A stretch of 64,000 nt of DNA from Streptomyces sp. NRRL WC-3742 (GTDB lineage Bacteria; Actinomycetota; Actinomycetes; Streptomycetales; Streptomycetaceae). The position numbers were made by a program, and so were the translations under genes. The stretch's first letter is position 1, and each line of letters starts with the position of its first letter. Positions 1-64,000 of this stretch are shown here, piece by piece. The notes beneath the pieces were generated by a model, which was given only the letters and a program-made list of their open reading frames with translations, was not told where the DNA came from and did not search any database. The stretch lies in contig NZ_JOCF01000044.1 of the NCBI RefSeq assembly GCF_000720635.1, forward strand, positions 1-64,000. Direction: 5' to 3'.

Positions 1-1
1 C

Positions 2-130
2 GCCGCCTCCTACGCCGACCGCGTCGTCTTCCTCGCCGACGGCCGCATCGTCGACGAACTCCACCGGCCCACCGCCGACACCGTCCTGGACCGCATGCGC
101 CGCTTCGACGCCAAGGGCCGCACCAGCTGA
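2..130 (+). CDS. ABC transporter ATP-binding protein, C-terminal end (partial)
   Basis: Only the last 42 codons are in the window; the gene begins upstream. The tail reads AASYADRVVFLADGRIVDEL, the usual end of an ABC ATPase just after the H-loop (A..ADRV.f..dGrIv), followed by a short helix ending GRTS and TGA. The FtsX-type permease begins 56 bases downstream on the same strand, so the two very likely form a MacB/LolD-like exporter or antimicrobial-peptide transporter. Walker motifs are outside the window. Family is fairly sure, substrate unknown. Confidence 0.8.
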   Translation, partial: AASYADRVVFLADGRIVDELHRPTADTVLDRMRRFDAKGRTS

Positions 131-186
131 CAGCCCGCGCGACGCAAGCCGACGACCCCCGAGCACCCCAGGACTGACGCTCCCCC

Positions 187-2751
187 ATGTTCCGCACCGC
201 TTTGCGCACCGTACTGGCCCACAAGGGCCGACTGCTGATGACGACGCTCGCCGTCATGCTCGGCACCGCCTTCGTCGCGGGCACGCTCGTCTTCACCGAC
301 ACCCTCGGCAGCGCGCTCAGGACCCAGAGCGCCAAGAGCTACGCCGACATCGCCGTCACCGTCAGCGACCGCCAGGCCGTGGCCCGCGGCTACGACCACC
401 GCGGCGGCGCCGCCACCGGACCGACCCTCACCGAGGAGACCCGCCGCAAGGTCGCCGCCCTGCCCGGCGCCGCCGAGGCCCGCGGGGTCGTCAGCGGCTT
501 CGCCGGCATCGCCGACAGGAAGGGCGCCCTGATCGGCGACGGCTTCTCCACCACCGGCACCAACTACGTCCCGGGCGCCGACGGCACCGACCCGCGCTAC
601 CCGCTGGTCGAGGGCCGCGGCCCGAAGAACGCCGGCGAGGTGGCCCTCGACGCCAAAACCGCCGGAAAGGGCGGTTTCAAGGTCGGCGACACCGTCCGGG
701 TGGCCGTCAACGGCCCGGTCATGGAGCTGAAGCTCACCGGCGTCCTGCACACCAACGACCCCCGGGTGACGGCCGGCGGCTCCCTCGCCGCCTTCGACAC
801 CGCCACCGCCCAGAGGCTCTACCTCGGCCCCGGCCGCTTCGCCGAGCTGGACGTCAAGGCTTCCCCGGGCGCCGACGACTCCGCGCTGCTCGCCGCCGTC
901 GAGCAGGCCCTGCCGCAGGGCGACTCGATCGAGGCGCGCACCGGCCGCGAACTGGCCGACGAGCAGGACCGGATGATCGCGGAGGGCACCAAGTTCCTCA
1001 GCACCTTCCTGATGGGCTTCGCGGGCATCGCCCTGTTCGTCGGCGTGTTCATCATCGCCAACACCTTCACCATGCTCGTCGCCCAGCGCACCAGGGAACT
1101 GGCCCTGCTGCGCGCCGTCGGCGCCACCCGCCGCCAGGTCAGCCGCTCGGTGCGGGCCGAGGCGCTGCTGGTGGGCCTGGCCGCCTCGGTGACGGGCCTG
1201 CTCGCCGGAATCGGCATCGCCGCCGGGCTGCGGGCGCTGCTCAACGGCCCGATGGACGCCAACCTGCCCGACGGCCCGCTGATCGTCTCCCCGACCACGG
1301 TGATCGCCGCCGTCGCCGTGGGCGTGCTGGTGACGGTGCTGGCCGCCTGGCTGCCCGCCCGCCGCGCCTCCCGGATCGCCCCCGTCGCGGCGATGAGCTC
1401 GGCCGACCAGCCCGCCACCCACAGGAGCCTGGTGGTGCGCAACAGCCTGGGCCTGCTGTTCGGCCTGGCCGGGGCCACGGCCCTGGCGGCGGGCGTCACC
1501 GCCAAGGAGATCAAGCTCGTGGGCCTCGGCGCGGGCGCGCTGATGATCGGCGTGTTCGTGCTGACCCCGCTGCTCTCCCGCCCGCTGATCGCCCTGATCG
1601 CCCCGCTGCTGCGCGCCCTGTACGGGACCCCCGGCAAGCTCGCCCAGCAGAACGCCGTACGCAACCCGCGCCGCACCGCCGCCACCGCCTCGGCGCTGAC
1701 CATCGGCGTCACCCTGATCACCGCGCTCACCGTGCTCGGCGCCTCGGTGAACAAGGCCGTCGACGCCGCCACGGCGAGCGACCTCAGGGCCGACTACACG
1801 GTGGCCATGCAGAACGGCTCGATGCTGGCCCCCGACGTGGCCACGCAGATCGCCAAGGCCCCGGGCGTCACGGCGCTCAGCGCCGTGCGCGGGGTGTCCG
1901 TCCAGACCGCCCACAACGGCGGCGAGGACGAGTACCTGACGGCCGTGGACGCCGCGACCATCGACCAGGTCGCCAACGTCCAGGTCCGCGAGGGGTCGGC
2001 GGACGCCCTCAAGCAGGGCAAGCTGCTGGTCAGTTCGGGCCGCGCCGAGCAGCAGGGCTACCGCGTCGGCGACACCCTCGCCGTCACCTACCCTGACGGG
2101 AGCAGGGGCTCGCTGGTCATCGGCGGCGTCATGGAGGCCAACACCGCCCTCGCCGGCGTCCTCGCCCCCGAGTCCGTGGTCGGCCCGCACGCGGCGGAGG
2201 GCGACGGCCCCACCCGCGTCCTCGTCAAGGGCGCGCACGGCGCCACCGACGAGCTCAGGCAGGCGCTGCGCGACGCGACCGGCGGCAACCCGCTGATCGC
2301 CGTCAAGGGCGAGAAGGACATCAAGGCGGAGAACCGCAAGATGGTCACCGGCATCCTCAACATGATGTACGGCCTGCTCGGGATGTCCGTGGTGATCGCC
2401 GTCCTCGGCGTGGTCAACACCATGGCGATGTCGGTGTTCGAGCGCCGCCGCGAGATCGGCATGCTGCGCGCGATCGGCCTGGACCGCCGGGGCATCCGCC
2501 GCACGGTGCGGCTGGAGTCCCTGCTGATCGCCCTGTTCGGCGGGCTCGTCGGGGTCGGCCTCGGCATCGTGGTCGCCTGGGCGGGCGTGCGCACCCTGGC
2601 GGAGGACCTCAAGGACATCACCACCGTGGTGCCCCCGCTGCAGATCGCCGCCTACCTGCTGGTCGCGGCCCTGGTCGGCCTGCTGGCCGCGCTGTGGCCG
2701 GCCCACCGCGCGGCGCGGATGGAGATCCTGGGCGCCATCAGGAGCGAGTAG
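187..2751 (+). CDS. FtsX-family ABC transporter permease (854 aa)
   Basis: Membrane subunit of an ABC system of the MacB/FtsX/LolC superfamily. The protein has one N-terminal membrane helix (about 15-37), a periplasm-side domain, a first FtsX helix block (about 275-400), two central helices (about 420-470), another helix (about 500-520), a second extracellular domain, and a final three-helix FtsX block ending near the C-terminus. Both FtsX blocks carry the family signature RELALLRAVGATRRQV and RREIGMLRAIGLDRRG. This ten-helix, two-domain layout and length are normal for actinobacterial fused permeases. It follows an ATPase gene by 56 bases. Substrate is not evident; export of lipids or resistance to peptide antibiotics are common roles of the family. 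Confidence 0.93.
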   Translation: MFRTALRTVLAHKGRLLMTTLAVMLGTAFVAGTLVFTDTLGSALRTQSAKSYADIAVTVSDRQAVARGYDHRGGAATGPTLTEETRRKVAALPGAAEARGVVSGFAGIADRKGALIGDGFSTTGTNYVPGADGTDPRYPLVEGRGPKNAGEVALDAKTAGKGGFKVGDTVRVAVNGPVMELKLTGVLHTNDPRVTAGGSLAAFDTATAQRLYLGPGRFAELDVKASPGADDSALLAAVEQALPQGDSIEARTGRELADEQDRMIAEGTKFLSTFLMGFAGIALFVGVFIIANTFTMLVAQRTRELALLRAVGATRRQVSRSVRAEALLVGLAASVTGLLAGIGIAAGLRALLNGPMDANLPDGPLIVSPTTVIAAVAVGVLVTVLAAWLPARRASRIAPVAAMSSADQPATHRSLVVRNSLGLLFGLAGATALAAGVTAKEIKLVGLGAGALMIGVFVLTPLLSRPLIALIAPLLRALYGTPGKLAQQNAVRNPRRTAATASALTIGVTLITALTVLGASVNKAVDAATASDLRADYTVAMQNGSMLAPDVATQIAKAPGVTALSAVRGVSVQTAHNGGEDEYLTAVDAATIDQVANVQVREGSADALKQGKLLVSSGRAEQQGYRVGDTLAVTYPDGSRGSLVIGGVMEANTALAGVLAPESVVGPHAAEGDGPTRVLVKGAHGATDELRQALRDATGGNPLIAVKGEKDIKAENRKMVTGILNMMYGLLGMSVVIAVLGVVNTMAMSVFERRREIGMLRAIGLDRRGIRRTVRLESLLIALFGGLVGVGLGIVVAWAGVRTLAEDLKDITTVVPPLQIAAYLLVAALVGLLAALWPAHRAARMEILGAIRSE

Positions 2752-2768
2752 CACCCCCGGCCCCTCAA

Positions 2769-2812
2769 CGCGAACGCCCCGCCCGGCAGTTGCACCGGGC
2801 GGGGCGTTCGCG
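2769..2812. terminator. Bidirectional terminator hairpin
   Basis: A perfect 18-bp inverted repeat (2769-2786 and 2795-2812) with an 8-base loop lies between two convergent genes, the FtsX permease ending at 2751 and efeU ending at 2833. There is no U-run, as usual for high-GC actinomycetes. It can serve both strands. Confidence 0.9.
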
Positions 2813-2832
2813 TGCTGTGTGGGGGGCTCGGC

Positions 2833-3696
2833 TCAGGCGGCCGGCTTGGCGTCGACGGGCTGGGCGGGCTTGGCCGACTTGGCCTTTCCGCCGCCGAGGA
2901 GGCCGAAGAAGCCGAAGAAGACGGCCAGCGTCGGCACCAGGTAGAGCAGCCAGACGACCAGCTGCAGCACCGTCGGGTCGGGCTGGAAGTTGAACACGCC
3001 CTTGAGCAGCGTCCCGTACCAGCTGTCCTTCGGGATGGTGCTGGAGATGTCGAAGGCCGTCGAGTGCAGGCCCGGCAGCCAGCCGGCCTCCTGGAGGTCG
3101 TGCACGCCGTACGCGAGCACGCCTGCGGCGACCACGACCAGCATCGCGCCGGTCCAGGTGAAGAACTTCGCCAGGTTGATCTTCAGCGCGCCCCGGTAGA
3201 ACAGCCAGCCGAGCACCATCGAGGTGAGCAGGCCCAGTGCCGCGCCGACCAGCGGGTTCCAGCCGTCGTCGGTGGCCTGCACCGCGGACCAGATGAACAG
3301 CGCCGTCTCCAGCCCCTCCCGGCCGACGGCCAGGAAGGAGGTGACCACCAGGGCCGTGGTGCCCATCGCGAGCGCCGCGTCCAGCTTGCCGTGCAGCTCG
3401 GTCTTCAGGTGGCGGGCGGTGCGGCGCATCCAGAAGACCATCCAGGTCACCAGGCCGACGGAGATGATCGACAGCGAGCCGCCGAGCGCCTCCTGCGCCT
3501 CGAAGGTGAGCTGCGAGGAGCCGAACTGCAGCACCGCGCCGAAGGCCATGGAGAGCACCACGGCCGAGCCGACGCCGAGCCACACGGGTGGCAGCTTGTC
3601 CCGGCGGCCGGTCTTGACCAGGTAGGCGATCAGGATGCAGACGACCAGGCTGGCTTCGAGACCTTCGCGCAGGCCGATCAGGTAGTTGCCGAACAC
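2833..3696 (-). CDS. efeU: EfeU/FTR1-type iron permease
   Basis: Membrane permease of the EfeUOB (YcdNOB) iron-uptake system, homologous to yeast Ftr1. The 287-residue protein is multi-helix and shows the two diagnostic REGLE motifs: REGLEASLVV near the N-terminus and REGLETALFIW in the middle, whose Glu residues coordinate iron during transport. The start is a GTG at 3696 with GAGGAG six bases upstream. It is the last gene of the order efeO-efeB-efeU, 45 bases after efeB. Assignment is strong because all three partners are adjacent. Confidence 0.95.
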   Translation of the reverse strand: MFGNYLIGLREGLEASLVVCILIAYLVKTGRRDKLPPVWLGVGSAVVLSMAFGAVLQFGSSQLTFEAQEALGGSLSIISVGLVTWMVFWMRRTARHLKTELHGKLDAALAMGTTALVVTSFLAVGREGLETALFIWSAVQATDDGWNPLVGAALGLLTSMVLGWLFYRGALKINLAKFFTWTGAMLVVVAAGVLAYGVHDLQEAGWLPGLHSTAFDISSTIPKDSWYGTLLKGVFNFQPDPTVLQLVVWLLYLVPTLAVFFGFFGLLGGGKAKSAKPAQPVDAKPAA

Positions 3697-3741
3697 GGCT
3701 TACTCCTCGGGGTGGTGGGGGTGGGCGGGATCAACCCGGGA

Positions 3742-5028
3742 TCAGCCGAAGAGGGCCTGGCCCCACCACTCCCCCGGCTTGCGGACGCCGGCCGGGCAGG
3801 CGAAGTGGGCGGAGCCGACGTGCTGGATGTACTCGTTGAGCTTGTCGCTGCCCGCGAGCCGCTGCTGCAGCGGGACGAACGCCTTGCGGGTGTCGCGCTG
3901 GTAGGCGAGGAAGAACAGGCCCGCGTCGAGGCGGCCGAGGCCGTCCGTGCCGTCGGTGAAGGAGAAGCCGCGGCGCAGGATCATCAGGCCGCCGTTGGCG
4001 TCCGGGTGGGCCAGGGCCACGTGGGAGGCGGCGGGCATCGCCTTCAGGTCGGGGGCGTCGTGCTCCTTGGCCTTGCCGTACGGGGCGCCCTCGCCCTTGG
4101 TGCGGCCGAAGACGTCCTCCTGCTCCTTGAGCGCGGTGCGGTCCCAGGTCTCGATGTGCATCCGGATGCGCCGGGCGACGAGGTAGGAGCCGCCGGTCAT
4201 CCAGTCCGCGCCGTCGCCGGGGGCGGCCCAGACGTGCTCGCCGAGCTTGGCGTCGTCGGTGCCGGCGATGTTGTGGGTGCCGTCCTTGAAGCCCATCAGG
4301 TTGCGCGGGGTCTGCGCGTCCGGGGTGGTGGAGGAGGTCTTGCCGAAGCCGAGCTGGGACCAGCGGATGCTGACGGTGCCCATGCCGATGCGGGCCAGGT
4401 TGCGGATGGCGTGCACGGCCACCTGCGGGTCGTCGGCGCACGCCTGGACGCAGATGTCGCCGCCGCTGCGCTGCGGGTCGAGCTTGTCGCCCTTGAAGGT
4501 CGGCAGGTCGATCAGCGCCTCGGGCCGCTTGGCCTTGAGGCCGAAGCGGTCCACGCCGTCCTTCTCGAACAGGCCGGGGCCGAAGCCGATGGTGAGGGTG
4601 AGCCGGGAGGCGGGCAGGCCCAGGGCCTCGCCGGTGTCGTCCGGGGGCGCCTCGGGCAGTCCGGTCGCGGCGCCGCTGCCGACCTCGCGGCCGCCGGTCA
4701 TCGCGGCGGCGGCCTTCGTCCACTCCTTGAGCATCTTCACCAGGGCGTCCTTGGTGGCGCGCTCGGAGACGTCGAAGGCGGCGAAGTGCAGCCGGTCCTG
4801 GACGGGCGTGGCGATGCCGGCCTGGTGCTCGCCGTAGAAGGGCACCTCCGCGGCGGTCGGCGCGGCGGCGGCCGCCGGGGCCGGGTCGTCCTGGCGGGTG
4901 GCGGCGGCGACGGAGCCCACGGCGGCGGCGCCGAGCGCGACTCCCGCTCCGGCCCAGCCGATGACGGCTCGGCGGCTGACGGCGCTGCCGGCCGACGACT
5001 GGTTCTGCTGCTCGTTCTCGGCGTCCAT
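3742..5028 (-). CDS. efeB: EfeB: Tat-exported Dyp-type haem peroxidase
   Basis: Deferrochelatase/peroxidase of the Efe system, a DyP-type haem peroxidase acting outside the membrane. The 428-residue protein has a twin-arginine signal (SRRAVIGWAG, about residues 18-27, followed by an Ala-rich hydrophobic stretch) and the DyP signature GFKDGTHN (GxxDG with the catalytic Asp). It lies between efeO and efeU on the same strand. In the family it oxidises Fe(II) or handles haem so that iron can enter through EfeU with EfeO. The ATG at 5028 has only a weak ribosome-binding site, consistent with being internal to an operon. Confidence 0.94.
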   Translation of the reverse strand: MDAENEQQNQSSAGSAVSRRAVIGWAGAGVALGAAAVGSVAAATRQDDPAPAAAAAPTAAEVPFYGEHQAGIATPVQDRLHFAAFDVSERATKDALVKMLKEWTKAAAAMTGGREVGSGAATGLPEAPPDDTGEALGLPASRLTLTIGFGPGLFEKDGVDRFGLKAKRPEALIDLPTFKGDKLDPQRSGGDICVQACADDPQVAVHAIRNLARIGMGTVSIRWSQLGFGKTSSTTPDAQTPRNLMGFKDGTHNIAGTDDAKLGEHVWAAPGDGADWMTGGSYLVARRIRMHIETWDRTALKEQEDVFGRTKGEGAPYGKAKEHDAPDLKAMPAASHVALAHPDANGGLMILRRGFSFTDGTDGLGRLDAGLFFLAYQRDTRKAFVPLQQRLAGSDKLNEYIQHVGSAHFACPAGVRKPGEWWGQALFG

Positions 5029-5144
5029 CGGCGGGCCGGACCCTTCTCGTTCTGCTGGTTGTTACTGGACCCGCCGAGGCCGTGGCGCCCCGGTTCGGGC
5101 GGCCACGGCTTCGGTGGGGTGGGACTACTCGGTTACCGAGTCGG

Positions 5145-6299
5145 CTACTTGACGACCACGGCGGCGGCCAGCTTCGACAGCGGCTCACCGAGGGAGTTGA
5201 CCGCGTCGGAGAAGGTCTTGCGCTCGGCCTCGGTGACCTTGTCGTAGGAGGTGAAGGTGCCGTCCGCCTGCTTGTACTTGGCGAGCAGGGCGTTGATGGC
5301 GGCGAACTCGGAGTCCAGGGTCTTGGCGAGCTCCGCGTCCTTGGCCGAGGCGACGGGCTTGAGCAGCTCGTACGCCTTCAGCGCGCCCTCGACGTTGGCC
5401 TGGAAGTCGGCCAGGTCGGTGTGGCTGTAGCGGTCCTCCTCGCCGGTGATCTTGTTGGTGGCGACCTCGTCCAGCAGCTCCTTGGCGCCGTTGGCCATGC
5501 TGGTCGCGGTGATCTCGGCGGAGGGGATCTTCTTCTGCCAGTCCTTCAGGTCGTTGACCAGCTGGTCGGCGAGGGTCTTCTCCTCGTCGCCGATCCTGCC
5601 GTCGGCCCACAGGGCCTTCTCCAGGCGGTGCCAGCCCGTCCACGGCTTGCCCTGCTCGACCTTGTCCTCGCGGGTGTCGGTCTTCGGGTCCACGTCGCCG
5701 AAGCTCTCGGCGACGGGCTCGGTGCGCTCCCAGCCGGTGCGCGAGGGGGCGTAGAGGGACTTGGCCTTCTCCACGTCGCCGGCCTTGATCGCCCCGGCGA
5801 AGGACTCGACGGCCGGGACGGTGGCGTCGGCCTGCTCCTGGGCGTACTTGCGGTAGGCGTCGACGGCGGCGGTCAGCCGCGGGTCGGCCGCGGCGGCGCT
5901 GCCGCTCTCGCCGCCGGTGACGGTGATCTTCTGGCGGATGCCGTCGCCGACCATGCCGGGCTTGCAGGCGATCTCGTACGAGCCGGCCTTGATCTCGGCG
6001 TTGATGCTCGCCTTGGTGCCGGGGCCGATGTTCTCGCGCTCGGTGACGATCTTGTCGCCCTCGCCGTAGACGTAGACCTCGGTGGTCTTGGAGCCCTTGT
6101 TGGCGATGTCCAGGACGACGTGGCCGGCCGGGAAGCTGGTCCTGGACACCTCGCAGGCGGTGTCGGTCGCGTTCACCTTGACCGCGTCCGCGTCGCCGCC
6201 GGCCTTGTCGTCCTTCTTGGCGGAGCAGCCGGACAGGGCGGCGGTCGCCACGGCGAGGGAGAGCAGCACGGCTGCGGCGGAACGACGGCGGGCGGACAT
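5145..6299 (-). CDS. efeO: EfeO: iron-binding lipoprotein with cupredoxin and M75 domains
   Basis: Extracytoplasmic component of EfeUOB. The start is taken at 6299 because MSARRRSAAAVLLSL leads into a lipoprotein signal with lipobox LSGC, and GGAG sits five bases upstream; longer reading upstream would run through the iron-box region. After the lipid Cys comes a cupredoxin-like domain (about residues 35-135) and then the imelysin/M75-like helical domain with the HxxE metal motif (HRLEKALW). It is first in the efeO-efeB-efeU operon, with two iron-box-like sites 74-112 bases upstream, so iron repression by a DtxR/DmdR-type regulator is expected. Confidence 0.93.
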   Translation of the reverse strand: MSARRRSAAAVLLSLAVATAALSGCSAKKDDKAGGDADAVKVNATDTACEVSRTSFPAGHVVLDIANKGSKTTEVYVYGEGDKIVTERENIGPGTKASINAEIKAGSYEIACKPGMVGDGIRQKITVTGGESGSAAAADPRLTAAVDAYRKYAQEQADATVPAVESFAGAIKAGDVEKAKSLYAPSRTGWERTEPVAESFGDVDPKTDTREDKVEQGKPWTGWHRLEKALWADGRIGDEEKTLADQLVNDLKDWQKKIPSAEITATSMANGAKELLDEVATNKITGEEDRYSHTDLADFQANVEGALKAYELLKPVASAKDAELAKTLDSEFAAINALLAKYKQADGTFTSYDKVTEAERKTFSDAVNSLGEPLSKLAAAVVVK

Positions 6300-6372
6300 G
6301 CGGGCTCCAACGGAAAAGGGCAGGGGGGTGCCTCGATGGCGCGGGACTCCGGGCGGGTCGGCGTTCCGCGAT

Positions 6373-6391
6373 TTAGCTGAGGCATACCTTA
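6373..6391 (-). promoter_or_regulatory. Iron box (DtxR/IdeR/DmdR-type operator) before efeO
   Basis: The 19-mer TTAGCTGAGGCATACCTTA matches the classical iron-box consensus TTAGGTTAGGCTCACCTAA at 14 of 19 positions. It lies 74 bases upstream of the efeO start, where a repressor would block the promoter. The match is by eye; binding is inferred. Confidence 0.75.
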
Positions 6392-6392
6392 C

Positions 6393-6411
6393 GTAGGGAT
6401 GCCTCACCTTC
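6393..6411 (-). promoter_or_regulatory. Second, weaker iron-box-like site
   Basis: Read on the minus strand this 19-mer begins GAAGGTGAGGCAT and matches the iron-box consensus at about 12 of 19 positions. It abuts the stronger box with centres 20 bases apart, about two helical turns, so two repressor dimers could sit on the same face. Confidence 0.45.
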
Positions 6412-6431
6412 GAAACCCACCCCCCTGACCG

Positions 6432-7241
6432 TTACCTCTCCGGCATCCGCCGGGCGGCGGCCCGGGCCGTCCAGCGGCCCTCGTGGCGGCTGATGCGGAT
6501 CGGGTGGCCGAAGGTCTCGCTGATCAGCTCCGTGGTCATCACCTCGTCCACCGGTCCGGCGGCCACGCACTCGCCGCCGCGCAGCAGCAGGGCGTGGGTG
6601 GTGCTCTCGGGCAGCTCCTCCAGGTGGTGGGTGACCAGCACGCTGGCCAGCTCGGGGTGCTGGTGGCGCAGCAGGTCGAGGCTGTCCAGCAGCAGTTCGC
6701 GGGCGGTGAGGTCCAGGCCCGTGGCGGGTTCGTCGAGCAGCAGCAGCCGGGGGCTGGGCATCAGGGCGCGGGCGATCAGGGCCCGGCCGCGCTCGCCCTG
6801 GGAGAGGGTGGTCCAGGGGGCGTCGGCCATCGCGGCCATGCCGAGCGTCCCGATGAGCAGTTCGGCGCGCTCGACGGCCTCGGGGGCGGGCTTGCGGTGC
6901 AGGTCGGGCTCGATGGTGCCGGCGTACCCGGTGAGCACCACCTCCCGTACGGTCAGCGGCGAGCGCAGCGGGTGGCGGGGGTTGACGTGCCCGAGGTGGG
7001 CGCGCAGTTCGCGGATGTCGACCCGGCCGAGGCGGTGGCCCAGCACGTCGACCTCGCCGCGGGTGGGGTGGGAGACGGCGCCGAGCAGGGCGAGCAGCGT
7101 GGACTTGCCGGCGCCGTTGGGGCCGAGCAGGGCCCAGTGCTCGCCGGGGTCGATGCTCAGGGTGATCCCGCGCAGCAGGTGGCGCCCGTCGCGGACGACG
7201 TCGACGTCACGGGTGCGCAGCAGGGGGGAGAGCGAGCTCAT
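6432..7241 (-). CDS. Stand-alone ABC transporter ATP-binding protein
   Basis: Cytoplasmic ABC ATPase of 269 residues. Walker A is GPNGAGKST, the signature is LSQGERGRALIARALM, Walker B is LLLLDEP and the switch is VTHHLEE. The start is taken at the ATG at 7241 (MSSLSPLL); a TTG 15 bases further up is less likely. No permease or binding protein lies next to it: the upstream gene is a divergent protease and the downstream neighbour is the efe operon. It may work with a permease elsewhere. Adjacency to the iron operon suggests but does not show a metal-related role. Confidence 0.85.
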   Translation of the reverse strand: MSSLSPLLRTRDVDVVRDGRHLLRGITLSIDPGEHWALLGPNGAGKSTLLALLGAVSHPTRGEVDVLGHRLGRVDIRELRAHLGHVNPRHPLRSPLTVREVVLTGYAGTIEPDLHRKPAPEAVERAELLIGTLGMAAMADAPWTTLSQGERGRALIARALMPSPRLLLLDEPATGLDLTARELLLDSLDLLRHQHPELASVLVTHHLEELPESTTHALLLRGGECVAAGPVDEVMTTELISETFGHPIRISRHEGRWTARAAARRMPER

Positions 7242-7346
7242 AGGTGCACCGTACAACCGCCGGGTTCGCGGCCGCTCGGGGTCCTGCTGAAAACCGATCA
7301 GCTGGTGGTTAGTTACCGATCACTTTTGATTTGAGCAGGACACGAC

Positions 7347-7376
7347 TTGGCAAAGTTATGACCTTTCCTCTAGCTG
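7347..7376 (+). promoter_or_regulatory. Candidate promoter of the M4 protease gene
   Basis: TTGGCA at 7347-7352, an 18-base spacer and TAGCTG at 7371-7376 resemble a vegetative -35/-10 pair, about 70 bases before the GTG start at 7446. Position is plausible; the -10 is imperfect. Confidence 0.4.
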
Positions 7377-7379
7377 CTC

Positions 7380-7391
7380 GTGACCGGTCAC
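7380..7391. promoter_or_regulatory. Perfect 12-bp palindrome, candidate operator
   Basis: GTGACCGGTCAC is a perfect palindrome placed just after the candidate -10 element of the M4 protease gene, where it would cover the transcription start. It could bind a repressor. No regulator is identified for it. Confidence 0.4.
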
Positions 7392-7445
7392 CGTCAATCT
7401 CTTCGCAGCTCTACTCCCTGCATCTCCACCCCACTTGGAGCCTGC

Positions 7446-9038
7446 GTGACCCCCACCACCTCCCTGCGGCGTGCCCGCACGGCGGCCGCCGTCGCCGTCG
7501 TCGCCGCCCTCGCAGCCGTGACCGTCCCCGCCACCACCGCCTCCGCCGCGCCCGGCATGCGCGAGGCCGCGATAGCCAAGGCCCGCGCCAACGTCGCCCG
7601 CAACGCCGGGGTGTTCGGCTTCGGCGCGGGCCAGGACCTCGTCCTCAAGGACGTCGTCCTCGACGCGGACGGCGCCTCCCACGTCCGCTTCGACCGCACC
7701 TACCAGGGCCTTCCCGTCGTCGGCGGCGACCTGGTCGTCCATCAGGACGGGCGCGGCCGCCTCAAGGACAGCACCCGCGCCGCCGCCCACGAGCCCGCCG
7801 TCGCCTCCACCGTCCCCAAGGTGCCCGCGCGGACCGGCGCCGCCGACGCCCTCACGGCCGCCCCCGGCGTCCGGGACGCCGTCAGCAGCCCCGAACTCGT
7901 CGTCTGGGCCGCCGACGGCACGCCCCGCCTGGCCTGGCGCACCACCGTCGAGGGCACCGGCGAACACGGCCAGCCCGCCGGCCGGGTCGTCGTCACCGAC
8001 GCCACCACCGGCGAGCAGATCGAGGCGTACGACGCCGAGCACCAGGCCACCGGAACCGGGAACTCCGAGTACACCGGCACGGTCACCGTCGACACCACCC
8101 CGGTCTCCGGCGGCTACACCCTCAAGGACCCGGTCCGCGGCCACGTCACCAAGGACGCCCGCAACGCCTCCGCGAACTCCCTCAACTCCGGCTCCGGCAC
8201 GGCCTTCACCAGCGCCACCAACGTCTGGGGCGACGGGCGGAAGTTCTCCACCGACCGCTCCACCGCCGCCGTCGACGCCCACGCCAACACCGCCTGGACG
8301 TACGACTACTACAAGAACGTCCACGGCCGAAACGGCATCAAGAACGACGGCAAGGGCGCCACCGTCTTCGTCCACGTCGGCACCAACTGGGACAACGCCC
8401 AGTGGTCCGACGCCTGCTTCTGCATGATGACCGGCGACGGCAACGGCACCACCGACCCCGAACAGGTCGACCTCGACACCATGGGCCACGAGATGACCCA
8501 CGGCGTCACCAGCGCCACCGCCAACCTGCGCTACAGCGGCGAGTCCGGCGGCCTCAACGAGTCGACCAGCGACATCTTCGGCACCATGGTCGAGTGGTAC
8601 GCGGGCAACTCCATCGACAAGGGCGACTACCTGTTCAGCGACCAGTCCACCCCGCCGTGGCTGCGCCGCTTCGACAAGCCCTCCCTCGACGGCCGCTCGG
8701 CCGACTGCTGGAGCAGCTCCGTCGGCAAGCTCGACGTCCACAACTCCTCCGGCGTCGGCAACCACTGGTTCTACCTCGCCAGCGAGGGCAGCGGCACCAA
8801 GACCGTCAACGGCGTCACCTACAACAGCCCCACCTGCAACGGCTCCTCGACGGCGGGCATCGGCAACCAGAAGGTCGCCAAGATCTGGTACCGCGCGCTG
8901 ACCGTCTACATGACCTCCACGACGAACTACAAGGGCGCCCGCGCCGCCTCCCTCAACGCCGCCCGGGACCTGTACGGCTCCGGCAGCGCCGAGTACGCCG
9001 CCGTGGCGGCGGCGTGGAGCGCGGTCAACGTCAACTAG
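7446..9038 (+). CDS. Secreted M4 (thermolysin-family) zinc metallopeptidase
   Basis: Extracellular neutral protease. The chosen GTG start at 7446 has GGAG five bases upstream and opens directly into a Sec signal peptide (VTPTTSLRRARTAAA..., cleavage near ASAAPG). An FTP/PepSY propeptide follows. The catalytic domain has HEMTH at residues 348-352 and the third zinc ligand Glu372 in GGLNESTSD; the C-terminal domain carries the catalytic His region (VHNSSGVGNHWFY). At 530 residues it has the usual length of a prepro-enzyme. It is preceded by a candidate promoter and palindrome, and its stop overlaps by four bases that of the convergent gene. Confidence 0.95.
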   Translation: MTPTTSLRRARTAAAVAVVAALAAVTVPATTASAAPGMREAAIAKARANVARNAGVFGFGAGQDLVLKDVVLDADGASHVRFDRTYQGLPVVGGDLVVHQDGRGRLKDSTRAAAHEPAVASTVPKVPARTGAADALTAAPGVRDAVSSPELVVWAADGTPRLAWRTTVEGTGEHGQPAGRVVVTDATTGEQIEAYDAEHQATGTGNSEYTGTVTVDTTPVSGGYTLKDPVRGHVTKDARNASANSLNSGSGTAFTSATNVWGDGRKFSTDRSTAAVDAHANTAWTYDYYKNVHGRNGIKNDGKGATVFVHVGTNWDNAQWSDACFCMMTGDGNGTTDPEQVDLDTMGHEMTHGVTSATANLRYSGESGGLNESTSDIFGTMVEWYAGNSIDKGDYLFSDQSTPPWLRRFDKPSLDGRSADCWSSSVGKLDVHNSSGVGNHWFYLASEGSGTKTVNGVTYNSPTCNGSSTAGIGNQKVAKIWYRALTVYMTSTTNYKGARAASLNAARDLYGSGSAEYAAVAAAWSAVNVN

Positions 9039-10057
9039 GCCCTGAACCCCACGTGGACGTGGTCGTGGTGGGTGTCGTCGGTGAAGAACTGGTTGCCGAC
9101 GCCGCCCTGGATCGCCAGCGGCCCGCCCACGTTGTACGAACCGGCGGCGGCCGCGTCCCGCATGAACTGCTCGACCAGAGCGCGGGGCGTGGCCCGGTCC
9201 ACCACCGGGTGACCGTCGATCCGCCACACGTCGAAGGCCCGGCCCAGCGGATGGTCGCTGGGCCGGGTCGTCCCGAACACGTCCAACGGGTGCCCGCTGC
9301 GCACCACACTCACCGAGAAGGCGTACGGCCCGGCCAGGCGCAGCATCGCCTCCAGCACACTGTCGTGCACCGCGCCGCTGCGCAGATCCGCCACCGCCTC
9401 CGGCGGCAGCTCGATCCTCGGCTCGGCCAGCACCCTGGCCACGGCCGGGGCGGGCGTGGCGGTGGCCGCTCCCGGGGCACCCGGGTGCAACTCGGTGACC
9501 GTCCAGCGGGGCTCGGCACGACTGAGGCGCACGTCCACGGTGGTACCGCCCGCCACCACCGACCCGTCCGGGGCGCGCGTCCACCGGCGGCAGACGACCA
9601 GCACGCTCGCCGAGTCGTCCAGCAGCCCCCCGTACTGGGCATCCACCACCTCGACCGTGGCCTCTTCCTCCCCCGTGACCAGCCCCTGCGCCTGCTCCAC
9701 CAACCCACCCGGCACCCCCAACGCCACCACCCGCCGCCGCGCCGCCTCCACCCCCTGCCCGCCCACCGGCCACCCCGCCACCGCAGCCACCACCTCGACG
9801 GCACGGCGCTTCACGTCCGGCTGCAGCTCATCCGGCCCGGGCTGCCACAGCACCGGGCTGGGCAACGGCACCTGCGCGGGAGCCCGACTGGCCTCCCGCG
9901 TCCCGGTGGGACTACTGGTGGGAGTACTGGTGGAATCCCCGGTGGGAGTCCCTCTCGGGCCCGGCCGCCCTCCCCCGCCCGCGCACCCGGTCACCAACAG
10001 CCCCGCCCACAGCACGGTCCGCCGAGCCACACCCGTACCGTTCGCGACGCTCGTCAT
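9035..10057 (-). CDS. Lipoprotein with M15-type (D-Ala-D-Ala carboxypeptidase-like) domain
   Basis: A 340-residue exported protein. The N-terminus has a hydrophobic segment ending in lipobox LVTGC, followed by a Gly/Pro/Ser/Thr-rich linker. The C-terminal third has zinc-ligand motifs of the M15/VanY-like peptidase fold: SDHPLGRAFDVW (SxHxxGxAxD) and HDHVHVGF close to the end. The likely role is cell-wall peptide hydrolysis at the membrane surface, though the central region is not a known domain and catalysis is inferred. It converges on the M4 protease, with stop codons sharing four bases. Confidence 0.75.
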   Translation of the reverse strand: MTSVANGTGVARRTVLWAGLLVTGCAGGGGRPGPRGTPTGDSTSTPTSSPTGTREASRAPAQVPLPSPVLWQPGPDELQPDVKRRAVEVVAAVAGWPVGGQGVEAARRRVVALGVPGGLVEQAQGLVTGEEEATVEVVDAQYGGLLDDSASVLVVCRRWTRAPDGSVVAGGTTVDVRLSRAEPRWTVTELHPGAPGAATATPAPAVARVLAEPRIELPPEAVADLRSGAVHDSVLEAMLRLAGPYAFSVSVVRSGHPLDVFGTTRPSDHPLGRAFDVWRIDGHPVVDRATPRALVEQFMRDAAAAGSYNVGGPLAIQGGVGNQFFTDDTHHDHVHVGFRA

Positions 10058-10144
10058 GCGGCCAGTATCGGACCGAACCTCCCGGGGCGCCGATCGGAGA
10101 TCCTCATCACAGTGCCGTAACCTCGCCCCCGCCCGGGCTTTGTC

Positions 10145-10161
10145 ATTGGCATGACGCCAAT
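10145..10161. promoter_or_regulatory. Inverted repeat over a duplicated start codon
   Basis: ATTGGC, five bases, GCCAAT form a dyad that includes the first ATG (10151) of the acyl-CoA oxidase-like gene. The ten bases ATGACGCCAA recur exactly 12 bases later (10151 and 10163), duplicating the start region. It may be an operator or a small tandem duplication. Confidence 0.35.
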
Positions 10162-11989
10162 CATGACGCCAACGACGAGTGAACTCTCCCGCCTCCTCTT
10201 CGGCCCCGACCGCCGCCTTCACGGCCCCTGGCGCGCCCTCGTCGCCGACCCCGCCATGCACCGCCGCCCCGACACCCCGGCGGCCGATCAGATCGACGCC
10301 TCCTACCGGCGGTTGAAGGAGCTCAACGCCCGTACCGACCCGGTCGCGCTGGCCGCCGACCCCCGGCAGTTGGCCGCCCTGCACGAGTGGACGGGGGTGG
10401 TCGACGGCGGGCTGACCGTGCTGGCCGGCATCCACTTCAACCTCTTCCTCGGCACCCTGCTCGACCACGACCCCTCCCCCAAGCGCCCCTTGGACGACTA
10501 TCTGCGGATGGACCGGATCGGCACCTTCCTGTGCACCGAACTGGGCCACGGCAACGACGCCGCCGCCCTGGAGACCGTGGCCGACTACGACCGCACCGAC
10601 CGCTCCTTCACCCTGCACACCCCCGGGCCCTCCGCCCGCAAGTTCATGCCGAACACCGGCCCGGCCGGCGGGCCGAAGTCCGCCGTGGTCGCCGCCCGCC
10701 TGCGGGTCGAGGGGCGCGACCACGGGATCTTCCTCTTCCTCACCCCCCTGACCGACGAGGACGGCGGCCCGCTGCCCGGGGTCGCCGTCCGTCCGCTGCC
10801 GCAGCGCCCCGGCAGCCCGGTCGACCACTGCGTCACCTCCTTCGACCGGCTCCGGCTGCCGTACGAGGCCCTGCTGACCGGTGCGCACGGCCGGCTCGCC
10901 GACGACGGCACGCTGACCAGCGCCTACGGCAGCAGGCGGAAACGGTTCCTCACCGCGATCGGGCGGGTGACCACCGGCAAGCTGTGCATGAGCGCCGGTG
11001 CGCTCGGCGCGGCCCGGGCGGCCCTCGCCACGGCCGTCCGGTACGCGCAGCACCGCGAGGTGACGGGCGCCCGCCCCGACCGGCGCGTCCCGGTGTGGAC
11101 CCACCGCACCCACCACGGGCCGCTGCTGGAGGGGCTGGCCACCGCGTACGCGATGACCGCCCTGCACCGCGCCACGGTCGAGCGCTGGGCCGCCCACGAC
11201 CCGGCCGACCCGGAGGCGTCCGCCGCCGCCGAACGGCAGGTCGCCGTCACCAAGGGCTGGACGACCTGGCAGGCCCGCGACCTGATCATCGAGGCCCGCG
11301 AACGGTGCGGCGCCCAGGGGCTGCTGCCCGTCAACGGGATCACCTCCTACGCGGCGGACATCGAGGGCACCATCACCGCCGAGGGCGACAACCTGGCGCT
11401 CTGGGCCAAGGCGGGCGCCGAACTCCTGCTGGAGTCCGAGCCCCAGGCGCCCACCGGCCCCACCGGCCCCACCGGCCCCACCGACCCGGGCGCCCCCGGG
11501 GACCTCGACGACCCGGCCGTCCGCCAGCGCCTGCTACGGGCGGCCGTCCGGCTCCGGCTCGCCCGCGCCCGTACCCGGCTGCGCGAGGCCCCCGCCGGGG
11601 ACGGCCAGCGCCGATGGAACGCCGCCGCACCCGACGCCCTGGCCGCCGTCACCGCGCACGCCGAGCACGAGGCTGCCGCCGCCCTGCTCGCCTGGGCCGG
11701 GGCCGCCCGCGACGACACCGCCCGGGCGCTGCTGCACGACCTGCACCGGCTGTTCACCCTGCGCCGGATCGACGCGTACGGGACGCTGCTGCTCGGCGCC
11801 GGGGAGCTGACCCCCGGACAGGCGGCCGCTCTTCCGGACGTGCAGGAACGATCCCTCGGACGGCTGGCGGAACACGCGCTCGCACTGGTGGACGCCTTCG
11901 ACCTGCCCGATGCCTTCTACGCGGCCCGGCCCATCACCGGGCGGGCCTACCAGGACGCCTTGGCCTTCGTGTCCGTCCGCTCCGGCTGA
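10151..11989 (+). CDS. Acyl-CoA oxidase / acyl-CoA dehydrogenase-like flavoprotein
   Basis: A 612-residue protein of the acyl-CoA oxidase type, which would oxidise acyl-CoA to 2-enoyl-CoA with FAD. Recognisable parts are the substrate/flavin region DRIGTFLCTELGHGNDAAAL, the central beta domain, and the helical domain with ITSYAADIEGTITAEGDN, typical of acyl-CoA oxidases. A low-complexity linker PTGPTGPTGPT (about residues 435-450) separates this from a C-terminal oxidase-type helical domain. Two ATGs (10151, 10163) are possible and neither has a clear ribosome-binding site. It ends convergently near a WYL regulator. Specificity is unknown. Confidence 0.8.
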   Translation: MTPIMTPTTSELSRLLFGPDRRLHGPWRALVADPAMHRRPDTPAADQIDASYRRLKELNARTDPVALAADPRQLAALHEWTGVVDGGLTVLAGIHFNLFLGTLLDHDPSPKRPLDDYLRMDRIGTFLCTELGHGNDAAALETVADYDRTDRSFTLHTPGPSARKFMPNTGPAGGPKSAVVAARLRVEGRDHGIFLFLTPLTDEDGGPLPGVAVRPLPQRPGSPVDHCVTSFDRLRLPYEALLTGAHGRLADDGTLTSAYGSRRKRFLTAIGRVTTGKLCMSAGALGAARAALATAVRYAQHREVTGARPDRRVPVWTHRTHHGPLLEGLATAYAMTALHRATVERWAAHDPADPEASAAAERQVAVTKGWTTWQARDLIIEARERCGAQGLLPVNGITSYAADIEGTITAEGDNLALWAKAGAELLLESEPQAPTGPTGPTGPTDPGAPGDLDDPAVRQRLLRAAVRLRLARARTRLREAPAGDGQRRWNAAAPDALAAVTAHAEHEAAAALLAWAGAARDDTARALLHDLHRLFTLRRIDAYGTLLLGAGELTPGQAAALPDVQERSLGRLAEHALALVDAFDLPDAFYAARPITGRAYQDALAFVSVRSG

Positions 11990-12014
11990 GCCCGGCGCTG
12001 GCGAGGGGCACCGG

Positions 12015-12959
12015 TCAGCCGTAGAGGGCGGCGGCCCGGCGGGTGGCCTCGGCCAGGCGGGTACGGAGGGCGGACGGCTGGAGGACCTCGGCCTCGGGGC
12101 CCAGGCGGAGGATCTCGAAGTAGCCGATCTCCCAGGACTCCAGGGGGAGGGTGACGGTGACCCAGCCGTCTCCGTCGGGTGGGCCTGCGGTGGCGAGGGC
12201 GTCGGCGGCGGCGGCGGGCTCCAGGAGGATCGCCAGGTTCTCCACCGCCAGCGGGCTCAGACGGACCAAGGCCCGCTCGCGGAGCATCGCGCGGGCGAAC
12301 TCGCGGGCGGAGGTGTCCCAGTAGGCGGCGAGGTCGAAGTCCTGGTCGCGGTCGAAGCGGTCCTCGGTGACGGTGGCGGTCTCGAAGCGGTCGACCCGGT
12401 AGGAGGCCATCCGCCCGGACGGGCCCCGCGCCGCGAGGTACCACTGCCCGGCCTTGAGGACGAGTCCGTGCGGTTCGAGCCGCCGCTCGCGCGAGCCGTA
12501 GCGGGCGTGGAGGACCCGCTCCTCCCACACCGCCCGTGACACCTCCGGGAGCAGCGGCGGGGTGGCGGCCTCGCGGAACCAGGCGGGGGCGTCGAGGTGG
12601 AAGCGTTGGACGGCCGCCGCCGGGGCGTCCCCCACCACCGCCGCGACCTTGAGGCGGGCGGCGAGGGCCTGCCCGGCGAGGCCCATCTCGCGCAGGGGGC
12701 CGGGGAGTCCGGCCAGGTGCAGGACCTCGGCCTCGGCACGCTCGAGGCCCGTGAGCCGGGTGCGGTAGCCGTCGACGAGCCGGTAGCCGCCGCCCCGGCC
12801 GCGTTCGGCGTAGACGGGCACCCCGGCCTCGGCGAGGGCGGCGACGTCGCGTTGCACGGTGCGCTCGGAGACCTCGAGTTCGACGGCGAGGTCCGCGGCG
12901 GTCATCGCGCGCCGGTTCTGGAGGAGCAGGAGCAGCGCGATCGCCCGGCTGGCCCGCAC
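12015..12959 (-). CDS. HTH/WYL-domain transcriptional regulator
   Basis: A 314-residue regulator with an N-terminal DeoR/HTH_11-type helix-turn-helix (MTAADLAVELEVSERTVQRDVAALAEAG) followed by a WYL ligand-sensing domain (LKAGQWYLAARGPSGRMASYRVDRF) and a WCX-like C-terminal part. The GTG start at 12959 has GGAAGGA six bases upstream; a longer reading would run into the palindromic element at 12973-13023 and is rejected. Such proteins often bind nucleotides or nucleic acids or respond to DNA damage. Target genes are unknown; neighbours are an oxidase (convergent) and a flavin-reductase-like gene upstream on the same strand. Confidence 0.88.
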   Translation of the reverse strand: MRASRAIALLLLLQNRRAMTAADLAVELEVSERTVQRDVAALAEAGVPVYAERGRGGGYRLVDGYRTRLTGLERAEAEVLHLAGLPGPLREMGLAGQALAARLKVAAVVGDAPAAAVQRFHLDAPAWFREAATPPLLPEVSRAVWEERVLHARYGSRERRLEPHGLVLKAGQWYLAARGPSGRMASYRVDRFETATVTEDRFDRDQDFDLAAYWDTSAREFARAMLRERALVRLSPLAVENLAILLEPAAAADALATAGPPDGDGWVTVTLPLESWEIGYFEILRLGPEAEVLQPSALRTRLAEATRRAAALYG

Positions 12960-12972
12960 GTGGTGTCCTTCC

Positions 12973-13023
12973 CTAGGCCGTCTCTTTCGGACCGCCCGGC
13001 GTGATCCGAAAGACACGGCCTAG
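12973..13023. mobile_element. 51-bp CTAG-flanked palindromic mini-element
   Basis: Two 19-bp arms (12973-12991 and 13005-13023) are inverted copies with one mismatch, separated by 13 bases. Each end is CTAG, which fits the YTAR target duplications of IS5-type elements. The arms carry GGCCGT and CTTTCGGA, reminiscent of terminal repeats of actinomycete insertion sequences. No transposase is nearby, so this is either a MITE-like element or the joined ends left after loss of an insertion sequence. It could also terminate transcription from the gene at 13070-13618. Confidence 0.5.
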
Positions 13024-13069
13024 ACGAGAGGCCATTGTCGCCTCAGCCCAGCAACGGCATCCCGGTGCG

Positions 13070-13618
13070 TCACGCCTCCTCCGGCTTCGCGTCCTGCGCA
13101 CCGGCGATGAGCTTGGTCGGGTCGGCGGCGAAGACGGTCATCCACTGCGGGTGCAGCCGGTAGTAGACGACCTCCTCCTCCCAGTCGAACATCTCGGCGC
13201 CGTACAGCTCCTGGAGGTACGCCAGCAGCTCCGGCCAGGCGGCGGAGGGCTCCTCGCCGTACGGGTTGAGGATCTCGACCGTGCCGTGGGTGAACACGCC
13301 GAGCTCCTCCCCCCGCATGTGCGCCGCGCTGACGGCCGGACGGGCGGCCATGTGCCGGGCCTTGGCGGCGCGGCGCGCGGTGCCGAAGTGCCACATGCCG
13401 TGGAGGAAGTGCCCGTCGGCGCCGCTGATCCGCGGCTCGCCCTTGGCCGTGACGGTGGACAGCGCGAGGGTGCACATGCCGGTGAGCACGCCGGTGAGCT
13501 GTTCGGCGGTGACGGTGCGCTCGTCGCTGATGATCGAGCGCAGGTGGGCGCTGGAGCGGGAGAGCGAGGCGTCGAGGAGGGCCTGGAGCCGCTGGAGCTC
13601 CTCGGGGGTTTCGCGCAT
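13070..13618 (-). CDS. Pyridoxamine 5'-phosphate oxidase-family (flavin/F420-binding split-barrel) protein
   Basis: A 182-residue protein with the split beta-barrel fold of PNPOx-like enzymes: an N-terminal helix, GVLTGMCTLALSTVTAKGEPRISGADGHFLHGMWHFGTARRAAKARHMAARPAVS in pieces typical of the family, and a C-terminal region ending HPQWMTVFAADPTKLIAG. Such proteins bind FMN, F420 or haem and act as reductases or oxidases. The ATG at 13618 follows AGGAA eight bases upstream. It is followed by the palindromic mini-element. Substrate cannot be told. Confidence 0.75.
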   Translation of the reverse strand: MRETPEELQRLQALLDASLSRSSAHLRSIISDERTVTAEQLTGVLTGMCTLALSTVTAKGEPRISGADGHFLHGMWHFGTARRAAKARHMAARPAVSAAHMRGEELGVFTHGTVEILNPYGEEPSAAWPELLAYLQELYGAEMFDWEEEVVYYRLHPQWMTVFAADPTKLIAGAQDAKPEEA

Positions 13619-13694
13619 GGGGAGGGTTCCTGTCGAAGAGTGGTCGTCCCGGCCGGTGCCACGGACGGCGCCGGCCGGCTCCTCCCACTGTTCC

Positions 13695-13729
13695 CCCGAA
13701 ACCCGACACCTTCTGTCGTCTTTCGGGGC
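13695..13729 (-). terminator. Hairpin downstream of the SDR gene
   Basis: Arms 13695-13709 and 13715-13729 pair at 13 of 15 positions around a five-base loop. They lie 29 bases beyond the stop of the minus-strand SDR gene (13758) and upstream of the next gene, so a terminator is the simplest reading. Confidence 0.6.
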
Positions 13730-13757
13730 ACAGTCACCCGCACGTCTCCCGCGCGGG

Positions 13758-14807
13758 TCAGGACGCCTCGGCCACCAGCCGCCCCGCCCACCGCTGCAGC
13801 GCGGGCACGACGGGCGGGTGCGTCAGGCCCAGCGTGGTGGCGAGGCGGGTGGCGGAGGCGGTGTCGTACTGGTCCTCGGAGAGGAAGGTGAGCGCCTCGG
13901 GGCTGGCGCCGGTGATGCTGCGCGGCAGGTGGCGCACCAGCCCGACGGGGACCAGGGCGCGGGGCGGGCGCACGCCGAGGTGGCCGGCCAGGTGCTCGAC
14001 GAGCTCGGGGAAGTAGGGCGTCGCCGGGTCGAGGACGGTGTGGGCCTGGACGGGCGCGTCGTCGAAGGCGGGGACGGCGGCCAGGAAGGCGACGAGGTGG
14101 TCCACGGTGACCACGGGCACGAAGGTGCGCTTCGAGCCGGGCAGCAGGGTCAGCTGCCCGGCCTTGAGCTGGCGGACGACGCTGGCCAGGCCGAAGCGCT
14201 GCCCGGACTCGCCGGTCTGCGAGTGCCCGATGACGTTGCTCGGGTTGACGGTGGTCAGCGGCACGCCGAGTTCGGGGGCGGTGACGCGGATCGCGGCGTC
14301 GCCGAGCCGCTTGGAGGCCGGGTACGCCCCGTGGGTGCTGTAGAGGGTGTCGGCCGCCTGCGTCGCGAGGGGGTAGCGCGGCCGGGTGTCGCTCCCGGTA
14401 CGGTAGCCGGAGAGGTGGACGTGGCGGCGCAGCCGCGGCCGAGTGGCGGACCAGCGCAGCGCGTTGAGGGCGCCCTGCACGTTGACGGGCTCGGCCTCGG
14501 CGCGGGTGAGTCCGAACTGGTAGCGGGCGGCGAGGTTGTACACGTCGCGCACCTCACCGAGCCGGCCCTCGTCCTCGGCGCCGATGCCGAGCCCCGGCGC
14601 GGTGACGTCGGCGGCGACGGTGGTCAGCCCGCTCTCGTCGGCGCCGTGGGTGCGCAGCCAGCGGCGCAGCGCGGCGCCGGCCGTGGTGCCCCGGAAGGAG
14701 GCGGCCACCGGCGTGCCCCGGCCGAGGAGTTCGAGGACGAGCCACCGGCCGATGAATCCGGTGGCGCCGAGGACGAGCACGCGGGGCGGCGGCGGGGTGG
14801 GCGGCAT
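13758..14807 (-). CDS. Extended SDR / thioester-reductase-like NAD(P) epimerase family protein
   Basis: A 349-residue extended short-chain dehydrogenase. The Rossmann motif is VLGATGFIGR at residues 10-19 and the active-site pair is in YPASK, preceded by STHGA. The sequence (CGTT-like RGTTAGAALRRWL, PSNVIGHSQTGESGQRFG) resembles thioester reductase-like and sugar/sterol epimerase members. The ATG at 14807 has GGAGAA upstream. No biosynthetic cluster surrounds it, so the substrate is open. It is followed by a terminator-like hairpin. Confidence 0.8.
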   Translation of the reverse strand: MPPTPPPPRVLVLGATGFIGRWLVLELLGRGTPVAASFRGTTAGAALRRWLRTHGADESGLTTVAADVTAPGLGIGAEDEGRLGEVRDVYNLAARYQFGLTRAEAEPVNVQGALNALRWSATRPRLRRHVHLSGYRTGSDTRPRYPLATQAADTLYSTHGAYPASKRLGDAAIRVTAPELGVPLTTVNPSNVIGHSQTGESGQRFGLASVVRQLKAGQLTLLPGSKRTFVPVVTVDHLVAFLAAVPAFDDAPVQAHTVLDPATPYFPELVEHLAGHLGVRPPRALVPVGLVRHLPRSITGASPEALTFLSEDQYDTASATRLATTLGLTHPPVVPALQRWAGRLVAEAS

Positions 14808-14919
14808 GACGGGTTCTCCAGGGATCTGTCGACTCGTGGATTGCGTGTGGTGCCGGGATCGTGACGTTGTGCGGCCGTCGCGCGCGGCTGACGATAGACC
14901 GTCGCGCGTCGTCCTGTCG

Positions 14920-14946
14920 ATGGATCAGATGGATCGAATGGATCAA
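14920..14946. repeat. Three 9-bp direct repeats (ATGGATCRR)
   Basis: ATGGATC occurs at 14920, 14929 and 14938, in exact 9-base steps, in the 206-base gap upstream of the SDR gene and downstream of the methyltransferase gene. It could be a regulator-binding array or a slippage product. Nothing else is seen in this gap apart from a duplicated GGGCCGGGCACGTTC near its end. Confidence 0.5.
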
Positions 14947-15013
14947 TCGGCCGTCCCCCGAGCCGAGTTCATGCCTGGCGCCGTCAGGCCGGGCACGTTC
15001 GGGCCGGGCACGT

Positions 15014-15622
15014 TCAGACCGCCGGGCGCTCCAGGACCAGCAGCGTCCAGTGCACTCCCCCGCGCCCGTGCAGGTCCTGCCGCGACGCCTGGTGCACCGG
15101 GCGCAGGCCGTACTCCGCGGCGAGGGCGAGGGTCTCCTCGTCGGGGACGTCGTACATCCGCCGCCCGGCGGGGACGGGCCCGTGGCGCACGGTGAGGGAG
15201 AGTCGGCCGCCGGGGGCGAGGAGGCTTCCCACCGTCCGCAGGGCGGTCCGGCGCTCCCCGGGGGCGAGGTGCATCCAGACGGCGGTGACCAGGACGAGGT
15301 CGTAGCGCTCGCCGCTCGCGCGCACCTGCGGCAGGTCGGGCAGCGCGTCCGACATCCACCGCACGCCGCTTCCGGCGTGCAACCGCTCGCCGTGGGCGCG
15401 CAGTTCGGGCGTCGGCTCGACGGCGAGGACGTGGTGTCCGAGGGCGGCGAGGGCGGCGGCGTCGCGCCCGGTGCCGGCGCCGAGGTCGAGGACGGCGGCG
15501 GGCGCGGGCGGGTAGTGGGCGAGCAGCTCGCCGTGAACCTCGTCGAAGCTCACGCTCTCGTACTGGACGGCGAGTTCGTCGGCCGCCTCGCCGTATCCGA
15601 GTGTTCCGGCGGGTCGGGTCAT
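15014..15622 (-). CDS. Class I SAM-dependent methyltransferase
   Basis: A 202-residue methyltransferase of the Methyltransf_11/25 type. Motif I is AVLDLGAGTGRDAAALAALG and the acidic end of beta-2 is VLAVEPT; motif IV region is YDLVLVTAVWMHL. The C-terminus ends LLVLERPAV. The ATG overlaps the stop of the preceding frameshifted gene (ATGA), implying translational coupling in an intact ancestor. Substrate unknown; small-molecule or biosynthetic intermediates are typical. Confidence 0.85.
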   Translation of the reverse strand: MTRPAGTLGYGEAADELAVQYESVSFDEVHGELLAHYPPAPAAVLDLGAGTGRDAAALAALGHHVLAVEPTPELRAHGERLHAGSGVRWMSDALPDLPQVRASGERYDLVLVTAVWMHLAPGERRTALRTVGSLLAPGGRLSLTVRHGPVPAGRRMYDVPDEETLALAAEYGLRPVHQASRQDLHGRGGVHWTLLVLERPAV

Positions 15623-16118
15623 GTCGTGTCCCCCATGATGACGGCGTCGCCGGCCGCGGCGGCGCCTGCGAAGAAGTCGCGCAGGTCGCGCAGGTCACCG
15701 ACGACGCGTGCGGCCCACGTCTCGGACCAGGTGTGGTGGAGCCGAGCGCGGCGACCGTCCGGGCGAGGACGGCGGCCTGCTGGCGGACGAGCTCGCCGAG
15801 CGCGGAGTCGCGCAGGAAGAGGGAGGCGACGGCGACCTGGTCGGGGCGCAGCACGAGCGGTGCGCCGCGCTCGGGGCGGCCGGGCCCGCCGTAGACGGGC
15901 AGCCGGGCCGCCGGGTCGGGATGGAAGCCGTTCTCGGTGAGCGCGAGTTCCATCAGCAGCGCGGTGCTGCGGACGCCGAGGGCGAGCCCGGCGGCGGCGA
16001 GCCGGTCGTAGCCGCCGTCGCGGTGCCGGGGCACCAACTCGCCGAGTTCCTCGGGCGAGCAGGCGTCGACGGCCTGGCCCGGCAGCCGGCGCCAGTAGTG
16101 ATCGACACTCACCCGCAC
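15619..16118 (-). pseudogene. Frameshifted hypothetical gene, possibly DUF1877-like
   Basis: Reading starts at GTG 16118 (or GTG 16112) with MRVSVDHYWRRLPGQAVDA and continues coherently to ...ARTVAALG near 15740. It then becomes implausible (STTPGPRRGPH...), while the neighbouring frame resumes with LHHTWSETWAARVVGDLRDL, continues FFAGAAAAGDAVIMGDTT and stops at 15619, overlapping the methyltransferase ATG. One missing base near 15735-15745 explains this. The joined protein would be about 165 residues; its LRDFFAGAAAAGDAV end recalls DUF1877/YfbM proteins, a tentative match. It is either a recent mutation or a sequencing error. Confidence 0.65.
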
Positions 16119-16151
16119 AGCCTAACGAACGGCGGCCGGACGGGAAGCCGA

Positions 16152-16382
16152 TCACGCCTCGCCGGGGTGCCAGGACGGCCATTCCCACGGGCGGTCGGCC
16201 CAGCGCACGCGCTCGGGGTCGCGCGGGTCGAGGTCGGGGAACAACTGGTGAACGCGGGGCTCGAACTCCTCGGGCGCGAGCGGCTCCCAGCCGTGCCCTT
16301 CGAAGTGGACGAGTCGGTAGCGGCTGTCGGTGCGGAACGCGGCCACGTCGACCAGGGGTTCGGTCGTGCTGTTCGTCTCCAT
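16152..16382 (-). CDS. Small hypothetical protein (76 aa)
   Basis: Begins METNSTTEPLVDVAAF and is rich in Trp, Pro and acidic residues toward the end (RWADRPWEWPSWHPGEA). It has no signal or membrane segment and I do not recognise the family. The ATG at 16382 is chosen; an in-frame ATG at 16394 is possible and neither has a good ribosome-binding site. Codon use is coding-like. The divergent neighbour is the Pro-rich secreted protein. Confidence 0.55.
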   Translation of the reverse strand: METNSTTEPLVDVAAFRTDSRYRLVHFEGHGWEPLAPEEFEPRVHQLFPDLDPRDPERVRWADRPWEWPSWHPGEA

Positions 16383-16517
16383 GAGCCCAAGCATGTGACC
16401 GGGCGGCAACCGGCGCCCGTCCAGACCCCTCTTCCGGGTCATGTCCCGGCGTCCGCGCGCTCGTTGAGCAGGTGGCTCGACGCTTACGCGAGCGTTCGGT
16501 TCCGGGAGGACGAGGAC

Positions 16518-17117
16518 ATGACGGGGCAGCCGCCTACCGCAGGGCCGTGGCAGTGGCCGCAGAACGCCTGGCAGCCTCCCCCGGTGCCCGTGCCGCCCCC
16601 GCCGGGCCAGGCCCCGGCGCCCGCTGCTCCGCCTCCGCCTCCGGGGCGGCGCTCGCGCAGGGCGTGGGCGGTGGCGGCGGTGGGTACGGGCGCGGTGCTG
16701 GCCGCCGTCCTGGTGACCTGCGGGCCGGGTTCGGGTACCGACGTGCGGCCTGCGGCCCTGGCCACCCCGGCGCCGGGGCCCGTGCCCTCGCCGCTGCCCG
16801 CCCCGCCGCCGACACCGCCGCAGGGCGCGGGCGAGGAGCAGGGCCCGGCCGCCGAGAACGCCCTCGCCCAGTCGGCCCAGTCGGCGCAGTCGGCCCAGCC
16901 GTCCGCGCTGTCCGCGCCGTCCCCGTCGCCGGGCGCGCGGCCGAAGCCCTCCCACTCCCCGCATCCGGCCGGCCGCAGCGCCGCCGCCTCCGCGGCGCCC
17001 GCCGGGGCGACCCTGCCGAGCCCGGGCCCGGGCAACCCCTGTGACCAGGGCGAACACGTCGCCCACTGGCCCGCCGACTCCGAGCAGGCCCGGATCTGCC
17101 GCCACCTGTACGGCTGA
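16518..17117 (+). CDS. Proline-rich single-pass membrane-anchored protein
   Basis: A 199-residue protein. Residues 1-45 are cytoplasmic and Pro/Gln-rich (QPPPVPVPPPPGQAPAP), a basic RRSRRAW stretch leads into one membrane helix (about 50-68), and the outside part is a Pro/Ala/Ser linker with the repeat QSAQSAQSAQ. It ends in a short conserved-looking tail with two cysteines (NPCDQGEHVAHWPADSEQA and ICRHLYG). The start at 16518 has GGAGGA upstream. The layout suits a surface-exposed sensor or wall-spanning stalk; function is unknown. Confidence 0.7.
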   Translation: MTGQPPTAGPWQWPQNAWQPPPVPVPPPPGQAPAPAAPPPPPGRRSRRAWAVAAVGTGAVLAAVLVTCGPGSGTDVRPAALATPAPGPVPSPLPAPPPTPPQGAGEEQGPAAENALAQSAQSAQSAQPSALSAPSPSPGARPKPSHSPHPAGRSAAASAAPAGATLPSPGPGNPCDQGEHVAHWPADSEQARICRHLYG

Positions 17118-17131
17118 CGGGAGCCGATGGG

Positions 17132-17166
17132 GCGGGGGCTCCACCCCCCACAGGCGGAGCCCCCGC
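17132..17166. terminator. Bidirectional terminator hairpin
   Basis: An 11-bp perfect inverted repeat (17132-17142 and 17156-17166) with a 13-base loop sits between the convergent ends of the Pro-rich protein gene (17117) and the acyltransferase gene (17169). Confidence 0.75.
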
Positions 17167-17168
17167 GT

Positions 17169-19328
17169 TCAGTGCGCCGCCCCGAGCAGTTCCCGGTCGA
17201 GGCGCGGCGCGAGTATTCGGGCGAGGGTGTCGGTGATGTGCCCGGTGTCCCGGTACAGGACCACGCCCTCCAGCACCGCCGGGCAGCTGGGCCCGGTGCC
17301 GGGGCAGAGCAGCGGCCCCAGGTCGAGGGCACGGACGCCGTAGCGGGCGGCGAGGCCGTCGTCGAGCAGCGGGTCGTGCTCGAAGGCGGTGTCGCGGGGG
17401 AAGACGCAGGCGTCGGAGCGCCCGTCGGAGGCGGCCAGGCAGGTGGGGATGTCCTTGCCGGGCATCGGGGTGTCGCCCAGGTAGGCGAGCGGGGCACCGA
17501 GCGCGGCGAGGCGGTCGAGGGTGCGGGTCCAGCCCTGGGTGCGCTCCTCCTGGGTGCCGTAGCGGTTGAGGCCCGCCAGGAGGACCAGCCGGGGCTTGGG
17601 CTCGTCGGCCAACCGGGTGAGGGTGTTCTCGCGCCAGCGGTCGCACTCCTCGAAGGTGCGGCCGAGGACGTTGTTGCGCACGGTGAGGGTGCTGAGCGGG
17701 CAGCCGGGCTTGACGAGCACCTCCAGCGCCCAGTGCCGCTGCCGGGCCATCTCGAGCCCGGCGGAGATCCACTGCCCGGCGTGGGAGTCGCCGAGGAGGA
17801 CGATCCGGTCGGGGCTGTGCTCGTCGCCGAAGAGGCAGCGGGGGCTGGTGTCGGCGTTGAGCGCGATCTCGCAGCCCTTGCCGGGCGGGAAGTCCTCGCG
17901 GGCGCGGGCCAGCGAGGGCGTCAGGCCGGTGAGCACCGTGCCGGGGGCGAGCAGCCGCGGCCCGTCCACGGCCCCGGGCGGGGCGACGGTGGAGCCGCCG
18001 GAGGCGGAGGTGCCGAGCGCCCGGACCGTCCCGCCGCCGAGGGTGAGCGCGGCGATCAGCGGGATGACCAGCGCGCTCGCGCCCACCGCGAGCCCGCGCC
18101 GGGGCGCCGTGGTGCCGCCGTGGCGCAGCGGCTCCTCGACGAGGCGCATGGTGAGCCAGGCGGGCAGGGCACTGGCCGCCGTCAGCACGGCCAGCGTCGT
18201 CCACGGCAGGGCGCCGTACCGGGCCTGGGCGATGGTGATCACCGGCCAGTGCCACAGGTACCAGCCGTACGAGAGCCGCCCGGCGGCGCGCAGCGGACGG
18301 CTCTCCAGCAGCCGGGCGGCCGCGAACCGCGAGGGCGACCGCTCCGTCGAAGGCCGCGAGGCGTCGGCGAGGAGCAGGGCGGCCGCGCCGAGGACGGGCA
18401 GCAGCGCGGCGGAGCCCGGGAACGGGGTGTTGCGGTCGTACAGGAAGAGCGGGACGACCACGGCGGCCAGCCCGGCCCACCCGGCGACCCTCAACACGGC
18501 CCGCACGCCCGCCCGTTCGGCCCCGCGACCGGCGAGCAGCGCGGCGCAGGCCCCGGCGGCGAACTCCCAGAGCCGGCTGCCGGTGGAGAAGTAGGCGAGC
18601 GGCGCGGAGGTCTCGGTCCAGCGCAGGCACAGGAACAGCGAGACGCCGCCGATGCCGACCGTGGCGAGCGTGATCGCGGCCGTGCGCCGGCGCCCGTACA
18701 GGTAGCGGGCGAGGCCGATCAGCAGCACGCCCCAGAGCAGGTAGAACTGGTTCTCCACGCTCAGCGACCAGAAGTGCTGCAGCGGGCTCGGGTCGCGCTC
18801 GGAGGCCAGGTAGTCGGTCTGCTGGCCGACGAAGCGCCAGTTGGCGAACTGCCCTGCGGAGGCGATGAGATCGCGGGCGAGGTCCGTTCCGCGCAGCGGG
18901 TCCAGCAGGGCGCCGCCGGCGACGGCGGTGGCGACGAGCACGGTGGCGGCGGCGGGCAGGATGCGCCGGGCGCGGCGGGCGGCGAAGTCCCACAGGCCCA
19001 GCGGGCGGCCGACGAGCATGCCGGTGATGAGGAAGCCGGAGATGACGAAGAAGACGTCGACCCCGACGTAGCCGCCGGTCAGGCCGGGCACCCCGGCGTG
19101 GAAGGCGAGGACGGACAGGACGGCGAGGCCCCGCAGGCCCTCGATGTCGGGACGGAACGCGCCGCGCCGGCGGGCGAGTTCGCCCGTGGCCCTGGCGGCG
19201 GGCACCCGGGAGACCCGGACGACCTCGGGCAGCAGCTCGGCGGAACCGGCGGTGGTGGTAGCGACGCTGGTGGTACTGGCAGTGGTCGTACTGGCGGCAG
19301 GGGACGAAGGCGGTACGGCCGTTGACAC
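17169..19328 (-). CDS. Membrane acyltransferase with SGNH domain (OafA-like)
   Basis: A 719-residue two-part enzyme. The N-terminal acyltransferase-3 domain has about ten membrane helices and the family features FRPDIEGLRGLAVLSVLAFHAG and VGVDVFFVISGFLITGML. The C-terminal extracytoplasmic SGNH-hydrolase domain has GDSH at residues 513-516 (Ser515 nucleophile). Such proteins O-acetylate surface polysaccharides or secreted glycans. The start is a GTG at 19328 with AAGGAGAG upstream. It follows the glycosyltransferase gene by 131 bases on the same strand, so it probably acylates that enzyme's polymer. Confidence 0.9.
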   Translation of the reverse strand: MSTAVPPSSPAASTTTASTTSVATTTAGSAELLPEVVRVSRVPAARATGELARRRGAFRPDIEGLRGLAVLSVLAFHAGVPGLTGGYVGVDVFFVISGFLITGMLVGRPLGLWDFAARRARRILPAAATVLVATAVAGGALLDPLRGTDLARDLIASAGQFANWRFVGQQTDYLASERDPSPLQHFWSLSVENQFYLLWGVLLIGLARYLYGRRRTAAITLATVGIGGVSLFLCLRWTETSAPLAYFSTGSRLWEFAAGACAALLAGRGAERAGVRAVLRVAGWAGLAAVVVPLFLYDRNTPFPGSAALLPVLGAAALLLADASRPSTERSPSRFAAARLLESRPLRAAGRLSYGWYLWHWPVITIAQARYGALPWTTLAVLTAASALPAWLTMRLVEEPLRHGGTTAPRRGLAVGASALVIPLIAALTLGGGTVRALGTSASGGSTVAPPGAVDGPRLLAPGTVLTGLTPSLARAREDFPPGKGCEIALNADTSPRCLFGDEHSPDRIVLLGDSHAGQWISAGLEMARQRHWALEVLVKPGCPLSTLTVRNNVLGRTFEECDRWRENTLTRLADEPKPRLVLLAGLNRYGTQEERTQGWTRTLDRLAALGAPLAYLGDTPMPGKDIPTCLAASDGRSDACVFPRDTAFEHDPLLDDGLAARYGVRALDLGPLLCPGTGPSCPAVLEGVVLYRDTGHITDTLARILAPRLDRELLGAAH

Positions 19329-19459
19329 GGCGGTGCTCTCCTTGCAGATGGCGACGGTGGTCAGGGCCGCCGGCCGATGGGGCGGCCGGGCGGCGGAGTC
19401 CGCGCCGGTGGGGCGACGCGCAAGGAATCAAGGGGAGACGACGAGGGATTGACGATGCG

Positions 19460-21232
19460 TCAGAAGATGAGCGGATCGGCCCAGCCGGAGGCCAGCAGCC
19501 CGCACAGCGCCAGTACGGCGGTGACGGCGACGGCCTCGGCGCGCCCGAACCCGAGGTCCGAGCGGCCCCGTGCGGGCGGGGCGACCTCGCCCACGGCGGC
19601 GTCCTTGCCGCCGTCGGTGCCGCCGAGCAGCGGCCACAGGGACCGGATCAGCGGGAACATGGTGTACGCGGTGAGCGCGAGCAGCCCGGTCAGGGCCCAG
19701 TACGGCTGCCAGCCGTGCAGCATCACGGCGCGCACGAGTCCGGCCACACCGGCCAGGACGACGAACCCGAGCCAGCCGACCCCGATGCGGGCGACGGCGC
19801 GGGCGAGTGAACTGCCGCCGGAGACGGCGCCGGTGGGCACCCAGTCGGCGGAACGGCGGCGCAGCGCGTGGGCGATGGCGACCACGTGGCAGAGCCCGCC
19901 GAGGAGTTGGACCCGGGTGACCTCGAAGCGCCACCGGGTGCGGGACATCGCGGGCAGCAGCACGAGGGCGACCCAGATCGGTGGCAGGAACGGCAGCACC
20001 TGCCAGGGCTGGATCTCCTCCGGCCGGAAGAACAGCATGATCAGCGCGGGCAGCGGCACGGCGAAGACGTTCACCGCGCTGGTGACGTAGCCGAGGATGC
20101 CGTTCCAGAAGCAGAGCCGGGCAGATCGCGGTAGCGGGCCTCGGCGGAAGTCGGGGTCGCCGACGAGTGCGAGGGAGCCGAGGCACCAGCGGTACTGCTG
20201 GCTGATGAAGGCGGGCAGGCCGGTGGGCGACATGCCCTTGGCGACGAGCGCGGGTACGTACCGGGTGGTCCACCCGGCGCGGGCGAGCGAGAGGCCCGTG
20301 TAGAGGTCCTCGCTGTGGTCGATCTCGGCGAAGCCGCCGACGCGCATCAGGGCGGCGCGGCGGTAGAGCGCGTTGGTGCCGCAGCAGACGGTGCCGTCCT
20401 GGGCGTCCCGGGAGGGCTGGATCCAGCGGTAGAAGATCTCCTGCGTGGCCCCGGCCGCGCGCTCCAGCCAGGACATGTCGGCGTCCGTGTCGAAGCACTG
20501 CGGGCTCTGCACGATGCCGACCTCGGGGTTGTCGAGGTAGGGCACCAGGTGGTGCAGGAAGTCGGGGCGCGGGCAGAAGTCGGCGTCGAGGACGGCGACG
20601 ATCTCGCCGTCGCCCTCGGCCAGGCCGTGGTTGAGGTTGCCGGCCTTCTTGAAACGGCCCCGGTCGGGGCGGGCGCGGTACCGGAAGCCGTAGGACTCGG
20701 CGAGTCGGCGCACCTCGGGCCGGTCGGCGTCGTCGAGGACCAGGACGGTGAGGGCGCCGGGCCAGCGGACGGCGGCGGTGTGGCGGTAGGCGTTGTCCAG
20801 GACGGCGAGGGGTTCGCCGGCGGTGGGCAGCAGCAGGTCGACGCTGGGGTGGCGCCCGGGGTTCCAGGCGCGCAGCAGCAGGTCGTGGGAGTCGCGGGTG
20901 TAGCGGCGGGCGCGCTGGCCGTCGGTGAGGGAGAGCAGCCAGGTGGCCGCGTTGAGCACGGTGAGCACCAGGAACGGCCAGAGCAGCGGCTTGCTGAGGG
21001 CGAACAGGCCGAGGGTGGCGGTGGCTCCCGCGTAGGAGAGGGTGGCGCAGAGCAGCACCCAGCGGCGCTGCGGGCCGAAGTACCAGTAGAGCTCCTCGTC
21101 GTCGGGCGGGCTGGGGAGGCGGAGGTCGGACGCGTCGGACCCCGTCGGCGCGGTGGGGCGCCGTTCGGTATCGGTACCGGCATCGGTACCGGAGTCGGGT
21201 GCGGGCATGGCGGTGCCATGGAGTACGGGCAT
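19460..21232 (-). CDS. Cellulose-synthase-like processive glycosyltransferase (GT2)
   Basis: A 590-residue membrane GT2 enzyme. Two N-terminal helices (about 57-80 and 83-101) precede the catalytic domain, with DDAD at 167-170, DAD at 216-218, ED at 308-309 (SED in place of TED) and QQYRW at 345-349 (QxxRW). Further helices close the pore. The QxxRW motif indicates processive synthesis of a beta-linked polysaccharide such as cellulose, mixed-linkage glucan or poly-GlcNAc. The ATG at 21232 is preferred over longer reading because an AG-rich site lies nine bases upstream. It pairs with the downstream acyltransferase and has a DasR-like site about 60 bases upstream. Confidence 0.88.
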   Translation of the reverse strand: MPVLHGTAMPAPDSGTDAGTDTERRPTAPTGSDASDLRLPSPPDDEELYWYFGPQRRWVLLCATLSYAGATATLGLFALSKPLLWPFLVLTVLNAATWLLSLTDGQRARRYTRDSHDLLLRAWNPGRHPSVDLLLPTAGEPLAVLDNAYRHTAAVRWPGALTVLVLDDADRPEVRRLAESYGFRYRARPDRGRFKKAGNLNHGLAEGDGEIVAVLDADFCPRPDFLHHLVPYLDNPEVGIVQSPQCFDTDADMSWLERAAGATQEIFYRWIQPSRDAQDGTVCCGTNALYRRAALMRVGGFAEIDHSEDLYTGLSLARAGWTTRYVPALVAKGMSPTGLPAFISQQYRWCLGSLALVGDPDFRRGPLPRSARLCFWNGILGYVTSAVNVFAVPLPALIMLFFRPEEIQPWQVLPFLPPIWVALVLLPAMSRTRWRFEVTRVQLLGGLCHVVAIAHALRRRSADWVPTGAVSGGSSLARAVARIGVGWLGFVVLAGVAGLVRAVMLHGWQPYWALTGLLALTAYTMFPLIRSLWPLLGGTDGGKDAAVGEVAPPARGRSDLGFGRAEAVAVTAVLALCGLLASGWADPLIF

Positions 21233-21291
21233 GCGGAAATGGCCCCCCTGGGCATGGGACGGAACGTGGCCGTTCGCCCTCAGCCTCTCAC

Positions 21292-21307
21292 ATTGGCCTA
21301 GACCAAT
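21292..21307 (-). promoter_or_regulatory. DasR-responsive-element-like site (dre)
   Basis: On the minus strand the 16-mer ATTGGTCTAGGCCAAT matches the dre consensus ACTGGTCTAGACCACT at 13 of 16 positions and is nearly a perfect palindrome. It ends 60 bases before the glycosyltransferase start. DasR is the GlcNAc-6-phosphate-sensing GntR regulator of Streptomyces. Control is inferred. Confidence 0.55.
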
Positions 21308-21464
21308 CGTGAACGAGGCGTGACATCTCCGCATCGCCCCAGGTCAGTGACTTGACGAGACGTCATCCCCCGACGAAACGTCAAACGATCAACGATTGAC
21401 CGTTGGAGCACTCTGGTGCCACGCCCTACCGGCGGGTCACCTCCGCACCCGCCACCCCCACCCG

Positions 21465-22031
21465 TCACACCGCCGGGAGCTCCTTCGTCAGCACCGCGAA
21501 GCGCAGGTCCGGCCGCAGCGGCAGCCCGAAGCGCTCGTCCCCGTACGGGAATGGCGAGTACTCGCCGGTACGGCGGTAGCCGCGCCGCTCGTACCAGGCG
21601 ATGAGATCGCCCCGCTGCTCGATCACCTTCATCTCGAGCAGCCCCACGCCCCACTCCTCCCGCACCACCCGCTCCGCCTCGACCAGCACCACGCGGCCTA
21701 TCCCGCCGCCCTGGAGGGTCGGGCGGACGGAGAACATGCCGAAGTACGCGCTGCCCTCGCGCCGCTCCAGCTGACAGCAGGCGACCAGCTCGCCGTCGAC
21801 CTCGGCGAGCAGCACCACGCCCTGCGGGTCCTCGACGGCCTCGGCGACCCCGGCCGCGTCGGTGCGCCGGCCCTCCAGCAGGTGCGCCTCGGTGGTCCAG
21901 CCGGCCCGGCTGGACTCCCCCCGGTACGCGGACTCCACCAGCTCCACCAGAGCCGGGACGTCGGCGGCGGTGGCACGCCGGAAAGTCGGCCCCCCGGTGA
22001 ATCCGGCGGAACCGGCGGTGGTCTCGGACAT
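21465..22031 (-). CDS. GNAT-family N-acetyltransferase
   Basis: A 188-residue acetyltransferase. It opens MSETTAGSAGF and the GNAT core runs from FRRATAADVPALVELVESAY to the acetyl-CoA loop VRPTLQGGGIGRVVLVEAE (Q/RxxGxG/A) and the beta-5 region WYERRGYRRTGEY. The ATG at 22031 has GGAGAGGA upstream. The TFRRATAADVPALV...EDPQGVVLLAEVDGELVACCQL arrangement is that of single-domain small-molecule or amino-acid acetyltransferases. Substrate unknown; it is divergent from the lysozyme gene. Confidence 0.85.
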   Translation of the reverse strand: MSETTAGSAGFTGGPTFRRATAADVPALVELVESAYRGESSRAGWTTEAHLLEGRRTDAAGVAEAVEDPQGVVLLAEVDGELVACCQLERREGSAYFGMFSVRPTLQGGGIGRVVLVEAERVVREEWGVGLLEMKVIEQRGDLIAWYERRGYRRTGEYSPFPYGDERFGLPLRPDLRFAVLTKELPAV

Positions 22032-22336
22032 GGCGATCCTCTCCTCGTACGCACGAACGGCCACCCGGACGGGTGGCTTCCGGGCATCGTGCCACAGCCC
22101 CGCGCCGGCCCCGCCCGACGGCCCGGACCAGCGCGAATGCATCTACGCGCGTCCACAGCGGGCCCCGGCCCCCCTCCGCAAGGGCCCCCGACACCATGTG
22201 ACGGTCGTTCACGATGTGCTCCGGGAGGTCTGGCACGCCGCCGCGTCCATGGCTACTGTGCTCCCGGCCGAAAGGTCCCAACCTCCAGCCCCATCAGGCT
22301 CGTTGGGCCCTCCGCACCCGACCACAGGAGTGCTCC
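22032..22336. other. 305-base divergent intergenic region
   Basis: The gap between the divergent GNAT and lysozyme genes carries no convincing ORF. I see a short dyad GTGA/TCAC near 22198-22213 and a TACTGT near 22253 that could be the -10 of the lysozyme promoter. Nothing stronger is visible. Confidence 0.4.
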
Positions 22337-23251
22337 ATGTCCCGCGCCGTCCCTGCCGTCCCCGCACCGGGATCAGCCGACTCCACCGCCGCCGCGAAGG
22401 CTTCGACCGCCCGCCAGTGGCTGCCCGCCCTCGCCACCCTCGTCGCCTCCGCCGCCCTCGTCACGGGCCTGGCCGCGCCCGCGTCCGCCGCCGAGCCGAC
22501 CACGGCCGCCGCCCCCGTCGTCGAGGGCAAGGCCGGCTTCCACCCCGAGCGCGACTTCGCCGGCTCCACCGTCGCCGCCCACGAGGGCCGCGCCCACGCC
22601 CCCGCCGTCGCCTCCCTCGCCGTCACCCAGACCCAGGGCCTGGACGTCTCCAGCTACCAGGGCAGCGTCAACTGGGGCAGCGTCGCCGCCAACGGCGCCC
22701 GCTTCGCCTACGTCAAGGCCACCGAGGGCACCGGCTACACCAACCCGTCCTTCGCCCAGCAGTACAACGGCTCCTACAACTCCGGCCTCATCCGCGGCGC
22801 CTACCACTTCGCCCTGCCCAACTCCTCCTCCGGAGCCACGCAGGCCAACTACTTCGTCAGCCACGGCGGCGGCTGGTCCGCCGACGGCAAGACCCTGCCG
22901 CCCGCGCTCGACATCGAGTACAACCCCTACGGCGCCACCTGCTACGGCCTGAGCCAGAGCGCGATGGTCAGCTGGATACGCTCCTTCAGCGACACCGTCC
23001 ACAGCCGCACCGGCCGTTACCCGACCATCTACACCACCACGAACTGGTGGTCCCAGTGCACCGGCAACTACGGCGGCTTCGGCGCCACCAACCCGCTGTG
23101 GGTCGCCCGGTACTCCACCAGCGCCGGCACCCTCCCCAACGGCTGGGGCTACTACACCTTCTGGCAGTACGCCGACTCCGGCACCTTCCCCGGCGACCAG
23201 GACGTCTTCAACGGCGCCGCCGACCGCCTGCAGGCCCTCGCCCTGGGCTGA
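22337..23251 (+). CDS. Secreted GH25 lysozyme (N-acetylmuramidase)
   Basis: A 304-residue exported muramidase that cleaves the MurNAc-GlcNAc bond of peptidoglycan. A long N-terminus holds the Sec signal (hydrophobic core LATLVASAALVTGLAAP, cleavage near ASAAEP) and a linker. The GH25 barrel starts at GLDVSSYQGSVNW and includes FAYVKATEGTGYTNPSF, the catalytic DIE with Asp192 and Glu194 (ALDIEYNPYG), and the closing WQYADSGTFPGDQDVFNG. The ATG has AGGAG six bases upstream. A terminator hairpin follows. It is related to cellosyl/mutanolysin-type Streptomyces lysozymes. Confidence 0.94.
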   Translation: MSRAVPAVPAPGSADSTAAAKASTARQWLPALATLVASAALVTGLAAPASAAEPTTAAAPVVEGKAGFHPERDFAGSTVAAHEGRAHAPAVASLAVTQTQGLDVSSYQGSVNWGSVAANGARFAYVKATEGTGYTNPSFAQQYNGSYNSGLIRGAYHFALPNSSSGATQANYFVSHGGGWSADGKTLPPALDIEYNPYGATCYGLSQSAMVSWIRSFSDTVHSRTGRYPTIYTTTNWWSQCTGNYGGFGATNPLWVARYSTSAGTLPNGWGYYTFWQYADSGTFPGDQDVFNGAADRLQALALG

Positions 23252-23266
23252 CCGCTCCGATGAGCT

Positions 23267-23296
23267 GGTGCCCCGGCGCTCACCCGCCGGGGCACC
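23267..23296 (+). terminator. Terminator after the lysozyme gene
   Basis: A 12-bp perfect inverted repeat (23267-23278 and 23285-23296) with a six-base loop begins 16 bases after the lysozyme stop. A convergent small gene ends at 23317, so it may act on both strands. Confidence 0.8.
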
Positions 23297-23316
23297 CTCG
23301 GCGCGGGGGGCAGCGG

Positions 23317-23487
23317 TCAGCGCGGGGCGGCCAGCTCCGGGGCGAAGACCGTCCCCAGCGGCTCCGGGCCGACGTACTGGCGGCAGCCGCAGGCCCGCAG
23401 TTCGAAGCGCACCGGGCGGCGGTCGGAGTCCCACTCCACGGCGGCCTGCGCCTCCTCGTGGCAGCGGCCCTCCTGCCGGTCGTGCAT
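23317..23487 (-). CDS. Small Cys-containing protein, start uncertain
   Basis: From ATG 23487 the frame gives MHDRQEGRCHEEAQ... and ends near RACGCRQYVGPEPL, a CxC-QYxGPEPL tail that looks conserved in actinomycetes. The same frame reads sensibly further upstream (PPEAVCGCTHHLA) to about 23550 but contains no ATG, GTG or TTG there and then a stop. So the true start may be non-standard or a frameshift may have removed it. Two CxC pairs suggest metal binding. It lies just after, and partly overlapping upstream reading with, the end of the DinB-like gene. Function unknown. Confidence 0.5.
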   Translation of the reverse strand: MHDRQEGRCHEEAQAAVEWDSDRRPVRFELRACGCRQYVGPEPLGTVFAPELAAPR

Positions 23488-23542
23488 GGCGAGGTGGTGC
23501 GTGCAGCCGCAGACCGCCTCCGGCGGCCGGTGCGCCTCCGCG

Positions 23543-24178
23543 TCAGCGGATCACCGGCAGGACGGTTCGGCTGGGCCCGCGACCGGCCGCCGCCTCGATG
23601 AACGCCACCGGGTCGGCCACCTCCGCCAGCATCGCCCGGGTGAAGTGCAGCGCCCCCTCGGCGGGCGGCGGGCCGCCGACCGCCGCGATCAGGTCCAGCA
23701 GGTGCACGGTCGCCTCCATCAGCGCCACCTCCCCCAGCGCCCCGAGCGTCACGCTGCCCAGCAGCGGGTGCGCGACGGCCGTCCCCGGCGGCACGTCCGC
23801 CAGTGCCTCCAGCGCCGCCGGGCCCTCCGCCCCGAACCGGGCCACCAGCAAAGCCGGTTCGGCCAGTCGCGCCGACTCCTTCGCCGCGTCCGCCACCTGC
23901 TCCGCGGCGGTGTGCGCGATCCCGCCCGGCCGGTTGTACGCCCGCAGCACGCCCGCCCCGTCGACCACCTCGGCCGAACCGTCCAGCAGCGCCTCCCGCA
24001 GGCCCGCGAACATCTCCGGCACCGGCGCCACGTGCGCGTACAACTCGTGCACCGTCCACCCCGGCAGCCGCGTCGGCCGCTCCCACTCCTCCGCCGAGAA
24101 CGCCGCACCGCGCTCCGCCCAGGAGGCCCACGCCTCCGCCAACATCGCACGGACGGGCTCGACCTGACGACCGTTCAT
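23543..24178 (-). CDS. Maleylpyruvate isomerase N-terminal/DinB-fold protein
   Basis: A 211-residue cytoplasmic protein of the MDMPI_N/TIGR03083 group: MNGRQVEPVRAMLAEAWASW, then WERPTRLPGWTVHELYAHVA with the metal-binding His region, and HLLDLIAAVGG in the third helix. Family members are mycothiol- or bacillithiol-dependent transferases and isomerases with a four-helix DinB fold. The ATG at 24178 follows GGAGGAG by seven bases, better than the GTG six bases earlier. Exact reaction is unknown. Confidence 0.8.
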   Translation of the reverse strand: MNGRQVEPVRAMLAEAWASWAERGAAFSAEEWERPTRLPGWTVHELYAHVAPVPEMFAGLREALLDGSAEVVDGAGVLRAYNRPGGIAHTAAEQVADAAKESARLAEPALLVARFGAEGPAALEALADVPPGTAVAHPLLGSVTLGALGEVALMEATVHLLDLIAAVGGPPPAEGALHFTRAMLAEVADPVAFIEAAAGRGPSRTVLPVIR

Positions 24179-24300
24179 CGGCACACACTCCTCCTCGGCG
24201 GCTGAAGCCTCACGCTACCGCGACCCCGCCGATATCCCCTTGCCACCCCTGTGGTTCGAGGGCCACCATCGGGGCGCATGACCCTCCCCAGGCCCACCTC

Positions 24301-24924
24301 GTGAGAGCCCTCCTCGCCGGGCTGCTCGCCGGGTTCGGCGTGGCCGTCCCGGTCGGCGCCGTCGGCGCGTACCTGGTCTCCCTCACCGCCCGCACCTCCC
24401 TGCGCACCGGCGCCTGCGCCGCCCTCGGCGTCGCCACCGCCGACGGGCTCTACGCCCTGCTCGCCGTCCTCGGCGGTACGGGCCTCGCGCCGCTGCTGAC
24501 GCCCGTCGCCCGGCCGCTGCGGCTCGGCGCCGCCGTCGTGCTCCTCGCGCTCGCCGCCCGGACCGCCCTCACCGCCCTCACCGCCCTGCGCACGGCCGGA
24601 CCGCTGGAGCGGCGGCCGCCGCCCTCCGCGGCGCGCGCCTACCTCACCCTGCTCGGCATCACACTGCTCAACCCGCTCACCGTCCTGTACTTCGCCGCGC
24701 TGATCCTCGCCGACGGCACCCGGGCGGACGACGCCCTCTCCCGGCTCGTCTTCGTCGCCGCCGCCTTCGCCGCCTCCGCCGGCTGGCAACTCCTCCTCGC
24801 CGGCGGCGGCGCCCTGCTCGGCCGCACCCTCACCGGCCCCCGCGGCCGCCTGGCCACCGCGCTCGCCTCGGCGGCGCTGGTCGGCTGGCTGGCCCTGCGG
24901 CTGCTGCTCGACGCACTGGCCTGA
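24301..24924 (+). CDS. LysE-family small-molecule exporter
   Basis: A 207-residue, very hydrophobic protein with about six membrane helices. The N-terminal LLAGLLAGFGVAVPVGAVG and central LLGITLLNPLTVLYFAALI (the NP in a helix) are hallmarks of the LysE/RhtB family that exports amino acids or metabolites. The GTG at 24301 is chosen as the helix starts immediately after. It is divergent from the DinB-like gene and has no adjacent LysG-type regulator. Substrate unknown. Confidence 0.85.
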   Translation: MRALLAGLLAGFGVAVPVGAVGAYLVSLTARTSLRTGACAALGVATADGLYALLAVLGGTGLAPLLTPVARPLRLGAAVVLLALAARTALTALTALRTAGPLERRPPPSAARAYLTLLGITLLNPLTVLYFAALILADGTRADDALSRLVFVAAAFAASAGWQLLLAGGGALLGRTLTGPRGRLATALASAALVGWLALRLLLDALA

Positions 24925-25000
24925 CTCCGGCGCCCGTCCCACCAGTTGGATTCCTCGGGGCACCCGGAATGAAAGCGCGGGGCACCCGGTTGCGGCGATC

Positions 25001-25786
25001 ATGAAACTCACCCTGAACGACGGCACCCTCATCGACTACGAGGACCACGGCGACGGCCCGCTCGCCGTCTACGCCCACGGCGCGCTCCTGAGCCGCGAGG
25101 TCGAGGACGACTGGGGCCTGCTCGGCTGGGACGGCGTCAGGAACCTGCCCGGGCGCCGTTTCGTCCGCTACGACGCCCGCGCCCACGGCGCCTCCGGCGG
25201 CCGGCCCGTCCCCGAGGAGCTGACCTGGGAGCACTTCGCCGCCGACCTCGTCGAGATCCTCGGACACCTGGACGGCCGCCGCCCGGTGACGGGCATGGGC
25301 GCCTCCCTCGGCGTCGCCACCGTGCTGCACGCGGCCGTCGGCGACCCGGCGCTCTTCGACCGCCTCGTGCTCGTCATCCCGCCGACCGTCTGGGAGGCCA
25401 GGTCCGGCTCCGCGGACTACTACCGCGAGACCGCCGAACTCGTACGGGAACAGGGCGCCGAGGCGTTCGTCTCCCAGGTGGGCTCCGGCCCCGTCCCGCC
25501 CTCGCTGGCCGACCTCCCGTTCCCCGCCCGCACCGTCGGCGCCCACCTCGACCTGCTGCCCGCCCTCTTCGAGGGCCTCGCCGCCTCCAACCTCCCCCCG
25601 CGCGAACGCATCGCCGAACTCCCCCACCCCACCCTGATCCTCGCCCTCGCCGACGACCCCGGCCACCCGCGCTCCAGCGCCGAACAGCTCGCGGAGCTCC
25701 TCCCGAACGCCGAACTGCACATCGCCACCGGGTCGGCCGACATCCGCACCTGGGGTGACCGCATCGCCCGCTTCCTCACCGCCTGA
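25001..25786 (+). CDS. Alpha/beta-hydrolase
   Basis: A 261-residue cytoplasmic alpha/beta-hydrolase. It has the oxyanion-side motif AVYAHGALLS, the nucleophile elbow GMGASLGVATV (GxSxG), and a C-terminal strand PHPTLILALADDPGHPRSSAEQLAELLPNAE that provides the acid residue, with the His expected near IRTWGDRIARFL. The start MKLTLNDGTLIDYEDHGDGPL is typical of haloperoxidase/epoxide-hydrolase-like members. No operon partner; substrate unknown. Confidence 0.85.
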   Translation: MKLTLNDGTLIDYEDHGDGPLAVYAHGALLSREVEDDWGLLGWDGVRNLPGRRFVRYDARAHGASGGRPVPEELTWEHFAADLVEILGHLDGRRPVTGMGASLGVATVLHAAVGDPALFDRLVLVIPPTVWEARSGSADYYRETAELVREQGAEAFVSQVGSGPVPPSLADLPFPARTVGAHLDLLPALFEGLAASNLPPRERIAELPHPTLILALADDPGHPRSSAEQLAELLPNAELHIATGSADIRTWGDRIARFLTA

Positions 25787-25814
25787 GGGCCGTCCGTACC
25801 CTGGGGCGCACGGC

Positions 25815-26438
25815 CTAGGCGCCGAGCATGCGGAGCACCAACTCGCCGTAGCGGCGGCCGAGTTCCTCCGGGGTCTCGCTGGAGCGGTCGGTGTACCAGC
25901 GGGAGACGTCGATGCCCAGGGACGTCACGGCTCTCGCCGCCGTGCGCACCTCGGCGACCTGGAAGGCGCCCGAGGCCGCGCCCTCCTCGATCAGGCCGCT
26001 GACCTCGCGCTCGATGTCGAGGCGCAGCGCCGCGACGACCGCGTACGCGTCCTCGGGCAGCGCGTGCAGCTCGTAGTTGACCACCCGGCCGACCGTGCGG
26101 GCCCGGGCGTGCCAGGCGGTGAACTGCTCGACCAGGTGCCGCATCCGCTCCGCCGGGCCGCCCTCGGCGGAGGCCGCCGCCCGGACCAGGGAGAGGGTGG
26201 CGGCGTGGCCGGCCTGGCTGATCTCGGCGAGCAGGGCGGCCTTGGACTGGTAGTGGATGTAGAGCGCCGCCGGGCTCATTCCGGCGGCGGTGGCGATGTC
26301 GCGGGTGGTGGTGGCGTGGAAGCCGCGTTCGGCGAAGGACTCGACGGCGGCCTGGAGCAGCCGGTGCGCGGCCTCGGGGCGGGCGTCGGCACCACCGGAG
26401 AGGGTGGGCCAGAGGTCGGCGATCGGCGTGCTGGTCAT
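25815..26438 (-). CDS. TetR-family regulator, likely autoregulator of the SDR and kinase/ACAD operons
   Basis: A 207-residue TetR regulator. The helix-turn-helix is AAVESFAERGFHATTTRDIATAAGMSPAALYIHYQSKAALL (about residues 28-70), and the C-terminal ligand domain is all-helical. The ATG at 26438 has GGAGGA seven bases upstream. It is divergent from the SDR-SDR-oxidoreductase operon. The 22-bp site between them recurs before the kinase/acyl-CoA dehydrogenase operon at 36.4 kb, so this protein probably represses both and may sense an acyl-CoA. Regulation is inferred from the shared site. Confidence 0.88.
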   Translation of the reverse strand: MTSTPIADLWPTLSGGADARPEAAHRLLQAAVESFAERGFHATTTRDIATAAGMSPAALYIHYQSKAALLAEISQAGHAATLSLVRAAASAEGGPAERMRHLVEQFTAWHARARTVGRVVNYELHALPEDAYAVVAALRLDIEREVSGLIEEGAASGAFQVAEVRTAARAVTSLGIDVSRWYTDRSSETPEELGRRYGELVLRMLGA

Positions 26439-26520
26439 GGCGCCATCCTCCCAGAAGACTCGTACAGGCGTTCCCCCTCTGCTCACCCGGGGGCTGTTGA
26501 CAGGTTCCCTCACCGACACC

Positions 26521-26542
26521 ATGCTGAGCAAGCGCTTAGTCA
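26521..26542. promoter_or_regulatory. Candidate TetR operator, copy 1
   Basis: The 22-bp site contains the palindrome AAGCGCTT (core GAGCAAGCGCTTAGTC) between the divergent TetR and SDR genes, 53 bases before the SDR start. It is identical at 21 of 22 positions to the reverse complement of 36465-36486. Confidence 0.75.
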
Positions 26543-26594
26543 CCCTCGAACGGGTGGCCGTTCCCCCCTCCACGCGCGAAAGGCAGGACCCTCC

Positions 26595-27353
26595 GTGGTG
26601 CACTCCTTCAAGGGCCGGGTGGCCGTCGTCACCGGATCGAGCCGGGGCATCGGCCTCGGCATCGCCCGCGAGCTGGTCGCCCGGGGAGGGAAGGTGTGCC
26701 TGACCGCCCGCAACCCCGAGCCGCTCGCCGAGGCCGTACGGGACCTCGGCGGACCGGAGTGCGCGATCGCCGTCGCGGGCAAGGCCGACGACCCGGCCCA
26801 CCAGGAGGAGGCCGTCGCCCGCACCCTGGAGGCGTTCGGGCGCCTCGACCACCTGGTGAACAACACCGGCATCAACCCGGTCTACGGCCCGATCCTCACC
26901 ACCGACGAGGACGCGGCCGCCAAGATCCTCGCCGTCAACGTCCTCGCCCCGCTGGCCTGGACCCGCCGCGTCCACGCCGCGTGGATGGGCGAGCACGGCG
27001 GCTCGATCGTCAACGTGGCCTCCGTCGCGGGCATCCGCTCCTCGCTCGGGATCGGCATGTACGGCGTCAGCAAGGCCGCCCTGATCCGGCTGACCACCGA
27101 ACTCGCCGCCGAACTGGGCCCGCAGGGCATCCGGGTCAACGCCGTCGCCCCGGCCGTGGTGAAGACGAAGTTCGCCGAGGCCCTGTACGAGGGCCGCGAG
27201 GAGAAGGTCGCCGCCGCGTACCCGCTGGGGCGCCTCGGCCTGCCGTCGGACGTGGCGGGCGCCGTCGCCTTCCTGCTCTCCGAGGACGCGGGCTGGGTCA
27301 CCGGCCAGACCGTCGTCCTGGACGGCGGGATCACCCTCGGCGGCGGACTGTGA
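26595..27353 (+). CDS. SDR-family oxidoreductase (FabG-like)
   Basis: A 252-residue classical short-chain dehydrogenase. TGSSRGIGLGIA binds NAD(P); NNTGINP follows; the catalytic set is Ser in IVNVASVAG and YGVSK (MYGVSKAALI). The end GQTVVLDGGITLGGGL is the usual C-terminus. The GTG start at 26595 has GCAGGA six bases upstream. It is the first gene of a three-gene operon whose members overlap by four bases each. It probably oxidises a 3-hydroxyacyl-CoA or reduces a keto group; the candidate TetR operator lies 53 bases upstream. Confidence 0.9.
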   Translation: MVHSFKGRVAVVTGSSRGIGLGIARELVARGGKVCLTARNPEPLAEAVRDLGGPECAIAVAGKADDPAHQEEAVARTLEAFGRLDHLVNNTGINPVYGPILTTDEDAAAKILAVNVLAPLAWTRRVHAAWMGEHGGSIVNVASVAGIRSSLGIGMYGVSKAALIRLTTELAAELGPQGIRVNAVAPAVVKTKFAEALYEGREEKVAAAYPLGRLGLPSDVAGAVAFLLSEDAGWVTGQTVVLDGGITLGGGL

Positions 27354-28132
27354 CCGGGTTCGCGGACCAGGGCGTGGTGGTGACCGGCGCCGGTCGCGGC
27401 ATCGGCGCCGCCCTCGCCCGCGCCTTCGCCGCCGCCGGAGCCCGCGTCGTGGTCAACGACCTGGACGCGGAGGCCGCGCACGCCGTCGCCTCCGCCTGCG
27501 GAGGCACCGCGGTTCCCGGCGACGCCGCCACCGCCGAGGGCCTGGCCGCCCTCGTCGACCGGGCCCGCGCCGACCTCGGCGAGATCGACCTCTGGTGCGC
27601 CAACGCGGGCGTCGCCCCGGCCGGCGGGGCCGACGCCCCGCCCTCGGTGTGGGCGAGCGCCTGGGAGGTCAACGTCCTCGCCCACGTCCGCGCCGCCGAA
27701 CTCCTCCTCCCCCGCTGGCTCGAACGCGGCGAAGGCCGGTACCTGTCCACCGTCTCCGCCGCCGGACTGCTCACCATGCTCGGCTCGGCCCCCTACGCCG
27801 TCACCAAGCACGGCGCACTCGCCTTCGCCGAGTGGCTCTCCGCGACCTACCGCCACCGGGGCCTGCGCGTCCACGCGCTCTGCCCGCAGGGCGTGCGCAC
27901 CGACCTCCTCGCCTCCACCGGCGCCGTCGGCGAGGCGCTCCTCGCACCCGGCGCGATCTCGCCGGAGGAGGTCGCGGAGGCCGCGCTCGCCGGAATCCTG
28001 GAGGAGCGGTTCCTGATCCTGCCCCACCCCGAGGTCGCCGAGTACCAGCGCGTACGGGCCGTCGACCCGGACCGCTGGCTGGCCGGCATGAACCGACTGC
28101 AGCAGGGCCTGGAGAAGGGCGGCGCACTGTGA
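27350..28132 (+). CDS. Second SDR-family oxidoreductase
   Basis: A 260-residue classical SDR. TGAGRGIGAALARAF is the nucleotide-binding motif, DLDAEAA after beta-2 suggests NAD preference, CANAGVAP follows, and the active site is YAVTK (APYAVTKHGALAF). It starts with a GTG overlapping the previous stop (GTGA), so the two are translationally coupled. Its C-terminus (RFLILPHPEVAEYQRVRAVD) resembles SDRs found with acyl-CoA dehydrogenase genes. Substrate unknown. Confidence 0.9.
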   Translation: MTGFADQGVVVTGAGRGIGAALARAFAAAGARVVVNDLDAEAAHAVASACGGTAVPGDAATAEGLAALVDRARADLGEIDLWCANAGVAPAGGADAPPSVWASAWEVNVLAHVRAAELLLPRWLERGEGRYLSTVSAAGLLTMLGSAPYAVTKHGALAFAEWLSATYRHRGLRVHALCPQGVRTDLLASTGAVGEALLAPGAISPEEVAEAALAGILEERFLILPHPEVAEYQRVRAVDPDRWLAGMNRLQQGLEKGGAL

Positions 28133-29103
28133 GGGCCTGGCAGGCACACCGGCTCGGCGAGCCCGCCGAGGTCATGCGGCTGGCCGACGACACTCCCCAA
28201 CCGGAGCCCGGCCCCGGGCAGTTGCTCGTCCGCGTCCGCGCAGCCGCCGTCAACTTCCCCGACGCGCTGATGCTGCGCGGCCACTACCAGGTGCGCCCGC
28301 CCCTGCCGTTCACCCCCGGCGTGGAACTGTGCGGCGAGGTCGCCGCCGGCCCCCGCGGCGGCGAACGCCTCATCGGCACCCCGGTCCTGCCGCACGGAGC
28401 CTTCGCCGAGTACGCGCTCCTGGACGCCGCCACCGCGTTCCCCGCTCCCCCGGCGCTGGACGACGCCGAGGCGGCGGCACTGCACATCGGCTACCAGACG
28501 GCCTGGTTCGCCCTCCACCGCCGCGCCCGGCTGCAACCGGGCGAGACACTGCTGGTGCACGCCGCCGCCGGCGGGGTCGGCAGCGCGGCCGTCCAGCTCG
28601 GCCGGGCGGCCGGGGCGCGGGTGATCGCCGTCGTCGGCGGACCGGAGAAGGCCGATGCCGCCCGCGCGCTCGGCGCCGACCTGGTGGTGGACCGCAGGAC
28701 CGAGGACTTCGTCACCGCCGTCAAGCAGGCGACGGACGGCCACGGCGCGGACGTGGTCTTCGACCCGGTCGGCGGCGACGCCTACACCGGCTCCACGAAG
28801 TGCGTCGCCTTCGAGGGCCGCATCGTGGTCGTCGGCTTCGCCGCCGGCCAGATCCCGGCCCCCGCCCTCAACCACGCACTCGTCAAGAACTACTCCATCC
28901 TGGGCCTCCACTGGGGCCTCTACAACACCCGCGACCCCCACGCCGTCCACGCCGCCCACGAGAAGCTGACCGAACTCGCCGAGACGGGCGTCGTCCGCCC
29001 CCTGGTCAGCGCCCGACTCCCGCTCGCCGACGCCGCCGAGGCGGTCCAGCGGGTCGCGGACGGCCGCTCCACCGGCCGCCTCGTCGTCCTCACCGACCGG
29101 TAG
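28129..29103 (+). CDS. NADPH:quinone oxidoreductase-type MDR protein
   Basis: A 324-residue zinc-free medium-chain dehydrogenase. It begins VRAWQAHRLGEPAEV, has AAAVNFPDALMLRGHYQ and TPGVELCGEVAAG in the catalytic domain, and AAAGGVGSAAVQLGRAAGARVIA as the NADPH motif. No structural-zinc cysteine cluster is seen. It starts with a GTG overlapping the upstream stop by four bases, third gene of the SDR-SDR-MDR operon. Likely an enoyl/quinone reductase in the same catabolic route. Confidence 0.9.
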   Translation: MRAWQAHRLGEPAEVMRLADDTPQPEPGPGQLLVRVRAAAVNFPDALMLRGHYQVRPPLPFTPGVELCGEVAAGPRGGERLIGTPVLPHGAFAEYALLDAATAFPAPPALDDAEAAALHIGYQTAWFALHRRARLQPGETLLVHAAAGGVGSAAVQLGRAAGARVIAVVGGPEKADAARALGADLVVDRRTEDFVTAVKQATDGHGADVVFDPVGGDAYTGSTKCVAFEGRIVVVGFAAGQIPAPALNHALVKNYSILGLHWGLYNTRDPHAVHAAHEKLTELAETGVVRPLVSARLPLADAAEAVQRVADGRSTGRLVVLTDR

Positions 29104-29142
29104 GCACTCTCCGCCGACACCCGGCGGTCGGGGGCCGGCCGG

Positions 29143-29454
29143 TCAGGCGAGTGCCGCGCGGGCCAGGGCGCACAGCTCGGTCCGGTCGTCGATCGCCTGC
29201 GCCGGGGCACTGTAGTAGGCGTGCACCACGACCGTACGGCCCGCGGCGTGGTAGGTGAACGGCGTGGACCCGGCACTCTCGTACGAGGAGCGGGCCTCGC
29301 CGTCGACGCGGAGGTAGAGGGTGTCCATGACGATCGCGAACTGGATGCCGTGGCAGCGCAGTGCCCAGCCACCGAAGTAGCGGTGGAGGGTGACCTCGCC
29401 GAGCGGCGCCAGTTGATCGGCGACGTACTCGGCGAGGCTGCGGGATCCGCTCAC
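29143..29454 (-). CDS. TfoX N-terminal-domain protein
   Basis: A 103-residue protein matching the TfoX_N fold: LAEYVADQLAPLGEVTLHRYFGGWALRCHG, then FAIVMDTLYLRVD, FTYHAAGR and a YYSAPAQAIDD.TELCALARAAL ending. In Streptomyces these small proteins are of unknown role; the natural-competence function of full TfoX need not apply. The GTG at 29454 overlaps the preceding stop (GTGA). Last gene of the TetR-SnoaL-TfoX operon. Confidence 0.85.
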   Translation of the reverse strand: MSGSRSLAEYVADQLAPLGEVTLHRYFGGWALRCHGIQFAIVMDTLYLRVDGEARSSYESAGSTPFTYHAAGRTVVVHAYYSAPAQAIDDRTELCALARAALA

Positions 29455-29795
29455 GCCGGGAAGAACCCGGTGATGTCGGCGAGCCGGCCGTCGCGGTGGA
29501 GTGCGGTGCTGACACCCGCCACGGCGGGTTCGTCCTGCTCGCCGAGCTGGGTCCACCGCGCGAGCGACCGGTCGTGGTGCTCGAGCACCTCGTCGATGCG
29601 GAACCGGTGACCGGGGAAGGCTTCGGCGAATCCGGCCATGTAGGCGGCCAGCTCGGTCAGCCCGCCCACCTCCGTGCCCGGGTCCCGGTAGGCGACGTCC
29701 TCGACCGCCACCGTGCGGAGGGCGGCGAGCCGCTCGCCGGGGTCGGCCGACCAGCACGCGGCGTAGTCCGTCCAGAGCTGCTGTGAGTCACTCAT
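29451..29795 (-). CDS. SnoaL/NTF2-like protein
   Basis: A 114-residue protein with the NTF2-like fold. It starts MSDSQQLWTDYAACWSADP, has VEDVAYRDPGTEVGGLTELAAYMAGFAEAFPGHRF and ends with the DGRLADITGFFPA strand. SnoaL-like proteins are small ligand-binding or isomerase/hydrolase proteins. Its ATG overlaps the stop of the upstream TetR gene (ATGA) and its stop overlaps the TfoX-like start, so the three are coupled. Substrate not identifiable. Confidence 0.88.
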   Translation of the reverse strand: MSDSQQLWTDYAACWSADPGERLAALRTVAVEDVAYRDPGTEVGGLTELAAYMAGFAEAFPGHRFRIDEVLEHHDRSLARWTQLGEQDEPAVAGVSTALHRDGRLADITGFFPA

Positions 29796-30388
29796 CGCTG
29801 TCCCTCTTTCGCGGAGCCGATCGACGCCATCGCGCCATCGGTGACGGTGTGCAGTTTCGTGCGGGGCGTGCCGGCTCTGACCAGCACGAGCAGGCCCTGG
29901 TAGAGCGCCAGCAGCCGGGCCGCCGACACCTCGACGTCCAGGTCCGCCGACAGCAGGCCCAGCGCGCGGGCGCGTGTCAGGGCGTCGGCGAAGCCGGACT
30001 CGATCACGTCCAGCCCTCGGCGCACTCCGGCGGCGGCCTGCGGAACGGTGAAGGACTCCACCGCGGTGTTGGTGAGCAGACAGCCCGGATCGGGATCGAG
30101 GCCCGTCTCGAACGCCGAGGTGAAGAACGACCTGATACCCGCCACGGGGTCTGTCGGTTCCAGGAGATGGGCCTGGACCCGACCCCGCACCACCTGGTCG
30201 TTGTAGGCGTCCAGGGCGGCGCGGAACAGGCCGTCCTTGCTCTCGAAGACCCGGTACAGGCTGCCCGGGTGCAGCCCGGTCGCCTCCTCGATGTCCCGCA
30301 CCGATGCCCCGAGGTAGCCCCGGTGGCGGAACAGTCGCATGGCGGAGGCCAGGACCTCTGCCTGGTCCCAGAGCTGTCTGCGGCCCAC
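29792..30388 (-). CDS. TetR-family regulator of the SnoaL-TfoX operon
   Basis: A 198-residue TetR regulator. The HTH is MRLFRHRGYLGASVRDIEEATGLHPGSLYRVFESKDGLF, and the helix GCLLTNTAVE in the ligand domain is typical of the AcrR-like C-terminal type (TetR_C_16 group). The GTG at 30388 has CGGAGGT five bases upstream. It heads a coupled three-gene operon and is probably autoregulatory; the AT-rich stretch with GTTGAACGGTTGCTC just upstream could hold its operator. It is divergent from the ADP-ribosylglycohydrolase gene. Confidence 0.88.
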   Translation of the reverse strand: MGRRQLWDQAEVLASAMRLFRHRGYLGASVRDIEEATGLHPGSLYRVFESKDGLFRAALDAYNDQVVRGRVQAHLLEPTDPVAGIRSFFTSAFETGLDPDPGCLLTNTAVESFTVPQAAAGVRRGLDVIESGFADALTRARALGLLSADLDVEVSAARLLALYQGLLVLVRAGTPRTKLHTVTDGAMASIGSAKEGQR

Positions 30389-30548
30389 CCGGCACCTCCG
30401 TAGTTGAACGGTTGCTCACAAAAATAGCACGCCTGCGCGACGCTCCTGATCAAGCTCGGGGCAGGCCCGGCGACAACGGCCCAGGGAGAGGCCGAGGGAG
30501 ACCGAAACCCGGGTGCGGGCATGAGGCGGGGGCTGTCAGGATGCCCGC

Positions 30549-31487
30549 ATGACACCGCTCGCCGCTGCTCGGGACTCGTTGGAAGGTTTGGCTCTGGGGG
30601 ACGGGTTCGGGGAGCGGTGGTTCCCGTTGTTCCGGTCGCCGCAGAAGGCGTTCCGGGAGATCAGGGCGCGGCGGGTGCCCGTCGAGGCCGTGTGGCACTG
30701 GACGGACGACACCGCGATGGCACTGTCCGTCTTCGGGGTGATCGCCACGTACGACGCGGTGCACCAGGAGCGGCTGGCCGAGGCGTTCGGCAGGTCCTAC
30801 GTGAGGGACTCCGCCCGGGGGTACGGGCACGGGATGCACCTGCTGCTGCCCGAGCTCGCGGAGGAGCCGGGGAGTTGGCGCGCCCGCGCGCGGGCGCTGT
30901 TCGACGGGCAGGGGAGCCTGGGCAACGGCGCCGCGATGCGAGTCGCGCCGTTGGGTGCCTGGTTCTGCGGCGACCTGGAGGAGGTCGCCGAACAGGCCGC
31001 GCTCTCGGCGGAGGTCACCCACGCCCACCCGGAGGCGATCGCCGGCGCGGTGGCCGTGGCCCTCGCGGCGGCGCTGGCCGCGCGCGGGCGGGCGCAACCG
31101 GAGCCGGAGGGCGGCGAGTTGCTCGCCCAGGTGGCCGACCTCACCGCACCCGGCCGCGTCCGGGACGGGCTGCGGCGGGCGGCCGAGGTGCCCGGCGACA
31201 CCGAGCCGTGGCGGGCGGCGGACCTGCTCGGGAACGGGCAGCGGATCTCGGCGGCCGACACCGTGCCGTTCGCCCTCTGGTCGGCCGCACACCACCTGGA
31301 CAGCCTCACCGACGCCCTGTGGACCACCGCCGAGGGCCTTGGCGATGTGGACACCACCTGCGCGATCACGGGCGGCGTGGTCGCCTCCCGCACAGGACTG
31401 GCGGAAGTACCCGGCGACTGGCTCTACCTGCGCGAGCCCCTGCCCGACTGGGTCGGCGAGCTGGCCGAGGAGTCGGCCGACGGATGA
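30549..31487 (+). CDS. ADP-ribosylglycohydrolase-family protein
   Basis: A 312-residue protein of the DraG/ARH family, which removes ADP-ribose from proteins or small molecules using two metal ions. The diagnostic motifs are all present in order: LALGDGFGERW, HWTDDTAMALS (metal-binding Thr-Asp-Asp), GSLGNGAAMRVAP, THAHPEAIAGAVAVALA and GDVDTTCAITGGVVA (DxDTxxA). The start follows AGGA at a spacing of eight. No ADP-ribosyltransferase is seen in the window, so the substrate is unclear. Confidence 0.9.
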   Translation: MTPLAAARDSLEGLALGDGFGERWFPLFRSPQKAFREIRARRVPVEAVWHWTDDTAMALSVFGVIATYDAVHQERLAEAFGRSYVRDSARGYGHGMHLLLPELAEEPGSWRARARALFDGQGSLGNGAAMRVAPLGAWFCGDLEEVAEQAALSAEVTHAHPEAIAGAVAVALAAALAARGRAQPEPEGGELLAQVADLTAPGRVRDGLRRAAEVPGDTEPWRAADLLGNGQRISAADTVPFALWSAAHHLDSLTDALWTTAEGLGDVDTTCAITGGVVASRTGLAEVPGDWLYLREPLPDWVGELAEESADG

Positions 31488-31531
31488 CGAGTCGGTCGAC
31501 GGATAGCGAGTCGGATGAATCGGATGATCGG

Positions 31532-32155
31532 TCAGGAGTTGCGCTTCACCGACTCGTTCTCCTGGGCCAGTCGCCGCAGCGCCAGCAGGGCCGGCTCGAG
31601 CAGGACGGTGCGCACCAGGGCGCTCTCCGCCTGGGCGAGCGGGTCGGCCGCCGGGTCGAGTTGGTCGAGGTCGATGGCGGCGAGTTGGGCGGCGGCGGCG
31701 GCGTAGCCGAGGAGGGCCGGGTGGGCGATCTCCTCGCCGAGGGAGCGCAGAGTCTCGAGGGCTTCACCGAGGACGGCGCGGGCGGGGGCGTGTTCGGAGA
31801 CCTCCCAGCCGAGTTCGGCGAGCAGCGCGTCGACCTCGGCGGCGCCGGGTGCGGGTTCGGGGGCGGGTTCGGCGTCCTCGTCGGCGGGGCGGGCGCCGAG
31901 GACGATGCCGAGCACCTGGTGCTGTTCGCCCTCGTGGGCGGCGATGCCGCCGAGGACCTCCTTGGTGGCGCTGACGCTGAGGCCGCGCATGCCGATGAGG
32001 GCGCGGACCAGGCCGAGGCGGCGCAGGTGGGTCTCGTCGTACTCGGCCTGGGTGGTGGCGATGGCCCGGCCGGGGGGCAGCAGGCCCTCCCGCAGGTAGT
32101 ACTTGATGGTCGCGGTCGGGACTCCGCTGCGGCGGCTCAGCTCGGACATGCGCAC
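31532..32155 (-). CDS. MerR-family regulator
   Basis: A 207-residue regulator. The N-terminal winged HTH is VRMSELSRRSGVPTATIKYYLREGLLPPG, followed by the second helix pair YDETHLRRLGLVRALIGMRGL and an extended Ala/Glu-rich C-terminal domain. The GTG at 32155 is chosen, with AGGAA nearby; the ATG at 32149 is possible. It is divergent from a small ABM-like protein, with an inverted repeat between them. A tandem 12-base repeat (CGGTCCGGTCCT, about 2.5 copies from 32180) lies upstream of the start. Confidence 0.88.
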   Translation of the reverse strand: MRMSELSRRSGVPTATIKYYLREGLLPPGRAIATTQAEYDETHLRRLGLVRALIGMRGLSVSATKEVLGGIAAHEGEQHQVLGIVLGARPADEDAEPAPEPAPGAAEVDALLAELGWEVSEHAPARAVLGEALETLRSLGEEIAHPALLGYAAAAAQLAAIDLDQLDPAADPLAQAESALVRTVLLEPALLALRRLAQENESVKRNS

Positions 32156-32248
32156 GGCTGCTCGGTTCCTCCTGGCTCGCGGTCCGGTCCTCGGTCCGGT
32201 CCTCGGTCGGACGCGCGACTGGCGTCTGGATACCAGCACTGTCTAACA

Positions 32249-32267
32249 TAGATAGCGGCACTATCCA
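32249..32267. promoter_or_regulatory. Candidate MerR operator
   Basis: TAGATAG, five bases, CTATCCA pair at six of seven positions, and an outer CACTG/CAGTG pair extends the dyad (32237-32270). It lies between the divergent MerR and ABM-like genes, as MerR operators usually do. Confidence 0.5.
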
Positions 32268-32310
32268 GTGTCGTCCGTCCGCCGACCAGGCGTCGACGAG
32301 GAGTACAGCC

Positions 32311-32730
32311 ATGCCCACCCTGCCCTGGATCACCCCGAACCCGACCACCCCCGGCACCGAGGCCGTCGTGATGGCCTCCCGCTTCGAGGTCCGTTCCCTC
32401 GCCGACGTACCGCGCTTCTTCCTCAAGGCCATGGCCGTCTGGAAGCAGCTGCACAGCACGCCCGGCGTCGTCGGCGCCTCGCTGGTCGCCCGGCCCCTGA
32501 AGCGGACCTTCTACACCCTGTCCGCCTGGGAGAGCCGCGAGGCCCTGAACGCCTTCGCCGCCGCCGAGCCCCACCGCACCGTGATGACCGGGCTGCGCAG
32601 CACCACCAAGGAGTCCACCTTCACGTTCTGGCAAGCCCCCGTCGACCGGCTGCCCATCGCCTGGCCCGACGCGCAGCGCCGGATCGAGGAGCAGCGCCAG
32701 GCCGGCAAGGCCCCTGGTCAGGGCTCGTAG
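32311..32730 (+). CDS. Dimeric alpha-beta-barrel (ABM/DUF3291-like) protein
   Basis: A 139-residue protein resembling antibiotic-biosynthesis-monooxygenase-like barrels: VVMASRFEVRSLADVPRFFLKAMAVWKQL, VVGASLVARPLKRTFYTLSAWESREALNAF and FWQAPVDRLPIAWPDAQRRIE. The RBS GAGGAG lies seven bases upstream. It is divergent from the MerR gene and probably its main target. Substrate unknown. Its 3' end overlaps the convergent hydrolase by 13 bases. Confidence 0.75.
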   Translation: MPTLPWITPNPTTPGTEAVVMASRFEVRSLADVPRFFLKAMAVWKQLHSTPGVVGASLVARPLKRTFYTLSAWESREALNAFAAAEPHRTVMTGLRSTTKESTFTFWQAPVDRLPIAWPDAQRRIEEQRQAGKAPGQGS

Positions 32731-34010
32731 ACCATCTCCGGGAACCTCGCCGAGGGCCCGTCCAGCAGGTGGTCGTCATGGCCGCGCAACCAGCGGTCGA
32801 GGAAGCTGGCGACGTACGTCCGGGTGGCGAGCACCGCCCGGTCGGACCGGATGTCCCCGACGGCTTCGCGTACCGCCTGCGTGCCGATCGCGCCCTGGCC
32901 GGCGAGCTGCGGCAGCAGGGACTCGGCGTCGGTGTACGAGCCGTGGCGGGAGCCGTCGAGGGTGAAGTCGGCGTGCCAGCCGGTGCTGTGGCGCCACAGG
33001 GCGTCCCAGCCGGGCTGCTGCCCGTAGGGGCCGGAGTCGCCGTTGCGGGTGCCGAGCAGCAGGAACGGCCGGTCCAGGCCCTTCTCGGCGACGTCGGTGA
33101 GGAAGACGCCGGTCCTGCCGTCGGGGCCGGGGAAGTGCAGTTGCCCGTCCATGTTGACGGCGGCGGCGATCCTGGGGTCGTCGTGCATCACCTGGAGGGC
33201 GGCGGAGCCGCCGCCGGAGTGGCCGACCGTGGCGATCCGGTCCAGGTCGAGGGCGGCGCCGACGCCGGGCGGCAGGGTGCGGGAGTGCTTGAGGTGCGCC
33301 AGCTCGTCGAGGACGAACCTGGTGTCGGCGACCCGGGTGGCGAGCATCTTGCGCAGCAGCGCGCCGATGTCGAGGTCCGGCTTCTCCAGCTCCGGGAACA
33401 CCGAGGCGGCCAGCTCACCGCTGGGGAGGGAGACTTCGGACGCCTCCCAGGTGTGGTCGACGGTCACCACCACGTAACCGCGCGAGGCCAGGTCCTCGAC
33501 CAGGCCCGTACCCCAGGTGCGCGGGTCCCCCAGGCCCGCCGAGTACAGCACCACGGGCCTGGCCCGGCCGGGCAGGGCGGGCGCGTCGGCCCGGGCATGG
33601 GTGCGCACGTTCGACCAGTCGGTGCGGCCGGGCTCGAAGCCGTAGTTGCGCTGGCCGACGCTTCCGGCGCTGCCGAAGTGCGCCGCCGCCCCGGGGGTCA
33701 TGTACGGCGCGCGGTCGTCGCCGAGCGCCGGGCGGCTGGTCGGGTACCACAGGCTGATCATCAGCTCACGGGGCCGCCCGGGCTTCCACGGGTCCTCCCG
33801 GTCCCGGTCGACCAGGTGCACGCTGGTGGTGCCGACCGCGTACGGGCCGGTGGGCGCCGGAAGTGCCGCCCTCGCCTGCTTGTCGACCGCCCCCCGTGCC
33901 GGGGCGGCCTGGGCCGCCGGAGCCGCCACCGCGCCGGGCGCCCCCGCCGCCCCGAGCACCACCGCTGCCGCCAGTACCACCGTCGCCACCGCCCGTCCCC
34001 GCGTGCCCAT
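32718..34010 (-). CDS. Secreted alpha/beta-hydrolase, PAF-acetylhydrolase/lipase-like
   Basis: A 430-residue exported hydrolase. It begins with a Sec signal (MGTRGRAVATVVLAAAVVLG, cleavage near AQAAP). The core reads LPAPTGPYAVGTTSVHLVDRDREDPW, LMISLWYPTSRP, VVLYSAGLGDPRTW, the nucleophile elbow GHSGGGSAALQ, and AVNMDGQLHFPG near the acid residue. It is the PAF-acetylhydrolase-II-like lipase type. A paralogue with the same architecture lies at 44178-45350. An inverted repeat (34085-34128) lies upstream. Substrate unknown; ester or phospholipid hydrolysis is likely. Confidence 0.82.
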   Translation of the reverse strand: MGTRGRAVATVVLAAAVVLGAAGAPGAVAAPAAQAAPARGAVDKQARAALPAPTGPYAVGTTSVHLVDRDREDPWKPGRPRELMISLWYPTSRPALGDDRAPYMTPGAAAHFGSAGSVGQRNYGFEPGRTDWSNVRTHARADAPALPGRARPVVLYSAGLGDPRTWGTGLVEDLASRGYVVVTVDHTWEASEVSLPSGELAASVFPELEKPDLDIGALLRKMLATRVADTRFVLDELAHLKHSRTLPPGVGAALDLDRIATVGHSGGGSAALQVMHDDPRIAAAVNMDGQLHFPGPDGRTGVFLTDVAEKGLDRPFLLLGTRNGDSGPYGQQPGWDALWRHSTGWHADFTLDGSRHGSYTDAESLLPQLAGQGAIGTQAVREAVGDIRSDRAVLATRTYVASFLDRWLRGHDDHLLDGPSARFPEMVYEP

Positions 34011-34084
34011 CGTCCGTCCCCTTTGCGCTCGTCACCCCGTTGTCGGTACGGGTGAGACGGTACGGGCGGGGCGGGGGCACGGCC

Positions 34085-34128
34085 GTCATACCGGGGGGCC
34101 AACTCGCCGATGGATACCCCGGTATGAC
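34085..34128. repeat. 12-bp inverted repeat between ACAD stop and hydrolase start
   Basis: GTCATACCGGGG (34085-34096) and CCCCGGTATGAC (34117-34128) pair perfectly around 20 bases. It could terminate the kinase-ACAD operon, or act as an operator 75 bases upstream of the secreted hydrolase. Confidence 0.55.
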
Positions 34129-34146
34129 AGGACTACGGACAGATAG

Positions 34147-34177
34147 CCAGACGGACGTACAACCAGACGGACGTACA
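34147..34177. repeat. Tandem 15-bp direct repeat with 16-base period
   Basis: CCAGACGGACGTACA occurs at 34147-34161 and 34163-34177, just after the acyl-CoA dehydrogenase stop. A related AGACGGACG-like start precedes it. Function unknown. Confidence 0.5.
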
Positions 34178-34195
34178 GCCGTACGGGCGTACTCG

Positions 34196-35407
34196 CTACT
34201 GGTACTTCCGCAGCTCCCGGCGGGCGAGGGAGCGCTTGTGCACCTCGTCCGGGCCGTCCGCGAGGCGCAGGGTGCGCATGCCCGCCCAGAGGTGGGCGAG
34301 CGGGGTGTCCTGGCTGACGCCGGCGGCGCCGTGGGCCTGGACGGCCTTGTCGAGGATCCACTCGACGGTGCGCGGGGTGGCGATCTTGATCGCCTGGATC
34401 TCGGTGTGCGCGCCCCGGTTGCCGACGGTGTCCATCAGCCAGGCCGTCTTGAGCACCAGCAGCCGCAACTGCTCGATCCTGACCCGGGATTCGGCCACCC
34501 AGTCCTGGATCACCCCCTGCGCGGCGAGGGGCCGGCCGAAGGCCACCCGCTCGTTCGCCCGGCGGCACATCGCCTCCAGGGCGCGTTCGGCGATGCCGAT
34601 GGCGCGCATGCAGTGGTGGATGCGGCCGGGGCCGAGGCGGGCCTGGGCGATGGCGAAGCCGCCGCCCTCCTCGCCGACCAGGTTGGCGGCGGGGACGCGG
34701 ACGTCCTCGAAGAGGAGTTCGGCGTGGCCGCCGTGGTCGGCGTCGTCGTAGCCGAAGACCGTCATGCCGCGCTTGACGGTGAGGCCGGGGGTGTCGCGCG
34801 GGACGAGCACCATGCTCTGCTGGCGGTGGGCTTCGGCCGACGGGTCGGTCTTGCCCATGACGATGATCAGCTTGCAGTCGGGGTTCATCGCGCCGGTGAT
34901 GTAGAACTTGCGGCCGTTGATGACGTAGTCGTCGCCGTCGCGAACGATCCGGGTCTCGACGTTGGTCGCGTCGGAGGAGGCGACCTCCGGCTCGGTCATC
35001 GCGAAGGCGGAGCGGATCTCTGCCTCCAACAGCGGCCGCAGCCACCGCTCGTGCTGCTCGGGGGTGCCGAACTGGGCGAGCAGCTCCATGTTCCCGGTGT
35101 CGGGGGCGGCGCAGTTCAGGGCGGGCGGGGCGAGTTGGGGGCTGCGTCCGGTGATCTCGGCGAGCGGGGCGTACTGGAGGTTGGTGAGGCCCGCGCCCTG
35201 TTCACCGGGGAGGAAGAGGTTCCACAGGTGCCGCTTGCGGGCCTCGGCCCGGAGGTCGGCGACGACGGGCGGGACGGACCAGGGCTCGCGGGCCGGGTCG
35301 GCGAGCTGCTCGGCGAGGACGGGCTCGGCGGGGTACACGAACTCGTCCATGAACGCGAGGAGTTGCTCGCGCAGTTCGGTGGTGCGGGCGTCGTAGGCGA
35401 AGTCCAT
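34196..35407 (-). CDS. Acyl-CoA dehydrogenase (ACAD10/11-like)
   Basis: A 403-residue acyl-CoA dehydrogenase. It starts MDFAYDARTTELREQLLAF and has the motifs FAMTEPEVASSDATN (flavin/substrate), GRKFYITGAMNPDCKLIIVMGK, and QTLGPGRIHHCMRAIG-like LGPGRIHHCMRAIG, then a C-terminal dimer domain with AGVSQDTPLAHLWAGMRTLRLADGPDEVH. That pattern is found in ACAD10/11-like enzymes. The ATG overlaps the kinase stop by one base (TGATG), implying coupling. In mammals and in the bacterial Lva pathway such enzymes act on phosphorylated 4-hydroxyacyl-CoA. Operator copy 2 lies before its partner gene. Confidence 0.88.
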   Translation of the reverse strand: MDFAYDARTTELREQLLAFMDEFVYPAEPVLAEQLADPAREPWSVPPVVADLRAEARKRHLWNLFLPGEQGAGLTNLQYAPLAEITGRSPQLAPPALNCAAPDTGNMELLAQFGTPEQHERWLRPLLEAEIRSAFAMTEPEVASSDATNVETRIVRDGDDYVINGRKFYITGAMNPDCKLIIVMGKTDPSAEAHRQQSMVLVPRDTPGLTVKRGMTVFGYDDADHGGHAELLFEDVRVPAANLVGEEGGGFAIAQARLGPGRIHHCMRAIGIAERALEAMCRRANERVAFGRPLAAQGVIQDWVAESRVRIEQLRLLVLKTAWLMDTVGNRGAHTEIQAIKIATPRTVEWILDKAVQAHGAAGVSQDTPLAHLWAGMRTLRLADGPDEVHKRSLARRELRKYQ

Positions 35408-36435
35408 CAGTGCTCCTTGAGGGTGCTGAGGCCGTGCCGGGCGAGGATCGGGGGCATCTCGGCCGCGCGCTCGAAGCCGGCGCCCAGGGTGCGGCCCTGC
35501 TGGAAGCGGAAGTGGATGCCCTCGGCGACGACGGCGAGCTTGAAGGAGGCGAAGGCGACGTACCAGTCCAGGTCGGCGGCCTGACGGCCCGTCAACCGGG
35601 CGTAGTACGCGACGATTTCGTCCGCCTTCGGGAAGCCTGGGGCCGTCGCGGCGTAGGGGATGATGCCGCCGCCGACACCGGCGAGTTCGGTGTACATCAC
35701 CAACAGGCCGACGTCGGTGAGCGGGTCGCCGAGGGTGGACATCTCCCAGTCGAGGACGGCGGCGATCTCGTCGTCCCCGCCCACCAGGACGTTGTCCAGC
35801 CGGTAGTCCCCGTGGACGAGGGCGGGCGCCGGCGAGACGGGCAGCCGCTCGGCGAGCAGGGCGTGCAGCCGGTCCACCTCGGGCAGTTCGCGGCTGCGGG
35901 AGGCTTCGAGCTGCTTCGACCAGCGGCGCAGCTGGCGCTCCAGGTACCCGTCCGGGCGTCCGAAGTCGGCCAGGCCGACGGCGGCCGGGTCGATCCGGTG
36001 CAGGGCGGCGAGGGTCTCGACCAGCCGCAGGCCGAGGGCGTGGACGCGCTCCTCGCCGAGGGCGGCGAGGGGGGCGACCTCGCGGTGGGCGATGCCGGTG
36101 ACGAACTCCATGAGGTACCAGGGCGCGCCGAGCACGTCCGTGCCGGGGTCGATCAGCAGCGTGCGCGGGACGGGCACGTCCGTGCCGCCGAGCGCCGTCA
36201 TGACGCGGTACTCGCGGCCCATGTCGTGGGCGGTGGCGAGCACGTGCCCGAGCGGCGGGCGCCGGAGCACCCAGCGGCTCGCGTCATCCGTGAGCACGTA
36301 GGTGAGGTTCGACCGCCCGCCCTCGATCAGCTCCGCCCGCAGCTCGCCCCGCACTCCCCCGGGCAGTTCCCGCGCCAGGAACGGGCGCAGCAGATCGAGG
36401 TCCAGGCCGGGCGGGTCGGCGGGTGTGTCGGTCAT
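35407..36435 (-). CDS. Phosphotransferase-family (APH-like) kinase paired with ACAD
   Basis: A 342-residue cytoplasmic APH/choline-kinase-fold kinase. It starts MTDTPADPPGLDLDLLRP, has VLRRPPLGHVLATAHDMGRE (nucleotide-loop Lys region), LVHGDYRLDNVLV (catalytic HGDxxxxN) and AAVLDWEMSTLGDPLTDVG (metal-binding DxE). This is the kinase half seen in human ACAD10/11 and in bacterial LvaA-like proteins, which phosphorylate 4-hydroxyacyl-CoA. It heads a two-gene operon with ACAD, and the TetR operator copy 2 lies 30 bases upstream of its start. Role in hydroxy-acyl-CoA catabolism is inferred. Confidence 0.85.
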   Translation of the reverse strand: MTDTPADPPGLDLDLLRPFLARELPGGVRGELRAELIEGGRSNLTYVLTDDASRWVLRRPPLGHVLATAHDMGREYRVMTALGGTDVPVPRTLLIDPGTDVLGAPWYLMEFVTGIAHREVAPLAALGEERVHALGLRLVETLAALHRIDPAAVGLADFGRPDGYLERQLRRWSKQLEASRSRELPEVDRLHALLAERLPVSPAPALVHGDYRLDNVLVGGDDEIAAVLDWEMSTLGDPLTDVGLLVMYTELAGVGGGIIPYAATAPGFPKADEIVAYYARLTGRQAADLDWYVAFASFKLAVVAEGIHFRFQQGRTLGAGFERAAEMPPILARHGLSTLKEH

Positions 36436-36464
36436 CGGGCGGCTCCTCGGACGTGGGGCGTCGT

Positions 36465-36486
36465 TGACTAAGCGCTTGCTTAGCAT
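36465..36486. promoter_or_regulatory. Candidate TetR operator, copy 2
   Basis: The 22-bp site TGACTAAGCGCTTGCTTAG plus CAT lies 30 bases upstream of the kinase start. It is inverted relative to, and 21/22 identical to, the site at 26521-26542. The core is palindromic (CTAAGCGCTTGCTTAG). Binding by the TetR of 25815-26438 is inferred. Confidence 0.75.
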
Positions 36487-36518
36487 TCAGCCGCAGGCCG
36501 CCCCCTGTCAATACACGG

Positions 36519-36557
36519 CCGTGGGGCCGCCCCGTCCTGCTCGGGGCGGCCCCACGG
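36519..36557 (-). terminator. Terminator after the CocE-type hydrolase
   Basis: A perfect 16-bp inverted repeat (36519-36534 and 36542-36557) with a seven-base loop lies 43 bases beyond the minus-strand hydrolase stop (36600), before the kinase promoter. Confidence 0.88.
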
Positions 36558-36599
36558 CGCGAGAGACCGGCTGTCGCTCAGCCGTCGCTCGGCCTTCGC

Positions 36600-38411
36600 T
36601 CAGCCGAGGGGCAGTTCCAGGACGGCCTCCTGCGCGATCGGGGAGGTGATGGTCGTGGTGCTCCCCTCCGTACCGGTGAAGGCGTAGAGCTGGTCGCGGC
36701 TGTTCACGACCAGGGCGAGGCGGTGGCCGTCGGCCAGGTCGTAGGCGACGGGCTGCAGCGTCCAGCCGACCGTGTCGGCCGTACCGGCGCTCAGGCCCGT
36801 GACGGTGAGCGGCTCGTGGGTGATGATCCGGGCCGAGCCGTCCGGGGCGACGTCGAAGAGGTAGGCGACGAGTGTCGCGGTGTCTCCCGCGCTGACGCCG
36901 ACGGAGAGCCGGAGGTCGGCGGCTCCCCGGATGCGGCGCCCGCCCGACAGCGCCTCGGTGGACCAGACCAGCAGCCGGTCGGACTCGAAGCCGTCCAGGT
37001 CGTAGCTCTTGGGGCTGCCGAACCACTCCTGCTGCCCGGTCGTCATGATCGCGTCCATCGCCGTGGCCTTCGTCGTCCATCCGGCGGTGAACTCGCGGCT
37101 CCAGCCCGAGGACGGCTTGTCGGACAGGGCGCCGCTCCCGTTGGTGCCGCTCAGGTACCACAGCTCGGTGCCGGTGGTGGCCTCCGCCCAGGAGCCGAGC
37201 GGCTCGCGCCGCGCCGGGGCGGTGATCTGCCGGCCGCCGCCGATGGCCGGGACGGTCTTGTAGGTGAACATGACCTGGCTGTTGACCACCGGCCACTCCG
37301 GCACCCCGTTGGGCTTGTCGAACAGGTGGTGGTCGAGCCAGGCGTACGCCTCCAGCATCGGCGTGAGGGCGCCGATGAAGGGCGCGCCGCTCGGGTACCC
37401 GGTGATGGCGAGGCCCTCCGGGGCGCCGTGGTCGCCGATCCACAGGTTCAGGTGCTTGGGCACGGTGAGCTTCTCGAAGGTGGCGATCGCCTCGGCGGGC
37501 GGGAAGAGGCTCTCGTGCCAGGTGCTGGCGTAGAAGGTGGGGATTTCACGGGAGTTGGTGACGTCGACGTAGGTCTCCGGGGAGCGCTCGGCGCCCCAGT
37601 CCACCACCTCCTGCATCTCCTGCCCCTTCAGGAAGTTCTGGAGGAGGCGCCACGTGTCCTCGTCGAACCTCTCCTCCTCCTTGCCCGGTTCGGCCCCAGT
37701 GAAGGCGATCAGCAGTTCCACGGCCTTCACGTGCCGGGTGCCGTTGTCGTAGAGGCTGGTGGCCAGATTGCCCCAGGTGGCCAGGGCGGCGACGGCGGCG
37801 ACGCGGTTCTTCTCGTCGTGCGCGGCGACGAGTTGGCTGATCCCGGAGCCGTAGGACAGGCCCATGAAGCCGATCCTGCTCGGCGCGAACAGCCCCTCCG
37901 CGTGGTCGATCACGGCCGATCCGTCCGACCAGTCGACCGGCCCGGCGACGTCGATGAGCCCGTTGGAGGAGTAGATCTCGCCCGGCGCGCCGAACCCGCG
38001 CGGGGTGTACGCCAGCACGTGGTAGCCGCGCGCCGCCAGCGAGAGGTACCCGACCATGAACGGCAGCCAGCCGTACGGGTTCCAGCCCGCGGGCACGATC
38101 ACCACCGGGCGCGGCTCCGAGGTCTGCTGCCTGATCGCGAACCCGGAGAGGCTCACCTCCCCCGTCACGCGAATGCGCGGGAAGGTGACCCCGGCCTGCC
38201 CCAGCACCCGGGCCACCAACTCCCGCAGCTCGTCCGGGAGTCCGGCGGCCGGTGCCGCCCCGCCCTGGACGGCCGCGAGCAGCGCCCGGGCGACGGCGAG
38301 CACCGACGGGTTGACGTCGAGGGTCCCGTCGCGCCAGATGCCGTGCGCGGCGATGTCGGCGAGCGTCGCCTCGGTGACCGCGGGGGTCGGTTCTCCGCCT
38401 TGCGTAGTCAT
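36600..38411 (-). CDS. CocE/NonD (X-Pro dipeptidyl-peptidase-like) hydrolase
   Basis: A 603-residue alpha/beta-hydrolase of the X-Pro dipeptidyl-peptidase/CocE group. After MTTQGGEPTPAVTEATLADI it has a helical N-terminal part, VVIVPAGWNPYGWLPFMVGYLSLAARGYHVLAYTPRGFG (oxyanion region), the nucleophile elbow GLSYGSGISQLVAAH, and WLDHHLFDKPNGV before the C-terminal PepX_C-type jelly-roll. No signal peptide is seen. The ATG at 38411 has GGGAAGGG upstream; longer reading upstream is rejected because it crosses the divergent promoter region. Substrate is unknown; esterase or acyl-peptidase activity is typical. Confidence 0.83.
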   Translation of the reverse strand: MTTQGGEPTPAVTEATLADIAAHGIWRDGTLDVNPSVLAVARALLAAVQGGAAPAAGLPDELRELVARVLGQAGVTFPRIRVTGEVSLSGFAIRQQTSEPRPVVIVPAGWNPYGWLPFMVGYLSLAARGYHVLAYTPRGFGAPGEIYSSNGLIDVAGPVDWSDGSAVIDHAEGLFAPSRIGFMGLSYGSGISQLVAAHDEKNRVAAVAALATWGNLATSLYDNGTRHVKAVELLIAFTGAEPGKEEERFDEDTWRLLQNFLKGQEMQEVVDWGAERSPETYVDVTNSREIPTFYASTWHESLFPPAEAIATFEKLTVPKHLNLWIGDHGAPEGLAITGYPSGAPFIGALTPMLEAYAWLDHHLFDKPNGVPEWPVVNSQVMFTYKTVPAIGGGRQITAPARREPLGSWAEATTGTELWYLSGTNGSGALSDKPSSGWSREFTAGWTTKATAMDAIMTTGQQEWFGSPKSYDLDGFESDRLLVWSTEALSGGRRIRGAADLRLSVGVSAGDTATLVAYLFDVAPDGSARIITHEPLTVTGLSAGTADTVGWTLQPVAYDLADGHRLALVVNSRDQLYAFTGTEGSTTTITSPIAQEAVLELPLG

Positions 38412-38512
38412 ACGAACTGCCCTTCCCTGGAAAGCTCGAGCGCCCCGGAGGGCGCCGTACGGGCGGATCATGGACCGGGGCCCGGACGTTGAAACAAACT
38501 GCCGGTCTGTCA

Positions 38513-38526
38513 CACTCGAATGAGTG
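38513..38526. promoter_or_regulatory. 14-bp inverted repeat between divergent genes
   Basis: CACTC, GAAT, GAGTG form a perfect dyad in the divergent region between the CocE-type hydrolase and the WXG operon, 70 bases before the latter. It may be an operator for either gene. Confidence 0.4.
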
Positions 38527-38595
38527 GAGGACGAACGTTTCCGGCGGTGAAACCTTGGGAACGGCCTGAAGATCGGTACAGGGGGAGGGATCACG

Positions 38596-38910
38596 ATGGG
38601 ATACGGCACGCGCATCGACGCCGCTACCGTCGCGAAGGCGGCGTCCGACGTCCACGCGACCAGCGAGAGCAGCCGCCAGGGCATGCTGCTGAAGGACGCC
38701 GAGGCGGCCGGGACCGGCCACCCGGGATGGAAGGCGTCGACGGCGAGCACCGGCTGCGTCAAGGCGTGGCAGGAGCGGCTCCGCCAGGAGGCGAACGACG
38801 TCGAGGCGGCGGCGAAGGCACTGGCCTCCTCCGCCAACAGCTACGTCACCACCGACCGTGCGGTCGCCGACTCCCTCACCGAGGACGCCACCTGGCTGAA
38901 GGGCGCCTGA
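38596..38910 (+). CDS. WXG100/EspC-like small helical protein
   Basis: A 104-residue helical protein like type VII secretion (ESX) partner proteins. Two amphipathic helices flank a central GHPGWKAS turn (WxG-like, Trp about residue 45), and there is a C-terminal Ala-rich helix ending TEDATWLKGA. The RBS GGGGAGGGA precedes the ATG. Its stop overlaps the next start by one base (TGATG), so it is coupled to the effector-like gene. It probably forms a complex with, or chaperones, the 468-residue protein. The nearby divergent region holds an inverted repeat. Confidence 0.7.
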   Translation: MGYGTRIDAATVAKAASDVHATSESSRQGMLLKDAEAAGTGHPGWKASTASTGCVKAWQERLRQEANDVEAAAKALASSANSYVTTDRAVADSLTEDATWLKGA

Positions 38911-40316
38911 TGCTCACCGTCGACGCCCTCACCAAGGCCAATCCCCAGCTCTGGCACCACGCGGGCGATGACGCCGCCAACACCGCCAAGCACTGCGAAC
39001 ACGTCGCCTCCGTCGCCCGCGACGAGACCGCCCGCACCCTCGCCGGCGCGTGGACCAGCCCCGCCGGCGACTCCGCCCGTGCGCGCTTCGCCCGCCACGC
39101 CGAGTCCTACGAGGCCGCGGCGATGGTCATGCGCGCCATCGCCCGGACGTACGACGGGCTCGCCAAGGCCATCGAGACGAGCCAGTTGACGCTGCACAGC
39201 GCGCTCGACTACGCCAGCCGCAACCAGCTGAAGGTGAACCAGGACGGCTCCGTCTCCACCGACCCGGTCGCCCAGACACCCGAAGCCGCCGCCGCCCTCC
39301 GGGACGTCATGAAGCAGGCCCAGAGCACGATCGTCTCCACGCTGCAGGCCGCCACCGCCGCGGACGCGGCAGCCGCCGACGAACTGCGCACGCTGGCGGG
39401 CCTGGTGAACGTCCAGGACCCGAAGGCCGTACGCGAGCTGCTCAGCGGCGACGGCAACGGCGCCCTCGCCGTCGCCCTGCGCCTCCAGGGCGGCGCGCCC
39501 GGCCTGCACGGGATCAACGTCTCGCCCGCGCAGATCGAGGCCGCGCGCAGGGCGTCGGCGGAGACCGGCATGAGCGTCGACCTGATCCTCGCCATCATGT
39601 GGCAGGAACAGCAGTGGTACCAGAACTACGAGCCCAACCTGGACGGCCCGCTCACGGCGGCGGGGCGGCGGGCGAACTGGGCGAGCGAGGAGACGTTCAA
39701 GCCGGACAAGTCGCTGGGGATCACGCACATGAAGCTGGCGACGGCCCGCGGCGTCATCGGGGAGAACGGCACCGCCTTCCCCGGTCTGAGCGGCCTCAGC
39801 GACTCCCAACTCGCCAAGTACATCGAGGAGAACCCCAACGAGGACGTCCGGCTCAGCGCCTACTACATGAAGCAGCTCCAGAAGAACCCGCACGGCGCCA
39901 CGACCGACAAGGAGCTGTTCATGCTGTACGCGGCCGACACCGATCAGGTGCGCGACTCCAACGCCAGGTACGGCGACGACAGTTCGCAGCGCGGGGCCGC
40001 GATCAAGGCCCGGGCGGAGAACTGGGACCGGCTGCAGCAGTCGCTCCGCGACGCGGACGCGTGGAACGGGCTGCCGGAGAACGAGCGCCGGAAGGCCCTC
40101 GACACCCTCGCCGCGCAGACTCCGTACGATCGCAAGGTGGACCTCAACCCGCTGTACACCGGCGCCGGTGTCTCCTCCAGCACGTACGGGACCGGGCCGC
40201 TGCCGCCCGACCGGGCGCAGTTTCCGCCGACGCCGACCCCGGAGTCCCCAGTGAAGCCCGCGCCCACGGTTCCGGCTCCGCGCCCGGGCCCGGCACCGGC
40301 TCCCCCGGCGCAGTGA
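38910..40316 (+). CDS. WXG-type protein fused to a transglycosylase/lysozyme-like domain
   Basis: A 468-residue protein. Residues 1-105 are a WXG/LXG-type helical hairpin (WTSPAG at 48-53). Residues 120-200 are a helical linker. Residues 205-370 look like a lysozyme/lytic-transglycosylase fold: LILAIMWQEQQW with candidate catalytic Glu233, then KSLGITHMKLATARGVIG as the SLT-like loop, and a helical end with ELFMLYAADTDQV. The C-terminus is a Pro-rich tail (PESPVKPAPTVPAPRP). No signal peptide, so export through an ESX-like system is likely. It is the middle gene of a coupled operon. Peptidoglycan cleavage is inferred, not proved. Confidence 0.68.
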   Translation: MLTVDALTKANPQLWHHAGDDAANTAKHCEHVASVARDETARTLAGAWTSPAGDSARARFARHAESYEAAAMVMRAIARTYDGLAKAIETSQLTLHSALDYASRNQLKVNQDGSVSTDPVAQTPEAAAALRDVMKQAQSTIVSTLQAATAADAAAADELRTLAGLVNVQDPKAVRELLSGDGNGALAVALRLQGGAPGLHGINVSPAQIEAARRASAETGMSVDLILAIMWQEQQWYQNYEPNLDGPLTAAGRRANWASEETFKPDKSLGITHMKLATARGVIGENGTAFPGLSGLSDSQLAKYIEENPNEDVRLSAYYMKQLQKNPHGATTDKELFMLYAADTDQVRDSNARYGDDSSQRGAAIKARAENWDRLQQSLRDADAWNGLPENERRKALDTLAAQTPYDRKVDLNPLYTGAGVSSSTYGTGPLPPDRAQFPPTPTPESPVKPAPTVPAPRPGPAPAPPAQ

Positions 40317-41122
40317 ACGGGTTCGCTCGCCGGGCGCGGTGGTGTCTGGTGACGACGGTGGCCCTGGCCTCGCTGTCCGCTTGCAGCGGAGGCCCGCCAC
40401 CGCCGGTGCCCCTGCCCTCCGAGGTGCCCTCGAGTTCCGCGTACGGCACGGCGAGCGAGCTGGTGGCCGCGCTCGGGCGGGGCGGCATCCCCTGCTCGGT
40501 CACGCTCAGCAACAACCGCCAGAACGGGAGTTCCGACGCCGACTGCACGGCGGTGGTCGACGGCGTCTCCTTCGAGAACGAGATCAGCGCCTTCGGACCG
40601 AGTGTGACCCTCGACGAGATCGGCACCTCCGTCGACCACCGGCGCGGCGAGGGCCAGACCCTCGTCGCCGCCGGGCGGTGGTACGTCTACGTACGCAACC
40701 CCGCGTACGCGCCCCAGGTCGCCAAGGCCCTCGACGGCGTCGTGCTGCCCGGCAAGGAGCTCGCCGTCCCCTCGTACTCGCTCCCCGCGATCCCCGCCTC
40801 CCCCCGCTTCGCCACCGTCCAGCAGCTGGCGGACGCGCTCGACGGCGCGGCCGGTTGCACCGACCGGAAGGACACCGGCGGCGGGCGGCTGACCTGCACG
40901 ACCGGCGCCAAGCTCGGCCGCACCCCCAACTGCGCCACCCTGCAACTGCATCCGGACGACGCGGCCCGGGACAAGGCGCTGCGCATCGAGATCTCGCACC
41001 CCGGCGTCCCGGCCTCGCTCGTGACGGCGGCCAACTGGACGGTCAACCTGTGCGACTACGCCCTCGCCGACCAGGTCGCCCGCGCGATGGGCGGCGTGGT
41101 GGTCGCGTACGACGGCCGGTGA
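40313..41122 (+). CDS. Lipoprotein with two repeated modules, possible partner of the WXG effector
   Basis: A 269-residue lipoprotein (signal VNGFARRARWCLVTTVALAS, lipobox LSAC with Cys24). After a short Pro linker two similar modules of about 95 residues follow: each has a start like TASELVAALGRGGIPC or TVQQLADALDGAAGC, two Cys residues, and an end like QVAKALDGVVL or QVARAMGGVVV. That is an internal duplication. It begins with a GTG overlapping the stop of the effector-like gene (GTGA), so the two are made together. An immunity, docking or sensing role is plausible but unproved. Confidence 0.68.
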   Translation: MNGFARRARWCLVTTVALASLSACSGGPPPPVPLPSEVPSSSAYGTASELVAALGRGGIPCSVTLSNNRQNGSSDADCTAVVDGVSFENEISAFGPSVTLDEIGTSVDHRRGEGQTLVAAGRWYVYVRNPAYAPQVAKALDGVVLPGKELAVPSYSLPAIPASPRFATVQQLADALDGAAGCTDRKDTGGGRLTCTTGAKLGRTPNCATLQLHPDDAARDKALRIEISHPGVPASLVTAANWTVNLCDYALADQVARAMGGVVVAYDGR

Positions 41123-41253
41123 CGACAGCGGTTGACGTTCAGCGGTTCTTCACCCCGGCCATGACACACCGTCGGCGCGGCTTCCCCCCGCCGTGCCACC
41201 TTGCGCGAAGCGCAGCTACCAGCCGGTAGCCCCACCCGACCCGAAGGATCGCC

Positions 41254-42603
41254 GTGAAGCGAACCGCCCCCCTGTCCGCCGCCATGGCCGTCGCCCTCGC
41301 CGCAGGTGTGGTGTTCACCGCAGGCACCGCCTCCGCGCACACCGGGCGCGACCTCTACGGCACCAAGACCCCGTACGCCCCGCAGGGCAGGCCCGGCCAC
41401 TACGAGAAGGCGCCGAAGGGCTTCGCTCCGGTCTTCACGGAGAACGTCGCCCGCCACGGCTCCCGCGCCATGACCAGCAGCGAGGACGGCGACGCGGTGC
41501 TCGCCGCCCTCCACAAGGCGCAGGACCGGGACGCGCTCACCGACCTCGGCGAGGAACTGGCCCCCCAGGTGCAGTCCCTGCTGGCCGCCGCCTCCAAGCT
41601 CGGCTACGGCAACCTGTCCGCCCGAGGCGCCGACGAGCACCGGCAGACCGCGCTGCGCATGGAGCAGCGCCTGCCGGGCCTGTTCGCGGACATCGCCGCC
41701 CGGCACGAGCCGATCGCCGTGGAGACCTCCGGCGTGCCGCGTGCGGTGGCGAGCGCCGACGCGTTCACGGGCGGTCTGGCGGCGGGTGATCCGGCGCTGG
41801 CCGGGCTGATCAAGGCGCCCGTCACCGACAAGGACCTGCTGTACTTCCACAAGCAGCCGAAGAACGCCGACTACCAGGCGTACCTGAAGAACGACCCTGA
41901 CCTCGCCGCCGTCCTCGCCGGGATCGAAGAGGACCCCCGCACCACCGAGGCGGCGCACCACGTCGTCGGGCGCCTCTTCCAGGACGAGTACGCGGCCGCG
42001 CTCCCCGACGCGGACCAGGTCGCCTTCGCCCGCGCGCTGTACCAGCTCTACAGCGCCGCCCCCGACCTGGCCGTCGAAGCCCCCGACGTCGACCTCGCCC
42101 CGTACCTGACGCGCCGCGACGCCCAGTGGTTCGCCTACCTCGACGACGCCGAGGAGTTCTACCAGAAGGGCCCCGCCTTCAGCGGACGCACGATCACCTA
42201 CAGGATGGCCGGCGTCCTCCTCGACGACCTGCTCGCCCAGGCCAGTGCCAGGGCGAGCGGCACCAGCCCCAACGGCGCCGTCCTGCGCTTCACCCACGCC
42301 GAGGAGATCGAACCCCTCGCCGCCCTCATGGGCCTGCCCGGCAGCACCGAGCCCGCCGCGTCCGGCGAGCCCTACACGTACGGCAACAACCCGTGGCGCG
42401 GCGCGGAGGTCTCGCCGATGGCCGCGAACATCCAGTGGGACCTGTTCGCCGACTCGCCCTCCGAGGGGCATCCGGCGACCTATCTCGTGCGGATGCTCTA
42501 CAACGAGAAGGAGACGGCGTTCACGGCGTCCTGCAAGCCCGTCGCCAAGAACAGCTACTTCTACGAGCTCGACGAGCTCGAGCACTGCCTGCCGCACAGC
42601 TGA
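41254..42603 (+). CDS. Secreted histidine-type phosphatase (phytase/MINPP-like)
   Basis: A 449-residue exported phosphatase. A Sec signal (MKRTAPLSAAMAVALAAGVV, cleavage near ASAHT) precedes the mature enzyme. The catalytic RHG is at residues 67-69 (NVARHGSR) and the HAE proton donor at 348-350 (RFTHAEEIEP), placing it in the branch-2 histidine acid phosphatases, which include phytases and multiple inositol polyphosphate phosphatases. The GTG start has GAAGGA upstream. It probably scavenges phosphate from organic phosphates. A terminator follows. No Pho box was seen. Confidence 0.88.
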   Translation: MKRTAPLSAAMAVALAAGVVFTAGTASAHTGRDLYGTKTPYAPQGRPGHYEKAPKGFAPVFTENVARHGSRAMTSSEDGDAVLAALHKAQDRDALTDLGEELAPQVQSLLAAASKLGYGNLSARGADEHRQTALRMEQRLPGLFADIAARHEPIAVETSGVPRAVASADAFTGGLAAGDPALAGLIKAPVTDKDLLYFHKQPKNADYQAYLKNDPDLAAVLAGIEEDPRTTEAAHHVVGRLFQDEYAAALPDADQVAFARALYQLYSAAPDLAVEAPDVDLAPYLTRRDAQWFAYLDDAEEFYQKGPAFSGRTITYRMAGVLLDDLLAQASARASGTSPNGAVLRFTHAEEIEPLAALMGLPGSTEPAASGEPYTYGNNPWRGAEVSPMAANIQWDLFADSPSEGHPATYLVRMLYNEKETAFTASCKPVAKNSYFYELDELEHCLPHS

Positions 42604-42614
42604 CCGTGCCGGTT

Positions 42615-42646
42615 CCGGCTCCCCGCCGCCTGGAGCGGGGAGCCGG
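42615..42646. terminator. Bidirectional terminator hairpin
   Basis: A perfect 12-bp inverted repeat (42615-42626 and 42635-42646) with an eight-base loop lies between the convergent stops of the phosphatase (42603) and the membrane-anchored protein (42655). Confidence 0.85.
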
Positions 42647-42654
42647 TCCGGTCG

Positions 42655-43443
42655 TCAGGCGGGGACGTTCTTCATCACGGCGTCGGTCAACGCCGTGAGC
42701 TTGCCCTGCAGTTTGTCGAAGTCCGTGCCCCGCCCGTCCGACCACTGGCCCTTGCCGAGCAGCATGCCGTGCCCGTAGGAGGAAAAGCCCTCGACGAACG
42801 GGCTCTTCTCGGGCAGCACTTGGAGGCCCGAGTCCTTGGCCGGCACCTGGACGCCGGCCTGGTAGGACTCGGGGTGCACGGCCAGCACGTTGATGATGTG
42901 GACGCTGTCCATCTGGTCCTTCATGGTGAACAGCGCCAGGTTGTACTGGTTGCCCTCGGCGTCCCGGTACAGCGCGAAGTCGACGCCCACGCAGCCCTGC
43001 CCCTGCGTGATCAGCCCGGCCAGGGACGGCCCCACGCTCTCCGCGCCCGTACAACTCGGGTGCGTCACACCGGAGAGCAGCGTGTAGCCCTCCACCTGCG
43101 CCGGGAAGACGGACAGCGGTATCGCGGAGGCCGGAACGCCCGAAAGGGCCTTCTCGGACGGCGAGTTGCTCGCCGGTGCCGCCACCGCAGGCTGCGCCGA
43201 GACGGTCGGCGCGGGCGCGGCCACCGGCGCCGGATCCGGGTCCGCCTTCGTCAGCGTGTACGCCGACACCCCCGCGACCACCAGCAGCGCGGCGGCCAGC
43301 GGCATCAGGATGCGACGCCGCGAGCGCGGTTGCGCCGCCGGTTCCGGTTGACCGCTCGAACTCGCCGCCGCTGCCGCGCTCTTCTGCTCGAACTCCCGGA
43401 CGAAGTCGGCCCACGTTCCGTCATTGGATTCACCCTTGGTCAC
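42655..43443 (-). CDS. Membrane-anchored extracytoplasmic protein of unknown function
   Basis: A 262-residue protein. The cytoplasmic N-terminus (MTKGESNDGTWADFVREFEQK) and a basic RSRRR lead to one membrane helix (ILMPLAAALLVVAGVSAYTL, about 46-65). A Pro/Ala linker and an outside domain follow, with two Cys residues (THPSCTGAES and GQGCVGVD) that could form a disulfide and a NQYNLALFTMKDQMDSVHI core. The family resembles conserved Streptomyces membrane proteins without an assigned function. The GTG at 43443 has no strong ribosome-binding site. Confidence 0.75.
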   Translation of the reverse strand: MTKGESNDGTWADFVREFEQKSAAAAASSSGQPEPAAQPRSRRRILMPLAAALLVVAGVSAYTLTKADPDPAPVAAPAPTVSAQPAVAAPASNSPSEKALSGVPASAIPLSVFPAQVEGYTLLSGVTHPSCTGAESVGPSLAGLITQGQGCVGVDFALYRDAEGNQYNLALFTMKDQMDSVHIINVLAVHPESYQAGVQVPAKDSGLQVLPEKSPFVEGFSSYGHGMLLGKGQWSDGRGTDFDKLQGKLTALTDAVMKNVPA

Positions 43444-43504
43444 GGGCTCAGAACCCTAGCGGTCGCCTCCGACGCCTGGGGAACCGGGGGCCGTTCGGCC
43501 CCGG

Positions 43505-43924
43505 TCAGTCCTCGACCCAGCCGTTCCGCTTGCCGAACAGGACGAACTGGGCGCGCACGGCCAGGATCTGCCGTCCCGTCAGCTCCGGGACGGTGGTCAG
43601 CAGGAGCTCGGTCACCTCCCGGGTGTACTCGGCCGAGCTGAGCACGTCGCACATCGGCTCCTGCCCGTCCCCGACGGACAGGACGGACGGGGCGGCTGCG
43701 GGCTGGGCCGACCGGGCCTGCTGCTCCGTGAGCCGGACCCGGGACGCCTTCAGCCCGCGGTCGCCGTCCTCGATCTCGAACTCCACCATGAGTCCGGACT
43801 GGATGGACGACTCGGGGATGAGCAGATCGTTCACGTGCAGGAAGACGTCCTCCCCGCCGTGCTCCGGCGCGATGAACCCGTAACCGCGCATACCGTCGAA
43901 CCGGACCACCCGACCAACAGCCAT
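43505..43924 (-). CDS. Cold-shock-domain protein with C-terminal extension
   Basis: A 139-residue protein. Residues 1-67 are a cold-shock domain with RNP1-like YGFIAPEHGG and RNP2-like DVFLHVNDL, which bind single-stranded RNA or DNA. The remaining about 70 residues form a helical extension (CDVLSSAEYTREVTELLLTT... FVLFGKRNGWVED) not seen in the 65-67-residue CspA type. The ATG at 43924 is chosen because the CSD begins right there. It may couple RNA binding to a partner through the tail. Function of the tail is unknown. Confidence 0.85.
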   Translation of the reverse strand: MAVGRVVRFDGMRGYGFIAPEHGGEDVFLHVNDLLIPESSIQSGLMVEFEIEDGDRGLKASRVRLTEQQARSAQPAAAPSVLSVGDGQEPMCDVLSSAEYTREVTELLLTTVPELTGRQILAVRAQFVLFGKRNGWVED

Positions 43925-44177
43925 CCCCACCAACCCCCACACCTCTGCAACGCCGGGCACCACGCCCGTCGACCTGCGCAGGATCGTAACAACCCCGGTC
44001 GGCGGCCGAGACCGAGCCGTCCCGAGCGCCGCACGACAATGCCGGCGAGGGGAACCCCGCGCCGCACGACATAGTCCCGGCGTATGACTCCGGTACTCCG
44101 GTAGCTCGCGGGGGCTACGAACGACGCCGGACCGTGGGTTGATTCGGCACGGAGCGGCGGAACCTAGTTTCGACGCC

Positions 44178-45350
44178 ATGAAACGCAACCGCCGTATCAG
44201 CGCTGTCGCGGCCCTGGCGCTCGCCGCCCTCGTCACCGGAACCGGCGCCGGATTCGCCGCCACTCCCACACCGGTGGCCGCACCGGCCACGGCCACCGCG
44301 CCCGCGCGGGCCTTCCAAGGCGTGCTCCCCGCCCCGACCGGCCCCTACGCTGCCGGCGAGGAGATCATCCACCTCACCGATACGAACCGCCCCGACCCAT
44401 GGGTACCGGCCTCCGGCCCCCGCCAACTGGCCGTCACGATGATCTACCCGGCCGTCCCCGGGACCGGAACTCCCGCCCCCTACATGACCCTCGCCGAGGC
44501 AGCCGGACACATCCAGAAGGCGAAGATACCGGCGAGCTTCGGCATCACCCCGCAGACCCTCTCCGGCGTCACCACCCACGCCTTCGACGGCGCACGGCCA
44601 CAGCGGGGCAAGTACCCGCTGGTGGTCCTCTCCCCCGGATTCGGGGACCCGCGCGTGGTGCTCACCTCGCTCGCGACCGAGCTGGCCAGTCACGGCTACG
44701 TCGTCGCGCTCGTCGGCCCCACCCACGAGGACGGCGGCGAGACACTGGCGGACGGCCGGACGCCGCCGTGCGCGATCTGCGACGACCTGACGCTCAACAT
44801 GGACACGGTCACCGCCAGCCGCGCATTGGACATGTCCTTCGTGATCGACCAGTTGACGCACGGCAACACCGCGTGGCGCCTGGCACACCTCATCGACAAG
44901 CACGAGATCGGCATGGCCGGACACTCCATCGGCGGATCGTCGGCCGCCACCACGATGATCGCCGACCCGCGCGTACAGGCCGGAGTGAACCTGGACGGCA
45001 CCTTCCATCCGGCCCCGACGCCCGGCCAGATCAACCGGCCGTTCCTCATGATGGATGGGGCCGATAACCTCCCGACCGACAGTGCCGGCGACTGGGGGAA
45101 GGCATGGGACGCCCTCGGCGGCTACAAGAAGTGGATGGCGGTCACCGGCGCCAACCACGCCAGCTTCACCGACGTGGACCTGCTCGAGCAGCAGGCCGGC
45201 TTCCCGGCGCCGCCTCTCTCCCCGGCACGCGGCGTGGAGATCACCCGCGAGTACGTGACGGCGTTCTTCGACCAGACGCTGAAGGGGATCTGTAGTCCGC
45301 TGCTGGACGGCCCCACGCCGGACAACCCGGAGGTCCTCTTCCAGTCATAG
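44178..45350 (+). CDS. Secreted alpha/beta-hydrolase, paralogue of the 32718-34010 protein
   Basis: A 390-residue exported hydrolase. Signal peptide MKRNRRISAVAALALAALV, cleavage near FAATP. The core reads LPAPTGPYAAGEEIIHLTDTNRPDPW, LAVTMIYPAVPG, LVVLSPGFGDPRVVL, nucleophile elbow GHSIGGSSAATTM and GVNLDGTFHPAP, the same order as the paralogue 11 kb away (430 residues). The PAF-acetylhydrolase-II/lipase type is indicated. The ATG at 44178 opens the signal peptide. A strong terminator follows. Confidence 0.85.
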   Translation: MKRNRRISAVAALALAALVTGTGAGFAATPTPVAAPATATAPARAFQGVLPAPTGPYAAGEEIIHLTDTNRPDPWVPASGPRQLAVTMIYPAVPGTGTPAPYMTLAEAAGHIQKAKIPASFGITPQTLSGVTTHAFDGARPQRGKYPLVVLSPGFGDPRVVLTSLATELASHGYVVALVGPTHEDGGETLADGRTPPCAICDDLTLNMDTVTASRALDMSFVIDQLTHGNTAWRLAHLIDKHEIGMAGHSIGGSSAATTMIADPRVQAGVNLDGTFHPAPTPGQINRPFLMMDGADNLPTDSAGDWGKAWDALGGYKKWMAVTGANHASFTDVDLLEQQAGFPAPPLSPARGVEITREYVTAFFDQTLKGICSPLLDGPTPDNPEVLFQS

Positions 45351-45380
45351 AGATCGTCTTCAAAGACGAGGGCGGCGATG

Positions 45381-45420
45381 GCCGTGGTCAGTTCGCCGAG
45401 GGCGGCGAACTGGCCACGGC
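45381..45420 (+). terminator. Terminator after the secreted hydrolase
   Basis: An 18-bp inverted repeat (45381-45398 and 45403-45420, one mismatch) with a four-base loop lies 31 bases after the hydrolase stop and 55 bases before the MOSC gene. Confidence 0.8.
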
Positions 45421-45474
45421 GCATCCTCTAGGCTCGCGAATGTTCATCGCGATCGAAAGAGGGAGGTCCGCGGC

Positions 45475-46017
45475 ATGAGTGGGACGGTCACGGCGGTCAG
45501 CAGCAACGGCGAGTACTCGTTCACCAAGCCCAACCGGGAGAGCATCGTGCTGCTCGCGGGGCTCGGGGTGGAGGGGGATGTTCACGCCGGGGTGACGGTC
45601 AAGCACCGCTCTCGGGTCAAGAGGGACCCGACCGTGCTGAACCTGCGGCAGGTGCACCTGATGCACGAGGAGCTCTTCGCCGAGGTCGGTGAGGCGGGGT
45701 TCGAGGTGGCGGCGGGCGACCTTGGGGAGAACATCACCACGAGCGGCGTCGATCTGCTGGGACTGCCCGTCGGGACGCTGCTGCGGATAGGCAGCGAGGC
45801 CGTGGTGGAGGTCACGGGCCTGCGCAATCCGTGTGCGCAGATCGACAACTTCCAGGACGGGCTGTTGAAGAAGCTCGTCTTCCGCGACGAGGAGGGGAAG
45901 ATCGTCCGGAAGGCCGGAGTCATGAGTGTCGTGCTGATGGGTGGCGAGGTGCGGCCCGGCGACACGATCACGGTGGAACTGCCCGCCGAGCCGCACCGGC
46001 CCCTGGACATGGTTTAG
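45475..46017 (+). CDS. MOSC-domain protein
   Basis: A 180-residue MOSC-domain protein. It begins MSGTVTAVSSNGEYSFTKPN and has GVEGDVHAGVTVKHRSRV, LRQVHLMHEELF, GDLGENITTSGVDLLGLPVG, and the conserved Cys in GLRNPCAQIDNFQDGLLK. MOSC proteins carry a Mo-cofactor-linked sulfur-transfer function (as in YiiM-type or sulfurase C-termini). The RBS GGGAGG is well placed. Its stop overlaps the DUF397 gene stop by four bases. Metabolic partner unknown. Confidence 0.9.
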   Translation: MSGTVTAVSSNGEYSFTKPNRESIVLLAGLGVEGDVHAGVTVKHRSRVKRDPTVLNLRQVHLMHEELFAEVGEAGFEVAAGDLGENITTSGVDLLGLPVGTLLRIGSEAVVEVTGLRNPCAQIDNFQDGLLKKLVFRDEEGKIVRKAGVMSVVLMGGEVRPGDTITVELPAEPHRPLDMV

Positions 46018-46220
46018 AGGAGGTCGAACTCCCCGGCGGCGGTCGCGGCCAGGAAGGAACGCCACGCCTTCGCGGAGAAGGTCAGGACGGGCCCCTCGGG
46101 GTCCTTCGAGTCACGGACGGGCAGCGCGCCGGAATGGCCCGGCGCCACCTCGACGCAGTTACCACCATTGCCGCTGTAGCTGCTCTTCGTCCAGCGAGCG
46201 CCAACCAGATCAACAGCCAT
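46014..46220 (-). CDS. DUF397 protein
   Basis: A 68-residue DUF397 protein (RWTKSSYSGNGGNCVEVA and VRDSKDPEGPVLTFSAKAW). These small proteins are paired with DUF5753/XRE regulators in Streptomyces and related to BldB-like developmental systems. It is preceded by GAGGAG. It is a paralogue of the copy at 47346-47549, with about 50 bases of very similar DNA around VRDSKDPEGPVL. A GNAT gene lies upstream, so the group is not a simple operon. Confidence 0.92.
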   Translation of the reverse strand: MAVDLVGARWTKSSYSGNGGNCVEVAPGHSGALPVRDSKDPEGPVLTFSAKAWRSFLAATAAGEFDLL

Positions 46221-46329
46221 CGAGCCTCCTCGGTCCGTGTGCCCGCAGCGGGCAGCCGACTGGACCATATATCGAATGCATGGATGGGCCGGAGGCGGTG
46301 AGGTCCAGATCCGGCCCGTCCGTCGGTTG

Positions 46330-47211
46330 CTAAAGGTCGATTTGGTACTGGTGTGTCGTGTGCGTGGGCGTGTAGCCGAGGCCGTCGTTGATCTGTCGCA
46401 TGTGCGTGTTGCTGTCGGCGGTGTCGGTCAGGAGGCCGCCGAGCTCCGGATAGCGCTTGTGGGCGTGCCGGATCGACTCGGCCTTCATCCATCGACCGAG
46501 GCCGTGTCCACGGTGCTCGGGCAACACGCCGGTGCCGTAGTGCTGGCCGTCACCTCTGCCGTTGCCGGGGACGACAAGCTCGGTGAACCCGGCGATCGAG
46601 CCGTCGGAGGCGTCGACGGCAACGACGGTGTGGAGGTGGTCGCCACGCTGTTCGACAGCCTTCGCCGCGGCGCGGACGCGGTCCACGTCCCAGGCCACCG
46701 TGCCGTAGTCGGTGTCGTCCATGGGCATGTCGTCCATGGCGCGCCGCGAGGCGGCGAACGTCTCGGCAAGGTCGCCGGGCACGGTTCCGTGCCATGACGT
46801 CAGCCGGTAGCCGGGGTGTGGACGGTCGATGATGCGGGCGAGGGTGGCGGTGTCCGTGTCGGCGAGCGGCAGACGGGAGTAGGTCAAGGAGAGGACCTTC
46901 CGGAAACCGCGGGCCGGGAGGAAGTGGTCGCCCGGCGATCCGGCCTCGGCCTGGGCGATGACGCAGCGTCGGGCGTCGGCCCGGGCGGCGGAGACGGCGG
47001 CGTCGAGGAGCTGGGAGCCGACGTGTCGACGGCGTTCCGCGGGATGGACACCGAGGGTCAGTTCGGCCAGGTGGTCCTGTCCGGGGCTGTTGAACAGACG
47101 GAGGAAGGCGGTTCCGACAGGGATGGAGTCGGAGTCGGACGCCAGCCATGCGAGACGTCGGCTGTTCGGGCCGTGGACGGGGTCGATCAGTGGGGTGATG
47201 CGGGATGACAA
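46330..47211 (-). CDS. GNAT N-acetyltransferase, two-domain, TTG start
   Basis: A 293-residue protein with two acetyltransferase domains. The first has LTLGVHPAERRRHVGSQLLDAAV (acetyl-CoA loop) and the second GTGVLPEHRGHGLGRWMKAESI. The TTG start at 47211 has GGAG five bases upstream, giving MSSRITPLIDPV. Tandem GNAT proteins act on small amines, aminoglycosides or peptide substrates, but specificity is unknown. It lies between two DUF397 genes; whether it belongs with them is uncertain. Confidence 0.85.
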   Translation of the reverse strand: MSSRITPLIDPVHGPNSRRLAWLASDSDSIPVGTAFLRLFNSPGQDHLAELTLGVHPAERRRHVGSQLLDAAVSAARADARRCVIAQAEAGSPGDHFLPARGFRKVLSLTYSRLPLADTDTATLARIIDRPHPGYRLTSWHGTVPGDLAETFAASRRAMDDMPMDDTDYGTVAWDVDRVRAAAKAVEQRGDHLHTVVAVDASDGSIAGFTELVVPGNGRGDGQHYGTGVLPEHRGHGLGRWMKAESIRHAHKRYPELGGLLTDTADSNTHMRQINDGLGYTPTHTTHQYQIDL

Positions 47212-47345
47212 GGTGTCTCCGTCGTGAGGAGGTGGCAGAGGTCTATACGCGGACTCAACTGCTGGGCACTCCTGCGCATGTGCTCCACACCTCCTCGTCG
47301 ACGACCGGGAGAACTTAACTGGCCCCTCGCCTCCTCGGCAAAGGG

Positions 47346-47549
47346 TTAACCGAACTCACCGGAAACGGTCGCAGCAACGAAGGACGCCCAGGCTCCGGCA
47401 GGGAAGAACAGGACCGGCCCCTCGGGGTCCTTCGAGTCGCGGACGGGGACGAGGCCAGGGAAGTCCGGCGAGACCTCCACACATGTACCACCGTTGTCGG
47501 AGTGCGACGACTTGAACCACGAAGCTCGGGACATATCTGGGCTGACCAT
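47346..47549 (-). CDS. DUF397 protein, partner of the XRE regulator
   Basis: A 67-residue DUF397 protein (ASWFKSSHSDNGGTCVEVS and VRDSKDPEGPVLFFPAGAW). It starts at ATG 47549, three bases after the regulator's stop (47553), so the pair is an operon. DUF397 and DUF5753 proteins are typical partners and act in development or antibiotic control, exact mechanism varying. The duplicate copy lies at 46014-46220. Confidence 0.92.
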   Translation of the reverse strand: MVSPDMSRASWFKSSHSDNGGTCVEVSPDFPGLVPVRDSKDPEGPVLFFPAGAWASFVAATVSGEFG

Positions 47550-47552
47550 AGA

Positions 47553-48377
47553 TCAAAGTTCCTTCCGGACCCTGTGAAGCAGGTCGACGGCGGCTGCTCC
47601 CGTCGGCACTTCCGACTGCAACCGATCGTAGGCCCTTTCCCACATCCTGACAGTCTTGTCGTCCCGCACGACGTAGCCCTGATCCGCCGACTCCGTGTAC
47701 CCGACCACGGAGCGGTCGGCGAACGTCAGCAGCGTGACCACAGACCGGAATGGGGCGTGCTCAGCCAGGCTGAAAGGGGCCACCTGGAAGATCACGTGAT
47801 CCCTGCTCGCCATCTCAACCAAGTAGTCGAGCTGCTCCCGCATGATCGCGGCGCCACCAACCGGGCGGCGGATGCCGCTCTCGTCTATGACCGCATGGAT
47901 CACCGGCGGTTCGGCTCGCTTGAACAACCGCTGCCGCGTGACGAGGAACCTCACGCGCTCGTCTGCCTGGTCTTGCGTGCTGCTTCCTCGCCGCACTGCC
48001 GCCGCCTCTCTCGCGGCGGCGTAAGCCTTGGTTTGAAAGAGCCCTGGAATGAGGTTCGGTTCAAAGATCCTGATCGTCGCCGCACGCGCTTCCTGCGCGG
48101 CATGCTCGGGGAAGCCCTCCAAGAACCCCTTCCGCCGCATCCCCACCCACATCAACTCCAACGTCTGGCCCGTCCCGAGCGCCTTGTCGGCGGCCCTCAC
48201 GAACTTCAAGCTGGTGGATTTGCGGCCTGTTTCCACGGCGGAGATGTAGCTGTCCGAGTACCCCATCTTGGCGCCCAGTTCCTGCTGGGTCATGCCCAAC
48301 GCCTCGCGTGAGCTGCGAAGGAGCGAGCCGAACGACTCGCGCGGGGATGACGTCGGATCAAGTTCCTTACGGTTCAA
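47553..48377 (-). CDS. XRE-family HTH regulator with DUF5753 domain
   Basis: A 274-residue DNA-binding regulator. The N-terminal XRE HTH is LRSSREALGMTQQELGAKMGYSDSYISAVETGRKS and the C-terminal DUF5753 domain includes EPNLIPGLFQTKAYAAA and VARRGSSTQDQADERVRFLV-type segments. The start appears to be a TTG at 48377 preceded by AGGTGA; no ATG or GTG fits before the HTH. It is followed by DUF397, the usual arrangement of WhiJ/BldB-like modules. It probably regulates itself and developmental or secondary-metabolic genes. Confidence 0.9.
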   Translation of the reverse strand: MNRKELDPTSSPRESFGSLLRSSREALGMTQQELGAKMGYSDSYISAVETGRKSTSLKFVRAADKALGTGQTLELMWVGMRRKGFLEGFPEHAAQEARAATIRIFEPNLIPGLFQTKAYAAAREAAAVRRGSSTQDQADERVRFLVTRQRLFKRAEPPVIHAVIDESGIRRPVGGAAIMREQLDYLVEMASRDHVIFQVAPFSLAEHAPFRSVVTLLTFADRSVVGYTESADQGYVVRDDKTVRMWERAYDRLQSEVPTGAAAVDLLHRVRKEL

Positions 48378-48484
48378 GGAAGATCACCTGGTTCCACTTC
48401 TAGCGCAGGCAAGTTGAACGATTCCCGAGCTTAGCCCAAAGTGGGCGCTCCCGGTAGTCAGTTCACTACGGAGAGGAGCGATCC

Positions 48485-48847
48485 GTGAGCGCCCCGAAGT
48501 CCACCCACGCCCCGCGAGTCGAGACCCCCACGCCCTTCCAGGCGGTGATCTACCTCGCCAAGTCCAACTCCGCGTTCCCCGAGCGCGAGTTGCGCATGTG
48601 CGAGTCCTACGCCAAGTCCTTCAAGTGGGACGTCTCCCTCATCGTCGTCGACGACGAGGCCGACCTGCGCGGACCCCAGTCCCGCCCCATGCTCCAGGCC
48701 GCCCTCCAGCGCGTCCTCGACCGCCGCGCCGGGGCGATCCTCATCCCCCACAGGTCGACGATCTCCCCCATCGAGGGCGAGTTCAACGAGTTCTCCCACC
48801 GCGTCGAGAAGGCCGCCGGCTTCATCCAGGTGGCCACCCGACGATGA
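48485..48847 (+). CDS. Small resolvase-fold-like protein without DNA-binding domain
   Basis: A 120-residue protein whose layout matches the catalytic domain of serine recombinases: AVIYLAKSNSAFPERELRMCESYAKSFKWDVSLIVVDDEADL corresponds to the resolvase start, RPMLQAALQRVLDRRAGAILIPHRSTISP to its central part, and EFNEFSHRVEKAAGFIQVATRR to its end. The nucleophile-position Ser remains (AKS) but the usual preceding Arg is Ala, and the recombinase/zinc-ribbon domains are absent. A degenerate, probably non-catalytic protein-binding or regulatory role is likely. GTG start with AGGAG upstream. It is coupled to the next two ORFs. Confidence 0.65.
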   Translation: MSAPKSTHAPRVETPTPFQAVIYLAKSNSAFPERELRMCESYAKSFKWDVSLIVVDDEADLRGPQSRPMLQAALQRVLDRRAGAILIPHRSTISPIEGEFNEFSHRVEKAAGFIQVATRR

Positions 48848-48900
48848 CCACCACCACCGACACCCCCCGCTACTTCCCCACCCCGCCGGAGTCGCCGTGA
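48844..48900 (+). CDS. 18-codon ORF coupled on both sides
   Basis: ATG 48844 overlaps the preceding stop (ATGA), and the TGA at 48898-48900 overlaps the next GTG (GTGA). The peptide is MTTTTDTPRYFPTPPESP, Thr/Pro-rich. AGGTGG lies about 10 bases upstream. The exact 4-base overlap at both ends suggests it is translated and passes ribosomes on, but length and composition alone cannot prove it. Confidence 0.45.
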   Translation: MTTTTDTPRYFPTPPESP

Positions 48901-49088
48901 CCACGCCCTCGGCCCCCTACGAGGTCCGCCTCATCGACTCCCGCAGCCCCCACTTCGTCCTCCTCGAGTGCTGGGGCATCTGGGACCTCACCCGCCACGA
49001 CTACCTCCGCGCCCCGACCTCCCCCGACCGCATCCGCCGCTTCTACACCCGCTCCGCCGCCGAGTCCCACCTGCGCACCCTCTCCTGA
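48897..49088 (+). CDS. Small hypothetical protein (63 aa)
   Basis: Begins MTTPSAPYEVRLIDSRSP and continues HFVLLECWGIWDLTRHDYLRA, ending RFYTRSAAESHLRTLS. No signal or membrane segment. The GTG start overlaps the 18-codon ORF stop, and GGAG lies eight bases upstream. It is the last gene of the coupled chain and is followed by a strong terminator. Family unknown to me; likely made with the resolvase-like protein. Confidence 0.65.
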   Translation: MTTPSAPYEVRLIDSRSPHFVLLECWGIWDLTRHDYLRAPTSPDRIRRFYTRSAAESHLRTLS

Positions 49089-49100
49089 CCCCCACAAACA

Positions 49101-49133
49101 CGCGCCGCCCCGGGGTGGGCCCGGGGCGGCGCG
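49101..49133 (+). terminator. Strong terminator hairpin
   Basis: A 14-bp perfect inverted repeat (49101-49114 and 49120-49133) with a five-base loop lies 13 bases after the 63-residue protein stop. Confidence 0.9.
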
Positions 49134-49312
49134 CACGGTCACTACCTGGCGGAGGCGGCGCCGCCGGTACGGCCGCTGGACGAGGCGCGAACGGAACGGC
49201 TGACCGTTAACTGATCCAGCGCCCCGGTACTCCGAGGCGCACGTCACCGAAGTCCTCAGGTGCCAGCAGGAGTTCACCAATCCCTGAGCCCCGCCGCCCC
49301 TACACTCTGCCC

Positions 49313-49849
49313 GTGATCGAAATCCTCACCGACATGGGCCTGCTGACCCAGCCACTCATCGACCTCGAGACCGTCCAGATGGCCGGCGTCGCCCTGGGAG
49401 CACCGGCCACCGGCGTCCCGATCCACAGAATCGTCTCCGCCCAGTTCCCCACCGTCGCCCGGCACTGGGACGGCATCGGCCTCGACGGCGAGTACTTCGA
49501 CTCCGACAACCGGCCGATGACCCTCGAGGACGTCGTCGCCGCCACCACCGAGGCGGACGGCTTCCTGCACTGCGGCGACCAGCTCGCCTACAAGGTCCAG
49601 ACGGGCAGAGTCGTCGGCTTCGCGATCTCCGGCTCGCACCTCTCCCACTTCGCCCACCTGACCACCTACGACCAGATGCTGGCCGCCTTCGGCCAGCCGG
49701 ACCGCATACGCGAGGCCGGGGCGTACGGCGACCTCGTGACGTACGGCAACTACTACCGGGCCGCGCGGAAGCAGGTCAGGTGGAACGAGCTGGAGCGCCG
49801 GGTGGACCTGATCAACCTGGGCGCCTTCGAGGAGCTTTCGGGCCCGTGA
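49313..49849 (+). CDS. Hypothetical protein (178 aa)
   Basis: Starts at a GTG at 49313 as MIEILTDMGLLTQPLIDLET. It is soluble, with a beta-rich middle (GVPIHRIVSAQFPTVARHWDGIGLDGEYFDSDNRPMTLEDV) and IGFAISGSHLSHFAHLTTYDQML-like segment VVGFAISGSHLSHFAHLTTY. The end is YYRAARKQVRWNELERRVD. Codon use is coding-like. I do not recognise the family; conserved Streptomyces hypothetical proteins look similar. No partner is obvious. Confidence 0.75.
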   Translation: MIEILTDMGLLTQPLIDLETVQMAGVALGAPATGVPIHRIVSAQFPTVARHWDGIGLDGEYFDSDNRPMTLEDVVAATTEADGFLHCGDQLAYKVQTGRVVGFAISGSHLSHFAHLTTYDQMLAAFGQPDRIREAGAYGDLVTYGNYYRAARKQVRWNELERRVDLINLGAFEELSGP

Positions 49850-49853
49850 CGGC

Positions 49854-50231
49854 TCACGCCGCGTGGTCGTTCGCCGCCATCACCTGCGCCAACCGGCCTG
49901 CCGCCGCCACCACGGCAGGCCAGGCGGGCGAATCCAGGTAGACCTCGTCGGCGGCATCGGCACCGACCGCCTCCTGCACCACGCCGTAGGCAGCGCCGAG
50001 GCGAGCCATCAACTCGACCTCCTCCTCGGTCCGGAGGCTCTGCCCCAGCCAGGGGTGCGGATCGTCCGCATCGCAGAAGTCGTCGAAGAGCACATGCACG
50101 ACGTGGTCGAGATCTTCGAACTCACCCGGGTCGAGCCACACCTCCCGCTGCCGGGTCGGACTGGCCAACGCCACGACCGCAGGCACCACGTGCATGCGGT
50201 AGTACGGAAGAGCGACACCGTGATCGATCAC
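49854..50231 (-). CDS. Hypothetical protein (125 aa)
   Basis: Starts at GTG 50231 as MIDHGVALPYYRMHVVPAVV. It is acidic, with LDPGEFEDLDHVVHVLFDDFCDADDPHPWLG and an Ala-rich helical end (AAAGRLAQVMAANDHAA). No signal, membrane helix or catalytic motif is visible. It is convergent with the 178-residue protein. Function unknown. Confidence 0.65.
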   Translation of the reverse strand: MIDHGVALPYYRMHVVPAVVALASPTRQREVWLDPGEFEDLDHVVHVLFDDFCDADDPHPWLGQSLRTEEEVELMARLGAAYGVVQEAVGADAADEVYLDSPAWPAVVAAAGRLAQVMAANDHAA

Positions 50232-50394
50232 GAGCCGAGGCTATCCCTCGATCCTCCGTGTCCGGCCCGGGCTACGTCTCAAGCCGTAGTCCGATGGTCC
50301 CAACCGGCTGCGGCTGTGGACCGATTGACGTTCATCGGGGTTCCCGATCGATCATGGTTCGTCGGGATCGGCACGACGGGGAGGCAGGCAGCAC

Positions 50395-51096
50395 ATGTGG
50401 GGCAAGTGGATCGGCTTCAGCGTACCGGCGGATGCCCGGGAGCGATTCTCCTCGGCCCAGAGCGCCTGGTCGACGATGAGCGACCAGCCGGGCCTGGTCG
50501 GGCAGGTGGGCGGCTGGGACGCGGCCACCGGCCGTGCGCACCTGCTGGCCCTCTGGGCCGACGAGGGCGCCTACCGCCGCTTCATGCGCGAGCGCCACGA
50601 CACCGTGACCGCCGCCAACCAGCAGAGCACCACCTACACCGCGATCGACGTCTCCACCGGCGAGGTCGTCCTCGACATGGCCGGCGACGCGGGCGACTCC
50701 CTCCCCCGCGCCCTCCCCCGGGCCCTCGAACGCGCCACCCTCCTCCGCGTCGCCGACTGTCGCCTCCTGCCCGGCCGCGACGACCACTTCCTCGACGTCC
50801 AGCGCACCGTGTGGGCACCGGGCATGGCCGCCGCCGGAGGCATGCTGGCCGGGGTCGTCACCCACCTCGAGCCGCACCGCTACCTCGTCACCACCCTCTG
50901 GTCCGACCCCACCGCCCACCAGCGCTACACGACCCACCACCTCCCGGCCCTGCTCTCCCGCGCCACCCTCCAGAACGACCTCCACTCCATGACCGGCCAC
51001 GTACTCCCCCTCGAACCGGCCTGGCACGTCACGGCGCCGTCCGCAGGGAACCTGCCGAGCAGGGACCGGCGGCGACCTACAGCGCGTCCAGCCTGA
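50395..51096 (+). CDS. DUF4937-like dimeric alpha-beta-barrel protein
   Basis: A 233-residue protein that starts MWGKWIGFSVPADARERFSSAQ and has ABM-like repeats LVGQVGGWDAATGRAHLLALWADEGAYRRFM and VVTHLEPHRYLVTTLWSDPTAHQRY, that is two ferredoxin-like barrel modules. The family is commonly annotated DUF4937. GGGGAGGCAGG lies upstream. The C-terminal tail after about 205 is disordered and basic. Function unknown; ABM-type barrels often bind small ligands. Confidence 0.72.
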   Translation: MWGKWIGFSVPADARERFSSAQSAWSTMSDQPGLVGQVGGWDAATGRAHLLALWADEGAYRRFMRERHDTVTAANQQSTTYTAIDVSTGEVVLDMAGDAGDSLPRALPRALERATLLRVADCRLLPGRDDHFLDVQRTVWAPGMAAAGGMLAGVVTHLEPHRYLVTTLWSDPTAHQRYTTHHLPALLSRATLQNDLHSMTGHVLPLEPAWHVTAPSAGNLPSRDRRRPTARPA

Positions 51097-51420
51097 ATCC
51101 ACGACGAAGCCGCAGAGCACGCGCAGCGCGTCGCAGGAAACGACGAATTCGCCATCGAGTGGCACCCACAGCGGACTTCCGCGCCGGAGTAGCCAGAGCA
51201 TCCGGGCGGAGGACCCTGGCGGTCGAACACCTCTCCCGGATCGTCGAGACGGCCGATCGGCCGTGGCTCGCCGAGGCGCCCTCCTCCCGGGGCCCGGCGG
51301 TGCGCCCGGGACGCCGACGACCTCATCGTCACCCTGGCCTGATCAGCACCCCGGGTTCCGCCGGCTCCGCGCCAGTCACGTCCACCCCGAGCCGGAGACC
51401 CGGTTGACCCGTGGTGAACG
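51097..51420. other. 324-base intergenic region
   Basis: Between the DUF4937-like gene and the Imm35-like gene no ORF has convincing codon use in any frame, although short Cys/Arg-rich readings exist on both strands. I see no clear promoter, hairpin or repeat. It may be a decayed gene, which cannot be shown from sequence alone. Confidence 0.35.
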
Positions 51421-51966
51421 ATGGGGAGCATGATCTCCAGGGAACGTGCCGTCGAGCTCGTCGAGGCCCAGCTCGCGAAGGAGCAGCCGACCTGGGCATC
51501 GGCGTCGCGCTGCGAGTTGGCTGTGGTGTCCGTGAAGAAGCACGAGTTCGGCTGGGCCGTCTTCTGGAACTCGGCGGAGTACGCGCGGACCCGCGACCGC
51601 CACCACATGCTGATCGGCAGCGGCCCGTACCTGGTGGACGGGCTGGACGGGAGCATCCACCACATTCCCACCACCACGTGGATGAGCAGGGACTGGGAGG
51701 AGCTCTACCTCCGGCAGGTTCGGGGGGACAGGTCGCGGGACCCGGTCGCCCGTGAAATCCGGGCGCTGGTCGAGTCGGACGGGGCCGTGGCCGCCATGCA
51801 CCACCTGCGGAGGCGGGCGCCGCGGTTGAGCCCGGAGCAGGCGCAGGCGTACGTGGCCGCCGTCCGGGGTGGGGGCGAGCCGTCGGAGGAGTTGGCGGAA
51901 CTCACCCGGGCGGAAGAGCTGTTCCGGCGCCCGGTCATCGAGACGCTGGCCGGACCGGTCCAGTAG
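51421..51966 (+). CDS. YrhB/Imm35-type immunity-like protein
   Basis: A 181-residue protein whose first 100 residues match the YrhB/Imm35 domain: MISRERAVELVEAQLAKEQP, VVSVKKHEFGWAVFWNSAEYARTRD, MLIGSGPYLVDGLDGSIHHIPTTTW and DWEELYLRQVRG. Imm35 proteins are found beside polymorphic toxins in some genomes, but no toxin gene is recognisable here. The C-terminal half is helical and novel-looking. ATG at 51421 or 51430 are both possible. It may be an orphan immunity protein. Confidence 0.7.
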   Translation: MGSMISRERAVELVEAQLAKEQPTWASASRCELAVVSVKKHEFGWAVFWNSAEYARTRDRHHMLIGSGPYLVDGLDGSIHHIPTTTWMSRDWEELYLRQVRGDRSRDPVAREIRALVESDGAVAAMHHLRRRAPRLSPEQAQAYVAAVRGGGEPSEELAELTRAEELFRRPVIETLAGPVQ

Positions 51967-52017
51967 GCCCGGGAAATCGGGTCGTCCGCTGCGGAGCGGG
52001 CTCGGCATGATGGGCCG

Positions 52018-52524
52018 ATGGATGATCCCAAGAGGACCGAACCCCCGCGGCTGGCCGACGATCGTACGTCGCTGGTCGCCTTTCTCGACTACCAGCGCGA
52101 GACCCTGGCCTGGAAGTGCGCCGGGCTCTCTCCGGAGCAGTTGCGGCGGCGGGCCGTTCCGCCGTCGGGGCTGTCGTTGCTCGGGTTGATCCGGCACGAG
52201 GCCGAGGTCGAGCGCAGCTGGTTCCGGAACGTGGTGAACGGGGAGGGCGTCCCGGCGTTCTGGCCGCGTCGGGAGGAGGGGGCGTTCGCCGAGTTCGACG
52301 TCGACGACGCGGATCCCGAGGAGGCGTTCCGCATCTGGGAGGAGGCGTGCGCGCGGTCGCGGGAGATCGTCGAGGCCGCCGGGTCGCTGGACGACCCGAT
52401 CCGGTGGCGGGAGGAGACGTTCTCGCTCCGCTACATCCTCACGCACATGATCGAGGAGTACGCGCGCCACAACGGGCACGCGGACCTGCTGCGCGAGCTC
52501 GTCGACGGAAGCACCGGCGAGTAG
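52018..52524 (+). CDS. DinB-family (DUF664) protein
   Basis: A 168-residue protein of the DinB/DUF664 mycothiol-transferase type: SLVAFLDYQRETLAWKCAGLSPEQLRRRAVPPSGLSLLGLIRHEAEVE with the metal-binding His, ILTHMIEEYARHNGHADLLREL with the other His ligands. The four-helix bundle and His triad are as expected. It probably transfers a thiol cofactor to a xenobiotic. ATG at 52018 is chosen without a strong RBS. No partner genes. Confidence 0.85.
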   Translation: MDDPKRTEPPRLADDRTSLVAFLDYQRETLAWKCAGLSPEQLRRRAVPPSGLSLLGLIRHEAEVERSWFRNVVNGEGVPAFWPRREEGAFAEFDVDDADPEEAFRIWEEACARSREIVEAAGSLDDPIRWREETFSLRYILTHMIEEYARHNGHADLLRELVDGSTGE

Positions 52525-52656
52525 CGGCGAGCAGCAGCGAGCAGCAGCGGCCCGCCTAGCACGTCCGGTGGGCCGCCGGACAGCCAGGAAACTGCACCTT
52601 CCCACCGGCAGTGCACTCGGTTCCGGGGCATCCTTCGCGTCCGTAGCGTCATCGGC

Positions 52657-53577
52657 ATGACAACGATGACGCAAACACCGCCGCAAGCCGCCCGTCGGCG
52701 CGGCCTGTTGGTCTACCTGGTCCTCGCCTACGCCGGGATGTGGGCGGCCATGGCGCCGCTGCTCGCCGACGGCTACCGGCGGGCCGATGCCCGGGAGGAG
52801 GTCGGAACCCTCGAGCAGGTGTGCATCGGCGCCGCGATGCTCACCCCGGCGCTGGCGGCACTGTTCGTGGTCCGTTTCGTCGAGCGCGGCGACGGCGTGA
52901 GGGAGGCGCTCGCGTTGCGTTGGCCCCGGCCCTGGGGCCGCGCGCTGTGGGACTGTCTGCTGCCGCTCGGGGTCCTCGCCGGGCTGACGGCCGCGCTGTT
53001 GGCACTCGGCGCGCTGGCGGGCAGCTACCCGTTCGCCGGGTTCGGGGCGCTGGACGCGGGGTCGGTCGGGTCCTGGGCGGTGCAGGGGGTGATCGGGATG
53101 GCGGTGTCACTCCCGCTGTTCTTCGGGGAGGAGCTCGGCTGGCAGGGCTTCCTCCTCCCCCGGCTGGTGCGGCTGGAGAACGGCGAGACAGGCACGGCGA
53201 CGCCGGTCCGCGCGTACCTGCTCACCGGTACGGCCTTCGCGCTCTGGCACCTGCCGCCGCTGCTGATGGGCGGCCAGTATCCGGGGCGGCCCTGGTACGT
53301 GGCGGTGCCCGCGTTCGTGGTGAGCTGCGCGCTGGTCCTGCCGGTCTTCACGTGGCTGCGGCTGCGGTCGGGGTCGGTGGTTCCGGCCGTACTGGCGCAC
53401 ACCTTCGCGAGCAGCATGAGCGTGTCGATGGTCAGGGAATTCGCCGACCCGGACGCCGAGTTGGACCCGCTCACCATGGGTCTCGGCGGCTGGCCGGGCT
53501 GGATCGTCCTCGGCGCGTTCGTCACCTTCCTGGCGCGCACCGGCCGGCTGCGGCCGTCCCGCTACGGCCGGGGGTAG
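52657..53577 (+). CDS. CPBP-family intramembrane glutamic protease
   Basis: A 306-residue membrane protein with about eight helices. The CPBP/Abi motif 1 reads EELGWQGFLLPRL (EExxx with Gln where Arg is usual), motif 2 is FALWHLPPLL with the catalytic His, and motif 3 is VLAHTFASS. Such proteases process membrane proteins or prenylated peptides, or act as bacteriocin self-immunity factors. The variant residue may be normal for this branch. Two in-frame ATGs (52657, 52666) are close together. Function not specified. Confidence 0.85.
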   Translation: MTTMTQTPPQAARRRGLLVYLVLAYAGMWAAMAPLLADGYRRADAREEVGTLEQVCIGAAMLTPALAALFVVRFVERGDGVREALALRWPRPWGRALWDCLLPLGVLAGLTAALLALGALAGSYPFAGFGALDAGSVGSWAVQGVIGMAVSLPLFFGEELGWQGFLLPRLVRLENGETGTATPVRAYLLTGTAFALWHLPPLLMGGQYPGRPWYVAVPAFVVSCALVLPVFTWLRLRSGSVVPAVLAHTFASSMSVSMVREFADPDAELDPLTMGLGGWPGWIVLGAFVTFLARTGRLRPSRYGRG

Positions 53578-53589
53578 CGGGTCCGGGCC

Positions 53590-54096
53590 TCAGGGGGCAG
53601 CGAACCGGGCCACGTACTCGTCGAACGGCGGGATGCCGACCTCCGCCCTGCGCTCGTCCATCCGCTCGGGCTCCTCGCAGGGCCACGGGACCGGCGCGCC
53701 GTCGCGCACCCCGGCGATCTGCGTGCCGTAGATCTGCGGGCGGCCTTCGTTGACGAGGGTGCGGTCGCGCAGGAAGGCCACGTCGCGGGGGCTGACGTGG
53801 CCCCCTGCGGCCTCCTCCTCCATGAGCCTCAACGCCCGCCGCTGGACGTCGAGTTGGCGGTCGGCGTGCTGCGCGATCAGCCATGCTGCCCGGGCCGCCT
53901 CCTCGCCGACCAGGTCGGCGGTGGGCCAACCGTGGGCGTCCATCAGCTCGTTGAGCCGGTCCGCGTGCCGCGTAGTGAGCCGCCGCCACTCCAGCTGCTC
54001 CGCCGGGTCCTCGCTGTTCGCCATCCGCGCACCCCGGTGGTCGGCCTCGGCCATGCCGGTCAACTCCCGGGCCAACGCCGCGATCTCCGATGCCAT
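53590..54096 (-). CDS. DUF6624-like protein
   Basis: A 168-residue soluble protein. The DUF6624 features are present: WRRLTTRHADRLNELMDAHGWPTADLVGEEAARAAWLIAQHADRQLD and LRDRTLVNEGRPQIYGTQIAG. The ATG at 54096 (MASEIAALARELTG) is the best start; an upstream tandem 10-base array supplies several ATGs in other frames. Ribosome site is weak. Function unknown; occurs in many actinomycetes. Confidence 0.75.
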   Translation of the reverse strand: MASEIAALARELTGMAEADHRGARMANSEDPAEQLEWRRLTTRHADRLNELMDAHGWPTADLVGEEAARAAWLIAQHADRQLDVQRRALRLMEEEAAGGHVSPRDVAFLRDRTLVNEGRPQIYGTQIAGVRDGAPVPWPCEEPERMDERRAEVGIPPFDEYVARFAAP

Positions 54097-54120
54097 CCCG
54101 CACTCCGTTCCCCGTCGGTC

Positions 54121-54160
54121 CATGCCGGTCCATGCCAGCCCATGCCGGTCCATGCCGGTC
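54121..54160 (-). repeat. Tandem 10-bp repeat carrying an ATG in each unit
   Basis: CATGCCGGTC occurs at 54121-54130, 54141-54150 and 54151-54160, with a variant CATGCCAGCC at 54131-54140. On the minus strand each unit reads GACCGGCATG, so start-codon-like ATGs recur every ten bases upstream of the DUF6624 gene (54096). Period equals one helical turn. Confidence 0.6.
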
Positions 54161-54318
54161 CAACGGAAACCCTAGGTGCGCCGAGCACCACGGAATCTCC
54201 TGCTCAGGAACGGTGACAGGCCCGTCCGGATGCTGGGATACTGAAGCCGGCCCCGGAGAACACAACCCTGACAGACGACCGGTCGTAGGCGTCCTGTTAA
54301 CCTGCTCGACATGATCAA

Positions 54319-55584
54319 GTGGGGTCGGGGAAACGGAATTCGGTCGGCGCGACGACGCACGGCCACCAGCGTGCGCTGATCGCCGCCATCTTCGTCAACC
54401 GGGTGGGCAACGGGCTCTTCAACACCGCCTCCGTCCTCTACTTCACCCTCGTCGTGCACCTCCCCGCCGCCCAGGTCGGGGCCGGGCTGACGATCGCCGG
54501 GCTCTGCGGGCTGGCGGCCGGGCTGCCGGCGGGGAACCTCGCGGACCGGTTCGGGGCGCGGCCGGTATGGATGGTCGGCCTCTGCGTCCAGGCCGTCACC
54601 ATGGCGGCCTTCGTGACCATCGACAGCTGGCTCGCGTTCACCGTCGTCGCCACCCTGGACCGGCTGGCCGCCACGGCGAGCAACGCCGCGGGCGGGGCGC
54701 TGGTCGCCCGGGCCGCCGGGGACCGGCCGGCGGCGTTCCGGGCCAGGCTGCGGACGTTCGGCAACCTCGGCGTGGTCGTGGGCACGCTGGGCGCGGCCTT
54801 CGCGGTGCAGATCAACACCCGGCCCGCGTACACGGTGCTGATCCTCGCCAACGCCGCGAGCTTCGCCGTCGCCGCACTGATCACTCTCGCCGCCGTCCCG
54901 AACCACGCGCCGCTGCCCCGGCCCGAGGGGCACCGGCAGTGGACGGTGCTGGCGGACCGGCCGTACGTGTCCTTCGTGGCGCTCTACAGCGCGATGGGCC
55001 TGCACTACCAGAGCGTCTCCCTGCTCCTGCCGTTCTGGCTCACCTCCCACACCGACGCGCCGCGTTGGACGGTTGCGGCGGTCTACGCGGTCAACAGCGG
55101 GGTGTGCGTGCTGCTCCAGAGCCGGATCGGCTCGACGGTGGAGACGCCCCGGCAGGGCGGGCGGGCGCTGCGCATCGGGGGGCTGCTGTTCCTGGTCAGC
55201 TGCCCGCTGATGGCGCTGACGGCCGACGTCCCCACCTGGGTGGCGCCGGTGCTCGCCGTCCTCGCGGTGTGCGTGCACAGCGTCGGGGAGGTGTGGGAGT
55301 CCTCCGGCGGGTACGCCCTCGGTTACGGGCTGGCGCCCGACCACGCGCAGGGGCAGTACCAGGGCCTCCTCGGCATCGGCTTCGAAGCGGGCCAGGCGCT
55401 GGCGCCGCTCGTCCTGACCGGGGGCGTCCTGGCGCTCGGGCACCCGGGGTGGCTGCTGCTCGGCCTGTTCTTCGCGGGCCTGGGCGTGGCGGGGCCGCCG
55501 CTCGCGGCCTGGGGCGAGCGCGGCCGCGCGGCGGAGCAGCCCCGGGAAGGCCGACAAGCCGGGCCCCGGAGCGCCACACCCTGA
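54319..55584 (+). CDS. MFS transporter
   Basis: A 421-residue, twelve-helix major facilitator transporter. The N-terminal half shows HQRALIAAIFVNRVGNGLFNTASVLYFTLVVHL and GNLADRFGARPVWMVG (MFS motif A-like), and the C-terminal half repeats helices with GYALGYGLAPDHAQGQYQGLLG. The likely role is drug or metabolite efflux. The start is uncertain: GTG 54319 lacks a ribosome-binding site, and an ATG at 54311 is in another frame. It is convergent with the phosphotransferase gene. Confidence 0.85.
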   Translation: MGSGKRNSVGATTHGHQRALIAAIFVNRVGNGLFNTASVLYFTLVVHLPAAQVGAGLTIAGLCGLAAGLPAGNLADRFGARPVWMVGLCVQAVTMAAFVTIDSWLAFTVVATLDRLAATASNAAGGALVARAAGDRPAAFRARLRTFGNLGVVVGTLGAAFAVQINTRPAYTVLILANAASFAVAALITLAAVPNHAPLPRPEGHRQWTVLADRPYVSFVALYSAMGLHYQSVSLLLPFWLTSHTDAPRWTVAAVYAVNSGVCVLLQSRIGSTVETPRQGGRALRIGGLLFLVSCPLMALTADVPTWVAPVLAVLAVCVHSVGEVWESSGGYALGYGLAPDHAQGQYQGLLGIGFEAGQALAPLVLTGGVLALGHPGWLLLGLFFAGLGVAGPPLAAWGERGRAAEQPREGRQAGPRSATP

Positions 55585-55590
55585 TCAGCA

Positions 55591-56448
55591 TCAGCCGGCG
55601 AGCGCCGAGGTGATCTGCCGGGTGGTCTGCGCGGCGACCCGGGGGTTCACGGCGGCGTGGTGGACGTAGGCGTTCAGTCCGGTGGCCAGGGCCCAGCCGC
55701 GGCCCCGCGCCCAGGTGGCGTCGTCGACGCCCAGGGCCGTACGGAACAGCGCCCGGGTGCGGGCGGACAGCAGGGTGAAGGCGACGGTGAGGTCGCAGGC
55801 CGGGTCGCCGACGCCGAGTTCGCCGAAGTCGATGACGGCGCTGAGGCGCCCGTCGACGGTCAGCAGGTTGCCGGTGTGGAGGTCGCCGTGGAACCAGACG
55901 GGCGGGCGCGACCATCCGGGGGCGGCCAGCGCCGCGTCCCACACCTCGGTCATGGCGGCCGCGTCGAAGGTACCGCCGACCTGCGCGATGGCGGCCCGGG
56001 TCGCGGCGTCCCGTTCGATCAAGGACGCACCGGACAGCTCGGCGGAGAGCTCGGCGTCCCCGACCGCGGCCCCCTGCAGCGCCGTCAGGAACTCCGCCAG
56101 CTGCCCGGCCACCACGGACGAATCGGCCAGGCCCCCGACCGTCGCCACCTCCCCGCCGAGCCACCGCGAGACGGACCACGGCCACGGGTACCCGAAGCCC
56201 GGCTCCCCCGCCCCCGCCGGGACGGGCACGGCCAGCGGCAGCCGCGGCGCCAGCCGGGGAAGCCACAGGGCCTCCTTCCGCGCCTGCCCGACGGCGTCCC
56301 CGTGCCGGGGCAGCCGGACGGACAGGCCGTCGCCCAGCCGGTGGATCACGTGGTCCGACCCGGCCGGGTCGACGAGCGCGAGCGGCAGCCCCGCCCACTG
56401 CGGGAACTGCGCGTCGACCAGGCGCCGCACCAGCGCGGTGTCAATCAC
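55591..56448 (-). CDS. Aminoglycoside-phosphotransferase-family protein
   Basis: A 285-residue protein of the APH/HPK fold. It has VIDTALVRRLVDAQFPQWAG, LSVRLPRHGDAVGQARKE (phosphate-loop Lys/Glu region), WFHGDLHTGNLLT (catalytic HGDxxxxN) and VIDFGELGVGDPACDL (metal-binding DxE). The GTG at 56448 has GAGGG nearby. It may modify aminoglycosides or other small molecules, but APH-family homologues are very common in Streptomyces and resistance is not implied. It overlaps nothing on the left; the MFS gene is convergent. Confidence 0.82.
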   Translation of the reverse strand: MIDTALVRRLVDAQFPQWAGLPLALVDPAGSDHVIHRLGDGLSVRLPRHGDAVGQARKEALWLPRLAPRLPLAVPVPAGAGEPGFGYPWPWSVSRWLGGEVATVGGLADSSVVAGQLAEFLTALQGAAVGDAELSAELSGASLIERDAATRAAIAQVGGTFDAAAMTEVWDAALAAPGWSRPPVWFHGDLHTGNLLTVDGRLSAVIDFGELGVGDPACDLTVAFTLLSARTRALFRTALGVDDATWARGRGWALATGLNAYVHHAAVNPRVAAQTTRQITSALAG

Positions 56449-56810
56449 CGGCCGAAGGCCCTCACCACTCCCACCCGCCACAGGCAACTCCCGACCCGCT
56501 GGGCCCACCCCGTCCGGCGGGCGCTCCCGGCCATCACAGCCGCTCGCACCCCCGGGTGTCGACCGGTTTCCGGTCCTCGGCCGCCGACTCCCGTACCCGG
56601 TCGAGCAGTTCGGGGACGCGCCGCGCCCGGGCGGCTGGTCTCCGTCCACCCGGCTCCCACCGGTCCTGCTCCGCGCGCTCGTCGCGGCCGCGGAGCGCAC
56701 CGACCTGCTCAGCCCGCTCGCCGCGCTGCGCACCGCCACCGACGTCGCCCTCACCCCGTGGCGGCGCGACCCCGCCGCCTGATCACGGCAGCGGCATCAC
56801 GGCACCTGCA
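56449..56810. other. 362-base intergenic region with a possible gene remnant
   Basis: No complete gene is evident between the phosphotransferase (start 56448) and the ricin-like gene (end 56811). The plus-strand frame ending at TGA 56782 reads protein-like from about 56545 (LPPVLLRALVAAAERTDLL followed by SPLAALRTATDVALTPWR), with the high G+C at third positions typical of coding DNA. A clear start is missing, so it may be the 3' fragment of a decayed gene. The family is unknown. Confidence 0.35.
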
Positions 56811-57332
56811 TCACGGCACCTGCGTCACGATCCAGTCCGCCGAGGCGCCGTCGCCACCCGGCCGGGCCGCGACGTTCCCGGGCTGGGCCTCCGTCAGGTA
56901 GAGGTCGTTGCCGTTGAGCCCGGACTCGGACCTGATCCGGGTCCGGCTCCCGGGCGCGGCGCTGAAGGTCCACGCCGCCTCGCTGGTGCGGCACGGGCCG
57001 AAGCGGGCGTTCCAGAAGTCGCCGACGGTCACGCAGCCCCGGAACCCCTCGTCCGGGTCGTACGCGGCGACGTTGGTGGCCACGCCCTCCACGTGCAGCT
57101 CCCACCGCTGCCCGGCGGCCGGCCCGCACGCCTCCAGGCCCATCTGGCTGGTGCCGACGGTGTGGTGCAGGCACGTCCCGGTGTGGACGTTGCGCAGGGT
57201 GTACGCCGACTCCGAGGCGGCGGCGGGGGCCCCGGAGGCAGTCCCGGAGGCAGCGGCGGGGGCGACGAGCGGGAGGAGCAGGGTGGCGACGGCGACGGCG
57301 GTCGCCACCCCTCCGTGAGAGCGAACGGGCAT
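56811..57332 (-). CDS. Secreted ricin/beta-trefoil-like protein
   Basis: A 173-residue exported protein. Signal peptide MPVRSHGGVATAVAVATLLL with cleavage near PAAASG. The mature part has two Cys-containing, Trp-rich segments (NVHTGTCLHHTVGTSQMGLEACG, RWELHVEG, CVTVGDFWNARFGPCRTSEAAW) that resemble a carbohydrate-binding beta-trefoil of the ricin type. The match is structural by eye. The ATG at 57332 has GGAAG upstream. It may bind a glycan or act as a small secreted effector. A terminator-like stem lies upstream, ending the preceding gene. Confidence 0.65.
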   Translation of the reverse strand: MPVRSHGGVATAVAVATLLLPLVAPAAASGTASGAPAAASESAYTLRNVHTGTCLHHTVGTSQMGLEACGPAAGQRWELHVEGVATNVAAYDPDEGFRGCVTVGDFWNARFGPCRTSEAAWTFSAAPGSRTRIRSESGLNGNDLYLTEAQPGNVAARPGGDGASADWIVTQVP

Positions 57333-57438
57333 GCGGCGGCTTCCAGTTGCGTGCAGGAGTGGAGCTCGTGCCAGGAGAACGCCGAACCACCCCGGTAGTA
57401 GACGGTTCAACGGATCGGTTCGCCCGAAAGTGTTCGTA

Positions 57439-57467
57439 CCCGCCCCGAATCCACGGACCGGGGCGGG
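57439..57467 (-). terminator. Terminator after the 154-residue protein
   Basis: A perfect 9-bp inverted repeat (57439-57447 and 57459-57467) with an 11-base loop lies 43 bases after the minus-strand stop at 57510 and upstream of the ricin-like gene. Confidence 0.6.
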
Positions 57468-57509
57468 CTTGCGGCACAGCAACAGAGCCGCACGGCAACA
57501 CCGCCGGCC

Positions 57510-57974
57510 CTACCTCCCGAGCTGGTCGGCGAGGGCCTCGACGGTACGTCGGCGCATGGTCATCAGCGCGACCGCCGACCCGTCCGCGAAGTGGAGGCGG
57601 AAGCGCGCCATCAGCTGGAGCCGGGGCCGGCGTTCCACCCGCTGGACCAGGTGCCGGGGCGCGTGCCACACCAGTCGGGACGGCTTGCGGATGTCGATCG
57701 GGACGATGACGACGGCCGCGCGCCGGTCGGTCACCACCAGGAGCCTGCGGGTCGGCACGCCGTCCGAGGCCGGGAAGCCGCTCGCGATGCTGCCGTGCCC
57801 GCCCGAGACCGCACCGATCCTCGCCAGCTTGTTGCCGATCGCCGCCCCTGCCCCGTCGCCGACGCCGCTCGCCCCGGCCACCGGGGTCACCGTCGCGACG
57901 TCCAGCAGCCGCTCCCCCTGCTCCAACAGCGGCTGTACGGCCTGGCGGTACTGGTTGATCAGGTTCTCGGTCAT
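57510..57974 (-). CDS. Hypothetical protein with PH-like C-terminal region
   Basis: A 154-residue soluble protein. It starts MTENLINQYRQAVQPLLEQGERLLDVATVTPVAG and has a Gly-rich middle and a beta-rich C-terminus (RRLLVVTDRRAAVVIVPIDIRKPSRLVW, RFRLHFADGSAVALMTMRR). The arrangement recalls small PH-domain/bPH2-like proteins, a tentative suggestion. No signal peptide. The ATG at 57974 has no clear ribosome-binding site. Divergent from the next membrane protein gene. Function unknown. Confidence 0.6.
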   Translation of the reverse strand: MTENLINQYRQAVQPLLEQGERLLDVATVTPVAGASGVGDGAGAAIGNKLARIGAVSGGHGSIASGFPASDGVPTRRLLVVTDRRAAVVIVPIDIRKPSRLVWHAPRHLVQRVERRPRLQLMARFRLHFADGSAVALMTMRRRTVEALADQLGR

Positions 57975-58083
57975 GCGGGCCAGGGTAGCGACCACGTGTT
58001 CGACCTCCGCGCGGGCCGCCGCTCCCCCGGCCGGGGGAGCCGCTCCGCCGCGCGGAGGATGGCCGCCTCCGGGCCTCTCGCGC

Positions 58084-58662
58084 ATGCTGGTGGACGTGAC
58101 GGCAGCACGGTGGACGAGCGGGTGGCCCGGGTACGCGGCGGCGGCATGGGGGGTGCTCTTCGCAGCGCCGAGCTTCTACTGGGCGCTGGGCGGTACGGGC
58201 GGCGCCTCGACCACGGTCTCGCCCTCGCTGGTGAAGCTGGCGGAGGACCGGGTGACCTGGTTCCTGGTGGTGCTGTGGGTGACGGGCGTGCTCAAGCTCG
58301 TGGGCGCGGTGCTGGGGATCGCCCTGCTGCGCAGCCGGGGCCGGCGGCCGGACCACCTGCTCCAACTGGCGGGCTGGGGCGCGGGGGTGCTGCTGGTCTG
58401 GCACGGCGGGCTGTTCGTGGTGGAGGGGCTGCTCGTGCAGAGCGGGGTGCTGCACATCGCACCGGAGCTGGTGCCGGTGAGCCGCTGGTACACCTTCCTG
58501 TGGGGGCCGTGGTTCGTACTGGGCGGGGTCTGCTTCGTCCTGGCCGCGCGGCTGCACCTGCGCCTGGTGGCGCAGCGGCGGACCTGCGCGATCGCGGGGG
58601 CGGTCGGCGGGTTCGGGGCGCTGGGGCTGTCGGCGGCGATGCTGCTGGGGGGCATCGGCTGA
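58084..58662 (+). CDS. DUF3995-like membrane protein
   Basis: A 192-residue membrane protein with about four helices. It has WPGYAAAAWGVLFAAPSFYWALGGTGG, WFLVVLWVTGVLKLVGAVLGIALL, LLQLAGWGAGVLLVWHGGLFVVEGLL and YTFLWGPWFVLGGVCFVLA. The FYWALGG motif resembles DUF3995 proteins, of unknown function. ATG 58084 or GTG 58090 could start it. A possible partner of the downstream channel-like gene, 122 bases later on the same strand. Confidence 0.7.
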   Translation: MLVDVTAARWTSGWPGYAAAAWGVLFAAPSFYWALGGTGGASTTVSPSLVKLAEDRVTWFLVVLWVTGVLKLVGAVLGIALLRSRGRRPDHLLQLAGWGAGVLLVWHGGLFVVEGLLVQSGVLHIAPELVPVSRWYTFLWGPWFVLGGVCFVLAARLHLRLVAQRRTCAIAGAVGGFGALGLSAAMLLGGIG

Positions 58663-58784
58663 CGCATCATCGGCCGGGACGTGCGTCGTCGCGTCATGTG
58701 ATCATGGTCATACCGGCCGCCGCCACCCCGCCCCCGGGCCTCGCCGCGCGCCGCACCACCCGCCCCGACCGCCACAATGTCCGC

Positions 58785-59915
58785 ATGAGGATGATCCACA
58801 CCCTGCTCGGCCTGCTGCTGCTCCTACTGGTGGTCGGCAGCATCCTGCGCACCCTGGTCGTCCCGCGCGGGCTCTACTCGGCACTGGTCAACCGGCTCTG
58901 GACGGTGCTGCGCACGGTGCTGCGGGTCTCGGCCGCGCCCTTCGGCACCTACCGGGCGCAGGACCGCGCGCTGACCTGGCTCGCCCCGTTCGTCCTGGTC
59001 GGCATGCTCGGGGTGTGGCTCAGCGGAATGCTCGTCGCCTACACGCTGCTCCTGCACGGCACCTCGGACCTGCCCTGGACGGTGGCCATACGGGAGGCCG
59101 GCTCCAGCCTCTTCACCCTCGGCTACGCCAGCGGCGAGCGGCTGCAGCTGTCCGCGATCGACTTCCTGGCCGCCGCCAGCGGACCGCTGGTGATCGCCCT
59201 GCAGATCTCCTACCTGCCGACCCTCTACGCCGCCTACCAGCGCCGCGAGACCGAGGTGACGCTGCTGCAGTCCCGGGCCGGCGAGCCCGCCTGGGGCCCC
59301 GAGCTGCTCGCCCGCCAGTCCCTGGTCGACACCGAGACCGCGCTGCCCCAGCTCTACCGCGACTGGGAGCGCCTGGCCGCCGACATCGGCGAGAGCCACT
59401 CCAACTACCCGGTGCTGCTCTCCTTCCGCTCCCCGCAGCCCAACCGCAGCTGGGTGGTCGGCCTGATCGCCGTCATGGACGCCGCCGCCCTCCACCTCGC
59501 CCTGTGCCCGCGCTCGGCCCCGCCCGAGGCCCGGCTGGTCATCCGCGCGGGCTTCACCGCGATGCGCGACATCGCCCGCTCGCTGCGCATCGACTTTGAC
59601 CCGGACCCGGACCCGACCGCCCCGATCCGCCTCACCTACGCCGAGTACCTGGGCGCCGTCGCCATGGTTACCGCCGCCGGCTTCCCCCGGGAGCGGCCGG
59701 TCGAGGACGGCTGGCGGCACTTCAACGGCTGGCGCGTCAACTACGAGTCCGTGGCGTACGAGCTGGCGCGCCGCAGCGACGCCGTCCCCGCGCTGTGGAC
59801 CGGCCCGCGCGACTTCCGCGCCCCGGTCATCCCGCCGGCCCGTCCCACCGACCGGCGCCCGAGCGTGGACGGCGGCGGGAGCGACCCGGGGAGCGCCGCT
59901 TCGCCCGGCCTGTGA
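58785..59915 (+). CDS. Two-helix channel-like membrane protein with cytoplasmic tail
   Basis: A 376-residue membrane protein. After an N-terminal helix (TLLGLLLLLLVVGSILRTLVV) comes the sequence LAPFVLVGMLGVWLSGMLVAYTLLL (helix), a pore-helix-like IREAGSSLFTLGYASGERL, and LAAASGPLVIALQISYLPTLY (helix), the order TM1-P-loop-TM2 of K+-channel modules. The filter would read TLGYA instead of TVGYG. A long helical cytoplasmic domain follows, which is not a typical RCK domain. It could be a divergent ion channel or a channel-derived protein. ATG at 58785 (MRMIHTLLG) is chosen. Confidence 0.6.
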   Translation: MRMIHTLLGLLLLLLVVGSILRTLVVPRGLYSALVNRLWTVLRTVLRVSAAPFGTYRAQDRALTWLAPFVLVGMLGVWLSGMLVAYTLLLHGTSDLPWTVAIREAGSSLFTLGYASGERLQLSAIDFLAAASGPLVIALQISYLPTLYAAYQRRETEVTLLQSRAGEPAWGPELLARQSLVDTETALPQLYRDWERLAADIGESHSNYPVLLSFRSPQPNRSWVVGLIAVMDAAALHLALCPRSAPPEARLVIRAGFTAMRDIARSLRIDFDPDPDPTAPIRLTYAEYLGAVAMVTAAGFPRERPVEDGWRHFNGWRVNYESVAYELARRSDAVPALWTGPRDFRAPVIPPARPTDRRPSVDGGGSDPGSAASPGL

Positions 59916-60046
59916 GATGACGAGCTGACGATACGTCAATCCTCTTTGCGTGAGGGCATCTTGCCGATCCAACCATGCGCCGTTCCCCCACGAAGAATCT
60001 GGCATCATGGACCGACCGCCCCGTCCGGCGGAAGGTGAGGACCCTC

Positions 60047-61267
60047 GTGACACCCCCTGACACCCGTACCGCCCGGCCCGGCGCCCCCGCCTTCCCGATG
60101 GCCCGCGGCTGCCCGTACCGGATGCCCGACGGCTACGAACTCCTGCGCGCCGCAGGCCCGTTGTCCCGTGTCACCCTGCACGACGGCAGCACCGCCTGGC
60201 TGGTCTCCGGCAGCGAGGAGGGCCGGGCGCTGCTGCTCGACGCCCGCCTGTCCGTCGACGTCCGCCGCCCCGGCTTCCCCACCCTCTCCCCGCAGCTCGC
60301 CACCCAGTCCGAGAACGGCTTCACCCCGCCGCTCAGCGGCGTCGACGACCCCGAACACGCCCACCAGCGGCGGCTGGTGATCCCCGGCTACGGCATCCGC
60401 CGCATCGCCGCCATGCGCCCGGAGATCGAGCGCACCGCCGAACAGCTCCTCGACGCCATGCTCACCGCCCACGACCGGCGCGCCGACCTCGTCGCCGACT
60501 ACACCCTCCCCCTCGCCTGCGCCGCCGGCTTCGCCCTCCTCGGCGTCCCCCCGGAGGACGGCCGCCACATCGCCGAACGCACCCGCCGGGTGCTCTGCCC
60601 GGCCGACGAGGCCGAATCCGCGGACGCGCCGCAGAACTTCACCGAGGTCCTGGAGCGGCTGCGCCAGGTGCTCGACCGCGAGGAGCACCAACCCGGCCTG
60701 ATCGCCGAACTGCTGGGCGCGGACACCGAGATGGACCGCGACCAGCTCACCCTGCTCTGCGCCATCCTGCTCACCGGCGGAGACGACACCACCTCCAGCA
60801 CCGTCGCCGCCGCCGTCCTCGCGCTCCTCCAACACCCCGACCAGCTCGGCCTCCTGCGCGAGGACCCCACCCTCCTCCCGGGCGCCGTCGACGAGTTGAC
60901 GCGCTACACCTCCGTCGCCGACGTCCTCCCCCGGATCGCCGTCGCGGACCTCGAGATCGCCGGGCACACCGTCCGCGCGGGCGAGGGCGTACTGATCTCC
61001 ACCATGCTGATGAACCGCGACCCGGCCGCCTGGCCCGACCCGGACACCCTCGACCTCACCCGCCGCGCCGGGCGCCACGTCGCCTTCGGCTACGGCGTCC
61101 ACCAGTGCGTGGGACAGAACCTCGCCCGCGCCGTCATCGAGACCGCCCTCGCCACCCTCCTGCGCCGCGCACCCGGCCTGCGCCTGGCCGTCCCCGCCGA
61201 CCGGATCCGCGCCAACCCCCCGTACGTCCTCCAGGGCAGCGTCTCCACCCTGCCCGTCACCTGGTAG
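60047..61267 (+). CDS. Cytochrome P450
   Basis: A 406-residue soluble bacterial P450 that inserts oxygen into small molecules. The I-helix reads LLTGGDDTTSS (oxygen-activation), the K-helix ExxR is ELTR, and the haem loop is FGYGVHQCVGQNLAR with Cys354 as the axial ligand. The GTG at 60047 has GGTGAGG upstream and gives a length normal for the class. A 3Fe-4S ferredoxin gene follows 11 bases later, likely its electron donor. Substrate and subfamily cannot be assigned; no biosynthetic cluster is in view. Confidence 0.94.
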   Translation: MTPPDTRTARPGAPAFPMARGCPYRMPDGYELLRAAGPLSRVTLHDGSTAWLVSGSEEGRALLLDARLSVDVRRPGFPTLSPQLATQSENGFTPPLSGVDDPEHAHQRRLVIPGYGIRRIAAMRPEIERTAEQLLDAMLTAHDRRADLVADYTLPLACAAGFALLGVPPEDGRHIAERTRRVLCPADEAESADAPQNFTEVLERLRQVLDREEHQPGLIAELLGADTEMDRDQLTLLCAILLTGGDDTTSSTVAAAVLALLQHPDQLGLLREDPTLLPGAVDELTRYTSVADVLPRIAVADLEIAGHTVRAGEGVLISTMLMNRDPAAWPDPDTLDLTRRAGRHVAFGYGVHQCVGQNLARAVIETALATLLRRAPGLRLAVPADRIRANPPYVLQGSVSTLPVTW

Positions 61268-61278
61268 GGACCTCCCGC

Positions 61279-61470
61279 ATGCCCGTCCACCTCTCCCCCG
61301 ACCGCTGCATCGGCGCGGCCCAGTGCACCCGCAACGCCCCCGAGGTCTTCACCCAGGACGAGGACGGCCTCGTCCGCCTCCTCCCCGGTGCCACCCCCGA
61401 CCCGCACGACCCGGCGGTACGGGAGGCGGCCCTGGCCTGCCCGGTGCAGGCGATCAGGCTCCCGGGTTAG
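61279..61470 (+). CDS. [3Fe-4S] ferredoxin partner of the P450
   Basis: A 63-residue ferredoxin. Cysteines occur in CIGAAQCTRNAP and CPVQAI, the spacing of single-cluster 3Fe-4S ferredoxins (the second Cys of the four-cluster set is missing, Ala in its place). The ATG has GTAGGGA upstream and lies 11 bases after the P450 stop, so the two are an operon. It would deliver electrons from a ferredoxin reductase, which is not in the window. Confidence 0.92.
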   Translation: MPVHLSPDRCIGAAQCTRNAPEVFTQDEDGLVRLLPGATPDPHDPAVREAALACPVQAIRLPG

Positions 61471-61877
61471 GACGTGGACGGCGGGACCCTCGGATCGAAC
61501 CGCGCACTGCCGCCGCGCGGGGCCTCCGGCGGGCCCGAGGGGCGACTCGGCTCCGCGGGCCGCTCGGCGCGGCGCCGTCGGTACGGTGCCGCGACCCGCT
61601 CGGCCACGCCGGCACTCGCGACCGCCGCACCCACGATCATCACCAGAACCACCGGTACCTCGCGCTCCCCGCGTGCGACGGGGCACCCCTCAGGCTCGTA
61701 CGTGTAGGTGGAGGTCCGACTGTTGCTGCTGGCCGACTCCGCCGTGTGTTTCTCCTCGTAGACAAACACCGACCCGCAGGCCCCGCCCTTCACCTCGACC
61801 GTCGAGAAGCAGCCCCAGAACAAGCCCCCCAGGAAGAGGACCGCCCCCGCGGCCGCTAACCGCACCGAACCCACCAT
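61467..61877 (-). CDS. Membrane-anchored hypothetical protein with C-terminal tail
   Basis: A 136-residue protein. The N-terminus MVGSVRLAAAGAVLFLGGLFWGC is hydrophobic and could be a lipobox-like or helix segment; a short outside part with Cys and repeated Ser/Thr/Tyr (TAESASSNSRTSTYTYEPEGC) follows, then a second membrane helix (VVLVMIVGAAVASAGV) and a basic Pro-rich tail. The ATG at 61877 has GGGGGAA upstream. Its stop overlaps the ferredoxin stop by four bases. Function unknown. Confidence 0.7.
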   Translation of the reverse strand: MVGSVRLAAAGAVLFLGGLFWGCFSTVEVKGGACGSVFVYEEKHTAESASSNSRTSTYTYEPEGCPVARGEREVPVVLVMIVGAAVASAGVAERVAAPYRRRRAERPAEPSRPSGPPEAPRGGSARFDPRVPPSTS

Positions 61878-61972
61878 CGATTCCCCCGTACGTCCGAAGC
61901 ACCCCCGTGCACTTCTTACGGGGATACCCCACGCGAGGGGGTGTGTCACGGCCTCCGGCGAAAATCGACGGC

Positions 61973-62872
61973 TCAGACGTCGACGGACGCCCCCGCGGTG
62001 AGCGACTCCTCGGCGGCGGCCAGGATCTCGACCACCCGCAGCCCGAACTCCGCGTCGCAGGCGTGCGGTTGCCCGCTCGCCGCCGAGGCGGTGAGCGCGT
62101 CCAGCGCCCGGTGCAGGGCCGCGACCGGGCCCTCGCCGCGCTCCGGCAGGTGCGCCACGCCGTGCTCGCCGCGGATCTCCATGCCGGTGCCGCCGCCCGC
62201 CACCGGCGCCGTCAGGCTCAGCGCCAGCGTGCTGGACGCGCCGCCCGCGTGACGCAGCACCAGGTGGACGGTGTCCAGCGGCCCGGCCACCGCCGTCACC
62301 CGCGTCGCGTCGCCGAGCACCGGCAGCAGCACGGACAGCGCGTGCGGGCCCACGTCCCACAGCGCGCCCTTGTCCCGCCGCCACGGCGAGTCCGCGTACG
62401 GGCTGGCGCTGCCGGGCGCGAACACCGAGCCGAGCCAGTCCGAGCGCCCGGTGAACCAGCCGCCCAGCGCCGCCTGCCGCTCGATCCACGGGATCTGGTC
62501 GCCGCCGAAGCGGACGGTGAAGAACACCACCGAGGCGACGTTCCCGTGCCGGACGGCCTCCGCGACGGAGCGGGCGTCCGGCACCGTCAGCGCCACCGGC
62601 TTGTCCAGCAGCAGGTGGCAGCCGGCCTCGGCGGCCCTCACCGCGAGTCCGGGCTGCACGGACGGCGGCAGGGCGATCGACACGGCGTCCACCCCGGCGA
62701 GCAGCTCGTCGAGGTCCGCGTACCCGGGGACGCCGTACGCCGCGCCCAGGGCCTCGGCAGCCTCCGGGCGGCGGCCCCAGACGCCGGCGAACTCCAGCCC
62801 CTTGTGCTCGGCCAGGACGGGCGCGTGCACCCGGTCCGCCCAGGGGCCGGTTCCCAGCAGTCCGATGCGCAC
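61973..62872 (-). CDS. Gfo/Idh/MocA-family oxidoreductase
   Basis: A 299-residue NAD(P)-dependent dehydrogenase. The Rossmann motif is IGLLGTGPWADRVHAPVL, then DAVSIALPPSVQ, and the EKP-like motif LLLDKPVALTVPDA (Lys in place for catalysis). The C-terminal alpha/beta domain is that of sugar or inositol dehydrogenases. The GTG at 62872 has AAGGAG upstream. It lies next to an O-methyltransferase gene on the same strand (30-base gap), possibly one operon. Substrate unknown, sugars or inositols likely. Confidence 0.88.
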   Translation of the reverse strand: MRIGLLGTGPWADRVHAPVLAEHKGLEFAGVWGRRPEAAEALGAAYGVPGYADLDELLAGVDAVSIALPPSVQPGLAVRAAEAGCHLLLDKPVALTVPDARSVAEAVRHGNVASVVFFTVRFGGDQIPWIERQAALGGWFTGRSDWLGSVFAPGSASPYADSPWRRDKGALWDVGPHALSVLLPVLGDATRVTAVAGPLDTVHLVLRHAGGASSTLALSLTAPVAGGGTGMEIRGEHGVAHLPERGEGPVAALHRALDALTASAASGQPHACDAEFGLRVVEILAAAEESLTAGASVDV

Positions 62873-62902
62873 GACGTCTCCTTCTTCCGATTTCCTCGGG
62901 GC

Positions 62903-63592
62903 TCAGCCCTGGACGCGGGCCAGCGTGAACCCGTCGTACCCCTTGCTGCCGACCGTCTGCACCGAGGTCGCGCTGACCCTCGGCTCCGCCGCCAGCAGCG
63001 CGTGCAGCGCGCGGGTGCCGACCACCGAGGGGTCGGTGGAGTCCGCGTCGGCGACCCGGCCGCCGCGCACCACGTTGTCGACGATGATCAGCGAGCCCGG
63101 ACGGGTCAGCTCCAGCGCCCGGCGGAAGTACTCGGGGTTGCTCGGCTTGTCCGCGTCGATGAACACCAGGTCGAAGGGCTCCACGGCGTCCTCGACCAGC
63201 GCGGCCAGCGAGTCCGCGGCGGGCCCGACCCGTACCTCCGCCACCTTCCCCAGCCCCGCGCGCGCCAGGTTCCCGCGCGCCACCTCGGCGTGCTTCGGGT
63301 CCAGCTCCAGGGTGATCAGCGCGCCGTCCTCGGGCAGCGCCCGGGCCAGCCAGATCGCGCTGTACCCGCCGAGCGTGCCGACCTCCAGGATGCGGCGCGC
63401 ACCCTGCGTCAGCGCCAGCAGGTGCAGCAGCTTGCCCTGGTTCGGGGCCACCGCGATCTCGGGCAGTCCGGCCGCGGCGGCATCGGCGGTGGCCGCCTCC
63501 AACACGGGGTCGTGCCCGACGAGTTGCTCGGAGAAGTAGTCGTCCACCGCGTCCCAGACGTCCTGCGGTGACTGCTCGTTCGGGTGCGTCAT
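62903..63592 (-). CDS. SAM-dependent O-methyltransferase (catechol-type)
   Basis: A 229-residue methyltransferase of the Methyltransf_3 (caffeoyl-CoA/catechol) class. Motif I is RILEVGTLGGYSAIWLARAL, DLVFIDADKPSNPEYF holds the metal-binding Asp residues, and LIIVDNVVRGG the third ligand Asp-Asn. It needs Mg2+ and methylates vicinal hydroxyls. The ATG at 63592 has GGAGGG upstream. Following the MocA oxidoreductase gene with a 30-base gap. Confidence 0.9.
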   Translation of the reverse strand: MTHPNEQSPQDVWDAVDDYFSEQLVGHDPVLEAATADAAAAGLPEIAVAPNQGKLLHLLALTQGARRILEVGTLGGYSAIWLARALPEDGALITLELDPKHAEVARGNLARAGLGKVAEVRVGPAADSLAALVEDAVEPFDLVFIDADKPSNPEYFRRALELTRPGSLIIVDNVVRGGRVADADSTDPSVVGTRALHALLAAEPRVSATSVQTVGSKGYDGFTLARVQG

Positions 63593-63696
63593 CGGGCCCT
63601 CCAGCTGGACAGGATCGGGGAGCTTACCCGCCGATGCTACCCGGGGCCCGACGACCACCCTCCGTCACATCCGGAAGATCGTTCCCGTGCCTCCGG

Positions 63697-64000
63697 TCAC
63701 TCCGCCACGCCGGCCTTGGCGGCGGCAGCAGCGGCGGCCGCCTCCTCCGCCTCGATCCTGGCGTGGGTCTTCGCGGCCCGGCGCTTCATGATCCACGCCG
63801 AGGTGAGGCCGACCACGACCGCCGCCGCGAGCCCCGCCCAGGAGAAGCGCGCCAGCCACGGCTCGATGCTCTTGCCCACCTTGTAGACGAGCAGCGTCGT
63901 ACCACCGGCCCAGACCACGCCGCCCAGCACGTTGGCGATCAGGAACTTCCAGTACGGCATCTTCAGCGCACCGGCCAGCGGACCGGCGAAGATGCGCAGC
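63697..64000 (-). CDS. DedA-family membrane protein, C-terminal part (partial)
   Basis: The gene continues beyond the window end; the visible part is the C-terminal 101 residues. It reads LRIFAGPLAGALKMPYWKFL followed by IANVLGGVVWAGGTTLLVYKVGKSIEPW, the RxxxGxxAGxxxM and Gx..W signature of DedA proteins, then a final helix (AGLAAAVVVGLTSAWIM) and an Ala/Glu-rich cytoplasmic tail. DedA proteins are flippase-like or transport-associated and affect membrane potential and envelope integrity. The stop is at 63697. Confidence 0.85.
   Translation of the reverse strand, partial: LRIFAGPLAGALKMPYWKFLIANVLGGVVWAGGTTLLVYKVGKSIEPWLARFSWAGLAAAVVVGLTSAWIMKRRAAKTHARIEAEEAAAAAAAAKAGVAE

Follow-up and report, generated by a model that had tools for sequence, protein, structure and literature searches.

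The window analysed here, a 64,000-nucleotide stretch of the genome of Streptomyces sp. NRRL WC-3742, contains two gene groups that are considered together in this work. The first includes the gene for a TetR-family regulator of 207 aa on the minus strand (25815..26438), a proposed repressor in which Pfam recognises an N-terminal helix-turn-helix (TetR_N, 67.1 bits) and a ligand-type C-terminal domain (TetR_C_24, 91.1 bits), and three plus-strand genes that encode two short-chain dehydrogenases/reductases, SDR1 (26595..27353; 252 aa; Pfam adh_short_C2, 195.6 bits) and SDR2 (27350..28132; 260 aa; Pfam adh_short), and a quinone-oxidoreductase (PIG3)-like MDR (28129..29103; 324 aa; Pfam ADH_zinc_N). 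The SDR2 and MDR genes each overlap the preceding gene by 4 bp; the start of SDR1, a GTG at 26595, was chosen in this analysis. The second group, on the minus strand, consists of the genes for an APH-type kinase resembling LvaA and the kinase domain of ACAD10/11 (35407..36435; 342 aa; Pfam APH, 180.8 bits) and for an LvaC-like acyl-CoA dehydrogenase (ACAD) of the ACAD10/11 type (34196..35407; 403 aa), which overlap by 1 bp.

The two groups are linked by a pair of inverted copies of one site, 26521-26542 (ATGCTGAGCAAGCGCTTAGTCA) and 36465-36486 (reverse complement, ATGCTAAGCAAGCGCTTAGTCA), and reading of both sequences confirms the identity of 21 out of 22 bases on which the original prediction was built. 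The first copy lies 82 bp from the start of the TetR gene and 52 bp from that of SDR1, and the second ends 29 bp from the ATG of the kinase gene (36435). That such a match is unlikely to arise by chance was also correctly anticipated: a scan of the window at up to 3 mismatches returned these two sites only, and none of 100 dinucleotide shuffles contained a match. Within the two copies lie 16-bp putative operators, CTGAGCAAGCGCTTAG (26524..26539, plus strand) and CTAAGCAAGCGCTTAG (36468..36483, minus strand). The shorter palindrome AAGCGCTT is present in both sites, and two copies of it were also reached by 2 of the 100 shuffles.

A third site and conservation within the genus

In the whole genome, the pattern CTNAGCAAGCGCTTAGTC was found at three places when up to 2 mismatches were allowed, and its backwards control at two, so that 2-mismatch matches alone carry little meaning; the pattern is exact at both window sites and deviates by one mismatch at the third place (G000:C8:42813-42830), which lies 5' of an MDR gene. 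Many unrelated genomic copies had been named in advance as evidence against shared control; the 8.74-Mb genome has just three exact copies of the 16-bp consensus CTRAGCGNNYGCTYAG, each in a predicted promoter, and the proposal was not refuted on this count. At up to 1 mismatch there is no excess (14 matches vs 21 for the backwards control), and a wider regulon drawn from looser matches was accordingly rejected.

The third target, which the original prediction missed, is encoded on a contig other than that of the window and is a CurA/alkenal-reductase-like MDR. Its PDB matches include 4b7c (427.1 bits) and 5zxn (325.1 bits), the latter of which we take to be CurA, as well as 2-alkenal and prostaglandin reductases; the likeness to these enzymes is one of PDB scores, and CurA activity is here a prediction. 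A paralogue on contig G000:C45 (46% identity) was rejected as a target, given that the genome-wide pattern searches placed no site on that contig.

A relative of the TetR (E-value 1e-30 or better) is encoded in 36 of the 37 genomes of the genus, and in all 36, our own included, the site is located 5' of both SDR1 and the kinase-ACAD operon (the two site sets were selected at up to 1 mismatch, a threshold reached by every TetR-bearing genome). The remaining genome, G016, lacks the TetR together with the sites, the kinase, SDR1 and the CurA-type third target. An orthologue of the latter (at least 77% identity) is found in 26 of the 37 genomes, invariably with the site upstream (26/26), and in none of the 11 genomes without the orthologue does a site precede a gene of this type. 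In 10 relatives, 29 distinct exact sites were detected, 10 at SDR1, 10 at the kinase, 7 at the CurA-like gene and 2 within 6 kb of a second TetR copy in G029; the backwards control gave 4 matches in all in the same genomes. SDR2 and MDR are missing at the locus in 3 of the 36 genomes and therefore look accessory.

Common control of both window loci is thus strongly supported by comparative genomics, and the original proposal that one TetR controls them is probably correct, judging from the co-occurrence and co-loss of regulator, sites and genes in the 37 genomes; further grounds are the presence of the same dyad at TetR relatives of other genera and a co-directional gene run behind one operator (see below). 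The two window sites and the third genomic site are very probably sites of one repressor of a small set of enzymes for the breakdown of hydroxylated fatty acids in soil bacteria of the Kitasatospora type. All the evidence considered, the best explanation appears to be a catabolic regulon of three promoters for which the TetR encoded at 25815-26438 serves as local repressor, a reading to which we assign a probability of about 0.8. A dimer of the TetR would bind a palindrome of the CTRAGCGNNYGCTYAG form; at the SDR1-SDR2-MDR and kinase-ACAD promoters, a probable TTGACA -35 box stands 21-22 bp ahead of the operator, which would overlie the position expected of the -10 region, and at the third, unlinked promoter the operator lies in reversed orientation 5' of the gene for the CurA/2-alkenal-reductase-like MDR. 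An acyl-CoA of the pathway would release the repressor.

Enzymes and predicted pathway

The ACAD is far closer to ACAD11 (PDB 2wbi, 433 bits) than to the best-matching ordinary ACAD (152.1 bits), and the kinase matches PDB entries 9o56 ('aminoglycoside phosphotransferase', 207.4 bits), 3dxp ('putative acyl-CoA dehydrogenase', 185.6 bits) and ACAD11 itself (8v3v, 157.6 bits). When aligned to ACAD11, the ACAD contains the aspartate (in LRLADGPDEVH) that corresponds to D753, identified as the catalytic base in PMC12440821 (the position was counted with a one-residue offset set by D220), and the phosphate-binding residues R626, H634 and R637 (in ARLGPGRIHHCMR). The motif RxGPGRxHHxMR is present in 66 of 66 ACAD sequences of the ACAD10/11 type, a set that includes genome repeats (e.g. 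L004 and L021); the pattern LADGPDEVH proved too strict, the listed misses being conservative changes (IADG, FADG, DEAH) or an early-ended match. In the kinase, the catalytic D220 and N225 and the substrate-contacting R86 and R176 are likewise present (HGDYRLDN, GREYRV and YLERQ aligned to ACAD11); HGD(Y/F)(R/K)xDN is found in all 67 kinases, and strict expressions for the two arginine contexts match 38 and 45 of the 67. Because both proteins hold the ACAD10/11 signature residues, 4-hydroxyacyl-CoA chemistry of the pair is supported, in agreement with its initial assignment to the ACAD10/11-LvaA/LvaC kind. Judging from these residues, the kinase would phosphorylate the 4-hydroxyl group of a 4-hydroxyacyl-CoA, and the ACAD would eliminate the phosphate to yield a 2-enoyl-CoA that enters beta-oxidation. 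Papers that appeared in 2024 and 2025 reported a 4-hydroxyacyl-CoA function for ACAD10/11.

The closest solved structures to SDR1 are DHRS4 carbonyl reductases (5ojg, 172.4 bits; PDB search at 1e-36, with no match at 1e-50), and the protein passes one NCBIfam subfamily model, NF005559. SDR2 matches the (3R)-hydroxyacyl-CoA dehydrogenase 2et6 (108.9 bits), and the MDR matches 4eye (229.3 bits) and TIGR02824 (226 bits, below the cut-off of 296.8). Among the NCBIfam matches listed, no equivalog above cut-off was found for the TetR, SDR1, SDR2, MDR, ACAD or kinase. The original scheme, in which the SDRs and the MDR oxidise the products of the kinase and the ACAD, was not supported: in the best-studied pathway, as outlined in PMC6692424 and PMC9399607, the SDR LvaD reduces 4-oxoacyl-CoA before the kinase acts. 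By analogy, a step ahead of the kinase is the likelier role of the SDRs here as well, and one or both of them would most likely make or interconvert 4-hydroxy and 4-oxo acyl-CoA, as LvaD does; the MDRs would reduce enones or enals.

The Lva system of Pseudomonas putida (kinase LvaA, ACAD LvaC and SDR LvaD) likewise combines a kinase that adjoins an ACAD10/11-type ACAD with an SDR, and the window residues agree with those given in PMC12440821 for ACAD10/11 and, in the case of the ACAD only, for LvaC; the likeness is one of published residues rather than of Lva sequences. Full identity of the two systems was rejected because regulator and ligase differ: Lva is controlled by the sigma54 sensory-box activator LvaR (PMC6692424 and PMC9399607), as opposed to a TetR, and includes the acyl-CoA synthetase LvaE, which has no counterpart among the genes that were found to follow the three sites here; furthermore, here the genes form two operons with an unlinked CurA-type reductase. 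In mammalian ACAD10 and ACAD11, the same two domains are joined; in the window they are separate polypeptides encoded by two adjacent genes, in an operon under a predicted repressor.

The kind of system is already known, and the predicted regulon is new. Literature searches with the operator letters and with 4-hydroxyacyl-CoA plus Streptomyces returned no match, and among the matches listed, neither the regulon (by title or start of abstract) nor a CurA-type reductase tied to a TetR/ACAD10-11 regulon was found. Many candidate substrates exist besides levulinate, and the third target, resembling enal and enone reductases, points beyond it. Now that a repressor is predicted, its operator defined and the target promoters narrowed to three, the inducer and the substrate class become directly testable in tractable soil bacteria. 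A bolder proposal, tentative and on balance doubtful, is that of a bacterial equivalent of the route that deals with lipid-peroxidation products in mammals, in which a CurA-type reductase, DHRS4-type carbonyl reductases and an ACAD10/11 pair under one acyl-CoA-sensing repressor would be dedicated to 4-hydroxy-2-alkenals, 4-oxo acids or gamma-lactones, and which would have been assembled by splitting an ancestral operon, each fragment keeping a copy of the operator, and by recruiting the unlinked reductase via the same operator.

Operon layout in other genera

In seven genomes from two other families (L238 and L268-L273), SDR1, in some cases SDR2, the kinase and the ACAD form a co-directional run behind one operator, so that the window appears to show the split version of a layout in which SDR1-SDR2-kinase-ACAD would stand behind a single operator beside the TetR. 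The change would presumably have run from the joined to the split layout, and the locus looks like a clean case of a split operon in which co-regulation has been kept. Separate operators precede SDR1 and the kinase in L192-L194, three genomes that belong to another family.

The layout in a further genus of the same family, g15 (14 loci, L254-L267), bears on the possibility that the TetR governs a different acyl-CoA pathway, such as one for branched, cyclic or aromatic side chains, with the kinase-ACAD pair as an accessory branch. The g15 TetR orthologue neighbours the kinase-ACAD genes, and dyads occur upstream of the TetR and, in the one annotated locus (L254), beyond the 3' end of the TetR gene, between genes for a MaoC dehydratase and a MerR protein; before the kinase, the search of L254-L267 at up to 2 mismatches yielded no dyad. 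The target list is therefore not fixed, and target sets vary; three loci lack SDR2 and MDR. Against this, the kinase and the ACAD follow a site in every one of the 36 TetR-bearing genomes of our genus, and in g15 the TetR and the kinase share a contig in 28 of 31 genomes, 4.3-18.2 kb apart in all 28. In the class sample, the kinase is present in 69 of 75 TetR-bearing genomes. A different pathway is, on these data, unlikely. Counting against the preferred reading, 127 of 196 kinase-bearing genomes lack the TetR at the cut-off used (the 345-genome tallies score few candidates per genome, which makes absences weaker than in the genus-level counts).

The conserved dyad and its predicted promoters

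The element conserved between genera is TRAGCGNNYGCTYA (TAAGC-N4-GCTTA), usually preceded by C, with two variable central positions and a centre that is shifted by 2 bp relative to AAGCGCTT. When up to 1 mismatch in the ten fixed bases is allowed, 32 of the 37 TetR relatives from other genera have it upstream (14/14 in g15 and 18/23 elsewhere; the loci are not independent, g15 alone supplying 14 of the 37), as compared with a mean of 0.035 and a maximum of 1 in 200 shuffles. The segment searched was the 360 bp 5' of the aligned part of each TetR; with extrapolated TetR starts, the count is 30 of 37, the real sites of L269 and L272 falling outside the segment. The 37 loci are part of those found (31 from the 74 TetR-bearing genomes other than our own, plus 1 and 5 from other searches) and exclude six that are paralogues or belong to our genus (L004, L020-L022, L195 and L196), nine genome repeats (L254-L262) and relatives below 120 bits. 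Five of the 37 distant relatives, including the 60%-identical L226, lack an upstream dyad of this form. Because its last base varies, the exact 16-mer on which the genome counts are based is found in no more than 14 of the 37 segments. The palindrome AAGCGCTT, originally proposed as the core, does occur in both window sites but was rejected as the recognised element, being exact in 14 of the 37 segments vs 32 for the TAAGC-N4-GCTTA dyad; shared TetR control and the kind of kinase-ACAD pair are the parts of the original interpretation that are supported, as opposed to this core, product oxidation by the SDRs and MDR, and the two-locus target set.

The sites could also be real operators to which a TetR other than the adjacent one binds, a member of the KstR2/AtuR operator class. 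KstR2 and AtuR/RdmA are TetR-type regulators of catabolic genes with palindromic operators of the AAGC..GCTT type, and KstR2 also has three sites (PMC3068626 and PMC9973270). By inspection, AGCAAGCGCTTAGT, present in both window sites, departs at a single fixed position from the KstR2 motif AnCAAGnnCTTGnT (as quoted in PMC3068626), and AtuR/RdmA sites, AGCAAGCGCTTGG, are similar as well (as quoted in PMC9973270). This alternative is nonetheless highly improbable: the 36 genomes that have the adjacent TetR have the site as well, G016 has neither, and in other genera the dyad is found upstream of relatives of this very TetR (32 of 37 genomes). The recognition-helix segment is conserved (GMSPAALYIHY in 34 of 36 genus loci; mostly GMSPAA(L/V)Y(I/V)H, with some exceptions, in the distant loci), and the between-genera dyad, with its two variable central positions, is centred 2 bp away from the CAAGnnCTTG dyad. 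The genes behind the window sites differ from those of KstR2 and AtuR/RdmA, and the adjacent TetR is no KstR2 orthologue (42 bits to KstR2 structures vs 137.4 bits to 3him).

Binding by the adjacent TetR, the preferred reading, is consistent with the promoter architecture, in which the operator overlaps the promoter predicted from sequence at both the SDR1 and the kinase sites. A TTGACA hexamer, the probable -35 box, lies 21 bp before the 16-bp operator at SDR1 (26497..26502, plus strand) and 22 bp before that of the kinase-ACAD operon (36506..36511, minus strand); in the relatives it is found at the same 21 bp in 35 of 35 SDR1 sites and at 21-22 bp in 34 of 36 kinase sites (two contigs of G006 included). 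The near-equal spacing is what a copied block would show, and SDR1 promoters are conserved around the TTGACA box too, but duplicated promoter copies devoid of present joint regulation are scarcely credible, as invariance extends to 15 of the 16 operator positions in each of the two sets while most flanking positions of the kinase set vary, and the CurA sites, kept in 26 of 26 CurA-bearing genomes, are in reverse orientation and without TTGACA in 27 of 27 cases (two adjacent sites in G005 included).

Operator sites in the genome and across the genus

The two proposed operators of the TetR regulator (25815..26438, minus strand), one upstream of SDR1 (26524..26539, plus strand) and the other upstream of the kinase (APH)-ACAD operon (36468..36483, minus strand), lie at the positions originally reported, in opposite orientation, and the 22-bp sites that contain them are identical at 21 of 22 bases. 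Within the window there is no further match at up to 3 mismatches, and shuffled sequences yield 0. A search of the complete assembly (8.74 Mb on 233 contigs) with up to 2 mismatches locates CTNAGCAAGCGCTTAGTC, an 18-mer, at three places, namely exactly at both window sites and, with 1 mismatch, on contig C8, 41 bp upstream of a CurA-like MDR gene (339 aa, TTG start) recovered by this pattern search. Because the backwards control of the 18-mer also matches twice at this threshold, the third site required further evidence. The exact 16-mer CTRAGCGNNYGCTYAG is present three times in this genome, once in each predicted promoter (operators 1 and 2 and the site upstream of the CurA-like gene), rather than in the many unrelated copies that would have counted against the original prediction. 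In ten relatives, the same 16-mer marks 29 distinct sites, of which 10 precede SDR1, 10 precede APH and 7 precede the CurA-like gene, and 2, both in genome G029, are located no more than 6 kb from a second TetR copy (controls over the ten relatives: 4 matches summed).

The named close TetR relatives (L004-L022; 73-94% identity) come from Kitasatospora species and from strains deposited as Streptomyces, which suggests Kitasatospora as the genus of the window. With up to 1 mismatch, the 18-mer is present in 36 of the 37 same-genus genomes, own included, and in 1 of 24 genomes outside the genus (G051), where 0 of ten query genes matched within the 4.2 kb fetched; the control gave 1 match over all 61 genomes. 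TetR is encoded in the same 36 genomes, each of which has one site upstream of SDR1, adjoining TetR, and another upstream of the APH-ACAD operon. The two sites share a contig in 33 genomes (separate contigs in assemblies G006, G013 and G031), about 3 to 16 kb apart, a distance that varies because the intervening genes differ; in G018, G021 and G030, the locus contains neither SDR2 nor MDR. In genome G016, TetR (E ≤1e-30), the sites, CurA (1e-60), the kinase (1e-30) and SDR1 (1e-60) were all not found. Conservation of site, TetR and genes strongly supports the predicted shared control of both loci. The regulon is newly predicted and of a familiar kind; it is not described among the papers listed by the literature searches, a result that says little on other papers. 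TetR binding, the ligand and the substrate are putative.

Genome G005 contains 53 matches to CTRAGCRAGCGCTCAG within 1 mismatch (control, 1), three of which are the regulon's own sites. The other, about 50 dispersed operator-like 16-mers (e.g., L093:3466-3664 and G005:C3:2295439-2295564), some in tandem rows of 33 or 37 bp and one directly behind the TetR gene, are read as a repeat or decoy-like array; such density was not seen in other genomes of the 61-genome 18-mer survey. Second TetR copies in G029 (L195, 61% identity) and G015 (L196, 57%) have near-identical sites within about 6 kb, which may point to a joint duplication of regulator and operator. One G015 site lies directly upstream of an ORF beginning MPEAVIVATARSPIGRAFK, which we take to be a thiolase-like start.

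Promoter anatomy and a predicted third target

A TTGACA box is found 21 bp upstream of the operator in 35/35 relatives' SDR1 sites and 21-22 bp upstream in 34/36 APH sites (L068 lacks it, and in L079 it is farther off); in the window, the boxes read from the sequence are 26497-26502 (plus strand) and 36506-36511 (minus strand). The operator therefore overlies the expected -10 region. None of 27 CurA sites has an upstream TTGACA, and this promoter is therefore built differently.

CurA-like orthologues (at least 77% identity) are present in 26 of the 37 same-genus genomes, and a site with up to 1 mismatch precedes the gene in all 26, oriented in reverse to the SDR1 and APH promoter sites; in the 11 orthologue-less genomes, no site was found upstream of any CurA-like gene. 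The extension of the predicted shared control to this third promoter is strongly supported. The nearest structures of the protein are 4b7c, 5zxn and those of 2-alkenal/prostaglandin reductases. In G003, which lacks the orthologue, a 1-mismatch site precedes another MDR (L117), which is 35% identical to the window MDR and may be a substitute target.

The operator dyad and operon layouts outside the genus

In 37 loci outside the genus with TetR relatives of 43-63% identity, the 360 bp upstream of the aligned part of TetR contain TAAGC-N4-GCTTA (up to 1 mismatch) in 32 cases (14/14 in genus g15 of the same family, probably Streptomyces, and 18/23 elsewhere; shuffle control mean 0.035, maximum 1). 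At this threshold the dyad was not found upstream in L190 (2 mismatches), L226, L236, L240 or L242 (3 or 4). Column counts over 31 loci give C-TRAGCGNNYGCTYA, followed by G in some loci and C in others. The exact 16-mer occurs in 14/37 segments, as does AAGCGCTT, whose centre is offset by 2 bp from that of the dyad.

Two other families contribute seven genomes (L238, L268-L273) in which a co-directional SDR1-(SDR2)-APH-ACAD run points away from TetR, with a single operator between (no SDR2 match in L268). Another family of the order is represented by three genomes (L192-L194), where SDR1 and APH each have a dyad upstream, with TetR in the middle. Of 31 g15 genomes, 28 have TetR and the kinase on a single contig, always separated by 4.3-18.2 kb, and in this genus a dyad is located past the 3' end of TetR. 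The 14 loci fetched (L254-L267) have no dyad within 2 mismatches upstream of the kinase, and SDR1 is the best match of no gene in them, save at 34% identity in L266. In L254, the one annotated, this downstream dyad lies between genes for a MaoC-like dehydratase and MerR (L254:4542-5584), which suggests other targets. In G285, the sole TetR-less g15 genome in the sample, neither the kinase nor SDR1 was found at the cut-offs used for G016. Given these differing layouts, regulon membership shifts between lineages; the direction of change (split or fusion) is conjectural. Across 345 genomes of the class, the kinase is present in 69/75 TetR-bearing versus 127/270 TetR-less genomes (Fisher p 1.3e-13; genomes not independent).

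Enzymes and predicted chemistry

The proposed ACAD10/11-like assignment of the dehydrogenase is borne out at the sequence level, with 430-433 bits to ACAD11 structures versus 152 bits to the best ordinary ACAD. ACAD11 is reported to employ D753 as catalytic residue, R626, H634 and R637 for the 4-phosphate, and R631 (PMC12440821); identical residues align in the window ACAD (positions counted by hand), and RxGPGRxHHxMR is present in 66/66 ACAD10/11-type sequences from the fetched loci. The window kinase retains D220, N225, R86 and R176; its best PDB matches, 9o56 ('aminoglycoside phosphotransferase', 207.4 bits) and 3dxp (185.6), score above ACAD11 (157.6). In the reported ACAD10/11 reaction, 4-hydroxyacyl-CoA is phosphorylated and the phosphate then eliminated, yielding enoyl-CoA (PMC11342911).

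SDR1 is nearest to DHRS4 structures, and the window MDR to 4eye, a probable oxidoreductase. The SDRs had been proposed to oxidise the products; since LvaD is reported to act ahead of the kinase, as a reductase of levulinyl-CoA (PMC6692424, PMC9399607), an early reductive role appears likelier by analogy.

The ACAD gene is adjoined by a PAF-acetylhydrolase-like (lipase-type) gene (32718-34010), without a site of its own, that retains this position in part of the genus only. Between the two operons lie a second TetR-family gene with another C-terminal domain (29792-30388), directly upstream of a SnoaL-like gene (29451-29795), and an ADP-ribosylglycohydrolase gene (30549-31487), likewise found between the operons in three relatives' loci (L055, L062 and L066).
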